Shown here piece by piece: positions 1-38,548 of a DNA stretch of 38,548 nt. A model generated the notes under the pieces. That model ran no database searches. It was not told the origin of the DNA and saw nothing but the letters and a program-made list of their open reading frames with translations. Source of the DNA: a virus; IMG/VR virus record IMGVR_UViG_3300046001_001576, positions 1-38,548 of that record; one strand, written 5' to 3'. How positions within the stretch are numbered: the stretch's first letter is position 1; each line of letters opens with the position of its first letter. The position numbers and the translations under genes were made by a program.

Positions 1-126
1 GTTCGTTGACATTGCCTGTGCCATCGCCATAAACAATCTGACCGTCTGCTCCAAGTTTGAGCTTGGTATTGATTAGGTATGTACCAGTTGGCAGATAAAC
101 AGCTTTTCCAGTATCCAGTGCAGCTT
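1..126. repeat. Left copy of the 126-bp contig-end direct repeat
   Basis: Bases 1-126 are identical to 38420-38545. The repeat lies inside the tailspike gene, and joining the copies keeps that gene open and in frame, so it is best read as the overlap of a circular assembly graph, not as a biological terminal repeat. The three bases after the right copy (38546-38548, ctt) differ from 127-129 (gaa), which looks like a ragged assembly end. Confidence 0.93.
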
Positions 127-586
127 GAATCGATGCAGAACATTCTGCTAAACCACTTGGGTCTGCTCCAAAATCAAGAACAGAAACAGAGTCTTGAAGT
201 TTAGATTGAACGGTTCTTTGAACTGCACCAGTACCAGCCTGTGTGAAAAGAACATCAGATGCATCAATCTGAATGACAACACCACTGTATCGCTCGGTAA
301 CTGCTGGTGCGCTGTAAACCAAGCTGCCATTTTTATTCATCACACGGATGCTGTAGTCGCTGTTGACGTACATGCGTGCAGGTGTACCGCTATTGGCCGG
401 ATAGCCGCCTGATGTGCGAATGGGCTGCACTGCCGGCTGAGTTAACGCACTATCCCAATATACCGCAATGGGGTTGCTTTGCGGGTCTACATTAACCGCA
501 CCAATCCAGATATAGCCATTTTCTAACGGTTGCCCGTCAATGTCGGTAAATATTGGGTATGTTGGCTGTATGCTGAGTGCGCTCAT
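1..586 (-). CDS. Tailspike protein, N-terminal part (residues 1-195 of 606)
   Basis: The start is the ATG at 586, with GGAA about nine bases upstream. Residues 1-105 are a podoviral head-binding domain of the P22 tailspike type: PIFTDIDGQPLENGYIWIG near residues 11-29, then NPIAVYWD. This part anchors the trimer to the virion. At about residues 133-172 begins a Pectate_lyase_3-type beta-helix entry (SVLDFGADPSG, then AVYLPTGTYLI). The frame runs off base 1 and continues at 38420 on the other end of the window. Codon choice changes sharply near base 265: upstream it is rich in AGC, TTA and GCG, downstream in TCT, GTT, CTT, ACT, GGA and AGA. This suggests a recombination joint just after the anchor domain. 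The protein probably binds and cleaves a host surface polysaccharide. The substrate cannot be read from sequence. Confidence 0.9.
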   Translation of the reverse strand, partial: MSALSIQPTYPIFTDIDGQPLENGYIWIGAVNVDPQSNPIAVYWDSALTQPAVQPIRTSGGYPANSGTPARMYVNSDYSIRVMNKNGSLVYSAPAVTERYSGVVIQIDASDVLFTQAGTGAVQRTVQSKLQDSVSVLDFGADPSGLAECSASIQAALDTGKAVYLPTGTYLINTKLKLGADGQIVYGDGTGNVNE

Positions 587-609
587 GTGTATGGTTCCGA
601 GTTGGTAGA

Positions 610-2637
610 TTATAAGCGTGATTGTTTTGACTTCAACAATTCTTCCATTGCTTTAATGGCGTTTTCTTTGTTTACTCCGCGTAAACGCTCTGCACCTTCG
701 GCCAATAACTCAAATGCCCGTTGTTTAGCTCCACCACTTGCAATATCTGCGCCTGTGCGTAAACTTTGCGCCACTTGGCCTTTTAACGATGTATCAGCCG
801 CTGCGCCAAACATACGATCTAATTCATTTACAAAAATAACTTGATTGATTACATCATCATCTATTTTCATTCCATATTTGGCCGATATTTTGTTTACTTC
901 ATCCAAAGCATCAATCATGTTAGCGCGTGAGCCATAATTGCTTAACAATTTACGCATGGCAGTGCCAAAAGCTTTATCAGCGTTTGGAGAATCAAAATCT
1001 AATTTTGTGCCTGCCGCTTTTTGCATATCATCAAGTGCGGTAATTGAATCCGCATACTTTGTATTTGCTACGCGATAATTTTCAAATTGATCTCCTAAAG
1101 TTTGGTTTAGGTTTTTGCGTAAATTTTTTAAGGTGCGCTCTGCTTGCGTAGTTAATGGCGATGCTAAACTTTTTTTACCATAGCTGACCTGTGTGTCAAT
1201 AAACCGTTTGGCCGTATGTAAACCATAAGCATCTGGTGCCTTAGTAGTGCTTAAACGCTCCAAGGTTGCGTTTAAAATACGTTGCGCTGCTTTGTCACCT
1301 TGAATGTCAGAGCCGGTTAATACAGCTTTTGCTACGCCTTTATCATCCATCACAACTTGCACGCCTAACTGGTTTAAATCATCAATAAATGAATTAATTG
1401 CAGGGTCATAATTAATTGGTTGTCCTTTTAATTGTGTTTGTGCAATTTGATCTATTTCTTTGCCTGCTTGGTTTTTAGTGTTTACCAAAAATTGCACACG
1501 ACTATCTACTGATTTACCTAAAATGTCAGCAGGTCTATTCATAGCTCTGAATTTTTCGCTTTTTTCGCCCATTTTAAAAATGTTTAACATTTGCTGCATT
1601 TTTGTTTTATCAGCATCTGAAGCCGTTTTAATGCTAGCTATGGTTCCATCTTTCCAGCCTTGCTTAATGGTTTCATTAGCTAAATTATCCGGCACCACTT
1701 GCGAACCTGACAATTTAAAACCTACAGTTTCCACTGAATCAGGCTGTGTCAATAATTGCTGCTTTATGGCTTGCTGTTTTTCAGGACTAATTTTACCTTT
1801 GATAGTAGCGCCGATGCTTTGCAAAGACTCTTTAACCGGCACCAATGCCCTGCTGGTGCTAATGCCAGCCTGAGGTGGTGCCAAAGCCTTAGCTGCTGAT
1901 TGTGCTGTGGCCTGTGTTGCTGTTTGTGCTGTTTTACCTATTTGCTTTGCAAATGGCAATGCTCCACCGACTACACCGCCTAACAAACTAGCTGCAATTT
2001 GACCGCCTGTACCTGCACCTGATTCTTGCGCCATTTGACCTGCTAAACCTGCACCTGCACCACCTGTAACCTGCGCCACTGGTTGCGCTGCAATAGCACC
2101 GCCAACAGCCTTGCCTAATGGCGATGCTGCTGCGGCCTGTAATGTTTTACCTGCCGCCGCAAAGCCTCCGCCTAAACCTGCACCGGCCGCCGTTGTTTGT
2201 GCAATGCGCCCTGCTTCGGTTTGTACCCTTGGCATACCTGCTGCGGTTAGTAGGCCTTCAATGGCCTCTGTAGGCGTTGCAAACGTGCTTCCTGTAAGTT
2301 TGTTCACCGCGTTAATAACTGGGTCGCCTACCATTTGCGCTAATGCGCTTGCACCTGCGCCAGCTATTGCGCCAGGTATTGCGCCAACACCGGCCAAAGG
2401 TGCGCCCATAGCTGCGCCTAATGCTGCACCACCGGCTATAGGTGCTAAACCACGCGCTGCACCTGCCGCAATGTCTTGCATCATGCTAGGTTCTTGCACT
2501 TCTTGCGCTGGTGCTTGCTCTAATGTACTTGACCGTATTTGTGCCACTCTCGCTTTTAAATCTGCCGAATCTGGCTGTACATCGTCAGGTATGTTGTTGA
2601 TGGTAATGCCATCTTTGGTAGTGATTGAATATGGCAT
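610..2637 (-). CDS. Large DNA-ejection (internal virion) protein, P22 gp16-like position
   Basis: 675 aa. This is the last of three consecutive proteins between gp10 and the tailspike, matching P22 ejection genes 7, 20 and 16. The N-terminus (ITTKDGITINNIPDDV) is of a kind often seen in phage internal proteins. Residues about 55-240 are extremely Gly/Ala-rich with glycine-zipper spacing and would insert in or span a membrane. The C-terminal 400 residues are charged and mostly helical. The likely role is to leave the capsid with the DNA and help form a conduit through the host envelope. The stop lies 23 bases before the tailspike ATG. The previous gene's stop is at 2639, so the two genes almost abut. 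Assignment rests on position, size and composition; no catalytic motif is seen. Confidence 0.7.
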   Translation of the reverse strand: MPYSITTKDGITINNIPDDVQPDSADLKARVAQIRSSTLEQAPAQEVQEPSMMQDIAAGAARGLAPIAGGAALGAAMGAPLAGVGAIPGAIAGAGASALAQMVGDPVINAVNKLTGSTFATPTEAIEGLLTAAGMPRVQTEAGRIAQTTAAGAGLGGGFAAAGKTLQAAAASPLGKAVGGAIAAQPVAQVTGGAGAGLAGQMAQESGAGTGGQIAASLLGGVVGGALPFAKQIGKTAQTATQATAQSAAKALAPPQAGISTSRALVPVKESLQSIGATIKGKISPEKQQAIKQQLLTQPDSVETVGFKLSGSQVVPDNLANETIKQGWKDGTIASIKTASDADKTKMQQMLNIFKMGEKSEKFRAMNRPADILGKSVDSRVQFLVNTKNQAGKEIDQIAQTQLKGQPINYDPAINSFIDDLNQLGVQVVMDDKGVAKAVLTGSDIQGDKAAQRILNATLERLSTTKAPDAYGLHTAKRFIDTQVSYGKKSLASPLTTQAERTLKNLRKNLNQTLGDQFENYRVANTKYADSITALDDMQKAAGTKLDFDSPNADKAFGTAMRKLLSNYGSRANMIDALDEVNKISAKYGMKIDDDVINQVIFVNELDRMFGAAADTSLKGQVAQSLRTGADIASGGAKQRAFELLAEGAERLRGVNKENAIKAMEELLKSKQSRL

Positions 2638-2638
2638 A

Positions 2639-3916
2639 TCAATAATCTACGGTTACGTTACGTTGACCTGCTGCTGGCGCTGTAGGTGTTCCACGCTGAC
2701 TTGCTGCCGGTCTATCTGGCATGCTTTCTTCAACACCATAACGGTTTGATAATGTTGAACGTGCTTTTAAAATTAACCGTTGCGCTTCTTTTACATTGCG
2801 CACCAATTGTTCTGGCGATTGTTTCAAACTAAAATTTTGCAATGCCGCTTGTAATTTTTTACCCTCTGCATCAGATAAAGCGCCCATTCCTTTTATATTG
2901 GGTATTTGTGCCATAAATGCCTGAGAACCTAATGTTTCAACTAATGCTTCAAAATCTGCTGTTGATTGTGATGTTGTTGGAATAAGTGATGACACTGGTC
3001 CAGCCGCTGACCCAACTACTGATTTTGGAGTGGCTAAAATTCTATCTGCTGTATTAAGCATATTATCCATGCTTGATCGTGCTATTTCAATATCTGCTGC
3101 TTTTTCACGAATAATTGAATCTCGTGTTTTTTTTGCATCATCAAGTTTTAACTGTAATTCTTGACGTTTTAAATCATTGCCTTCGCGTGATATTTGTGCA
3201 TTTATAGCATTAACACGCGCATTTTGTTTAGCAACATCTGTATCTGTTAATAATTTTTGTAATGTTGCTTGCGCCATTTGTGGCGCAAATTTTGCTTCTA
3301 ATTCTTTTTGTTCAGCTTCAGCCGTTAGTTTGCGAATTTCTACGCCTGTTTTTTCAGCGCCATATACAGACGCTAGCATATCTTGACCTTCTTTGCCAAG
3401 TGCTGCCACTAATGGTGTTAAAGCGTTATATGCTTGCACTGGGTTAGTTTTAGCTATGTCTTGCAATGCTTTAAACGATGCCGCTTCTTGCGTATTTCCG
3501 CTATTAGTAGCTGCATCTATTTTTTGCTGAATTAAGTTTTGCGCAATATCTGGATTTGTTTTTAAAGCAGACAAAATGCCAGCCATATTCCCTAGTTGTT
3601 TTTTGCCTGCCTCTGCCCCTAGTGCTGCAAATTGATCTTTAAGCGCCGTTACCATTGGGGCAGGCATTGTAGATGCAAACTCAATTGCATTCATTGGGGT
3701 CATTTCCCCTTTAAAATTAGCGTATTTTTGATGAATAGCAGTAACCCGCGCTTGTTCATTTTGTTGCGCTTGCATGGCCTGTTGCTGCTGTTGCTGCTTT
3801 AGCATTTGATCTTGCTGTGCTTGTTGCACTTGCTGGATTCCTGCGCCAGTTTGATAGCCTTGCAATGCCGCCTGAAACGGGTTTGCAACATCTAAGTTAT
3901 AGTTTATTGGTTGCAT
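2639..3916 (-). CDS. Ejection/internal virion protein, P22 gp20-like position
   Basis: 425 aa. The N-terminus (MQPINYNLDVANPFQAALQG) is followed by a glutamine-rich stretch at about residues 27-57, including six consecutive Gln, then long predicted helices rich in Ala, Gln and Lys. Coiled-coil character is clear around residues 195-300. No enzyme motif is visible. The order small Q/A-rich protein, this protein, then a Gly/Ala-rich large protein mirrors P22 gp7-gp20-gp16, and sizes agree (P22 gp20 is about 470 aa). It probably forms part of the ejected DNA-transfer assembly. It is co-transcribed leftward and ends 2 bases before the next gene begins. Confidence 0.6.
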   Translation of the reverse strand: MQPINYNLDVANPFQAALQGYQTGAGIQQVQQAQQDQMLKQQQQQQAMQAQQNEQARVTAIHQKYANFKGEMTPMNAIEFASTMPAPMVTALKDQFAALGAEAGKKQLGNMAGILSALKTNPDIAQNLIQQKIDAATNSGNTQEAASFKALQDIAKTNPVQAYNALTPLVAALGKEGQDMLASVYGAEKTGVEIRKLTAEAEQKELEAKFAPQMAQATLQKLLTDTDVAKQNARVNAINAQISREGNDLKRQELQLKLDDAKKTRDSIIREKAADIEIARSSMDNMLNTADRILATPKSVVGSAAGPVSSLIPTTSQSTADFEALVETLGSQAFMAQIPNIKGMGALSDAEGKKLQAALQNFSLKQSPEQLVRNVKEAQRLILKARSTLSNRYGVEESMPDRPAASQRGTPTAPAAGQRNVTVDY

Positions 3917-3924
3917 TTTTAACC

Positions 3925-4650
3925 TTAAAAAGATAGCTGACCGCTGCCGCCAACTGGTGAAAAGTTAAAATCATTACCAGTTACACCGTTGCCACCGCCA
4001 AAACCATTAAAGCCACCCATGCCTGCGAATTGCCCAATGGCTTGCGGTAGTACGTTTGCTTGCATTGCTTGCGCCCTGCCTTGTCCTAGTATTCCACCGG
4101 CCTGCGCTGCGCCTTGCTGCCCCATAAGGTTAGCAATGTTTGCACCGGTTTGCATACCTGCTGTACCTACGCCTGCCGCTGATTGTTGGCCTAAACTGGT
4201 TAGACCTCCTAAGCGTTCATATTGCTGATTGATAAGCTGGTTTAGCAATTGTGGCCTAAATTGGGCTAGTGCACCCTGAATATTACCACCACGTAAACCT
4301 CCAGTCGCTGACGCATTTTGCAACATGGCATTCTCGCCCTGTTGCATCATGGCCTGCATAGCTGGTGATTGTTCAATGCCCTGTATGGCTTGCTGTTGCG
4401 CTGGTGCACCGCCTAAGCCTAAAAAGGCTTGCTGTTGCTGTAATGCCGGTGCACCTGCTTGCGTATACGGTTGCAATAGATTTTGCGTTAAATCAAACTG
4501 CCTGCGCTGTTCATCTATTCCAGCTTGTGCAGCGCCTGCCTGAGTATCAGCCGCTTGGCCTGCCGCTTGAGATTGTGCGCTTGCCGATTTTGATGCACTA
4601 TTTGCTGATATTACTGTAGCTGTTGCCATTGCAACCATTCCCCATGTCAT
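3925..4650 (-). CDS. DNA transfer protein, P22 gp7 / 'p32'-like
   Basis: 241 aa, very rich in Gln, Ala and Gly. It starts with a short hydrophobic segment (residues about 3-17) followed by a Ser/Ala/Gln region. The pattern of FDLTQNLLQPYTQAGAPAL near residue 52, ATGGLRGG near 114, then LLNQLINQQYERLGGLTSLG is that of phage DNA-transfer proteins annotated p32, which play the role of P22 gp7. The C-terminus is Gly/Phe-rich (GGFNGFGGGNG). The start overlaps the stop of the upstream cupin-like gene by four bases, implying translational coupling. It likely leaves the virion early in ejection and enters the host envelope. Confidence 0.75.
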   Translation of the reverse strand: MTWGMVAMATATVISANSASKSASAQSQAAGQAADTQAGAAQAGIDEQRRQFDLTQNLLQPYTQAGAPALQQQQAFLGLGGAPAQQQAIQGIEQSPAMQAMMQQGENAMLQNASATGGLRGGNIQGALAQFRPQLLNQLINQQYERLGGLTSLGQQSAAGVGTAGMQTGANIANLMGQQGAAQAGGILGQGRAQAMQANVLPQAIGQFAGMGGFNGFGGGNGVTGNDFNFSPVGGSGQLSF

Positions 4651-5081
4651 AATATATGCTCCTGTTTTTCTTTATCGTTAATTGATAAAATTTCTGGCTC
4701 AATATGCTCAGATTCAATAATTTCTAAATCTTGAGAATCATTTTTATTGACGTGAACAGTAACAAACTGAGTATCTTCTAACGCTAACACCACACGTTTT
4801 ACTCCAGATGGAGATACTGAAAGATGGCCTGCTTCCACTATCATTCTACCAAACTCGCTAATAACTTCGGCTTTGCCTTTTAATACCATTAGAAAATGTG
4901 CATGCTTGTGTATTTTACCTACCATTAGCATTCCGGCTGGTACAACCAATTCTCGCATATACATACCTGGTGCAAAAAAATGCCGAGGCTCTGGTTGCTC
5001 TGTTTGCATTGGTAGCATTGTTTCTTGCAACCTTTGAATTTTTTCTCTAGTTGGCATTTCGTTTATTGTCATTAAATTCAT
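4647..5081 (-). CDS. Small cupin-fold protein in the virion gene cluster
   Basis: 144 aa. Residues about 48-80 fit a cupin motif 1: VGKIHKHAHFLMVLKGKAEV has His58, His60 and His62 as possible metal ligands and the expected Gly before the next strand. Residues 82-112 (EAGHLSVSPSGVKRVVLAL and following) look like the second half of the barrel. The C-terminal 30 residues are acidic. It lies between a small structural protein and the p32-like ejection protein and is coupled to the latter by an ATGA overlap. P22 has gp14 near this point, but I see no resemblance to it. Function is unknown; it could be a virion-assembly factor or a small-molecule or metal-binding enzyme. Confidence 0.6.
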   Translation of the reverse strand: MNLMTINEMPTREKIQRLQETMLPMQTEQPEPRHFFAPGMYMRELVVPAGMLMVGKIHKHAHFLMVLKGKAEVISEFGRMIVEAGHLSVSPSGVKRVVLALEDTQFVTVHVNKNDSQDLEIIESEHIEPEILSINDKEKQEHIL

Positions 5082-5090
5082 GATCTGCCC

Positions 5091-5426
5091 TTATGTTATC
5101 TCACGACCGCTAACCCGCATGGTTAGTGATGTGGCCGAGCTTGCTATGGTGCTAATAAATGATGCAGACTCTAACACCTGTCCCACTAGCTCAGGGAATG
5201 TATAGGTTTCATCAGGCACGATTGATCTGCTATCTACTATCAAATTGCTTACACCTGCCGTGCCTCCGCTAGTCACCAAGTTAACGCTAACCGTGATGTT
5301 ACTTGTATTGGTATTTGTAACCGTGCATTTATCAATAATTGCTCTGCAATTGGTAGCCGTATATTGCGTTGTTTGCGTAGCTTCTAGCTGCTTTGGTGGT
5401 ACTAAAACCTTGACTGTGATGGTCAT
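5091..5426 (-). CDS. Small beta-rich structural protein, unknown
   Basis: 111 aa, dominated by Thr, Val and Ser in alternating patterns (NITVSVNLV near residue 43, SLTMRVSGREIT at the end), as in a small beta-sandwich. There is no Cys, signal peptide or membrane segment. Its stop lies 9 bases upstream of the cupin gene's ATG, and its own ATG overlaps the stop of the 286-aa gene by four bases, so it belongs to the gp10-to-ejection segment of the late operon. Similar small beta proteins occur at this place in other podoviruses. It is probably a minor virion or tail protein, but this rests on position only. Confidence 0.55.
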   Translation of the reverse strand: MTITVKVLVPPKQLEATQTTQYTATNCRAIIDKCTVTNTNTSNITVSVNLVTSGGTAGVSNLIVDSRSIVPDETYTFPELVGQVLESASFISTIASSATSLTMRVSGREIT

Positions 5427-6283
5427 ATCATGCCTTCGATGTTATTGGATATTGTAACAATAATGCCAGGGATAGATGGCGAAAACGCAGTAGCCGGAAA
5501 CGATGTGATTTTAGTTGCTGTATCCGTTACTGCAAACACTATCTCCATGTAATCATGGTATTTCATGTTTACAAAATAATTAACCGTTGCCAATACTTCG
5601 GCATTGTTACCTTGTATTCTAACTTGGCTACATGAATCTGGTATATCAACGCCATTTTGTCTAAACCATACAAAGAACTCATCTACGCCGCCAGTGGTTT
5701 TATCTAATTGAATAGAAAACTGTACGTTATAAATGCCCTGCGTATCCACGTAAATGCGTGATGCTGGTGTACCTAGATAAATACCTTTTGATAGGTTTGT
5801 AGTGTTAAATGTAATCGGTGTAGCTGTGTTTATAGCTGGTGCTGTTTGCGTAGTGGTATCGTAAAACGCACCATAGCGTGAGCGTTTGAATTCCCGAGGT
5901 GCCGGTGCCAGTGCTAACCATTCAACCATTGGTGTGAGCTTAGCTACCGCATCTAAGGCTTGCTGCGCCTTGGTTTGTGCAATGGAATTGTTTATCTCTA
6001 TGCTTTGCGCCAATTGCTCAATCTTGATTAAGGCCTCATTAGCTTTTTGATCTGCCGCGCCGGTGTTTAACGCCAATGCCTGCGAGATTGTACTAATTAA
6101 ATCCAATGCAGTATTAGCCGTGGCTTGCGCTTGCTCCGCATTGATCTGTATGCCTTCCGTATCGGTTAACGGTGCTATTTCCTCTACAATTTGAAACAAA
6201 CGCTCAAACTGTTTTATCTGCTCGTGACTTTTTAAAAACGTTGCTAACTGGTCACGGGTTAGGTTTAGCTTTTGTGTTGCCAT
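5423..6283 (-). CDS. Coiled-coil plus C1q-like jelly-roll virion protein
   Basis: 286 aa. Residues about 40-115 are an Ala/Gln-rich heptad stretch (repeated QAT/QKA/QQALDAV) likely to trimerise. Residues about 130-286 are a beta domain of C1q/TNF-like character, with YDTTTQTAP, then IYVDTQGIYNVQFSIQLDKT (the usual 'G-x-Y-x-V/F' strand) and a C-terminal IPGIIVTISN strand. This is the architecture of a short phage fibre or tail appendage. It lies directly downstream of the gp10-like gene, where P22 encodes the gp26 needle, so it may be the tail needle or a receptor-binding knob. No enzymatic motif is seen. Confidence 0.6.
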   Translation of the reverse strand: MATQKLNLTRDQLATFLKSHEQIKQFERLFQIVEEIAPLTDTEGIQINAEQAQATANTALDLISTISQALALNTGAADQKANEALIKIEQLAQSIEINNSIAQTKAQQALDAVAKLTPMVEWLALAPAPREFKRSRYGAFYDTTTQTAPAINTATPITFNTTNLSKGIYLGTPASRIYVDTQGIYNVQFSIQLDKTTGGVDEFFVWFRQNGVDIPDSCSQVRIQGNNAEVLATVNYFVNMKYHDYMEIVFAVTDTATKITSFPATAFSPSIPGIIVTISNNIEGMI

Positions 6284-6285
6284 GA

Positions 6286-7683
6286 TTAAAAGGCCAAAGG
6301 CTCTAGCTGCGCTTCAAGGCGTGCAAACGATAGGTATGCATCGCTATCGCCCTTGAATCGCTGAATACGCCAGTTGCGCATATGCCCCTGCTGAAACCAT
6401 GCTAAACGCTTACCGGTGTTACCTATGGTGCCTACGCTTATGCTGCGCTCTTGGCTCCAAACCATGCCATCTATGCTGTAGCTGGTGCTGATTCTAGGGT
6501 CTTTGCCTAAAGCAACGCGGCCGGTTAATGCCACCAATTCAATCCGGTTAAAAATAGCGCCATTGCTTTCGTTGTACACAATCATAGTGCCAAACTCCCA
6601 GCGAACCTTAGCGCCATAGTGACTGCTAATAGTGGGGTCTAGGTAGCCTACTGAGTTAGACAAAGGGTCACCGATTAGCCATTTGTCGTATGCCCATACA
6701 AAGTTACGCGCCCGATACTGGCCAAAGCCTACAATGTCGCTCGTTAGCGTAAACCATACCTGAGTTTGGAACACTTGCGAAGATGCTATGTCGTAAACCA
6801 TAGTCCGATCTGGCAAATGCACATAAAGGTATTGGTGTGATTTATCGTTGCGTGATTCTAGCTTTACGCCAGATAGCTGTGCTTCGGTGTAGGTTAAAAG
6901 CAAACCATCTATTTCTTGCGTGCTGATTTTTTGCGCTGTGGCATTTGCACCCAAATAGATGCCAGGTGCTTCATTGCGACCGCTGCCTAAGTAAGCAATA
7001 GACTCGTTGTAAACGCAACATGCAAATGTACCTATGGCACCCTTTTGAATCTGAGCGCCATCGATGCGCTGAAAAGGGAATAAATCACCGCCTACGTTGT
7101 CAAATACCTCAATAGTATGCCGGTTAATGGCATATACCTCATTGCGCAATTTGACCAATGCTATAACTGGGTCAGGGTCAACCTCAGAGCTGCCGTACTT
7201 TAACGGGTTGATCTGTGTTGGGTCATTTAACTCTGTAACAATTAAAAACTCGCCGTCGGTTGTCATGAAATAACCGTCAACCCAGCAAAAATCAATAACA
7301 GTGCCTAAATCTGGGTCTGTCACTTGGGTTAGCGTTCCATTCCAGTAGTACAAACGCCCACCGCTTGCAATGGCTAAACGATCAAATGAATAATCAAATG
7401 TAACCAAGCCAGTGCCGCCAACATCGCCGAGCGTGGTAACTGTGCCATTGCTTGCAACGGTTACCAGCTTAGTTCCCATAACGCGATAACAAACGCCCTG
7501 CCACTCAATACCGCCACGGTCTATACCAGCGCCTGCACCATTGGCTACTAAGCCTTCAGCGGGGCTTAAATAGCCCTTGCTGATACCGCTATCAATGGGC
7601 ACGGGTATTAGATTCACCGGATAGGCAGTCTTAATGTCTGCCGTGCTATCCGTAAAAATTCCGTTAAGTATTTGAATTTGCAT
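6286..7683 (-). CDS. Packaged-DNA stabilisation / tail hub protein (P22 gp10-like)
   Basis: 465 aa, close to the 472 aa of P22 gp10. The beta-propeller-like run of short repeats is clear: GIDRGGIEWQGVCYRVMG (about residues 54-71), TFDYSFDRLAIASGGRLYYW (95-114), DFCWVDGYFMTTDGEFLIV, EVYAINRHTIEVFDNVGG. This is the Phage_stabilise family, which closes the head after packaging and forms the distal tail tube. The ATG at 7683 lies inside the end of the upstream fibre gene, giving a 20-base overlap, so expression is probably coupled. It is one of the firmest assignments in the window. Confidence 0.9.
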   Translation of the reverse strand: MQIQILNGIFTDSTADIKTAYPVNLIPVPIDSGISKGYLSPAEGLVANGAGAGIDRGGIEWQGVCYRVMGTKLVTVASNGTVTTLGDVGGTGLVTFDYSFDRLAIASGGRLYYWNGTLTQVTDPDLGTVIDFCWVDGYFMTTDGEFLIVTELNDPTQINPLKYGSSEVDPDPVIALVKLRNEVYAINRHTIEVFDNVGGDLFPFQRIDGAQIQKGAIGTFACCVYNESIAYLGSGRNEAPGIYLGANATAQKISTQEIDGLLLTYTEAQLSGVKLESRNDKSHQYLYVHLPDRTMVYDIASSQVFQTQVWFTLTSDIVGFGQYRARNFVWAYDKWLIGDPLSNSVGYLDPTISSHYGAKVRWEFGTMIVYNESNGAIFNRIELVALTGRVALGKDPRISTSYSIDGMVWSQERSISVGTIGNTGKRLAWFQQGHMRNWRIQRFKGDSDAYLSFARLEAQLEPLAF

Positions 7684-9661
7684 TTTTTAAGCGTTCAACT
7701 TCAGCCGACAATTCTTGTATAGCTTTAACCAATATTGGAATCAGATTGCTTTCATTGTAATAGAGTTTTTCAGGGTTAGTAATATCAACTATAACCGCCT
7801 CTGGTTCAATGGCTGCAATGTCCTGCGCCTTGAAACCGTACCGCACGCCGCCGTTAGTTTTTTCGCTGCCACGGTCGGTTCTGAACTGATACGCGGTAGG
7901 TTTTAGCTGCTTTACAAAATCCAAACCATGCGGAATAGCTTTAAAGTTTGTCTTATCGCGTGCATCGGATACCACTGTCCACGCTACTTTAATGTAAGCA
8001 TTTGTGACTGTTGAACTCCCCATTACCACATGGTCATTTTGTGCAACTACATTAAATACTGGCGTACTTGTTGGAGTAGAGCCTCTAGTTCCTATACATA
8101 TATTTGCAACACCAGTTGTAAGGTCTTGTAATGCGTTGGAACCAATTGCAGTATTCCTTCCTTCTCCAATTGCTACAGATAAAGCCATGCTGCCAATTGC
8201 TACATTGCTGTTTCCAGTTTTATTTGTTCGTAGTGCATTAGGACCAATTGCAACGTTATAACCTCCTGTTGTATTAGAATTACTTGCAAAATAACCTAAT
8301 GCAGAATTATTAGTCCCAGTTGTATTATTTTGAATACTTCCTGCGCCAATTGCTGTATTGTATGCACCATCTTGATTTGCTTGTAATGAATTATGTCCAA
8401 TACATGAGTTATACCCACCTGTAGTACTTACTTGCATTGATTGCAAGCCAATAGCCACATTGTTTGTGCCGCCCTGTCCCCCTGAAAAAGTACCAATTGC
8501 AACGCTTTTAGTGGTTGCATGTATTTTAACTTTATTACCTGCTTCATTCCAAGCTGCCTTTTCTGTATCGGTTACAAACCGATTACTAGCATCCTGAGTT
8601 ATGACACTTGCGGGATGGGTCGCAGGATGCGCGTAGGCGGTTGCGCCTGCAGCAATGCCGTCAAGTTTAGTACGATCGGCACCAGTTGATAGAGTAGTTG
8701 CAGAGCCCGCATTGCCGGTAATTGTGGTCTGGTCGCCAGTGTTTGTGCCGCTTGCTGTGCCTGTGCCCGTTGCGTAAGTTCCTGCCGGTTGCTTAGCATC
8801 CCACCCTGTTTTCTCAGCATCAGTAACAAATCGGTTACTTGCATCCTGAGCAATAACACTTGCGGGATGGGTTGCTGGGTGAGCGTAGTTGTTTGCGCTT
8901 GCCGCAATGCCATCTAGCTTTGTACGGTCAGCCCCGACTGATAAGGCCGTAGCGGTCGCGGCGTTTAATGAAATATTAACCGGCCAAGTGGAGCCAAAAT
9001 CGGTCGCGTCAACTTGCAGCTTCAATTTCGAGTCAGTGCCCCACCCGAGATAAATTTTATTTGCGCCTTGGTTAGCGCCGCCGCCCTGCTGGACAGGTGT
9101 GAACCCAAGTGCAGCTTGCTTAGCATTCCACGCTGTTTTCTCTGCGTCAGACACGAACCTATTACTTGCATCCTGAGTGATAACACTTGCGGGATGGTTA
9201 GCAGGATGAACATAAGCGTTAGCGCCTGCTGAAATACCGTCTATCTTGGTTTTGTCAGCGTCTGACATAAAGCCCGCCACTGTAGTAGATGCATTAGCGT
9301 GGGTATGCGTGGTAGATGATTTACCATCTAGCATAGATTGCAAACCTGTAACTGTTGCGATGGCTTGCGCGCCTGTGTGGGTGCTACGATCACGCAATTG
9401 CGCGTCGGTTGCGTTTGCAGTTGCTCCGGCTTGTATGCCGTTTAGTTTGGTTTGATCTGCTGCTGATACCGCGCCTGTAGCCCCTGTGTCGCCTTTAAGC
9501 CCCGCGCTAGTCCATTTTGCGCCATCCCACATAAGCGCCTTGCTAATGGTGGTGCTAAAGGCCAATGCGCCCTTATCGCTTGCGGTAAGCGCTGGGCTAG
9601 TTGCACCATCAGCGGCTGCAATAACTGGCAAAGATTTAAAGTTTAATTGCTTGGTTGACAT
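7664..9661 (-). CDS. Tail fibre with YadA-like repeats and S74 intramolecular chaperone domain
   Basis: 665 aa. The N-terminus (MSTKQLNFKSLPVIAAADGA) is a virion-attachment type. Residues about 125-370 hold three near-identical blocks containing HPATHPASVITQDASNRF followed by a [D/T]-EK-x-x-W segment. Residues about 385-540 are YadA-head-like repeats (NVAIG, NTAIG, SALGYFASNSNTTGGYNVAI). The C-terminus is a Peptidase_S74 chaperone: Ser565 in SDARDK is the expected cleavage site, with the Lys of the dyad at 570, then LKPTAYQFR and YGFKAQD. The domain helps the trimer fold and then cuts itself off, so the mature fibre should be about 564 aa. It probably serves in host recognition. It sits upstream of gp10 with other fibre genes. 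Confidence 0.9.
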   Translation of the reverse strand: MSTKQLNFKSLPVIAAADGATSPALTASDKGALAFSTTISKALMWDGAKWTSAGLKGDTGATGAVSAADQTKLNGIQAGATANATDAQLRDRSTHTGAQAIATVTGLQSMLDGKSSTTHTHANASTTVAGFMSDADKTKIDGISAGANAYVHPANHPASVITQDASNRFVSDAEKTAWNAKQAALGFTPVQQGGGANQGANKIYLGWGTDSKLKLQVDATDFGSTWPVNISLNAATATALSVGADRTKLDGIAASANNYAHPATHPASVIAQDASNRFVTDAEKTGWDAKQPAGTYATGTGTASGTNTGDQTTITGNAGSATTLSTGADRTKLDGIAAGATAYAHPATHPASVITQDASNRFVTDTEKAAWNEAGNKVKIHATTKSVAIGTFSGGQGGTNNVAIGLQSMQVSTTGGYNSCIGHNSLQANQDGAYNTAIGAGSIQNNTTGTNNSALGYFASNSNTTGGYNVAIGPNALRTNKTGNSNVAIGSMALSVAIGEGRNTAIGSNALQDLTTGVANICIGTRGSTPTSTPVFNVVAQNDHVVMGSSTVTNAYIKVAWTVVSDARDKTNFKAIPHGLDFVKQLKPTAYQFRTDRGSEKTNGGVRYGFKAQDIAAIEPEAVIVDITNPEKLYYNESNLIPILVKAIQELSAEVERLKNANSNT
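8556..9260. repeat. Imperfect tandem repeat in tail-fibre gene (three copies)
   Basis: Three copies, at about 8556-8696, 8801-8945 and 9130-9255, share blocks such as acttgcgggatgg with 'cctgagtnataacac' just before it and a 'tttnctcngcntcngnnac' block about 50 bases earlier on the plus strand. They encode the repeated HPA[N/T]HPASVI-QDASNRF-EK units. Copies differ at many silent sites. Such repeats permit length change by recombination and may collapse in short-read assembly. Confidence 0.8.
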
Positions 9662-9669
9662 GTAAGACC

Positions 9670-10590
9670 TTAATAATCAGTTTCAATGTATAGGCTCATT
9701 AACGCAAAGCCAATAGTGCTAGATGTACCGCCGACTGAATAATAACCGCGTGGGGCTAGCATTGCAGTTTCAGCAGGTAAATTTGTATTTGCTGTGTGAT
9801 TAAACACGAATCCGGTAGTTAAGTTTGTAACTTCAAAATGCACCTCAGTTTTACCCGGTGCGCAGAACATAGCTAATTCATACACTTCAGTGTTATCTGC
9901 TACGCTTTTTACAATACCTGTATTTATCTTTGTTACCGCGCCTGTGCCGGTTTTGTGCATAATCTGATATGTAGTATCAGTATTATCACATCCTACGCCT
10001 AGCACATTGGCGATAGTTGACGGGTTTACGTCTGTATTATTTGCTACGGATGATGTAAAACCACAAAAACCTCGACGTGTGGCATTAGCTGCTGCAATTG
10101 TAGCAGTGCCAAATGTGCCCGGGCCAAATCTGCATACAAAATGAAAACCGCCTAACTTGCTATTTGCTACGCCTCTAAAATATTGTGGATGCAAAGTATA
10201 AAAACCACCTACCGCCGTAGCCGCTGCAACTGTTGCTGCATAGATTACATGTTTCATTGCCATGTGATGGTTTGTAGGCGCTACATTTAATGTTTGCGCT
10301 GAACCGGTCATACTTAGCATAATGCCACTGGTTGAAACTGTATTAGTGTTGCCAATTGGCCGTGCAAAGGCAATGCTGTTACGTGCAAACGATGCTTGCA
10401 AACTAGAATCTAAACCTGATGGCCCGATAAAAGCAGGCATCATACGCCCGCCTACCTTGCGCCCGAATACTTTAACTTTATCCGCTGCGGGTGCCGTTGG
10501 TGTAGTGTTTGCAAGCTCCAATGGGTCTACAGCGCCACCACTACCAGCCGGTAGTAACCCGACTATAAAACCATTAACATCTATACACAT
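9670..10590 (-). CDS. Tail fibre / virion-associated beta protein, unknown fine role
   Basis: 306 aa. The N-terminus includes VDPLELANTTPTAPAADKVK and VFGRKVGGRMMPAFIGPSGLD, typical of phage proteins that attach to the particle. The remainder is Thr/Ala/Gly-rich beta structure with FHFVCRFGPGTFG near residues 149-161, resembling lectin-like or concanavalin-like tail proteins. It starts with ATG at 10590 after AAGGG spaced five bases, just downstream of a strong hairpin (10606-10631). It is one of five successive fibre-type genes between the adaptor and gp10. It probably contributes to adsorption, but the receptor is unknown. Confidence 0.65.
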   Translation of the reverse strand: MCIDVNGFIVGLLPAGSGGAVDPLELANTTPTAPAADKVKVFGRKVGGRMMPAFIGPSGLDSSLQASFARNSIAFARPIGNTNTVSTSGIMLSMTGSAQTLNVAPTNHHMAMKHVIYAATVAAATAVGGFYTLHPQYFRGVANSKLGGFHFVCRFGPGTFGTATIAAANATRRGFCGFTSSVANNTDVNPSTIANVLGVGCDNTDTTYQIMHKTGTGAVTKINTGIVKSVADNTEVYELAMFCAPGKTEVHFEVTNLTTGFVFNHTANTNLPAETAMLAPRGYYSVGGTSSTIGFALMSLYIETDY

Positions 10591-10605
10591 GGCAACCCTT
10601 AAAAG

Positions 10606-10631
10606 ATGCCCCCCAGCATTGTGGAGGGCAT
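10606..10631 (-). terminator. Hairpin between fibre genes (attenuator or RNA-end stabiliser)
   Basis: Read on the minus strand, arms ATGCCCTCCA and TGGGGGGCAT form a 10-bp stem (one G-U) with a six-base loop, followed by CTTTTAAGGG. The T-run is short, so full termination is doubtful. It sits between the stop of the 325-aa gene and the ribosome site of the 306-aa gene, where it could reduce read-through or protect the upstream mRNA 3' end. Confidence 0.6.
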
Positions 10632-10643
10632 ATGCTTTACATT

Positions 10644-11621
10644 TTAGCCAGTTACAACTACACGAATAGAAGCTGCGGCTGGGGCAACTGCGAAGCCAAG
10701 AGTAACTTGGTTCACGCTGTTACGCACAACATCACATTCTACGCTTTCGCCAGTTGCGACAAAGTAGCATTGCACAGTTACGTCAAGGTTGTTAAAACCA
10801 TGATTAACAACACTGTTAACAGCGCCTCCGACAGTCGCAGCGAACTTGCGAGCCACAACACCTGTATCAATAGCAAGGGTATTGCCACCAATGCTAATGC
10901 CTGTACCAGCGCTGTAGGTTGTACCTGCGCCGATCTGGGCAAAGTCAAGGCCGGTGGTGCCAACGGTAATCCCGCCATCTGTGATAAGACGCCATTGGCT
11001 ATCTGCCATAGTCACGCCTTCTTCAACCATCACGGTCAAACCGGCTGTAACTTCGGCATTGGAGTTTGCATCTTCAGTGCGAACCCATGCGCCCGAGGAT
11101 GCAGCATACAAACCGTTGTTTTCTACTGCGGCTTGGTTTTTAACCAATACGCGGTCTCCGTTAGCCAAGCTAATGCCATCTACGGTTTGCAGGCCGGACA
11201 ATGTAATGTCAGCGGTAGTGGCTGCACGTACTGATTGCTTCCAATCGGTACCGTTAACGGCTGCATCTACATATCCTTTAGTAGCTGCATCCTGTGCGCT
11301 TACTGGGTCAGCTACGCCGGTCAACCGTTGGCCGTTAGCGCTTACAGCGGCTGTAGGGGCTGCGAACTGATCGAGGCGGGTAGCTTGCACTACGCTAGCC
11401 AAATCGCTGATAGTGGCTGCTAACTGGGTGCCTGAATGGTTAGCGCGCGCGGTAACGTCCACATTAGCCGAACCATCACGAACCATTAGCTTGCCGGTGG
11501 TGGTGTTATACCAAATCTGGCCGGCAACTGGTGAACTGGGGTCAGAGGCTAAGTTTTGAACCTTAGCGTTCTGAATTTCATTTTGCGAAAAGTCATAAGA
11601 GACTAGGATTTTCTTGGTCAT
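10644..11621 (-). CDS. Tail fibre protein
   Basis: 325 aa. Residues about 28-52 (PSSPVAGQIWYNTTTGKLMV) are the common phage fibre motif that links to the particle. GYVDAAVNGTDWKQSVRAAT (about 116-135) followed by NGDRVLVKNQ and NNGLYAAS-GAW-RTEDA is a repeat type widespread in tail fibres. The last 65 residues (VNSVVNHGFNNLDVTVQCYF) form a C-terminal beta domain seen in phage fibre tips. It begins 15 bases downstream of the 208-aa gene in the leftward operon and ends 13 bases from a strong hairpin. Likely receptor binding; specificity is unknown. Confidence 0.75.
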   Translation of the reverse strand: MTKKILVSYDFSQNEIQNAKVQNLASDPSSPVAGQIWYNTTTGKLMVRDGSANVDVTARANHSGTQLAATISDLASVVQATRLDQFAAPTAAVSANGQRLTGVADPVSAQDAATKGYVDAAVNGTDWKQSVRAATTADITLSGLQTVDGISLANGDRVLVKNQAAVENNGLYAASSGAWVRTEDANSNAEVTAGLTVMVEEGVTMADSQWRLITDGGITVGTTGLDFAQIGAGTTYSAGTGISIGGNTLAIDTGVVARKFAATVGGAVNSVVNHGFNNLDVTVQCYFVATGESVECDVVRNSVNQVTLGFAVAPAAASIRVVVTG

Positions 11622-11636
11622 AAAAGACGCTCCGGT

Positions 11637-12263
11637 TTAGTTAAAAAAAGCCTTTCCAGCGAATGGTGCCGAAAATTTAATTGTCAAAGTGTTAAGCCCC
11701 GTGTATTGAACTTCCCCCTCAACCTCTGCTCCCGTGCTATCTGTAATCATAACAGCGGGATATTTACTCATGCTGTGCGTTACAGCCCATGTTGCTGCTG
11801 CTACAGTTTGATTATGTGTGTAGTGCTTATCAGCAACAATGCTCGAATTTAAATCAATAGGCAAATTGGCAATTGGCACTTTGCCATTAGCGTCTAATGG
11901 TGCTTTTTTGTCTAACTCTGCCTGTACCGCCGAACTAATACCTACGGTCGCCGTTGGTGTTGTAGATGTTGGTGGTGGTGCTGTTGGGTCTGGTGCCGGT
12001 GGTAATGGTGCCGGTGTAGGGTCAACAACGCTATATTCCACATCATCGGTACTTGCCAAAATGCGGATAATAATGTCAGAAGTGTATGGCCCTATTTTAG
12101 TAGGCTGCATGAACTTAGCCAATACTACCAACTTAGGCACTGAGAATGCGTTATCTACTCGGTAAACTGTAGTCCATCCGCTATTGGTAAGAGGTGCTAC
12201 ATCTACGTAAAAAGTAGTTGTAAGTGCAAACTGTGCTTGCTGTTTTTTGGCTAAGAATGTCAT
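11637..12263 (-). CDS. Short tail fibre / appendage protein
   Basis: 208 aa. The N-terminal 75 residues are a small beta domain. Residues about 82-104 are a Pro/Thr/Ala-rich linker (TPAPLPPAPDPTAPPP). Residues about 110-140 include LDANGKVPIANLP, a common fibre linker. The C-terminal 60 residues (AATWAVTHSMSKYPAVMITD, then EVEGEVQYTGLNTLTIKFSA) are a tip domain found on many short phage fibres. It lies between two other fibre-type genes, with gaps of only 3 and 15 bases. Confidence 0.7.
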   Translation of the reverse strand: MTFLAKKQQAQFALTTTFYVDVAPLTNSGWTTVYRVDNAFSVPKLVVLAKFMQPTKIGPYTSDIIIRILASTDDVEYSVVDPTPAPLPPAPDPTAPPPTSTTPTATVGISSAVQAELDKKAPLDANGKVPIANLPIDLNSSIVADKHYTHNQTVAAATWAVTHSMSKYPAVMITDSTGAEVEGEVQYTGLNTLTIKFSAPFAGKAFFN

Positions 12264-12266
12264 GAT

Positions 12267-12719
12267 TTAACCTATTCTGTACCAGCTATTTGTGGTCTGA
12301 TAAAACCTAAGTTTGAAAAAGTCGTCAGCGCCTAATGATGTAGGTGCGCCGAATACTGCGGTTGCACCATTTAGGCCAATTGTTACGGCTGTAATTTGCT
12401 GGGTAGTGGTTACGGTTAACTCTTGTCCATCGGCTGCTACGGTGTTTAGTGGCAGTGTGATTGTGCCGGTGGCCAGCGTGCCGGCCGGTTGTAACAGTAG
12501 CCAGCCGTTGTTACCGTTGTTTGTTACAGCCACATTAAAGCCAGTGCCAGGTGTTACAAACTGAGTAAACACATCGGGGCTTGCAAATGTTTGCTGAAAG
12601 TAAGCCAACAATGCGCTTACTGACATTTTTCGCGCATCGCCATTGTTAGGCACGTAAACGGGGATTAAGTCACCGGCTTGAACTGTGCCAATGCTTGAAA
12701 GTTGGTTAATCGTTGGCAT
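12267..12719 (-). CDS. Small tail / virion attachment protein
   Basis: 150 aa. The start MPTINQLSSIGTVQAGDLIP followed by VYVPNNGDARKMSV is a recurring N-terminal signature of podovirus tail proteins, with the 'GD-xP-v-NGD-rk' pattern. The rest is beta-rich and ends with DDFFKLRFYQTTNSWYRIG. The gene begins 8 bases after the gp4-like adaptor gene ends. It may join a fibre to the portal-adaptor complex or be a fibre base. No enzymatic feature is seen. Confidence 0.6.
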   Translation of the reverse strand: MPTINQLSSIGTVQAGDLIPVYVPNNGDARKMSVSALLAYFQQTFASPDVFTQFVTPGTGFNVAVTNNGNNGWLLLQPAGTLATGTITLPLNTVAADGQELTVTTTQQITAVTIGLNGATAVFGAPTSLGADDFFKLRFYQTTNSWYRIG

Positions 12720-12727
12720 TTTGTCCC

Positions 12728-13204
12728 TTAATTAAACTGTATTTCACCATCTTGGCCAGCCAACACTGGGTCAACTGGTCGATTTAAGAATGGATTGTCA
12801 TATCGCCATGACTTATTACCTGCACCGCTTGGTAACTGACCTAATTGCGCTTGCATTGGCAGTGTTGCACGCGATAAGAGCGTATTGTAAGCATTTTTTG
12901 CAGTGATTTTAGTATCTGGCATTACTTGTTTGCCGTAACTAGGTGCAATGCGTATCGCCAGATTAGTGATAATAGTTTCAAATGCAGCGTCAGGTACATC
13001 TGACTGCGCATTTACATCGCTATATTGTGGACTAGATGGCAATGGATAGCCTAAGCGTATGCCCTTGCCGTTCCATTCTGCCATCATTGTATCTAAGCGC
13101 CGCAATGCAGATTCTATTTGCTCTGGGCTAAGATCAAAGACATAAGATGCAAGGCCGATCTCCTCGAATGCGGCTGCTATAAATTGACGCTTTGAATAGC
13201 CCAT
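12728..13204 (-). CDS. Head-to-tail adaptor (P22 gp4-like)
   Basis: 158 aa, similar in size to P22 gp4 (166 aa). The N-terminal helical part (KRQFIAAAFEEIGLASYVFD, then LRRLDTMMAEWNGKGIRLGYPL) and the following IRIAPSYGKQVMPDTKITAKN are characteristic of the P22_gp4 tail accessory factor family. This protein binds below the portal as the first tail ring and lets gp10 dock. The mostly disordered C-terminus (NPFLNRPVDPVLAGQDGEI) also fits. It lies downstream of the coat gene as expected. Confidence 0.85.
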   Translation of the reverse strand: MGYSKRQFIAAAFEEIGLASYVFDLSPEQIESALRRLDTMMAEWNGKGIRLGYPLPSSPQYSDVNAQSDVPDAAFETIITNLAIRIAPSYGKQVMPDTKITAKNAYNTLLSRATLPMQAQLGQLPSGAGNKSWRYDNPFLNRPVDPVLAGQDGEIQFN

Positions 13205-13207
13205 GAT

Positions 13208-13600
13208 TTACCCCAGTTGGTTAGCAATGTATTGCTGTAAACGTTTATCACTCCACCGGCCATCGAATTTTATTCCTAACTCTGTAGCTTTGGTTTCTAA
13301 TTCTGCCCGTGTTGGAGGTGCATTATCGGCCATTACAGCCTCTTTTTCAGGCTTGGCAATACCTAGCGGCTTAGAAGGCTTTTTTTTCTTTTTAGGCTTT
13401 ACGCTTAATGTTACCTTTTTAATTTTGAAAGCCTTATCGCCTGCGGCTTTAACCGCATTATCAATGCTCAAATGATAACCGCGTTCTAACCATACCGCCA
13501 ACATATCAGCATCAATAGCTGCTATGCAGTCGTAAGAACCTTTGGTTGCATGGTGCGTATAGTTGCCCGGGCTTTTATAAACCAATGCGGGGAATATCAT
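13208..13600 (-). CDS. Virion-region protein with HeH/LEM-like C-terminus
   Basis: 130 aa. Residues 1-65 resemble short phage proteins beginning PALVYKSPG with YDCIAAIDADMLAVWLERGY. Residues 68-78 form a Lys/Pro-rich linker (KPKKKKKPSKP). Residues about 95-130 (PTRAELETKATELGIKFDGR, then WSDKRLQQYI) look like an HeH/LEM helix-extended-loop-helix, a fold often attached to phage structural proteins and able to bind DNA. It lies between the coat and gp4 genes. Its ATG overlaps the stop of the 47-aa gene by four bases, and its stop is 4 bases from the next start. Exact role unknown. Confidence 0.6.
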   Translation of the reverse strand: MIFPALVYKSPGNYTHHATKGSYDCIAAIDADMLAVWLERGYHLSIDNAVKAAGDKAFKIKKVTLSVKPKKKKKPSKPLGIAKPEKEAVMADNAPPTRAELETKATELGIKFDGRWSDKRLQQYIANQLG

Positions 13601-13740
13601 TTCTTTTTGACCTTGGCTTTAGCTTCTTTTGCCACGCTTAATGCAATAGCAACGGCTTGCTTTTGTGGCTTGCCTGATTTAACTTCTTTTGAAATATTTT
13701 TGCTAATAGTTTTCTGACTATAGCCTTTAGATAATGGCAT
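13597..13740 (-). CDS. Small basic protein (DUF6496-like), 47 aa
   Basis: The reading frame starts at ATG 13740 after GGAG spaced six bases and ends with TGA overlapping the next ATG. The protein has MPLSKGYSQKTISKNISKEV and KQAVAIALSVAKEAKAK, a pattern common in small phage proteins next to head genes (DUF6496 type as I recall), and it ends in KVKKK. It is strongly basic and helical. Possibly DNA- or scaffold-associated; no function is known. Tight coupling to the following gene supports that it is real. Confidence 0.7.
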   Translation of the reverse strand: MPLSKGYSQKTISKNISKEVKSGKPQKQAVAIALSVAKEAKAKVKKK

Positions 13741-13759
13741 GGTGTACTCCAATGAATGA

Positions 13760-13783
13760 GGAAAGGAGCCTAAGCCCCTTTCC
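13760..13783 (-). terminator. Hairpin after the coat gene
   Basis: Minus-strand arms GGAAAGGGGC and GCTCCTTTCC pair over 10 bp (one G-U) with a four-base TTAG loop. No U-run follows on the minus strand, so it is probably a partial terminator or a 3' stabiliser that leaves coat mRNA more abundant than the downstream adaptor and tail genes. Confidence 0.6.
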
Positions 13784-13794
13784 TATTTTACCGC

Positions 13795-15069
13795 TTACTG
13801 ATTAAAAATCAGGATGCCGGACATTTCGGGCTGTTTGTTAACAACACCGAACAGAGTATCCAAACGATATTTAATGGTCATGCTGTCAATATCGTAGAAC
13901 TTTTGCATTACCAGCTCGATACCTTGCTCAGTGCTTGCGCGCATCACTGCGGTGCCAGCGTCGGAAGGTACAGCATAACGGCCGGGCAGAATCTCCAGCG
14001 AGTCTTTTTGCCAGAAACAGTTAATGTTGCTTGCACCGGTGTTAAGCCAGTTCAAAGGTGCGGAAGATGCGCCGGTAACAATCTTGCAGTTTTGGTACTG
14101 CAAAGCTGCATCACTTGGTGCTGTGGTTGCCGAGATAATCGGTGGGGTAATAACCATAGTGGTGCCAGAAGCAATAGCAACCACGCGGAAGGTCTTTAGT
14201 TGGCCGGTAGCCTGCTTAGTGATGTGATGCACTGCCTCTACGCCGTCAATGGTAAACGCATCGCCTACAGCCACGCCTACAGTGTTAGACACTGTAACGG
14301 TTTGGAAGCGGTTGTCCACGTTGATCTGGCCGCCCACGCTGGTGCTAGTGGCTTCAGGGGTGTACTCTTGCGAACCGTTGGAGGTGTTGATGGTGGTTGC
14401 ACCGCCGCCCGCAATAGCGATACGGTTTGCATAATCCATCTTGTAAGTGTCAAAGCCTGCCACCATACCAACGTATGAACGCTCATATGCTTTGTCAGAT
14501 TTAGCATTGCCAAAACTGCGAGTAGCTACAGCAAGATTGCCAGCTAAACCGTTATAGTCGCGGCTTGAAAGGGCTAGGTAACGGTCAAAGTTAGGTACGC
14601 CCTGCTCATTCATGATGCTGTCGCACAATGCGATATCGTCATAGTCGCCTGATGCGGTAGCAACTGGCACGACCAAAGAGCCTTGGCTAGATGCCACATT
14701 CATGATAGCGATATTGATATCAGAGGCTAGCTTTTGCTTGGCTGAATCACCCAATCGACCTTCTTGCAAGCTATCACGCAACTCTAGGGTTGTCATAGTC
14801 CAAGGCACGGTCTTAGAAAAACCAAGCGTTGCAGGGACTGCCAACTGGGTCATTGTCTGGTAAGAGGATGAAATAGACACGCCGGGGGTGCTATTGATAG
14901 ACTGGGCAATATAAGGCTGTGGCCGCCAGATAGTGTTATTGGTGCGCTCCATAGTCACGCTATCGGTGCTATAAATAGACACGTTGCGCGACAATACCAG
15001 AGCATCGTTAAAACCTTCAAGGATGTTCTCAAAGGCTACGCGCTCTTCTTTGTTAAATGAATTTGCCAT
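13795..15069 (-). CDS. Major capsid (coat) protein, P22 gp5-like
   Basis: 424 aa against 430 aa for P22 gp5. Matching segments include MERTNNTIWRPQPYI near residues 40-54 (P22: SMQRSSNTIWMPVE), IAIMNVASSQGSLVV near 127-141, and VDNRFQTVTVSNTVGVAVGD near 245-264 (P22: VDNRFATVTLSATTGM). The last of these lies in or next to the telokin-like insertion domain. It forms the HK97-fold icosahedral shell around the scaffold. It follows the scaffold gene by 21 bases and is followed by a hairpin, as often seen for highly expressed coat genes. Confidence 0.92.
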   Translation of the reverse strand: MANSFNKEERVAFENILEGFNDALVLSRNVSIYSTDSVTMERTNNTIWRPQPYIAQSINSTPGVSISSSYQTMTQLAVPATLGFSKTVPWTMTTLELRDSLQEGRLGDSAKQKLASDINIAIMNVASSQGSLVVPVATASGDYDDIALCDSIMNEQGVPNFDRYLALSSRDYNGLAGNLAVATRSFGNAKSDKAYERSYVGMVAGFDTYKMDYANRIAIAGGGATTINTSNGSQEYTPEATSTSVGGQINVDNRFQTVTVSNTVGVAVGDAFTIDGVEAVHHITKQATGQLKTFRVVAIASGTTMVITPPIISATTAPSDAALQYQNCKIVTGASSAPLNWLNTGASNINCFWQKDSLEILPGRYAVPSDAGTAVMRASTEQGIELVMQKFYDIDSMTIKYRLDTLFGVVNKQPEMSGILIFNQ

Positions 15070-15090
15070 GATTTACTTTCAAATTAAAAA

Positions 15091-15936
15091 TTAAATTTTA
15101 GCCGATTGCTTTTGCTTCTTGTACTGTACCACTTTTGTATAGTTTCCAGTCTTTTCTGCGTCAGCTCTCAACCGCTCAAGTGTTGAATCTAAACCGCCAG
15201 AGGTTTTACCACCATTGCTAGTGATTACTTTCTCAGGTGCGGGTATTGCTTTACGGTTTGTAACTTTCAAGTCTTTCTCCAGTTTGGCTACCGCAAATGC
15301 AAACTTTACGGGGTCAGTGATTAAGCTCAGTTCTTTGGCCTTAATTGGGTTTTTGCCTAGCGCATAAATAACCAATGCGGGATTGTCTGCACCTTGCAGC
15401 ATAACGCCTTGCTGAGTAACATTAAAGAGTTCCTGCGCCACCATTTCGGCATCGTTGTAGTCTTTTACTTTTAGCTCTGCTTTGGCCTTGCTGTAGTTAT
15501 CTAGTTTGCCCTGCCATGCTTTTTGCTGGGTCATAACTTCAGCTTCTTGCACTTTCGCTTGATCTTCGACCTTGCGCTTTTGGTCAAACCATTTATCTAA
15601 TGCAGACTCAAATACTTCAGCGTCATAATCAAAATCCTCTAGCTTTGGCTTTTTACTTAATACGACCGGCTTTGTCTCAGTCGCTGTAGTGTTTAGCTTA
15701 GCTTCAAGTTCTCTGATGCGCTTTTCTTTTTCCCGATTTTGCTTGCGCAATTCTCTAACCCAATCCGGTGCCGCTGCCGGCTCATCTTGAGGTGGTGCTT
15801 CCTCGCCAATAGTTACGACAACATCATCATCTACTGCGTTAGTTTGCCCTGATTCTGCGGTATTATCCACATCATTAGTAACATCTTCCGCTGCTTCGAT
15901 AACCTCATCGGCTACTGATTCTACCGTTTCTGACAT
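15091..15936 (-). CDS. Scaffolding protein, P22 gp8-like
   Basis: 281 aa (P22 gp8 is 303). Residues 1-55 are very acidic and low in complexity (VADEVIEAAEDVTNDVDN). Residues about 62-90 and 110-165 are charged helices and coiled coils (ELRKQNREKEKRIRELEAKL). The C-terminus is basic (YKKQKQSAKI), as expected for a coat-binding helix-turn-helix end. The position between portal and coat fits. It directs procapsid assembly and leaves before or during packaging. The start follows GGGG spaced about six bases, a modest ribosome site. Confidence 0.8.
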   Translation of the reverse strand: MSETVESVADEVIEAAEDVTNDVDNTAESGQTNAVDDDVVVTIGEEAPPQDEPAAAPDWVRELRKQNREKEKRIRELEAKLNTTATETKPVVLSKKPKLEDFDYDAEVFESALDKWFDQKRKVEDQAKVQEAEVMTQQKAWQGKLDNYSKAKAELKVKDYNDAEMVAQELFNVTQQGVMLQGADNPALVIYALGKNPIKAKELSLITDPVKFAFAVAKLEKDLKVTNRKAIPAPEKVITSNGGKTSGGLDSTLERLRADAEKTGNYTKVVQYKKQKQSAKI

Positions 15937-15989
15937 AAAAAACCCCGTTTAAACTCACCCACTTTATACGGTTGGATGGATACCGTTTG

Positions 15990-16015
15990 ATTGAATTATA
16001 TCCAATTATATTTCG
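15990..16015 (-). promoter_or_regulatory. Possible internal late promoter upstream of scaffold-coat
   Basis: The 79-base gap between portal and scaffold is AT-rich. On the minus strand it has two TATAAT hexamers ten bases apart (plus-strand attata at 15995-16000 and 16005-16010). No convincing -35 is seen at the proper spacing, so this could be a weak or phage-modified promoter giving extra scaffold and coat mRNA, or just AT-rich spacer. Confidence 0.3.
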
Positions 16016-18046
16016 TTACATAACTTTAGGCGGTTGAATTAGTTTCTCAATCATATCTAATGACTGAGATTGTGCTTTTAAATCAATCCCTGATATGGTT
16101 TCCATTGTCTTAGCTTTGGCTAATTCTGAATCTGCCAATGTCTTGATTACTGTAGCCCGTGCCTGTGCTGCTTTGGCCTGTGCTTCCTCTGCGGCGGCTG
16201 CTAAGTATTGCGCATTAGGGTCAGGCTGTTGGCCTTGCATCTCTGCTTGCAATTTAGCTGTCTCTTCCTCAGTTGGTTTAACAACGCCCATCTTGATTAG
16301 ACGGTTGCGGAAATACGCTTGCACATCTTCCACGCCTTCGGCTTCCATGTTAAGCATTGCCATGCTGCCTAATACTTGCAATGTCTCAGGGTCTTGAGTA
16401 ATCTGCATCATGCCAGTGATGGCCTGTACAGTTGCAGCCTTCTTAGATGCGCTCGATGGCCCGACATCGCTTACAACATCAAAGTTAGCCATGCTTAAAT
16501 CGTTTTCTACCTCTACCATGCCATTCTCTTGGTTCAATTTAGGTTTCATAAGCGTAACATTGTTAATGTCATTATTACCGCCTACCTTCTTCATGCGCCG
16601 GCCTTCCTCTACGTAAATATCCTTTGCAATGGATAGCCATATCTCTCCACATCGTTTCATGGCCTTAGCAAAGTTTGACATGTAGATAAAAGTCTGCATA
16701 TCTAGTCGCTGCTGAATCATCTCCACGGCCTTTCCTGAGATATTGCTAACCATCTTCTCACCCTGCTGCGGGTTGCCTAGTATCTCCGACATATCCAATT
16801 CTGTAATTTGAAATAACGCGCCCATTGCCGGTGGTATTACCGCTGACTGCGAGTAAGCAACCGGGCCACTTGGTAATGTTTGTCCGTTAGCATCGGTTAT
16901 CGGGTTGATAAGCAGGTATGGATAATTTTTGATGTTGTCCTCTGCCCACATCACCTGATGCCCTGCTATCTGCTCAGGGGTTAGGATAGGCTTTTGCACG
17001 CTAGACAATGCGCTAAGCTCACCCAGTTTGGATAGTTGCATATTCTTTAAACGCTGTGCATCTTTAGCCAGGCGTACATGTCCCATGCATCGCTCTACAT
17101 TGTCCACAAACCATCGTTTGCCGTACACCGGCACGATAGGTATGCACTTACCCGCAATGTAGCCACAATCTTCTAAGATGCGCCCACCGGACATGATGTA
17201 CTTATGCACCTTCTTACGCTTAACCTTTTTTTGACGTATCTCACGGCTACCTGTGGCCTGTAGGGTTTCCTCTAGCTTTTCGTCATTGGCAAAGTCTGCT
17301 TCGGTGTAGCGTTCCTCTTCGCCTACCAAGTTTTCAAAGATGCGTATAGTCTCGCTCTTTTCCTCGATCTTGTAATACTCAGCAACAAACACCACATCAG
17401 GAGTGCACCAATCGTATTCGTACTGGTGCACCTCTTTAGGCCAGTCTGTAGGGTTGTCCTCGTATTGCTCTTCGTAGGCATCGCGGGTCATGCTATAGAT
17501 AACATAGCAATGCTGTGCATCGCTCTTGTCTTGTCGCTTGCTTTGCAGGTCAAAATAAACGCTGCTATCAGCATCAAAGATTGGCTCTATGCGTATGCGC
17601 TGGTGGTCATTATCATCATCCTCTTCATCCTCGTAACATGTACGTAAACGCCATGCTCCAAAGCCACCGCCTACGGCTTCCTCGAATGCGTTATCGTAAG
17701 CTTCATTAGCCACGCTATCCTGTTCATCGGCACGGTATAGACCTTGGCATGTATCGGCTAAAGTCTCATTAGCTGTGCCATCTTTGGAAATAAAATCCAC
17801 AGTGACGCGGTTATTACGATATTCGTTAATGATGCGTATAACTGCAAGATGCACTTTATTAACTTCAAAGCGCGGCTTATTCTCAAATTGGTCACCTAAT
17901 GGCCCTTCCCATTGCGCACCGGCTATTGAATAAAATCTACGGTCTTGCAAACATTGCAAGCGCTCGTCACGAATAGCAGTTTGTATTTTATCAAATTCTG
18001 ACAAAGCATTCTGATGCAACTGTGATAGCTTATATTCGTTTTTCAT
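16016..18046 (-). CDS. Portal protein, P22 gp1-like
   Basis: 676 aa (P22 gp1 is 725). N-terminal signature AIRDERLQCLQDRRFYSIAG then QWEG near residues 24-47, then IRIINEYRNNRVTVDFI near 91-107, and a region with GKCIPIVPVYGKRWFVDN near 296-313, all fit the P22-type portal family. Residues about 345-460 contain the stem/clip helices (EQIAGHQVMWAED, LDMSEILGNPQQGEKMVSNI). The C-terminal 90 residues are Ala/Gln-rich helix, the counterpart of the P22 barrel. The dodecamer sits at one vertex, docks terminase and is the path for DNA. It abuts terL by two bases. Confidence 0.9.
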   Translation of the reverse strand: MKNEYKLSQLHQNALSEFDKIQTAIRDERLQCLQDRRFYSIAGAQWEGPLGDQFENKPRFEVNKVHLAVIRIINEYRNNRVTVDFISKDGTANETLADTCQGLYRADEQDSVANEAYDNAFEEAVGGGFGAWRLRTCYEDEEDDDNDHQRIRIEPIFDADSSVYFDLQSKRQDKSDAQHCYVIYSMTRDAYEEQYEDNPTDWPKEVHQYEYDWCTPDVVFVAEYYKIEEKSETIRIFENLVGEEERYTEADFANDEKLEETLQATGSREIRQKKVKRKKVHKYIMSGGRILEDCGYIAGKCIPIVPVYGKRWFVDNVERCMGHVRLAKDAQRLKNMQLSKLGELSALSSVQKPILTPEQIAGHQVMWAEDNIKNYPYLLINPITDANGQTLPSGPVAYSQSAVIPPAMGALFQITELDMSEILGNPQQGEKMVSNISGKAVEMIQQRLDMQTFIYMSNFAKAMKRCGEIWLSIAKDIYVEEGRRMKKVGGNNDINNVTLMKPKLNQENGMVEVENDLSMANFDVVSDVGPSSASKKAATVQAITGMMQITQDPETLQVLGSMAMLNMEAEGVEDVQAYFRNRLIKMGVVKPTEEETAKLQAEMQGQQPDPNAQYLAAAAEEAQAKAAQARATVIKTLADSELAKAKTMETISGIDLKAQSQSLDMIEKLIQPPKVM

Positions 18047-18047
18047 A

Positions 18048-19271
18048 TTACCATTTGTTCATAGTAGGAATTAGATTGACTTTATCAGGTTTCTTAGTTG
18101 CTGCCCTGCGCACACCTTCGCACGCATACCTAAGCGCATCTATAACGTGATTCTGTTTGTCCTCTAGCACTGGGATTATCTGATTAGTCAATGGGTCTTG
18201 CTTATAACTGTAAAGTGTAAGCTCGTCAATGGTATGTATGCAACGTGAATGGACAATGATATCGTATGATTTTAACCATTCTATGCCTTCCTCTAAAGAC
18301 TTAGGCCCTTTAACTGCCGCCATTATTTTCGGATACCCATTGCGCCGCATGTGGCTGATAGTCTCCGGCCGTGCGCTGTCTGCTATTAGCGGCCATTTCT
18401 CCGATTCTGGCACGGTCATAAATAGGTCAGGTGTGCTGGTAATCTCGCAACCCACCATGTAAGCCTCATAGTCCACGTACAGCATGCGCCCAATGATGTG
18501 ACAGCGTACCAACACCGTAGGGTCAACGCTAAAGCCCCAGTCAGCGCCTAGCCTGTGCAGTGCATCGCGAGGGGCTTCAAAGTCCTCTATTTTCCAGTTC
18601 TTAAATACACGGGTTTCTGAGTTGCGCACGTATTCACCACGCCATACGTGCATGTATTTATCTGGGTCACGGCGCTTATCGTATTCCATTTCATCTTTAA
18701 GCACTTCAGGAAACCACGGGTTGTTGTCGTAGTTAACTGGCAAGATGATTGCATCTTTAGGTGGAGTTGCACCACGTAGCAGGACATCGACCGGATCAGT
18801 AGCCTGGCTAGGGTTCCACGTAAACCATATTTCAGAGTTAGGCTTGCGGATAGTTGGCCGTAACAGGTCAAGGCTTCGCTGTGATAGGCTTTGCGCTTCC
18901 TCTACCCATGCCCTATCATAGCCTTCCAGCGACTTGATAGAGTCAGCGGTATGGTTCTGCATACCTTGAAATATAATCAAGCCTTGCCCGTTTTTGGCCT
19001 TGATCTGGGCTTCCTGCACCTCAAAGTAAGCGCCAGCATTAAGCTCCTGTATCTTTAGCTCCAGCAAACGTTTTACTGACTGCCCTAAAGACTTTTGCAC
19101 CTCACGTACACACACCGACCGGCTTTGAGGATCAATAATGTGCGCCTCAATCATCAGCTCTGCGAACATATGCGATTTGCCAGAGCCACGGCCACCATAA
19201 GCGCCTTTATAGCGTGCAGGCTCCAGCAAAGGCACTGCCCATGCTGGTGTTTTAATTTGTAGGGTTGTCAC
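18048..19271 (-). CDS. terL: Terminase large subunit (ATPase plus nuclease)
   Basis: 407 aa. Walker A GGRGSGKS lies at residues 26-33, and the Walker B and catalytic Glu are in YDRAWVEEAQ at 118-127. The C-terminal RNase H-like nuclease is visible as GADWGFSVDPTVLV, ADSARPETISHMRRNGYPKI and NHVIDALRYACEG. This is the Terminase_3 (PBSX/P22-like) family, which pumps DNA into the procapsid and makes headful cuts. The start is a GTG at 19271 that overlaps the TGA of the upstream 53-aa gene (GTGA). The downstream portal begins two bases after the stop. Confidence 0.93.
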   Translation of the reverse strand: MTTLQIKTPAWAVPLLEPARYKGAYGGRGSGKSHMFAELMIEAHIIDPQSRSVCVREVQKSLGQSVKRLLELKIQELNAGAYFEVQEAQIKAKNGQGLIIFQGMQNHTADSIKSLEGYDRAWVEEAQSLSQRSLDLLRPTIRKPNSEIWFTWNPSQATDPVDVLLRGATPPKDAIILPVNYDNNPWFPEVLKDEMEYDKRRDPDKYMHVWRGEYVRNSETRVFKNWKIEDFEAPRDALHRLGADWGFSVDPTVLVRCHIIGRMLYVDYEAYMVGCEITSTPDLFMTVPESEKWPLIADSARPETISHMRRNGYPKIMAAVKGPKSLEEGIEWLKSYDIIVHSRCIHTIDELTLYSYKQDPLTNQIIPVLEDKQNHVIDALRYACEGVRRAATKKPDKVNLIPTMNKW

Positions 19272-19429
19272 AAAGTTACCACTAAAAAACCAATAAAACC
19301 AAAACAGATGATAAACATCATGAAAAGCATAATTTCATAGAACCATCCGCTAGTGTCTTTTTGCTTAATTAAGCTTGATGCCCAAGCATCAATATATTCG
19401 TTTTGCGCTGCGTTTTCAATTGTTGTCAT
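19268..19429 (-). CDS. Small single-span membrane protein, 53 aa
   Basis: It starts at ATG 19429, overlapping the end of the 119-aa gene (ATGA), and ends with TGA overlapping the terL GTG. Residues 1-27 are polar (MTTIENAAQNEYIDAWASSL). Residues about 30-52 are strongly hydrophobic (EIMLFMMFIICFGFIGFLVV), one clear membrane helix. Overlaps on both sides support real translation. Such proteins between terminase genes have no general function; an inner-membrane or accessory holin role is possible but unproven. Confidence 0.7.
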   Translation of the reverse strand: MTTIENAAQNEYIDAWASSLIKQKDTSGWFYEIMLFMMFIICFGFIGFLVVTL

Positions 19430-19785
19430 GTGTTTTTCTCCTTTAACTTTGCTTCAATAGCGCGGGCAATCCGAAGGAAATACCCGTTGCCCAAAACAGG
19501 CAAATCAATCAGTGCATCTCCAATTTCTACGTCCGTCAATCCTACCCATTCCAGGTCTGGTTGTGGCGTCGCCGTCTCCAGTTCCTCTATGCGCTTTGCC
19601 ATGCGCTGCATCTCTTCGACTAGCACGGCCTGCGTAGCCCAATCAGGATTGAATTGGTTTAGTTGCTCAAGTGCTTGTCGCAGAGCAGCGAGTGCATCGC
19701 GGGTAAGCATTGTGTCGTCTGTCCCGTTCGCACAAAGTTGTAGCGCCTCCAGCGCCTGCCGCGCTGCTTGTTCAAGTGTTGTCAT
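19426..19785 (-). CDS. Conserved phage hypothetical protein, 119 aa
   Basis: The N-terminus (MTTLEQAARQALEALQLCAN) and the later LRQALEQLNQF form Leu/Ala-rich helices, then a coiled coil (VEEMQRMAKRIEELETA). The C-terminal EWVGLTDVEIGDALIDLPVL is a short motif (WVGLTD-E/V-I) found near the end of many phage hypothetical proteins. There is no membrane segment or catalytic site. Coupled by overlap to the 53-aa membrane protein and, through it, to terL. Function unknown. Confidence 0.65.
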   Translation of the reverse strand: MTTLEQAARQALEALQLCANGTDDTMLTRDALAALRQALEQLNQFNPDWATQAVLVEEMQRMAKRIEELETATPQPDLEWVGLTDVEIGDALIDLPVLGNGYFLRIARAIEAKLKEKNT

Positions 19786-19813
19786 TTTGTTACCTTTTTA
19801 TTTCGTTTAGTTA

Positions 19814-19831
19814 CCGGCCATCTCTGGCCGG
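19814..19831 (-). terminator. Short GC-rich hairpin with GAGA tetraloop
   Basis: On the minus strand CCGGCCA-GAGA-TGGCCGG makes a perfect 7-bp stem closed by a GNRA-type loop, directly after the stop of the 58-aa gene. No U-tract follows, so it is more likely an RNA stabiliser or weak attenuator than a complete terminator. Confidence 0.6.
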
Positions 19832-19838
19832 GTTGTTG

Positions 19839-20015
19839 TTATGCTGTGATTTCTACCACCACAATCAAACCGATTTTGTAACCAAGGCTGGTTGGGAAGT
19901 ATTCGTAACGCTCTTCAAATGTTTTTTTACCTTCGTTCCATGTGCGCAAATCGCAGCCATCGGCACCTGTGCCAATGATTGTCATGTTAGTTTGTATTGT
20001 GTGTGGCATGTGCAT
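19839..20015 (-). CDS. Small hypothetical protein, 58 aa
   Basis: I prefer ATG 20015, which has AAGGA spaced about seven bases, over the longer in-frame ATG at 20081, which would overlap the promoter elements. The product (MHMPHTIQTNMTIIGTGADG, then a charged middle and IGLIVVVEITA) is probably a small beta protein. No recognised family. It is the first gene after the promoter at 20044-20071 and is followed by a tight hairpin, so it may be made in larger amounts than the terminase genes downstream. Confidence 0.6.
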   Translation of the reverse strand: MHMPHTIQTNMTIIGTGADGCDLRTWNEGKKTFEERYEYFPTSLGYKIGLIVVVEITA

Positions 20016-20043
20016 TTTGCTATCCTTCGTTGTTGATGTCTCT

Positions 20044-20071
20044 ATTGTATCACTAAAAAACACAATTGCAA
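20044..20071 (-). promoter_or_regulatory. Sigma70-type promoter with extended -10
   Basis: On the minus strand TTGCAA (20071-20066), a 16-base spacer, then TACAAT (20049-20044) preceded by TG one base before it. It lies between the small terminase and the 58-aa gene and would drive terL and the head genes. The same TG-n-TACAAT form occurs at the divergent early promoter near 23601. Confidence 0.55.
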
Positions 20072-20094
20072 GCAATAACAAAGAAAAGTTAAAA

Positions 20095-20562
20095 TTATTT
20101 TACGATCACTCGCTCAATGCGCTGTATTGCAATTGGATTTGCCGCATCTCCGGACACCTCCAGTTTATCGCCGTACTTCTTAGGTGCCAGCTTGGACAAT
20201 AGCCAGCGCCGTGTATCAATCTGTAGCTTTTGTTTTTGCACCGCCCCAGTGTCCACGCTACCATTCGCAGTAAGCGCCGGCGCTTGGTCTGCAATCTCCA
20301 TGATTTGCGAGGCTATCAATTCTTGCAAGTCTTCCCTCGCGCGCGCATATTCTACCGCCATGGTTGCGTCATCATTCAACCAATGATTAAACGTGCTCTG
20401 AGGCACGCCAGAGGCTACGCAAGCCTTGTATGCACTCATACCACTGCGCATGCAATTAAAAACGTTTGCAGCTATTGCTTGCTTATCTTCAATTGGCCGC
20501 GCTTTTGATGTGTGTGTTTTCGTGTTCATTGGTTTATTGTATTTCATATTTCCATGTTGCAA
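20095..20562 (-). CDS. terS: Terminase small subunit (Sf6/TerS-like)
   Basis: 155 aa. The N-terminal helix-turn-helix spans about residues 28-62: AIAANVFNCMRSGMSAYKAC, then GVPQSTFNHWL. A central helical region follows (YARAREDLQELIASQIMEIA). The C-terminal DTRRWLLSKLAPKKYGDKLE is a signature of small terminases that recognise pac DNA and stimulate TerL. Start choice is uncertain: ATGs at 20562, 20547 and 20529 all have weak ribosome sites. Placed upstream of terL with two small genes between them. Packaging is probably headful, consistent with a circularly permuted map. Confidence 0.85.
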   Translation of the reverse strand: MQHGNMKYNKPMNTKTHTSKARPIEDKQAIAANVFNCMRSGMSAYKACVASGVPQSTFNHWLNDDATMAVEYARAREDLQELIASQIMEIADQAPALTANGSVDTGAVQKQKLQIDTRRWLLSKLAPKKYGDKLEVSGDAANPIAIQRIERVIVK

Positions 20563-20586
20563 AGTTAAAGGTTTCTTGGTGGTGCT

Positions 20587-21150
20587 TCATAAATCCTCTA
20601 AATCTTCGCTAAGATTATCAAAAATATCAGGCCGGTGTTGTTTAAGTAGCACGGCATTTTTAGTCATAAGTAATTTTCCGTTTTTTGATGAAAGCCAGTA
20701 ATTTGCTTTGTGAGGAACGCGCTTACCAATAGCCACAACTTTTAGGTTATTGCAATTTGGCGCATATTCTTTGCGAAACAACCGCCATTCAATGCCTAAT
20801 TCATTCTCATCATCAAGCCTAGTGCTAGTAATCCAGCCATCACCATCTGGTGGATTACCTGCAAACATCTTTATTGATGGTTTTTTAATGCGTGGCTTTT
20901 GTGCATTAAGCTTTTGTACGCATGGGACGTTCCATCGCTTAACTCCGCCATCTTCAATAAGGCCATCTTCCATAAGTTGGTTGATGATTCCTCCTGGTCT
21001 TGACGGGGCTGCATGGTTGTTAATTGTGCGCTCTGCATAACCTTGACTCTCCATCCACTTCACAAAATCATCACGTTTAACAGTAAAGTTTGTGCTATCT
21101 GGAAAAGCGCCAAAATAAAGGCATAGCTTATAAAAGGATTTTTGATTCAT
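20587..21150 (-). CDS. Winged-helix-like protein, 187 aa
   Basis: Residues about 26-76 (DDFVKWMESQGYAERTINNH, then GGIINQLMEDGLIEDGG and WNV) resemble a winged-helix domain and match the adjacent 80-aa protein in spacing and key residues (E-QGY, I, GI/LI, IE, W-V). The C-terminal half has basic and aromatic residues (WRLFRKEYAPNCNNLKVV, KRVPHKANYWLSSKNGKLLM) and may bind nucleic acid. Its ATG overlaps the TGA of the 80-aa gene by four bases. Location at the head of the leftward operon next to terS suggests a regulator or replication/packaging accessory. No named family recognised. Confidence 0.6.
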   Translation of the reverse strand: MNQKSFYKLCLYFGAFPDSTNFTVKRDDFVKWMESQGYAERTINNHAAPSRPGGIINQLMEDGLIEDGGVKRWNVPCVQKLNAQKPRIKKPSIKMFAGNPPDGDGWITSTRLDDENELGIEWRLFRKEYAPNCNNLKVVAIGKRVPHKANYWLSSKNGKLLMTKNAVLLKQHRPDIFDNLSEDLEDL

Positions 21151-21389
21151 TCTGACGCCCCATGCTTACTCACCATCATTGCGCTGGCCCATGTGTCGTC
21201 AATGACAATCCAGCCATGCTCAAATGTTTCAATCATGTTTGCTTGAAGCAAACCTCCGATCAGTCCATCGCCATTTGACGGGTCAACCGCCTTGCGAATT
21301 TTGCTTGCTGAGTACCCTTGTTTTTCCAAATGATTTTTTAAACCGCTTTCGCTGATATAGGGCCTTGACCCGTTTTTTTCCCAATTCAT
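21147..21389 (-). CDS. Small winged-helix-like protein, 80 aa
   Basis: The sequence GLKNHLEKQGYSASKIRKAV then DGLIGGLLQANMIETFEHGW and IVIDD reads as a compact winged helix and is related to the N-terminal part of the next gene product. The ATG at 21389 has GGAG spaced seven bases and overlaps the stop of an eight-residue upstream ORF. It is the first full gene after the promoter at 21531-21560, whose leader carries inverted repeats, so autoregulation is plausible. No family name recognised. Confidence 0.6.
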   Translation of the reverse strand: MNWEKNGSRPYISESGLKNHLEKQGYSASKIRKAVDPSNGDGLIGGLLQANMIETFEHGWIVIDDTWASAMMVSKHGASE

Positions 21390-21412
21390 AGTTGCTCCAA
21401 AGTTGACCGCAT
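21386..21412 (-). CDS. Possible leader peptide (MRSTLEQL)
   Basis: Eight codons starting at ATG 21412, with AGGAGGG spaced about ten bases, and ending in TGA that overlaps the ATG of the 80-aa gene. The layout is that of a translationally coupled upstream ORF. It is too short for family evidence; the strong Shine-Dalgarno and the exact overlap are the only support. Confidence 0.4.
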   Translation of the reverse strand: MRSTLEQL

Positions 21413-21443
21413 TACCGAACGACCCTCCTACCTTTCACCTTTA

Positions 21444-21464
21444 CCCCAGTTTCACTAACTGGGG
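21444..21464. promoter_or_regulatory. Perfect 8-bp stem-loop in the leader
   Basis: Arms ccccagtt (21444-21451) and aactgggg (21457-21464) with a five-base loop. No U-run on either side. It lies in the predicted 5' leader of the 80-aa gene, upstream of its ribosome site, so it may control translation or bind a regulator. Confidence 0.55.
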
Positions 21465-21489
21465 GTATAGGAGTATGGGTAGGGTAGGG
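21461..21489 (+). repeat. G-tract / GGGTA repeat with quadruplex potential
   Basis: Four G-runs on the plus strand, at 21461-21465, 21477-21479, 21482-21484 and 21487-21489, separated by 11, 2 and 2 bases. The last three are GGGTA repeats. This meets the usual loose definition of a DNA G-quadruplex. The leftward transcript here is C-rich, so any quadruplex would be in the template DNA strand. Confidence 0.5.
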
Positions 21490-21519
21490 TAGTTTACGAA
21501 ATTTTTGCCGCCTTTAACT

Positions 21520-21560
21520 ACCCTAAACTTATTATATAGCATATTGATTAGGGTTGTAAA
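21520..21560 (-). promoter_or_regulatory. Strong sigma70-like promoter overlapped by inverted repeat
   Basis: On the minus strand TTTACA (21560-21555), an 18-base spacer, then a perfect TATAAT (21536-21531). The arms accctaa (21520-21526) and ttagggt (21548-21554) are inverted and flank the -10. A second inverted pair, gggtagtt (21487-21494) and aactaccc (21516-21523), lies just downstream of the start. The geometry is that of an operator covering a promoter that transcribes the 80-aa gene, 187-aa gene, terS and beyond. The remaining gap up to 21582 is T-rich on the plus strand and holds nothing else I can name. Confidence 0.65.
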
Positions 21561-21582
21561 GGGTTTTTTTAGGTTGTTTTTG

Positions 21583-23382
21583 TTATCGTGTTTCTGCTTT
21601 TGTTGACCACCAAGCATTTTCGAGCACACGCGCCTCAGAGCTAAATTTTGATTCTTTTTTATTGGCTTTGGCTGGTGCCTGAGCCTCAACAAGCACTGCA
21701 CTGGTTACAACATGGCCATCTTCATCTATCCAGCCGATAATCTCCACGGTTTCAAGATTGGCGTAAATCGGCTCTGCCATCTCTGCATCTTTAGACTTAC
21801 GTTGTACGATCTCCATCGGCTTATCGTCTTTGCTTGGTACGATGCTAATCTCAATGTCTAATGCCCCACGCCACGCACTAGACCCGCGCGCCCTATGCTG
21901 CGCCTCGTCTGATACGCCGGTATGGTGTACAAGTATCACGGTGCAATTAAACTCACGCATCAAGCCTGCGCATGCGTCTAGCATGGTTTTGGCATCCTGC
22001 GAGCTATTCTCATCGCCCAATAAAAATCTATGCAATGTGTCAACCGTTATGATCTCTGGAACGTTAGGCAATGCCCTGATATTTGTTACAACACGTAAAT
22101 AACCTTCTGGTGTGTTTAAATCGCATCCGTCTTTGCTTAGCCACATATTTAACTTTTTAACGCCGTGCGCCTGCTTCCATGCCGCTACACGACCGCGTAA
22201 ACCATGATGGCCTTCACCTGCTAGGTACACAATCCCGCCGGCCTTTACTTTGTGCTTATCCATCCATAAGCCGCCGCCACTGGCAATGCGTAAACACCAA
22301 TCTAGCACTGCAAACGTTTTACCGCCTCCAGATGGGCCATGCACCATAACAAGAGCCTGCGCCTGTATCCAGTTCTTTACAAGCCAGCTAATGGGTGATG
22401 GTTGTGCGCAAAAATCATCGGCTTGAATTAGCCAATCGCTAGCTGGTGGATTAAGCAATGCCGCTAAATCATGGCCTGCTACTAAGTAATCATTTGCATC
22501 CATACCTACAATTGGTGGCATTACAACCCGCGCCCCATATTTGGCACTGGCTTGGTCAGCATACTTTTGGCCTACGCCATGGCTATCGTTATCAGCTACG
22601 ATAACAATCTCTTGCGTTACGCCTAGCTTCTCGCGCCATGCTTGCACGACTGACGGCAAACTGCTTGCACTGTAAGCCACTACACATGGCCGCTTAGTAA
22701 TCTCATGGATAGTGGCCGCGGTTGCGAAGCCTTCGCCAACGTATAACGTGCCAGGCTCGTCTAACGTGCCAATCATCCAAAATTTGCCCCCAGCTTGACC
22801 GCCTGAGTGATACAACTTACCGCCTGATTCATCGATATATTGCAAGCTGCTAAGTTTGTTATCTATGCCGTAAAGCGGTACGATTAAACGCCCGTCTCCG
22901 GTTACTCTTGCGCCGTGTGGCTGTATGCCTTTACGGGTCAGGTATGGATGCTGTGCGCTTGCTATACCGCCTTCAACCCATATCTTTTCTACGGTGTTTT
23001 CAGCCGCCTGCCGTGTTATCTTTAACTCAGCTTCGCGCATGGCTTTAGCTTCGGCCTGCCGGCGTGTGTTGGTCAATTGCTCTGCCATGCTTAAATCACG
23101 GCCAATGTCAGCTCTGAAATTGATAGCCTCGCCAGTGCGCCAATCTCCAAATTGTCCCGATGGTATGCCATCGCCATAAATTACATACCAGCCGGACTTA
23201 TCGTGACCGCCTTCGCCTTTGGTGCCACTGCGAAACCTGTGCAATTTGCCATCTATAGATAGGTCTGGTGGTGGTGTAATGCCACGGTCTAGCATTGCAT
23301 CACGTAGCTGATCTTCACAGCTTTTAACGTATTTTTGTGTAGGTTCCCATGACCCGCCCAATATGTGCGATATATCAGCCAT
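21583..23382 (-). CDS. Toprim primase / RepA-type helicase fusion
   Basis: 599 aa. The N-terminal 110 residues are a primase-like entry region (DKSGWYVIYGDGIPSGQFGD). A Toprim domain follows, with Glu217 in LYVGEGFATAATI and the acidic cluster VADND at 262-266. A RepA/AAA_25 ATPase occupies about 325-540, with Walker A GPSGGGKT (349-356), Walker B IITVDTL (Asp448) and TVILVHHTG (sensor-like, about 481-489). It is expected to make primers and unwind DNA at the phage origin. I see no N-terminal zinc finger of the CHC2 type. Its ATG overlaps the end of the HTH gene by eight bases. It reads leftward, opposite to the other nucleic-acid enzymes. Confidence 0.88.
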   Translation of the reverse strand: MADISHILGGSWEPTQKYVKSCEDQLRDAMLDRGITPPPDLSIDGKLHRFRSGTKGEGGHDKSGWYVIYGDGIPSGQFGDWRTGEAINFRADIGRDLSMAEQLTNTRRQAEAKAMREAELKITRQAAENTVEKIWVEGGIASAQHPYLTRKGIQPHGARVTGDGRLIVPLYGIDNKLSSLQYIDESGGKLYHSGGQAGGKFWMIGTLDEPGTLYVGEGFATAATIHEITKRPCVVAYSASSLPSVVQAWREKLGVTQEIVIVADNDSHGVGQKYADQASAKYGARVVMPPIVGMDANDYLVAGHDLAALLNPPASDWLIQADDFCAQPSPISWLVKNWIQAQALVMVHGPSGGGKTFAVLDWCLRIASGGGLWMDKHKVKAGGIVYLAGEGHHGLRGRVAAWKQAHGVKKLNMWLSKDGCDLNTPEGYLRVVTNIRALPNVPEIITVDTLHRFLLGDENSSQDAKTMLDACAGLMREFNCTVILVHHTGVSDEAQHRARGSSAWRGALDIEISIVPSKDDKPMEIVQRKSKDAEMAEPIYANLETVEIIGWIDEDGHVVTSAVLVEAQAPAKANKKESKFSSEARVLENAWWSTKAETR

Positions 23383-23545
23383 GTGATGCCTTTAAGTAGC
23401 TGCTAATTACCTGCAAAGTTGATGGGTGGGGTGTAACCATGCCGCGCACTAATCTATACAGTGTGTGAGGGCTTACGCCTGTATTTAAAGCTACCGCTTT
23501 AAGGTTCCTATCTTGCAGGTTTTGTTTAATCTCATCCAGTGTCAT
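23375..23545 (-). CDS. Small helix-turn-helix (Cro/CI-type) regulator, 56 aa
   Basis: The frame starts at ATG 23545 with GAGGA spaced about four bases and ends overlapping the primase start. The protein has MTLDEIKQNLQDRNLKAVAL then NTGVSPHTLYRLVRG, a clear XRE-type HTH at about residues 14-36, and VTPHPSTLQVISSYLK, the usual following helices. It is at the leftward edge of the divergent control region with a palindrome at 23592-23606, so it probably represses one or both of the divergent promoters. Its small size suggests a Cro-like dimer. Confidence 0.75.
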   Translation of the reverse strand: MTLDEIKQNLQDRNLKAVALNTGVSPHTLYRLVRGMVTPHPSTLQVISSYLKASHG

Positions 23546-23591
23546 GATGTCCTCTTTAAAAAAAGTGTGAAAAAGTTTGCTTATGCGCCAT

Positions 23592-23606
23592 ATTGTATGC
23601 TACAAT
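23592..23606. promoter_or_regulatory. Palindromic operator and divergent -10 elements
   Basis: ATTGTA-TGC-TACAAT is a perfect inverted repeat. Each arm reads as a -10 hexamer (TACAAT) on one strand. The rightward one at 23601-23606 is preceded by TG at the extended -10 position and has TTGCTT 18 bases upstream (23577-23582), a modest -35. The leftward arm at 23597-23592 has TTGCAT 15 bases upstream on the minus strand, which is short. This is the likely switch point between early rightward and replication/late leftward transcription. Confidence 0.6.
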
Positions 23607-23657
23607 TCAGCCATGCAACGAACTGATCTCCAGAAGGTTGTAAAAAAGGAGAGCCAA

Positions 23658-24320
23658 ATGGCTATCAATCTAAAACGTACCAGCGGCCTTAGTGCCAATG
23701 GTGTTAAATTACTTGTTTACGGTGCCGCTGGTGCTGGTAAGACTACGTTAATTAAAACAATGCCAAACCCTATTGTTTTAAGTGCCGAAGGTGGCCTGCT
23801 TAGCATTCAAGATGCAGACTTGCCATACATTGAAATTAGTAGCATGGCAGACCTGCGCGAAGCATACACATATGCGCTAAATTCAGACTTTGCAAGCGTA
23901 GTGCTTGATTCTGCATCCGAAGTTGCTGAAGTGTGCCTGAACCATGAAAAAAAGGTAAACAAAGACCCACGCGCCGCATATGGTGCTATGCAGGAACAGA
24001 TGGCCGATATTATCCGCGCCTTTCGTGACCTGCCAAAGCATGTGCTTATGACTGCAAAGTTGGAAAAAACCCAAGATGAAATGGGGCGCGTACTGTACAG
24101 CCCATCTATGCCAGGTAATAAAACAGGCCAAGCATTGCCCTATTTTTTCGATGAGGTGCTAGCTTTGCGAGTAGAGAAGGATGCTGAAGGTAACACCCAG
24201 CGTGCGCTAATGTGTGATTCTGACGGCCTCTGGTTGGCTAAAGATCGCAGCGGTAAGTTGTCAAGTTGGGAAGCGCCTGATCTTGGTGTGATTATTTCTA
24301 AAATTGGAGGTGCTAAATAA
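23658..24320 (+). CDS. Sak4-like RecA-fold recombination ATPase
   Basis: 220 aa from ATG 23658, chosen because GGAG is spaced six bases upstream. A longer in-frame start at 23577 would overlap the promoter. Walker A GAAGAGKT is at residues 22-29, Walker B SVVLDSAS has Asp84, and PLxYF-DEVLALR lies near residues 156-168. This fits the AAA_24/Sak4 group of phage ssDNA-annealing or RecA-like proteins, which work with an SSB. The next genes (DUF7173- and DUF669-type) are the usual partners of Sak4. First gene of the rightward operon. Confidence 0.85.
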   Translation: MAINLKRTSGLSANGVKLLVYGAAGAGKTTLIKTMPNPIVLSAEGGLLSIQDADLPYIEISSMADLREAYTYALNSDFASVVLDSASEVAEVCLNHEKKVNKDPRAAYGAMQEQMADIIRAFRDLPKHVLMTAKLEKTQDEMGRVLYSPSMPGNKTGQALPYFFDEVLALRVEKDAEGNTQRALMCDSDGLWLAKDRSGKLSSWEAPDLGVIISKIGGAK

Positions 24321-24766
24321 TGAGTAATTTTGAACGTACCGCTGATTGGCTTGCAGCCTGCGGTAAAGAGCAAATAGAGGAAAACGTTAGCGTCCAGATT
24401 GGATGCCAGTTGGAGGAAATATGCGAGTTTTTAGCAAGTTTACGCACCGACAAGGACGGTTATGCACGTTTGCTAGAGCGCAGCATTACTGATCTGGTGT
24501 GGTTTGCAAACAAATTAAAAAACCGTGAAAACTTTGTTTATATTCCCAGCCATTTGCGTGTTGATGCTTTAGATGCGCTTTGCGACATCGAAGTGACTGG
24601 TAATGGTATTGCTTATTTTGCAGGTTTTAATAAAGAAGATGCTGATGATGCTGTACTTAATAGCAATGATGCAAAGCTAATAGATGGTAAGCCTGTAATT
24701 TTGCGCGGTGGCAAGATTGGCAAGCCGGACGGATGGACTGCCCCTGATTTAACTGATTTTGTTTAA
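24320..24766 (+). CDS. MazG-like / PRA-PH NTP pyrophosphohydrolase-like protein
   Basis: 148 aa. It starts with a TAATG overlap to the Sak4 gene and has GGAGG spaced nine bases. An N-terminal helix carries Glu32, Glu33 and Glu36 (QLEEICEFL), as in all-alpha NTP pyrophosphohydrolases. The middle has LDALCDIEVTGNGIAYFAGF, and the C-terminus has AVLNSNDAKLIDGKPVI, IGKPDGWTAPDL. This last pattern (SN-SK-dG, K-G-PD) is typical of phage MazG-like proteins that act on non-canonical or signalling nucleotides. The acidic helix is there, but I cannot prove activity from sequence. Confidence 0.75.
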   Translation: MSNFERTADWLAACGKEQIEENVSVQIGCQLEEICEFLASLRTDKDGYARLLERSITDLVWFANKLKNRENFVYIPSHLRVDALDALCDIEVTGNGIAYFAGFNKEDADDAVLNSNDAKLIDGKPVILRGGKIGKPDGWTAPDLTDFV

Positions 24767-24775
24767 GGAATTTAT

Positions 24776-25168
24776 ATGCCTGATTTTGATGATTTAAAAC
24801 TAATGGCCGATGCTTGGATGGCGTACAAACAAGCTGAAGCTAACGCCGTACAAGCTCGCCGCGAGGTGGAAGATCAAATGTTACAAGCTCTACAAATTGG
24901 AGTACTGGAGGGCACTGAAACCATTAAGCACGATGGCTTTATTATCAAGATGGTAGGACGGATTGACAAAAAGGTGGACGCTGCAAAGTTGCAAGAGTTG
25001 GCCGCTGAAGCCGGTTTGTCAGATCATCTTGGTTCACTTTTCCGATGGAAACCGGAAATAAACGCGACAGTTTGGAAACAGGCTGATAACTCAATAACTA
25101 CCCCGCTACTAGGTGCTATTACTTCAACCCCTGGCCGCACATCTTTCTCAATTACTTTCAAGGAATAA
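24776..25168 (+). CDS. Conserved phage protein of recombination module (DUF7173-like)
   Basis: 130 aa. Helical N-terminus (DDLKLMADAWMAYKQAEANA), middle basic strand region (IKHDGFIIKMVGRIDKKVDA), then a Trp/Lys segment (SLFRWKPEINATVWKQADNS). It resembles proteins found between Sak4-type ATPases and DUF669 proteins in other phages. No catalytic residues are seen. It may help load the recombinase or bind DNA. AAGGAATTTAT lies just before the ATG. Confidence 0.65.
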   Translation: MPDFDDLKLMADAWMAYKQAEANAVQARREVEDQMLQALQIGVLEGTETIKHDGFIIKMVGRIDKKVDAAKLQELAAEAGLSDHLGSLFRWKPEINATVWKQADNSITTPLLGAITSTPGRTSFSITFKE

Positions 25169-25172
25169 CATC

Positions 25173-25670
25173 ATGGCTTTTTTAGATCAAGAGTTTAACG
25201 TTGCAGATATGCCCGTATCAACCAGCAGTTTTGACCCGCTGCCCGAAGGTTGGTACAACGTAACGATTGCCGGTGCTGAGTTGAAATCAACCAAGGCAGG
25301 CAACGGCCAATATATCGCCATCAAATACCAAGTTACCGGCCCGACAATGCAAGGTAGAGTTGTATTTGGCAACCTGAATATTAAAAACCCGAATCAAAAA
25401 GCCGAGGAAATTGGCCGCGAACAATTAGGCCAGATCATGCGCGCTACTGGTTTGGCCAAGGTAACAGACACTGATATGCTTATCGGTGGCCAACTGGCTA
25501 TCAAGTTGAGCATACGCCGAGATGAACAATACGGAGATAGCAACGACGTTAAAGGATTTAAAGCATTATCCGGTGCTGTACCTGCTGCCATGCCTACTAC
25601 GCCGTTTAATGCTTCTACAGCGCCAGCCGCTGCCCCTGCTAAAGCCGCCCCACCTTGGGCTAAGAAGTAA
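25173..25670 (+). CDS. DUF669-type ssDNA-binding-like protein
   Basis: 165 aa from ATG 25173 with AAGGA spaced about eight bases; the longer frame from 25113 lies within the previous gene. The sequence PLPEGWYNVTIAGAELKSTK then GNGQYIAIKYQVTG (about residues 22-57) and NPNQKAEEIGREQLGQIMRA fit the DUF669 family, which has an OB-like fold and sits with Sak4 or Erf recombinases. The C-terminal 30 residues are Pro/Ala-rich and end AAPPWAKK, like the flexible tails of single-strand binding proteins. The likely role is ssDNA binding in replication and recombination. Confidence 0.8.
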   Translation: MAFLDQEFNVADMPVSTSSFDPLPEGWYNVTIAGAELKSTKAGNGQYIAIKYQVTGPTMQGRVVFGNLNIKNPNQKAEEIGREQLGQIMRATGLAKVTDTDMLIGGQLAIKLSIRRDEQYGDSNDVKGFKALSGAVPAAMPTTPFNASTAPAAAPAKAAPPWAKK

Positions 25671-25679
25671 GCAAAAAAA

Positions 25680-25703
25680 AGCCCCAGTGTTAAAACTGGG
25701 GCT
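25680..25703 (-). terminator. Leftward-oriented Rho-independent terminator
   Basis: Perfect 9-bp stem AGCCCCAGT / ACTGGGGCT with a six-base loop. On the minus strand it is followed at once by eight T's (plus-strand a-run 25673-25680), the textbook form. On the plus strand it is followed by AATAAAAAC, which is poor. It therefore stops leftward (antisense) transcripts inside a rightward operon, or acts only as a hairpin for the plus transcript. Confidence 0.75.
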
Positions 25704-25729
25704 AATAAAAACAATGAAAGGAAACCAAT

Positions 25730-26248
25730 ATGGATTATACAGACTTTATTAAACAGAAAAGACGCGATGAAGTTGCTACAGGCCATCAACCTAGCAATTT
25801 AAACGAATATTTAAAACCTTTTCAACATGCCATTGTTTCTTGGGCTGTACGCCGTGGACGTTCTGCCATTTTTGCTGATACTGGACTTGGTAAAACAATC
25901 ATGCAATTGGCATGGGCTAATGAGGTGCAAGCTCACACTAATGGCAAGATTTTAATTTTAGCGCCTTTGGCCGTATCCGAACAAACAATCGAGGAAGGTG
26001 CAAAGTTTGGCATTGAAGTTAAACGAGTGCCATTGGGTCAAGACATACCGAATAATGGCGTATGGATTACAAACTATGAGCGCATGGATGCTATCAACTT
26101 TGCAGAATTGCATGGATTGGTATTAGATGAATCTTCTATTCTTAAATCGCATACCGGAAAAACACGCCAACTAATTATTGATTCGGCGCAAGGAATACCT
26201 TATCGCCTTAGTTGCACAGCAACACCAAGCCCTCTGATTACGTTGTGA
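25730..26248 (+). pseudogene. SNF2-type helicase N-terminal fragment (of helicase-methylase fusion)
   Basis: 172 aa. Motif I ADTGLGKT is at residues 49-56, Ia-like ILILAPLAVSEQT at 74-86, DEAD-equivalent LVLDESS at 130-136, and motif III SCTATPSP at 161-168. The frame ends four codons later. Full-length relatives continue with a second RecA lobe and then a C-terminal DNA methylase, for about 900 residues. Here the sequence passes within a few bases into the end of the methylase in another frame. The second lobe with motifs IV-VI is missing, so no helicase activity is expected. It has a good ribosome site (AAAGGAAACCAAT). Confidence 0.75.
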
Positions 26249-26628
26249 CAATGCGCAAGCCTGGCGATTGTGAAGATAGAGTTAAGCATGGCGATGATTT
26301 GCCAGTAGCTATGTGGCAAAAATACGCTAGCCCTATTTGGGATGACATTAACCAAAGCCGAACATTAAACAAACTGCCAGCACGTAACGAAAACGATGAG
26401 AAGCATATGTGCCCGTTGCAATTGGATGTGATTGAACGTTGCATTCATTTATGGACTAATCCCGGCGATGTAGTGTTTTCACCATTTACAGGTATTGGCA
26501 GCGAAGGTTATTGCGCCGTAAAGATGAATCGTAAATTTATAGGAACTGAGCTAAAGCCGCAATATTTTGAATTAGCAGTACAAAACATCAATGATGCATG
26601 TAACAACAATCAACAAGGATTATTCTAA
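26212..26628 (+). pseudogene. C-terminal remnant of N4/N6 DNA methylase domain
   Basis: The frame opens with TTG at 26212, but homology begins at about 26236 with DYVVTMRKPGD, then WQKYASPIWDDIN, CPLQLDVIERCIHLWTNPGD and the AdoMet motif VFSPFTGIGSEGYCA, followed by FIGTELKPQYFELAVQNI. In this beta-class methylase group the catalytic DPPY/SPPF motif lies before this part, and it is absent here. The part present corresponds to the last 130 or so residues of the helicase-methylase fusion. It is catalytically incomplete. The frame differs from the helicase fragment, with the joint at about 26230-26238. Confidence 0.75.
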
Positions 26629-26629
26629 A

Positions 26630-27580
26630 ATGAGCACTATCCCTGAATCTACAAACTCAATTACAAACCTGATTGACAGCTACCACGCTGCAAAGATTGA
26701 ATCCCCACGCGCCCACCTTGGCGCCTCTACGTTAGGCCATCATTGCGAGCGTTGGCTCTGGCTATCGTTTCGCTGGGCAGTGCTAGAACAGCATCCCGGT
26801 CGCATTAAGCGCCTGTTTCGCCGAGGTCAAATGGAAGAAGCAACCATTGTGCAAGACCTAAAAGCAATCGGTGTAAACGTACACAGCGAACAACATCGAG
26901 TGGACTTTGGCTCGCACGTTAGCGGTTCAATTGACGGAATTGCATCTAATGTGCCAGGTGCATTAAAGACTGAACACGTTGTAGAGTTTAAGACACATAG
27001 CAAAAAATCATTTGATGATTTGGACAAAAACGCCGTACAAAAATCTAAGCCGATGCACTACACCCAGATGCAGGTTTACATGCACGGCCTAAAGCTAGAC
27101 CGCGCCTTGTATGTCGCCGTTTGCAAAGATGATGATCGAATTTACACTGAACGCATCCACTACGATTCAGAGCATGCAGAAAAGGCCATAGCTAAAGGCC
27201 ACCGGGTAACAATGTCCGATTACATACCTGCACCATGCAGCACTGACCCTACATGGTATCAATGCAAGATGTGTGCAGGGCATGATTTTTGCCACGGCTC
27301 GAAAACCACCAAGCAAGTCAATTGCCGCACCTGCGCGCACATTACACCATTACCAGATAGCACTATGCACTGTGCAAAATGGGATTCTGTAGTCCCTACT
27401 GACGCGCAAGTTGCAGGATGTGATAGCCATGTTATGCATCCTGATATGGTGCCGTGGAAACGTCTTGAAAGCCCTAACGACATGGTTGCCGTGTACCTAA
27501 TCAATGGCGTTGAATATGCCAATGGCGAACCAGTAGAAGGCGTTTACAGTTCCGCGCAACTTTTGGAGTTAGCAAAATGA
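26630..27580 (+). CDS. Cas4/RecB-type PD-(D/E)XK nuclease
   Basis: 316 aa from ATG 26630 with AAGGAT about nine bases upstream. The nuclease core is visible: GSIDG has Asp102, VVEFKT has Glu119 and Lys121, and YTQMQVYMHGL has Gln146. Cys39 in STLGHHCERWLW plus Cys212, Cys215 and Cys221 in CKMCAGHDFC match the Fe-S cluster layout of Cas4/AddB-like exonucleases. A second Cys group follows (CRTC, then C-AKW near 258). It probably resects DNA ends to feed the Sak4/DUF669 recombination proteins. It has no CRISPR context, so Cas4 here refers to fold only. Confidence 0.85.
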   Translation: MSTIPESTNSITNLIDSYHAAKIESPRAHLGASTLGHHCERWLWLSFRWAVLEQHPGRIKRLFRRGQMEEATIVQDLKAIGVNVHSEQHRVDFGSHVSGSIDGIASNVPGALKTEHVVEFKTHSKKSFDDLDKNAVQKSKPMHYTQMQVYMHGLKLDRALYVAVCKDDDRIYTERIHYDSEHAEKAIAKGHRVTMSDYIPAPCSTDPTWYQCKMCAGHDFCHGSKTTKQVNCRTCAHITPLPDSTMHCAKWDSVVPTDAQVAGCDSHVMHPDMVPWKRLESPNDMVAVYLINGVEYANGEPVEGVYSSAQLLELAK

Positions 27581-27678
27581 TTATGTTGTATCGTTTTTAT
27601 AAGATGTACCGAGCGCATGGTTGCACCCGATTCGAAGCCCTGCGCCGCGCTAATCGGCAAGTTAAATATCATGCATAA
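27577..27678 (+). CDS. Small basic protein, 33 aa
   Basis: It starts with ATGA overlap to the nuclease gene, with GGAG spaced eight bases. The product is MIMLYRFYKMYRAHGCTRFE then ALRRANRQVKYHA, a basic amphipathic helix of a type often seen upstream of phage methylase genes. It ends inside the ribosome site and first codons of the methyltransferase. Possibly a coupling ORF more than a functional protein. Confidence 0.55.
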   Translation: MIMLYRFYKMYRAHGCTRFEALRRANRQVKYHA

Positions 27679-28516
27679 GGAGCATTTAAATGAGTTGGCT
27701 TTATTCGCAGGCTCTGGTGGAGGAATACTCGGAGGAAAACTCCTTGGATGGCGAACAGTCTGCGCAGTTGAATGGGCACCATACCCAGCTAGCGTATTGT
27801 GCGCCCGACAAAATGACGGCTTTTTCCCGCCTTTCCCGATTTGGGATGACGTACAAACCTTTGACGGAAAACCTTGGAGAGGAATTGTTGATGTTGTATC
27901 TGGCGGGTTTCCATGCCAAGACATTAGCGCAGCAGGAAAAGGAAAAGGACTTGACGGAAAGCGTAGCGGAATGTGGACACACATGGCACGGATTATTAGC
28001 GAAGTACGACCCAGATACGCATTCGTGGAAAACAGTCCAATGCTCACTACTCGCGGAGGAACAAGAGTTATTGCAGACCTTACCAAAAACGGGTATGACT
28101 GTAAATGGATTATTATTGGAGCTTCCGATGTTGGAGCGCCGCACCAAAGAAAGCGTATATGGATTGTGGGCAACTCCAACAACAATGGACAAATTGCCCC
28201 CGAAGTCAGAAAAGGCGCTACACAAGGAAGCAACTCAAGCAAGGCCAGGGCGAAGCAAACCAGCGAATTTACGAGATCAAGTAAGCAATATGCACAATTG
28301 GCCAACACCGACCGCGCACAATGCAAAGGAGACAAATGCACCCAGCGAAGCCAATCGGAATACTCCGACATTGGCGAATCAAGTTGGTGGGAAACTGAAC
28401 CCGATGTGGGTAGAGTGGCTGATGGGGTGGCCGCTAGGGTGGACAGACTTAAAGCCATTGGTAACGGACAAGTGCCATTGTGTGCAGCTACCGCTTGGAG
28501 ATTGTTAAATGCTTAG
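27671..28516 (+). CDS. DNA (cytosine-5) methyltransferase
   Basis: 281 aa from ATG 27671 (a longer frame to 27617 exists). Motif I LFAGSGGGILG is at residues 11-21. Motif IV GGFPCQDIS has the catalytic Cys82. Motif VI VENSPML has Glu120, motif VIII HQRKRIWIV is at about 158-166, and motif X AIGNGQVP is near 262-269. All catalytic motifs are present, with a short target-recognition region (about 170-240). It probably protects phage DNA from restriction. Oddly, no good ribosome site precedes ATG 27671: AAGGAG at 27677-27682 lies after it and suits ATG 27690 in the other frame. A TTG at about 27695 is another possible start. Use of GGA glycine codons is unusually heavy, as expected if a second frame is under constraint. 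The 3' end overlaps the helicase start by eight bases. Confidence 0.9.
   Translation: MHKEHLNELALFAGSGGGILGGKLLGWRTVCAVEWAPYPASVLCARQNDGFFPPFPIWDDVQTFDGKPWRGIVDVVSGGFPCQDISAAGKGKGLDGKRSGMWTHMARIISEVRPRYAFVENSPMLTTRGGTRVIADLTKNGYDCKWIIIGASDVGAPHQRKRIWIVGNSNNNGQIAPEVRKGATQGSNSSKARAKQTSEFTRSSKQYAQLANTDRAQCKGDKCTQRSQSEYSDIGESSWWETEPDVGRVADGVAARVDRLKAIGNGQVPLCAATAWRLLNA
27690..28508 (+). CDS. Overlapping +1-frame protein inside the methyltransferase gene, 272 aa
   Basis: This frame has its own ATG with AAGGAG spaced seven bases, the best ribosome site in the neighbourhood, and lies wholly within the methyltransferase gene. It contains motifs I recall from a widespread set of phage and metagenomic proteins: MSWLYSQALVEEYS, SRLSRFGMTYKPLTENLG, GFHAKTLAQQEKEKDLTES, LAKYDPDTHSWKTVQCSLL, LWATPT and NWPTPT, and the end LNPMWVEWLMGWPLGWTDL. 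The last is the alternate reading of the same bases that encode VGRVADGVAARVDRLK in the methyltransferase. No enzyme site, signal or membrane helix is seen. It could be a true second product or a conserved shadow; the start site favours translation. Confidence 0.55.
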   Translation: MSWLYSQALVEEYSEENSLDGEQSAQLNGHHTQLAYCAPDKMTAFSRLSRFGMTYKPLTENLGEELLMLYLAGFHAKTLAQQEKEKDLTESVAECGHTWHGLLAKYDPDTHSWKTVQCSLLAEEQELLQTLPKTGMTVNGLLLELPMLERRTKESVYGLWATPTTMDKLPPKSEKALHKEATQARPGRSKPANLRDQVSNMHNWPTPTAHNAKETNAPSEANRNTPTLANQVGGKLNPMWVEWLMGWPLGWTDLKPLVTDKCHCVQLPLGDC

Positions 28517-30092
28517 AGAATACCAACAACGTGCTATAGACCAGCTATACGCATGGTTTGCAGCGGGTAACGATGGCAACCCATGTTTAGTACTGCCAAC
28601 TGGTGCCGGTAAGTCGCACATTGTGGCCGCGCTGTGCAAGGGTATTTTGCAAGAGTACCCAGATCAGCGCATTTTGATGTTAACGCATGTGAAAGAGCTG
28701 ATACAGCAAAATGCTGAAAAAATGCGCCAACATTGGCCTAACGCGCCAATGGGGATTTATAGCTCTGGTTTGCGTTGTAAAGAACTAGGCGAACCGATAA
28801 CCTTTGCAGGCATTCAATCGGTGGCTAAACGCGCCGCTGAAATAGGCCATGTTGACATTGTGATTATTGATGAGTGCCATCTTGTTAGCCACAAAGATGA
28901 GGGCGGATATAGAACGCTATTAGCGGCCTTACAAGCCATTAATCCAGCATTGCGAGTAGTTGGCTTAACTGCCACGCCGTACCGCTTAGGCCATGGTTTA
29001 ATCACTGATGCGCCTGCTTTGTTTAGCGCATTGATCGAGCCGGTGAGCATTGAGGAGCTAATTTTTAAAGGATATTTATCAAAACTGCGAAGCAAGATAA
29101 CCAAGACCAAACTATCAACTGAGGGTGTACATAAGCGAGGCGGTGAATACATTGAATCAGAGTTGCAAGCCGCGGTTGATACTAATGACAAAAATCAATC
29201 TATTGTGAGCGAAGTAATCCGGTTAGCCGGTGATCGCAAATCATGGTTGTTTTTCTGCAGTGGTGTTGACCATGCGCGCCATGTGCAAGAGGTTTTAAAC
29301 GCGCATGGCATTACATCGGCCTGCGTTGTTGGTGATACGCCAGCCGCTGAACGTGCGCGCATACTTGCTGATTTTAAAGCAGGTAAGATTAAGGCCTTAA
29401 CTAATGCCAATGTGCTGACTACCGGATTTGACCATCCTAGTATTGATCTAATTGCCATGATGCGCCCCACAATGTCGCCAGGTCTGTATGTGCAAATGGC
29501 AGGCCGAGGTTTGCGCATTGCAGACGGTAAAACAGATTGCATGGTGTTGGACTTTGCCGGTGTAGTTGACCAGCATGGCCCAATTACAGCCGTAAAGCCG
29601 CCACCGAAAAAAGGCGACAAGATAGGCGAAGCGCCGGTTAAAGTTTGCGAACAGTGTCAAGAAATTGTCCATATTAGCTGTAAGATATGCCCCGCCTGTG
29701 GTGCTGCTTTTCCAGAGATCGAAAAGCCAGCGTTAAAGCTGCATAACCTAGACATCATGGGCATAGAGGGTGTTGACCTTGATGTTACAGCATGGCAATG
29801 GCGCAAGCATATCAGCCGTGCAAGCGGTAAAGAGATGCTCGCAGTTACTTACTATGGCGCGCTGTCAGATACGCCTGTAACAGAGTATTTAACGGTCATG
29901 CACGATGGCTACGCCGGTGAAAAAGCAAGGCGTTTGCTAGCTGTGTTAGCAGATCAATCCGGTGCCACGCTTGACTACTCAATAGCCGACATTCAGCAAC
30001 ATGCCAATGTTTTAAACCTAGCCAATGCCCCAGCCGCTATTGAATATAAAAGCGAAGGTAAATTTTTTACAGTAATGAAAAGGACTTTTTAA
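28509..30092 (+). CDS. DECH-box SF2 helicase with zinc finger
   Basis: 527 aa. Q-like motif LREYQQRAIDQL at the start, motif I TGAGKS (31-36), motif II DECH (121-124), motif III LTATPYR (153-159), a second lobe with LTNANVLTTGFDHP and motif VI QMAGRGLR. After the helicase core there is a four-Cys zinc ribbon (CEQC, then CKICPAC near residues 379-398). The C-terminal 120 residues are a separate domain. This is a UvsW/RecG-like or SSL2-like phage helicase for recombination or replication restart. ATG 28509 has GGAG spaced eight bases and overlaps the methyltransferase stop. Confidence 0.88.
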   Translation: MLREYQQRAIDQLYAWFAAGNDGNPCLVLPTGAGKSHIVAALCKGILQEYPDQRILMLTHVKELIQQNAEKMRQHWPNAPMGIYSSGLRCKELGEPITFAGIQSVAKRAAEIGHVDIVIIDECHLVSHKDEGGYRTLLAALQAINPALRVVGLTATPYRLGHGLITDAPALFSALIEPVSIEELIFKGYLSKLRSKITKTKLSTEGVHKRGGEYIESELQAAVDTNDKNQSIVSEVIRLAGDRKSWLFFCSGVDHARHVQEVLNAHGITSACVVGDTPAAERARILADFKAGKIKALTNANVLTTGFDHPSIDLIAMMRPTMSPGLYVQMAGRGLRIADGKTDCMVLDFAGVVDQHGPITAVKPPPKKGDKIGEAPVKVCEQCQEIVHISCKICPACGAAFPEIEKPALKLHNLDIMGIEGVDLDVTAWQWRKHISRASGKEMLAVTYYGALSDTPVTEYLTVMHDGYAGEKARRLLAVLADQSGATLDYSIADIQQHANVLNLANAPAAIEYKSEGKFFTVMKRTF

Positions 30093-30283
30093 TGCGAACG
30101 CAAGAGCCTGAAATCGTAACGTTGTACCGCCAACAAATACGCCAAAGCCCGCCCAAAGTGTGCCATACGTGCGAAAGCTACCAGCAGAATGGCATGTGTT
30201 TGGAATTTAACCAAGAGCCGCCGGAGTTGTTTACTCGCACTGTAGGCGTGTGTGACCTGTGGACTGAGGAGATACCATTTTGA
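30092..30283 (+). CDS. Small Cys-rich (zinc-binding) protein, 63 aa
   Basis: It starts with TAATG overlap to the helicase gene. Cys residues in VCHTCESY, GMCLEF and VGVCDLW form a CxxC-n-C-n-C set that could bind one zinc ion. Similar small proteins follow helicases or nucleases in phages, but no activity is known. It may be an adaptor for the helicase. Ends four bases inside the next gene's TTG start region. Confidence 0.7.
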   Translation: MRTQEPEIVTLYRQQIRQSPPKVCHTCESYQQNGMCLEFNQEPPELFTRTVGVCDLWTEEIPF

Positions 30284-30579
30284 CTATCAAACGCAACAAC
30301 AAGATGCTTGCTATTTGCAAAGCATTGGAAACTGTACAACCTGCAAAATATCAGGCCATAACTGCCGCATATGGCATGGCATGTGAAAAGCATGTTCATA
30401 CATACCTAAAGCGCGCTATCAGCTATGGCCTGATGCACAAAGATGCAAACCTGCTTTACACGCTAACAGCCAACTGGAAAGAGATCATTGCTAAACCGAT
30501 GGAATTGCAAGATGTATATGTACCTCAACCTGCACGTTTTAAACGCGTATCTAGCGTGTGGGACTTAGCCCATGCTTGA
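30280..30579 (+). CDS. Hypothetical protein, 99 aa (TTG start)
   Basis: The best start is TTG at 30280, which has GAGGAG spaced eight bases and overlaps the previous stop. The next ATG (residue 9) has no such site. Residues about 9-60 (MLAICKALETVQPAKYQAIT, then YLKRAISYGLMHKDANLLYT) are helical and could be a winged helix for DNA binding. No known family. It overlaps the VRR-NUC start by eight bases. Confidence 0.65.
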   Translation: MTIKRNNKMLAICKALETVQPAKYQAITAAYGMACEKHVHTYLKRAISYGLMHKDANLLYTLTANWKEIIAKPMELQDVYVPQPARFKRVSSVWDLAHA

Positions 30580-30931
30580 TAAAGTACCAAGCGAGCATTA
30601 CGAACAATCTATGTTTGTGCAATGGTTTAGACGCACTTATCCTGATGTGCTTATCTTTGCCATACCTAACGGTGGTGCTCGCAGCATCACTACAGCAGCC
30701 GCGCTCAAGGTCGAGGGTGTCACTAAAGGCATACCCGATCTATTTATCCCAGCTTGGCGTTTGTGGGTTGAGATGAAGCGCATTAAAGGTGGAGTTGTAA
30801 GCCTCGAACAAAAAAACGTTAAAAAGTACCTTGAAAGTGTTGCAATGTGTGTTATAGTTTGCAAAGGTGCTGAGGATGCTAAGATGCAAATTCAGCAATT
30901 CTTACAAACGATAAAGGAACCAAGTGATTAA
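30572..30931 (+). CDS. VRR-NUC domain nuclease
   Basis: 119 aa, the usual size of stand-alone phage VRR-NUC proteins. Motifs: FAIPNGGARS (residues 29-38), then VTKGIPDLFIP with Asp56, WVEMKR with Glu67 and Lys69, and LEQKNV with Gln80. This is the PD-(D/E)XK fold linked to Holliday-junction resolution and FAN1-type flap cutting. It probably resolves recombination or replication intermediates before packaging. Overlaps its neighbours by eight bases on each side. Confidence 0.9.
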   Translation: MLDKVPSEHYEQSMFVQWFRRTYPDVLIFAIPNGGARSITTAAALKVEGVTKGIPDLFIPAWRLWVEMKRIKGGVVSLEQKNVKKYLESVAMCVIVCKGAEDAKMQIQQFLQTIKEPSD

Positions 30932-31061
30932 AGATAAGTTTTTTAGCATGCGTATGACAAAGGATATGTTAGATGCGCTCAAGGTGGAGGCTGCTAAAAA
31001 CAGCCGCACCGTTGCAGGTCAAATTATTGCTTACATTAAGCAAGGTTTGCAAAATGTATGA
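30924..31061 (+). CDS. Arc-like ribbon-helix-helix regulator, 45 aa
   Basis: It starts with GTG 30924, after AAGGA spaced five bases, and overlaps the VRR-NUC stop. The product FFSMRMTKDMLDALKVEAAK then NSRTVAGQIIAYIKQ matches the Arc/MetJ pattern: a short beta strand (FSMRM), helix A, the turn NSRTV and helix B. Arc-family dimers bind operators through the strand. Its targets are unknown; the palindrome at 23592 and the repeats at 21487-21554 are candidates. It overlaps the following gene by eight bases. Confidence 0.75.
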   Translation: MIKDKFFSMRMTKDMLDALKVEAAKNSRTVAGQIIAYIKQGLQNV

Positions 31062-31401
31062 AATAGACATTAATCCAGAGGGACCATGCGCAAAGGCTGT
31101 TTATTGCATGATAGCCAGCCAGCGTTATCTTAAAAATTCACAATGGCCAAACAAAAAAGAATTGTACGTTGCTGATGGAAGAGCATTTGCCAAAGTGAAA
31201 ATTGCAACTCCACGCCTGATTGAAACTCAAAAAGAATTAAAAAAATGGATAGACCCTAAAAAGGTTTATTTTATGGATGCAATTACAGGTACGCTTTATT
31301 TTGAAGATGGAATTTGTGTTAGCAATTATAAAAAACAACGTAAGTTTGTACGTGACCAAAAATTGGCAACTAAGATTTTAAATGAAACCAGAGCAATATG
31401 A
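31054..31401 (+). CDS. Hypothetical protein, 115 aa
   Basis: ATG 31054 overlaps the Arc-like gene end; a longer in-frame start at 30973 lies fully inside that gene and is unlikely. The protein (MYEIDINPEGPCAKAVYCMI then ELYVADGRAFAKVKIATPRL, KKVYFMDAITGTLYFEDG) is basic and mixed alpha/beta. I recognise no family. Codons are more AT-rich than in the neighbouring helicase, as is common in late additions among phage early genes. Confidence 0.6.
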   Translation: MYEIDINPEGPCAKAVYCMIASQRYLKNSQWPNKKELYVADGRAFAKVKIATPRLIETQKELKKWIDPKKVYFMDAITGTLYFEDGICVSNYKKQRKFVRDQKLATKILNETRAI

Positions 31402-31622
31402 TTAAACAAACTCAGGTCGGTGGAGATCATTACCGCAAGTTAAAAATTCAACCTATTGAATTTATACATGGTAACAAAATCAGCTACATGGAAGGTAACG
31501 TAATTAAATACGTTGTCCGGTGGCGTGATAAAGGTGGAATTGAAGATTTACGCAAAGCGCGCCATTATTTAGATTTGCTTATAGAAATGGAAACTAAATG
31601 CTCGGTAGCAATAGACCTTTAA
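31398..31622 (+). CDS. DUF3310 (SaV-like) protein
   Basis: 74 aa. VGGDHYRKLKIQPIEFIHGN (residues 7-26), then MEGNVIKYVVRWRDKGGIED and LRKARHYLDLLIE are the diagnostic DUF3310 pattern found in a great many phages, often near nucleotide-metabolism genes. Its biochemical role is unsettled; a link to nucleotide kinases has been proposed. It overlaps the previous gene by four bases. Confidence 0.88.
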   Translation: MIKQTQVGGDHYRKLKIQPIEFIHGNKISYMEGNVIKYVVRWRDKGGIEDLRKARHYLDLLIEMETKCSVAIDL

Positions 31623-31744
31623 TGCTTTGCGAAAAATGCGAGACAAAACGTGTCCCTGAAGGTGGGATTTTTATAGGACAAACGCGCTGGTTATGCGCAA
31701 GATGTTGGAAGAAACGCAATGACAAAACGAAGAAAACGGCCTAG
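31598..31744 (+). CDS. Small zinc-ribbon protein, 48 aa
   Basis: Start at ATG 31598 has GGAA spaced about six bases; a second possible start at 31622 forms a TAATG overlap with the DUF3310 stop and would give 40 aa. The product has CEKCETKRVPEGG then WLCARCWKKRND, a CxxC-CxxC zinc ribbon. Likely to bind nucleic acid or RNA polymerase. It overlaps the next gene by 26 bases. Confidence 0.65.
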   Translation: MLGSNRPLMLCEKCETKRVPEGGIFIGQTRWLCARCWKKRNDKTKKTA

Positions 31745-32201
31745 CAGTGTGTATAGTTTTTTGGATGAACTTATGGCTAGTCCAACTCAACCAATGCCGC
31801 AAGCAATGCGAACGTCACAATTAACCCAGATGCTAAATGGGTTAAATGCTATGGAGAAGGATGCAGAACCAAAAATAAGAGACTGGCAAGTTGTAAGCGA
31901 TGCCATCAATTTAATGGAGACGTTAGTTGCAATGCGCGTATGTGATGATGCTAGCGGGTTACTTAATGATGCCATTGCAGCCCTGGCTAAAGCCGGACAG
32001 AGGCATATGGCCGGCGGTAACATACGTTTAGATGCTGCTGGCATTCAAGCGGTTAGAGCCGTGATAGAGGACTATGCAAGCATGCTTGATATGGTCTCAC
32101 ACAGAGACATGGTGCATTGCCATCGGCAAACAGAAAAACGTATTTTAGAAATTTTTAAAGGCAAAAATTTGCCGCATGACGTGAAAGTGATTGCATTGTG
32201 A
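31719..32201 (+). CDS. Hypothetical helical protein, 160 aa
   Basis: MTKRRKRPSSVYSFLDELMA starts the protein with a basic patch. Most of the rest is predicted helix (WQVVSDAINLMETLVAMRVC, LLNDAIAALAKAGQRHMAGG) with conserved-looking His/Asp near residues 118-138 (SMLDMVSHRDMVHCHRQTEK). I recall similar phage proteins of unknown function. ATG 31719 has GGAAG spaced eight bases. The stop overlaps the GTG of the next frame. Confidence 0.6.
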   Translation: MTKRRKRPSSVYSFLDELMASPTQPMPQAMRTSQLTQMLNGLNAMEKDAEPKIRDWQVVSDAINLMETLVAMRVCDDASGLLNDAIAALAKAGQRHMAGGNIRLDAAGIQAVRAVIEDYASMLDMVSHRDMVHCHRQTEKRILEIFKGKNLPHDVKVIAL

Positions 32202-32371
32202 AAAGTGATTTAATGGAACCTATCTTAATGACAGATAGAGATAAATTAGCGGTTGAAGCGGTGATTGAATTGTTACCACGTTATGCAAAGCGGTTTAATT
32301 TTGACATTGTAGCCATAGCCTACGCAATGGCCGACGAAACATTAATTGAGATTGAAAGGACTAAAAAATGA
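32198..32371 (+). CDS. Small hypothetical protein, 47-57 aa
   Basis: The frame is open from GTG 32198, overlapping the preceding TGA. Internal ATGs at 32213 and 32228 are alternatives; the latter has GGAACC about seven bases upstream. The shared part DRDKLAVEAVIELLPRYAKR then FNFDIVAIAYAMADETLIEI is an acidic helical protein. No family recognised. It ends with an ATGA overlap with the next ORF. Confidence 0.5.
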   Translation: MKSDLMEPILMTDRDKLAVEAVIELLPRYAKRFNFDIVAIAYAMADETLIEIERTKK

Positions 32372-32478
32372 ACGACGATTTTTATTATGTACAAACAACT
32401 ATGGATTGGTTCTATAGTTTTTTAGTAGCTTTAGGTGCCGTAGGTGCTGTAGCTATAGCCGTGGTGGTAACACTATGA
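32368..32478 (+). CDS. Tiny membrane protein, 36 aa
   Basis: It starts at ATG 32368 with AAAGGA spaced about seven bases and overlaps genes on both sides by four bases. Residues 14-36 (WFYSFLVALGAVGAVAIAVV and following) are one hydrophobic helix. No known function; possible inner-membrane peptide such as a superinfection or host-takeover factor. Support is the good ribosome site and exact overlaps. Confidence 0.55.
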   Translation: MNDDFYYVQTTMDWFYSFLVALGAVGAVAIAVVVTL

Positions 32479-32645
32479 ACTACAAACCAGCTCTTGAATA
32501 TGCAGGTTTTATTGCTTTATCAGACCTAATTACACGGTTGCAAGAACATGCAAAAACTACATCAAACCTGAACCTTGCGTGTGACATAGCAATGGCAGCA
32601 AGTTTGATTGAAAATCTTTTAAAGGGTGCTGATGACTTCAAATAA
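32475..32645 (+). CDS. Small hypothetical protein, 56 aa
   Basis: It overlaps the membrane-peptide gene (ATGA) and the ThyX start. MNYKPALEYAGFIALSDLIT then LQEHAKTTSNLNLACDIAMA, ASLIENLLKG is an amphipathic helical protein. No family recognised. The upstream ribosome site is weak, so its translation likely depends on coupling. Confidence 0.5.
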   Translation: MNYKPALEYAGFIALSDLITRLQEHAKTTSNLNLACDIAMAASLIENLLKGADDFK

Positions 32646-33288
32646 CGTCAAACTAATATGGGCTACTCCCGACGCAGATGCAATGATTGCAGAGATTGCG
32701 CGGGTATCTAATCCAGACAATCAGAAGAATCCCAACATCGATGGGTTGCTAAAATACATGATGCGGGAAGGCCACGTATCGCCTTTCGAGATGGCTAACG
32801 CTTGCGTCGAAATTACGACAACCCGCGATATTGGCCGACAGATTCTGCGCCACAAGTCATTTAATTTTCAAGAGTTTAGCCAAAGGTATGCAAACGTTGA
32901 TAGTTTGCCCGATGCGCAGTTACGTGAGTGTCGATTGCAGGATACTAAGAACCGTCAAAATAGTATTGCAACTGATGACTATGATCTAACTCAAACATGG
33001 GAACTAGTCCAACAAACCATATTGAAAGAAGCGCATACCGCTTACCAATGGGCATTAGATCAAGGTATTGCTAAAGAACAGGCTAGGGCGTTACTGCCCG
33101 AAGGATTGACCACTTCCCGTATGTATATGAACGGCAATATGCGTAGCTGGATTCACTATCTACAAAGCAGACTTCATGAATCGACCCAAAAAGAGCATCG
33201 GTATATTGCTGTTGAAGTGCTAGCAATCTTGCGTGAGGTTGCACCTGTAACAATATCTGCATTTTTTCCTACGCAACTAAGCCGGTAA
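32632..33288 (+). CDS. thyX: FAD-dependent thymidylate synthase ThyX
   Basis: 218 aa from ATG 32632 with AAGGG spaced five bases (a GTG at 32626 is an alternative). It converts dUMP to dTMP using methylene-tetrahydrofolate, NADPH and FAD. The ThyX signature is at residues 73-83, RHKSFNFQEFS, equal to RHR-x7-S but with Lys in place of the third-position Arg. HVSPFEMANACVEI (48-61) and LPEGLTTSRMYMNGNMRSWI supply flavin and substrate contacts. Length is normal. It is the last gene of the rightward operon, and its last 20 bases overlap the end of the endolysin gene on the other strand. Confidence 0.92.
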   Translation: MTSNNVKLIWATPDADAMIAEIARVSNPDNQKNPNIDGLLKYMMREGHVSPFEMANACVEITTTRDIGRQILRHKSFNFQEFSQRYANVDSLPDAQLRECRLQDTKNRQNSIATDDYDLTQTWELVQQTILKEAHTAYQWALDQGIAKEQARALLPEGLTTSRMYMNGNMRSWIHYLQSRLHESTQKEHRYIAVEVLAILREVAPVTISAFFPTQLSR

Positions 33289-33733
33289 GATAGATAGTCT
33301 TACCATCTTTCTTAATAGCGGTTAAAGCCTGATTTTTTAGGCTTTTAGGGTCATACGATACATGTACCCAGCCGCTATGCGGATTTCCCATAATGTAAAA
33401 TTCTAAAATTACCTGCGTAAACTTTAGATTGGCTTGTATCCATTCTGCTAAATCATAATTAGAAATACCTGGCACTTCAATATCCGCTGCAAAGCCTTGC
33501 ATGTGATCTGATGTTTTAGATCCGCCAGCAAACTTATTAAGCGCTTCTCCACGGTAGCCACTGCTTATCTTTACCGGTTTTTCGTAGTGCTCGCGTATTG
33601 GTTGCAATACGTTAATAACCAATTCTCGCAGATTTTGCAATATTCCCTGTGTTGGTGTATTGTCTAAATTGTTGCGTAAAGCAATATCGCTTTTTATCAA
33701 TTCAAGCAATGTAAAGTTTTCGCTTAACTTCAT
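33269..33733 (-). CDS. Endolysin, M15-type D-Ala-D-Ala peptidase-like
   Basis: 154 aa. SSGYRGEALNKFAGGSKTSD (58-77 region) leads to the zinc motif SDHMQGFAADI with His77 and Asp84, and WVHVSYD supplies His124. This is the Peptidase_M15 / VanY family that cuts peptidoglycan peptide stems. There is no signal peptide, so it needs the holin for export. Its ATG overlaps the holin stop by four bases. The 3' end overlaps thyX tail to tail with no terminator. Confidence 0.9.
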   Translation of the reverse strand: MKLSENFTLLELIKSDIALRNNLDNTPTQGILQNLRELVINVLQPIREHYEKPVKISSGYRGEALNKFAGGSKTSDHMQGFAADIEVPGISNYDLAEWIQANLKFTQVILEFYIMGNPHSGWVHVSYDPKSLKNQALTAIKKDGKTIYLTGLVA

Positions 33734-34140
33734 TTTTTAGTTCTCATATCTGCCAGTTTTTCCACTGTACGACCGCCAAAATAGGCCAAAAATATAATCT
33801 GCCCCCACTGGCCTAGCAACTGCACATAAGATTCTTGCGCGTTGTAACCATATGCCGACATAAATGTAAATAGAAAATACGCTACAAAGATAGCTATAAG
33901 AGCCATAGGGCGTATATTTTTAGATAGCCAACTATCACTAGCCATGTCAGCCTTCCATCGGTCTGATACGGCTGTATGCTCAATCTCAAATAGCTTGGTA
34001 TCGTTAGCCATTTTTGCTAACTCGCCATCCTGAGCCATTACAGCAAGCTCCATTTGCGCTTTAGCTTTAGCTTCAGGGTCAGGGATTAACTTATCAATAA
34101 GTTTTCCACCGACGGTTAACAGTGCATCTAAACCAAACAT
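33730..34140 (-). CDS. Holin (GTA_holin_3TM family)
   Basis: 136 aa. The N-terminal amphipathic part (LLTVGGKLIDKLIPDPEAKA) and the DSWLSKNIRPMALIAIFVAY motif at about residues 68-87 are typical of the 3TM holins of gene transfer agents and many phages. Two strong membrane helices lie at about 76-97 and 106-124 (GQWGQIIFLAYFGGRTV). It makes holes for the M15 endolysin encoded directly downstream. Confidence 0.88.
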   Translation of the reverse strand: MFGLDALLTVGGKLIDKLIPDPEAKAKAQMELAVMAQDGELAKMANDTKLFEIEHTAVSDRWKADMASDSWLSKNIRPMALIAIFVAYFLFTFMSAYGYNAQESYVQLLGQWGQIIFLAYFGGRTVEKLADMRTKK

Positions 34141-34150
34141 ATAAAACCTT

Positions 34151-34912
34151 TCAAGGCGAAGCCTTTAAATTGTAAAACCTTAAAGTGTCTAATACCTCGC
34201 CGCGCAATTGCAACCGGCGCAAAGCATCTACCATGCGAGCGTATAAATCCTTGTATTTGCTTTTTTTGCTAACACCAAAACCATAGGTAATCTGTTTAAT
34301 GTCTCCGGCAACTCTTGGTCCGATAATTGAATGCTTTTTAAGCAATGCTAAACCAACATCTTTATTAACCACAACTGCGCCATTAGCACCGTATTTGCCA
34401 GTGATTAAATGCTGGTAACTGGCAACAATGCTAGGTTCAATTACTAAATTAAAGCCATCAAACCCCATAGCAATACGTTTGTCTGCTACTTCTTTGGCGA
34501 CAATGCTGGTGCCACTTGGCCCATATGCGCCAACGGTCATACCATCAAGCGTAGACACTCCGCCATATTGCCACGGGTTACGCGATGTAACAAAAAAGCT
34601 ATAGCTGGTGTTTACAATAGATGGTGATAGATAAAACAATTCTGCACGCTCTGGCACTTCTAGCAAAATAGAAAACACTACATCGGCTTCACCATCAACA
34701 GCCTGTTTATAAGCATCTTTCCAAGGCAATAAACTAAATTCACAATTTAGCTTTGCTTCTTTGCATATCGATTTTAATATGGTGTACATCGGCCCTTGTA
34801 TCACGCCATTATGCAAAGTTTGAAAAGGTGGAAAATCCTCAGTAACAATTTTTACAGTTTGCCCATATGCAAACCCAACGGATAGAAAATAAGCAATAAC
34901 GTATTTAATCAT
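34151..34912 (-). CDS. Periplasmic solute-binding protein (SBP_bac_3-like), exported
   Basis: 253 aa from ATG 34912, which has GAGGTG spaced about eight bases; the longer frame to 34951 has no such site. Residues 1-17 are a Sec signal peptide (MIKYVIAYFLSVGFAYG) with predicted cleavage before QTV. The mature part fits family-3 binding proteins: VKIVTEDFPPFQ (20-31), GPMYTILKSICKEAKLNCEF, ADVVFSILLEVPERAELFYL, then GAYGPSGTSIV and a C-terminal helix region YKDLYARMVDALRRLQLRGE. No permease or ATPase gene is present. It lies between the holin and a membrane protein. Possible roles are nutrient capture, interference with chemoreceptors or sensor kinases, or superinfection exclusion; none is proven. 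Confidence 0.82.
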   Translation of the reverse strand: MIKYVIAYFLSVGFAYGQTVKIVTEDFPPFQTLHNGVIQGPMYTILKSICKEAKLNCEFSLLPWKDAYKQAVDGEADVVFSILLEVPERAELFYLSPSIVNTSYSFFVTSRNPWQYGGVSTLDGMTVGAYGPSGTSIVAKEVADKRIAMGFDGFNLVIEPSIVASYQHLITGKYGANGAVVVNKDVGLALLKKHSIIGPRVAGDIKQITYGFGVSKKSKYKDLYARMVDALRRLQLRGEVLDTLRFYNLKASP

Positions 34913-35348
34913 TCTCAGGCACCTCAAAACATAAATCAGGTAGCTTTGCACTATGCTGCGCCAAAGACAGCGTAGGCCGCCAATAAACCACTGTATTGCT
35001 GCACCATGCGCCCGTCATGTGTGGTGGCAGTATAATAGACCGCAATACGACATAATCCCCTACTTGGTTAACTATTACGCCGCCTTCAACTGCTACGCTT
35101 TGGCCGCCGTTGTATTGCCGGTGCAAAGTACGATAGATGGTTAGCTCAGATATATCTGAACCAACAAAACCCCGGCTTTCAACCAATATATTGTTACCAT
35201 CTTTTTTAGTTACCATAGTAACGCTATCAGATGTAGTAAATGGTGTTGATGATGTAGTTGTAATGTAAACAATAACGCCTAAAAACAGCGTGCATACAAA
35301 ACTAAACCATCCTCCAAGCCTAATAATCCAATGGGCTTGTAAACTCAT
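34905..35348 (-). CDS. Membrane-anchored protein of envelope cassette, 147 aa
   Basis: Residues about 9-32 form a membrane segment (RLGGWFSFVCTLFLGVIVYI), and the rest should lie in the periplasm: beta-rich with LVESRGFVGSDISELTIYRT, then GGQSVAVEGGVIVNQVGDYV and two Cys (WCSNTVVYW, LPDLCFEV) able to form a disulfide. The end (LCFEVPEND) overlaps the start of the solute-binding gene by eight bases, so the two are translationally linked and may act together. No family recognised. Confidence 0.6.
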   Translation of the reverse strand: MSLQAHWIIRLGGWFSFVCTLFLGVIVYITTTSSTPFTTSDSVTMVTKKDGNNILVESRGFVGSDISELTIYRTLHRQYNGGQSVAVEGGVIVNQVGDYVVLRSIILPPHMTGAWCSNTVVYWRPTLSLAQHSAKLPDLCFEVPEND

Positions 35349-35749
35349 TTTTTAACCTCGGTTATAGCTGGCGCTGGTGTTGGTGTAGTAATACTAGCAG
35401 CTTGCACCCATTCTTTAAACTTAGCCTGACTACCCAGTGCAAACAATGCAGCAATAAAAACAACAATTGCTGTTAATCCTTTTTTCATAATGTCATCACG
35501 AAATGTGCGCCAAAACTTTTTACGTTCATTTGCTAATTCTTCGCGTTTATTTAACATTACATGTACGTCATGGTGTTTTTTAATATTGCCATCGGGTGTT
35601 GCTTTAGTCATGGTGTCATGTAAGGCATCTACTTTTTCGGTTAATGTGTCCATTTTATTAGCCTGTTCAGTTAATGCCGTTCTAACCCATTGACTAGCTG
35701 CGCGGTTTTCTCCACGCCTTTCAAATTCATGTGGTAATTCTTCGCTCAT
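35345..35749 (-). CDS. Coiled-coil membrane protein, 134 aa
   Basis: The N-terminus is charged (MSEELPHEFERRGENRAASQ). Residues about 22-55 are a coiled coil (LTEQANKMDTLTEKVDALHD). Residues about 85-105 form a basic patch and one membrane helix (GLTAIVVFIAALFALG). The tail is Thr/Pro/Ala-rich (ITTPTPAPAITEV). The layout (cytoplasmic coiled coil, single TM, short outside tail) could be a holin-like or spanin-like accessory, but no Rz/Rz1 pair or lipobox is seen. Overlaps both neighbours by four bases. Confidence 0.55.
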   Translation of the reverse strand: MSEELPHEFERRGENRAASQWVRTALTEQANKMDTLTEKVDALHDTMTKATPDGNIKKHHDVHVMLNKREELANERKKFWRTFRDDIMKKGLTAIVVFIAALFALGSQAKFKEWVQAASITTPTPAPAITEVKK

Positions 35750-36159
35750 TTTTGAAACAATCCTACAATAAGTTTAGACAATATAACAATGCGGTTAATG
35801 CGATTGCCATAAACATGAGTAGTCTTTGTAAAAAAATCAAATTTAGACGTTGCAGAAAATGTGTAATTGTCAAACCATAAATCTGCAATAGATGCAACAC
35901 AATGATTAATTGATTCTGCACCATTTGATTTTACAAAATGCAATTCATAACGTCCAGTAAAAACCAAATGCCAAATAAAAGTAGCAATGCTTTTATTAGC
36001 CATCAACCAAAAAACGGTTAACGCAAAATCTTCGCAATCGCCATAATAAAATCCATTTGCTTTAGGTTGCATTACAAACCAAGCATCACGCAATAACGTA
36101 ATGTCTGGTTCATATAAAAACTTTTCTGATACTGTGTCAATTGCATCTTCTAAAATCAT
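35746..36159 (-). CDS. Transglutaminase-like cysteine peptidase (BTLCP-like)
   Basis: 137 aa. YYGDCEDFALTVFWLM at residues 38-53 holds the candidate nucleophile Cys42 in the DCEDxA signature of transglutaminase-like proteinases. INHCVASIADLWFDNY at 85-99 offers His86 and Asp97 to complete a Cys-His-Asp triad. No signal peptide is visible. These folds cut or cross-link peptides. In a lysis and envelope cassette it may process a virion or host envelope protein. Coupled to its neighbours by four-base overlaps. Confidence 0.65.
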   Translation of the reverse strand: MILEDAIDTVSEKFLYEPDITLLRDAWFVMQPKANGFYYGDCEDFALTVFWLMANKSIATFIWHLVFTGRYELHFVKSNGAESINHCVASIADLWFDNYTFSATSKFDFFTKTTHVYGNRINRIVILSKLIVGLFQK

Positions 36160-36509
36160 AGCCCTTGCCCCTGCACAATGTACACGGTCGCCGCTGACCC
36201 CGCTAAACCGCTAAAGTAACTAGCAGGGTTAAAGCGTAACACCTCTACCGCGCCTGGAACCAATACAATAGCGCTAGATGGTGTACCTGCAACTGGTGCC
36301 ACGGCATTAGCCTGAGCTTCGCTTGCACTTGCACCAACGCCTAAAAACACCGTTACAGAGCCGCTATTAATGATGCGGTATTGTCCAGTAGCCTGTGCTT
36401 CAAACTTGGCTAAAGTAAGCGCCTGTACACCTGTAGGTGCTGTATCTGCCGCTGCAATTACAACAGTATTGCCTTGCGGGGTAAATGCGATTTGTGAATT
36501 GGTAGACAT
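36156..36509 (-). CDS. Small structural protein, unknown, 117 aa
   Basis: Beta-rich and Ala/Val/Gly-rich: QIAFTPQGNTVVIAAADTAP then QYRIINSGSVTVFLGVGASA, VEVLRFNPASYFSGLAGSAA. The shape (NSGSVTVFLGVG...NAV-P) is common in phage proteins near tails and could be a capsid decoration or tail-associated beta-sandwich. Codon choice is back to the phage-typical GCG/TTA/GCC style, unlike the next genes upstream (36511-37142). No function known. Confidence 0.55.
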   Translation of the reverse strand: MSTNSQIAFTPQGNTVVIAAADTAPTGVQALTLAKFEAQATGQYRIINSGSVTVFLGVGASASEAQANAVAPVAGTPSSAIVLVPGAVEVLRFNPASYFSGLAGSAATVYIVQGQGL

Positions 36510-36510
36510 G

Positions 36511-36687
36511 TCAGATTCCTTTCAGTTGTTCATCAGTTGGTTTTTCAAGTTCGTTTCTTTCCCAAGAAAGAATGTACTCTCCTAATCCATCAGAGTTATC
36601 AGCAATGATGATTTTTCCAACTCCTGGTATGAAATCAGAATCCTTGAGTTCAGGATAAATACTTTTGATTTTTTCGATCAATCTCAT
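36511..36687 (-). CDS. Small tail-associated protein, possible fibre chaperone (XkdW-like), 58 aa
   Basis: Not covered by longer frames. It starts at ATG 36687 overlapping the stop of the C1q-like gene (ATGA) and ends at 36511. The sequence MRLIEKIKSIYPELKDSDFI, PGVGKIIIADNSDGLGEYIL, then SWERNELEKPTDEQL resembles short proteins of the XkdW/tail-assembly type that follow receptor-binding genes (YP-L-D-DF-P, DDSDG, W, PTDEQL). It is acidic and soluble. Its codon use matches the tailspike C-terminus, so it probably travelled with that module. Confidence 0.65.
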   Translation of the reverse strand: MRLIEKIKSIYPELKDSDFIPGVGKIIIADNSDGLGEYILSWERNELEKPTDEQLKGI

Positions 36688-37142
36688 GGCAACCTCACTA
36701 AAAAACCGTTGAAATATGTGTTTACGTTTGCAATCAAAGCACCACTGACTTCAAGAGAAATAGCACCACCTGAGTTTTGAAGTGCAAAGACTTCCAAGTA
36801 ATCTGTGCTTCCGTTCATGTAGATTAATGAACTGACAACAAGATATGTATTACTTCCAACCGCCTGCAATCTATTTCCACGCTTGTATTCAGAACCATTT
36901 TTGAATAAACCTATGATGTTGGTGGTACTGATAAGCGCATTGAAAGCGACCTGTGCATTGACTTGGTAGTAACCAGCAACCGTTGGCTGAAATCTTGAAA
37001 GTGCAGTGCTGAAACTTGAGTTGGTATCAAATTCTTCTGTATCAAATGTTAATTTTGTGTATGCACCACTATTCAGGGACTGTGATACACCCTGAAAAGT
37101 ACTGAATGCAGGCCCATCAATCCTCTGTATTGTCTTTAGCAT
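36684..37142 (-). CDS. C1q-like domain protein (receptor-binding or tail tip)
   Basis: 152 aa. FSTFQGVSQSLNSGAYTKLT (about 13-32), FDTEEFDTNSSFSTALSRFQ and PTVAGYYQVNAQVAFNALIS are the classic C1q/TNF-like pattern (F-x-A/t-y, D-x-x-f, F-x-P-x-x-G-Y-Y). Such trimeric domains cap phage fibres. The C-terminal half of the tailspike has a related domain. It begins 42 bases after the tailspike stop with AAGGAT upstream. It might be a co-receptor binder or tailspike partner. Confidence 0.75.
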   Translation of the reverse strand: MLKTIQRIDGPAFSTFQGVSQSLNSGAYTKLTFDTEEFDTNSSFSTALSRFQPTVAGYYQVNAQVAFNALISTTNIIGLFKNGSEYKRGNRLQAVGSNTYLVVSSLIYMNGSTDYLEVFALQNSGGAISLEVSGALIANVNTYFNGFLVRLP

Positions 37143-37184
37143 GGTAAATATCCTTTGAGTTTGTTTATTTTCTCGTGACGTTCA

Positions 37185-38548
37185 TTAGATCATTCGACCC
37201 TCGAACCGAGTACGCCAATCGTCTCCTGTACTTCCAGACAATACAGAGACTGTTTTTGTGGAGCCAGCGACTACAACTTGAATGTATGCAGTATCATTTG
37301 GAAGCATACCGACAGTGATTGTGCCTTGCAAGAAAACATAGTTTGGGTCAACTCCTCCAGTGCGCACAGCGCCTGGGTTTGTTGAGCCAAACAAGTATGT
37401 ATCAGTAGATGTTACTAAGCGGAAATACGCAGACGTATGACCAGAAGCAACGTTGCCAAGTGCAACAGACCCAGAAAATTGGTAGTAACCAAACAAGGTA
37501 GCAGTAAATACACCTGTGGCAGCATTTAATAAACTGCTTGTGTCGTATTCTTCAATAAATGCATTTGCATTTAATGAAACTGTTGTGCCATCACCAGTTG
37601 CGTTGGTGATGTCTCCGGCCAAACCTGCTGCAAATGCGCCATTATCTGACCGAGTGAAATTTGAAGTTCTTGATCGGTATCCTGGCTGAATCGTAACATT
37701 GCTTGCCAACACATCGTAGTCATAGTTTCCATTGACATTGATGACAAGTGACGAACCAGATGATGCTGGAACATAACATCCCTTGATAACGAAATCACCG
37801 GCAGCGTTGCCCATGTCCATCAATTTGGTCGTATTGGTAGATTTTGTTTGCAAGTAACAACCAAAAAATCCGACAGCACCTTGTGATGCTGATGCACGAT
37901 ATACGCCGTTCACGCTATCTTCAAACCAGCAACCGTTAAATTGAACGAGTTGAGTGTTCGTTCCATCAAAGTCAACATCACCAGACTGACTAAATACACA
38001 ATTAGTGAATGTCCAAGCAGAACCGCCAAGACCCACAATTGCGTCAGTGCACAATGAAAATGTGGTATTGATGACGCGAGTAACTGCGCCAGCACAAATT
38101 ACACCACGCGCTGCTCCAATCACCATACAACCTGTGATCTCTGGATCGTGCGCAAAATTAGGAAATGCGCCACCACCAAAATCAAATGCAGTGTTGTTGA
38201 CACCAGTGAGTCCACTGACTGTCAAATTAACGTATCGATTCCTCCAAGCTCCACCAGAAATTGCACCGTCATAACCTTGAACAGCAGTGGTAGCAAGTGA
38301 ATTTCCATTGAACCACATATCGCGGATTGTGCAGTTCTGCCAATTCTCAGTGATTCCATTGCTCACTGAAATCATGGTTCCACCAAGTGCACCAGTCCAC
38401 TTGATAATTGTTCGAGCTGGTTCGTTGACATTGCCTGTGCCATCGCCATAAACAATCTGACCGTCTGCTCCAAGTTTGAGCTTGGTATTGATTAGGTATG
38501 TACCAGTTGGCAGATAAACAGCTTTTCCAGTATCCAGTGCAGCTTCTT
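37185..38548 (-). CDS. Tailspike protein, C-terminal part (residues 196-606), continues across the circle join
   Basis: The coding frame is open to the right edge. Residue 196 is at 38420 and the ATG at 38375 is only internal Met211. NEPARTIIKWTGALGG bridges the join. Residues about 210-430 are right-handed beta-helix rungs (WQNCTIRDMWFNGNS, GAARGVICAGAVTRVINTTF, WTFTNCVFSQSG, VQFNGCWFEDSVNG). Residues about 460-606 form a C1q-like end domain (NAFIEEYDTSSLLNAATGVF, TATLFGYYQFSG). The beta-helix is of the kind that binds or cleaves capsule or O-antigen; catalytic carboxylates cannot be assigned. Codon use differs from most of the genome. Confidence 0.9.
   Translation of the reverse strand, partial: EAALDTGKAVYLPTGTYLINTKLKLGADGQIVYGDGTGNVNEPARTIIKWTGALGGTMISVSNGITENWQNCTIRDMWFNGNSLATTAVQGYDGAISGGAWRNRYVNLTVSGLTGVNNTAFDFGGGAFPNFAHDPEITGCMVIGAARGVICAGAVTRVINTTFSLCTDAIVGLGGSAWTFTNCVFSQSGDVDFDGTNTQLVQFNGCWFEDSVNGVYRASASQGAVGFFGCYLQTKSTNTTKLMDMGNAAGDFVIKGCYVPASSGSSLVINVNGNYDYDVLASNVTIQPGYRSRTSNFTRSDNGAFAAGLAGDITNATGDGTTVSLNANAFIEEYDTSSLLNAATGVFTATLFGYYQFSGSVALGNVASGHTSAYFRLVTSTDTYLFGSTNPGAVRTGGVDPNYVFLQGTITVGMLPNDTAYIQVVVAGSTKTVSVLSGSTGDDWRTRFEGRMI
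38420..38545. repeat. Right copy of the 126-bp contig-end direct repeat
   Basis: Identical to 1-126. When the ends are joined at this repeat the tailspike reads as one 606-residue protein. The final three bases 38546-38548 do not continue the match. Confidence 0.93.

Follow-up and report, generated by a model that had tools for sequence, protein, structure and literature searches.

The gene at positions 34151–34912 (complementary strand) of the window, that is the whole 38,548-nucleotide stretch of viral DNA analysed, encodes a predicted secreted family-3 solute-binding protein and closes a conserved module of three genes, in which a 134-residue protein is followed by a 147-residue protein and then by the binding protein. 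We tentatively propose, at somewhat under even confidence, that the binding protein is the soluble receptor of a late-expressed envelope module, docking on phage membrane proteins and tuning late envelope events. The window, a 38.5-kb viral record, contains P22-like portal, scaffold, coat and head-closure genes. It also encodes a 665-residue protein (complement(7664..9661)) with patchwise matches to at least six PHROG families of tail spike, fibre and virion structural proteins, apparently a mosaic adhesin. The features around the binding-protein gene are as follows:

35345–35749, complementary strand: 134-residue protein, one transmembrane segment near residues 86–111 and a short tail (hydropathy, conservation)
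34905–35348, complementary strand: 147-residue partner, N-terminal transmembrane helix (residues 3–31) and predicted Ig-like β-sandwich ectodomain (AlphaFold2, conservation)
34913–34925, complementary strand: Shine-Dalgarno region, GAGGTG-N7-ATG, within the upstream 147-residue gene (sequence comparison)
34151–34912, complementary strand: secreted family-3 solute-binding protein, 253 residues plus stop, predicted signal peptide approximately at residues 1–17
33730–34140, complementary strand: holin of the GTA_holin_3TM type, three transmembrane segments, next gene downstream and outside the module proper (PF11351, E 3.3e-9; phrog_3427, E 2.5e-25)
33269–33733, complementary strand: M15-type endolysin, after the holin (PF08291, E 3.4e-19; phrog_894, E 3e-44)

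The 253-residue product matches the Pfam profile SBP_bac_3 (PF00497) with an E-value of 4.4e-13 and 49.6 bits against a cut-off of 26.4, which confirms the full-length family-3 binding protein recognised in the initial annotation. Its N-terminus, MIKYVIAYFLSVGFAYG-QTV, has a short hydrophobic core, and cleavage sites of the AxA/AxG-Q type (AYGQ, VQAQ, VAAQ and VFAQ) are found in its homologues. A Sec signal peptide is thus predicted, as already claimed, from hydropathy and inspection of the conservation of the site. The same annotation had noted a good ribosome site, an eight-base overlap with the upstream gene and a position between the holin and a membrane-anchored protein, and all three hold: GAGGTG stands 7 nt ahead of the ATG, its GAGGT core being retained in most relatives according to sequence comparison, the overlap covers positions 34905–34912, and the gene has the holin downstream and the 147-residue transmembrane protein upstream. 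The GC content of the gene is 0.40, its neighbours range from 0.385 to 0.43, and the window mean is slightly higher at 0.447.

The three-gene module itself was overlooked in that earlier reading. In every one of the 12 relatives readable on the upstream side (locus L007 ends at the start of the binding-protein gene), the gene immediately before the binding protein is that of the 147-residue protein, and the first gene of the module is conserved in the same 12, coding for 127–147 residues with a single transmembrane segment near the end; the overlaps between the module genes measure a few bases. Relatives of the 147-residue protein span 145–148 residues with an N-terminal transmembrane helix and a β-sandwich domain; two cysteines, Cys116 and Cys140, are invariant, and a 59%-identical relative occurs in another uncultured phage. 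No Pfam match was obtained for it in the profile search. Its AlphaFold2 model is of moderate confidence (mean pLDDT 81.5) and matches an Ig-like domain of GH2 in the PDB (Z 10.8), from which no function was drawn, since the Ig-like arrangement is common. A spanin role for this protein was considered and is unsupported; it lacks a lipobox, and a simple lipobox scan of the window gave a single, implausible match. The 134-residue gene overlaps the 147-residue gene by 4 nt; the charged N-terminal part of its product is probably a coiled coil, and the product matches phrog_937 'hemolysin' (XhlA-like) weakly (E 0.007). Across 13 loci, distances of the binding protein correlate with those of the 147-residue protein with r 0.91, and across the nine divergent ones with r 0.71, which may reflect plain linkage; the correlation with the 134-residue gene is 0.40. 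The gene complement(35746..36159) encodes a 137-residue protein with a GDCEDFA...NHCVA...DLWFDN pattern like that of transglutaminase-like cysteine proteases, with no Pfam match at 0.01.

Relatives of the binding protein with 65–98% identity were found on 12 other IMG/VR contigs and on one contig of an Oxalobacteraceae MAG (L024; 71% identity). The latter contig, 63 kb long and linked to its host by binning only, also has phage tail-type genes, a GH108 gene, a holin and an integrase. A phylogeny against bacterial binding proteins, as had been suggested, compared 14 viral-type rows with 47 bacterial ones and two reference proteins. All viral-type rows, also that of the MAG, cluster in a single group (support 100/99), which a long branch of 2.8 changes per column sets far apart from the bacterial relatives; a long-branch warning at L062 leaves the exact sister group unsure. 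The nearest bacterial relatives, from Pseudomonas and Stutzerimonas, share about 30% identity and form a separate clade. No relative of either the binding protein or the 147-residue protein was found by tblastn in 50,697 cultured-phage records; GlnBP as query matches 80 of these; many of the matched records are short, lack annotation or are very large and may, in our judgement, be bacterial DNA. Plasmid matches are distant only (23–38%). The 147-residue family occurs in one of 399 sampled genomes of the host order, namely the MAG bearing the phage contig, and no further carriers were found in the sampled host family and order.

A chimeric join to host DNA at the gene edges had been named as a possible refutation; it is excluded for practical purposes because the identical gene order recurs in many separately assembled contigs. 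Host contamination is rejected on the same ground and also for L024, the row of which falls inside the viral clade and the contig of which has an integrase and tail genes. Values of dN/dS are 0.04–0.05 in close pairs and 0.09–0.14 in the other pairs with measurable dS, many pairs being saturated; they indicate strong purifying selection, and decay of the gene is rejected. Recurrence in viral contigs, the single viral clade and the purifying selection together bear out the phage-encoded status. Some module-bearing phages are probably temperate, because tyrosine integrases are present in three carriers (L012:10774–11925, L238:977–2035 and G003:C1:2918–3340); none was found in the window record.

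Structure prediction with pocket comparison, another check advised at the outset, yielded a confident AlphaFold2 model (mean pLDDT 93.5) with the predicted two-lobed periplasmic-binding fold of family 3. The top PDB match is 3h7m, a histidine-kinase sensor domain (Z 24.0, rmsd 2.8 over 224 residues), followed by LAO (Z 22.9) and numerous transport proteins; the two kinds lie so close that the ranking alone does not tell sensing from transport. For the pocket alignment, the residue numbering of the reference sequences was verified at the pocket positions. The LAO positions Y14, F52, S69, S70, S72, R77, T121 and D161 correspond to F, W, S, I, L, R, G and N in every viral row, and to F, W, T, x, x, R, G and N in most solitary bacterial relatives. 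Ligand-contact residues are retained in all relatives, and their loss, the other outcome that would have spoken against the annotation, did not occur. The arginine that binds the ligand carboxylate (R77 of LAO) is R89, invariant in all phage rows, which suggests that the ligand bears a carboxylate. The aspartate that binds the α-amino group (D161 of LAO) is replaced by asparagine (N183) in all phage rows and most bacterial relatives, a departure from the importer pattern that would argue against canonical α-amino-acid recognition, unless E25 (D11 of LAO, D10 of GlnBP) substitutes. Given the confident predicted fold, the invariant arginine and the asparagine shared with bacterial relatives, the protein is probably a working receptor.

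The absence of transporter partners stated in the initial annotation was corroborated. ABC permeases (PF00528) were found in none of seven records, that is the window record and six related viral records, and no PF00005 ATPase exceeded the cut-off in the same set; the one sub-cut-off PF00005 match of the window falls in the region of a Sak4-like ATPase. In the preferred reading, the binding protein is not a component of a phage-encoded ABC importer. It could still be the product of an auxiliary metabolic gene that scavenges a nutrient, docks on a host ABC importer, as has been proposed for cyanophage PstS, and feeds late virion production, which we consider rather unlikely. Amino acids are the main ligands of family-3 proteins (PMC9602780), phage-encoded binding proteins for nutrient acquisition exist, as exemplified by pstS (PMC6359870), and both the pocket arginine and the purifying selection agree with such a role. 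Against it stand the lack of transporter genes, the exchange of the amino-group aspartate for asparagine and the strict association with two non-transporter membrane proteins; furthermore, the nearest bacterial relatives are encoded by genes that stand alone, and in two of five loci, as read from ORF starts only, an ABC operon lies nearby without being continuous with them. The original label of an auxiliary metabolic or host-signalling gene therefore stands in so far as a selected phage gene with a retained pocket and without transporter is concerned; it is too loose for a three-gene module beside lysis genes. Since this conserved module contains two phage-specific membrane proteins and adjoins the lysis genes, a non-transport receptor with phage partners is tentatively favoured over a metabolic gene.

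Recurrence at the same place in related phages, which the initial annotation wished to see checked, proved to be a matter of the module, whose order is constant in the 12 readable relatives, while the downstream genes differ. In the window, its close relatives, L007 and L010 the module is followed by a holin and an M15 endolysin, with inserted genes in L010, one of them Dam-like, that separate the binding protein from the two. A GH108 muramidase follows in L008, L012 and L024, and likewise in L009 after an esterase. In L013 a gene without assignment precedes a phrog_1544 gene, and this family also matches the L024 holin, a weak lysis assignment; L011 ends ahead of the downstream region. On the readable downstream sides, the module thus accompanies lysis genes even where the lysis enzymes are non-homologous (M15 with a GTA-type holin, or GH108). 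Because the module is inherited, these cases represent at least two lysis contexts and not a dozen independent events. Several additional genes were observed in these neighbourhoods. The Dam-type methyltransferase gene between binding protein and holin is L010:7832–8269, and esterase/lipase-like genes (DUF676 or PHROG esterase) adjoin the module at L011:6183–7022, L024:6224–7030 and L009:8756–9691, which suggests that genes active on the envelope are clustered here. A ThyX-type thymidylate synthase gene (32641–33285; PF02511, E 2e-41) adjoins the lysis genes of the window on the opposite strand and is absent from the related locus L005; in L003 two adjacent genes (10267–10629 and 10641–11009) both resemble complement(19426..19785) of the window, a duplicated small gene beside thyX.

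The module is not a general property of this holin lineage, since none of 80 holin-relative loci carries it (about 15 are incomplete upstream); seven of 80 endolysin-relative loci do, every one an already known contig. In module-free holin relatives the slot is occupied by other small membrane-anchored genes, and is thus accessory. Many different proteins of this kind precede the holin in loci L064–L143, for example a 203-residue family starting MSDEKPADILSKVLSYVDSPFKLFALILMAV, and the slot is a possible reservoir of lysis or exclusion genes. Small membrane or periplasmic phage proteins from accessory slots often serve exclusion, and with the varied occupants of this slot they lend some credit to superinfection exclusion or receptor masking, in which the module would change the periplasmic face of the inner membrane and block DNA ejection by a second phage, the binding protein perhaps obstructing a host permease used for DNA entry. 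We regard this as unlikely: blocking needs no conserved ligand pocket, the probable late position is atypical for exclusion genes, and no exclusion family was matched. Very improbable, finally, is an acquired bacterial gene carried as neutral or generic cargo, its neutrality being refuted by dN/dS of 0.04–0.14 and the invariant pocket, or a binding-protein fold turned enzyme, e.g. of the cyclohexadienyl dehydratase kind, for which speaks that the fold also supports enzymes (AncCDT-5, Z 21.4).

Under the preferred reading as a non-transport receptor, the binding protein would be exported by Sec and cleaved, and in the periplasm would close around a small ligand with a carboxylate group. Loaded or empty, it would then dock on the Ig-like ectodomain of the 147-residue inner-membrane protein, and the latter, together with the 134-residue coiled-coil/transmembrane protein, would relay its state to the cell envelope or the lysis apparatus and might, for instance, make the holin trigger later or earlier. 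What was observed is a viral gene under selection, a constant module order, the pocket arginine, proximity to lysis genes and no encoded transporter. Support comes from the kept order, the overlapping frames, the two lysis contexts, the distance correlation, a sensor domain as top PDB match, the low dN/dS (0.04–0.14), the lack of a permease and of an ATPase above the cut-off, and the occurrence of the 147-residue family in one of 399 sampled genomes. On the other hand, proximity to lysis genes may reflect no more than a late-gene slot, in which esterases and further accessory genes are found too; the Dam-type gene (L010) and the esterase (L009) intervene before the lysis genes, the L013 assignment is weak and the 147-residue model is moderate. 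A more specific version is unlikely; in it the secreted protein would sense the level of a periplasmic small molecule and, via a dedicated phage membrane receptor, adjust lysis or some other late decision at the envelope accordingly. Phage lysis timing responds to superinfection and membrane energy; if that version were true, metabolites sensed by means of a solute-binding protein would add a new input to it. If the protein instead feeds a host importer, the known range of phage auxiliary metabolic genes widens, and either way a compact, testable gene set with two uncharacterised membrane-protein families is at hand. Stimulation of membrane receptors by solute-binding proteins is described as widespread, non-transport receptors being established in bacteria (PMC9602780), and NspS is a periplasmic binding protein that acts on the membrane receptor MbaA without transport. 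Moreover, the phage T4 protein RI, secreted by a cleavable signal peptide, senses periplasmic signals and controls lysis (PMC8385771). These precedents make the receptor idea reasonable, not proven.

Phage-encoded binding proteins as such are already known (pstS, and Bug-type proteins in uncultured phages). The open-licence literature searched yielded no precedent for a family-3 protein that forms a constant module with membrane proteins of the phage next to lysis genes, nor for any phage binding protein in a lysis cassette. The solitary PF00497 proteins of Pseudomonas and Stutzerimonas share with the phage protein the family, the pocket F-W-(S/T)-x-x-R-G-N, the cysteine pair and the signal peptide; however, they are chromosomal, lack the 134- and 147-residue partners in the loci inspected and form their separate clade. 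LAO, HisJ and GlnBP, which serve ABC importers, share the fold (Z 21–23) and the carboxylate arginine, whereas in the phage protein Asp161 is replaced by Asn and S70 and S72 by I and L, and a phage permease or ATPase is missing. Cyanophage PstS is likewise a periplasmic binding protein encoded by a phage gene (PMC6359870), but of another family and ligand class; it is interpreted as a nutrient gene in hosts limited for P, and no tie to the present module has been reported. The Bug/TTT-type binding proteins of uncultured Caudovirales phages have a related fold (BFVD, E 8e-8, TMq 0.56) and belong to another family, with 8–14% identity. In pairs of the NspS-MbaA type, as proposed here, a soluble binding protein of the periplasm exerts its effect on a membrane protein that is not a permease; MbaA is a c-di-GMP enzyme, whereas the 147-residue phage partner consists of a transmembrane helix and an Ig-like domain only. 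The T4 antiholin RI is small and binds the holin T, and no sequence or fold relationship to the binding protein is claimed, but in placement and topology the module protein would resemble this lysis regulator with its cleavable signal peptide (PMC8385771).
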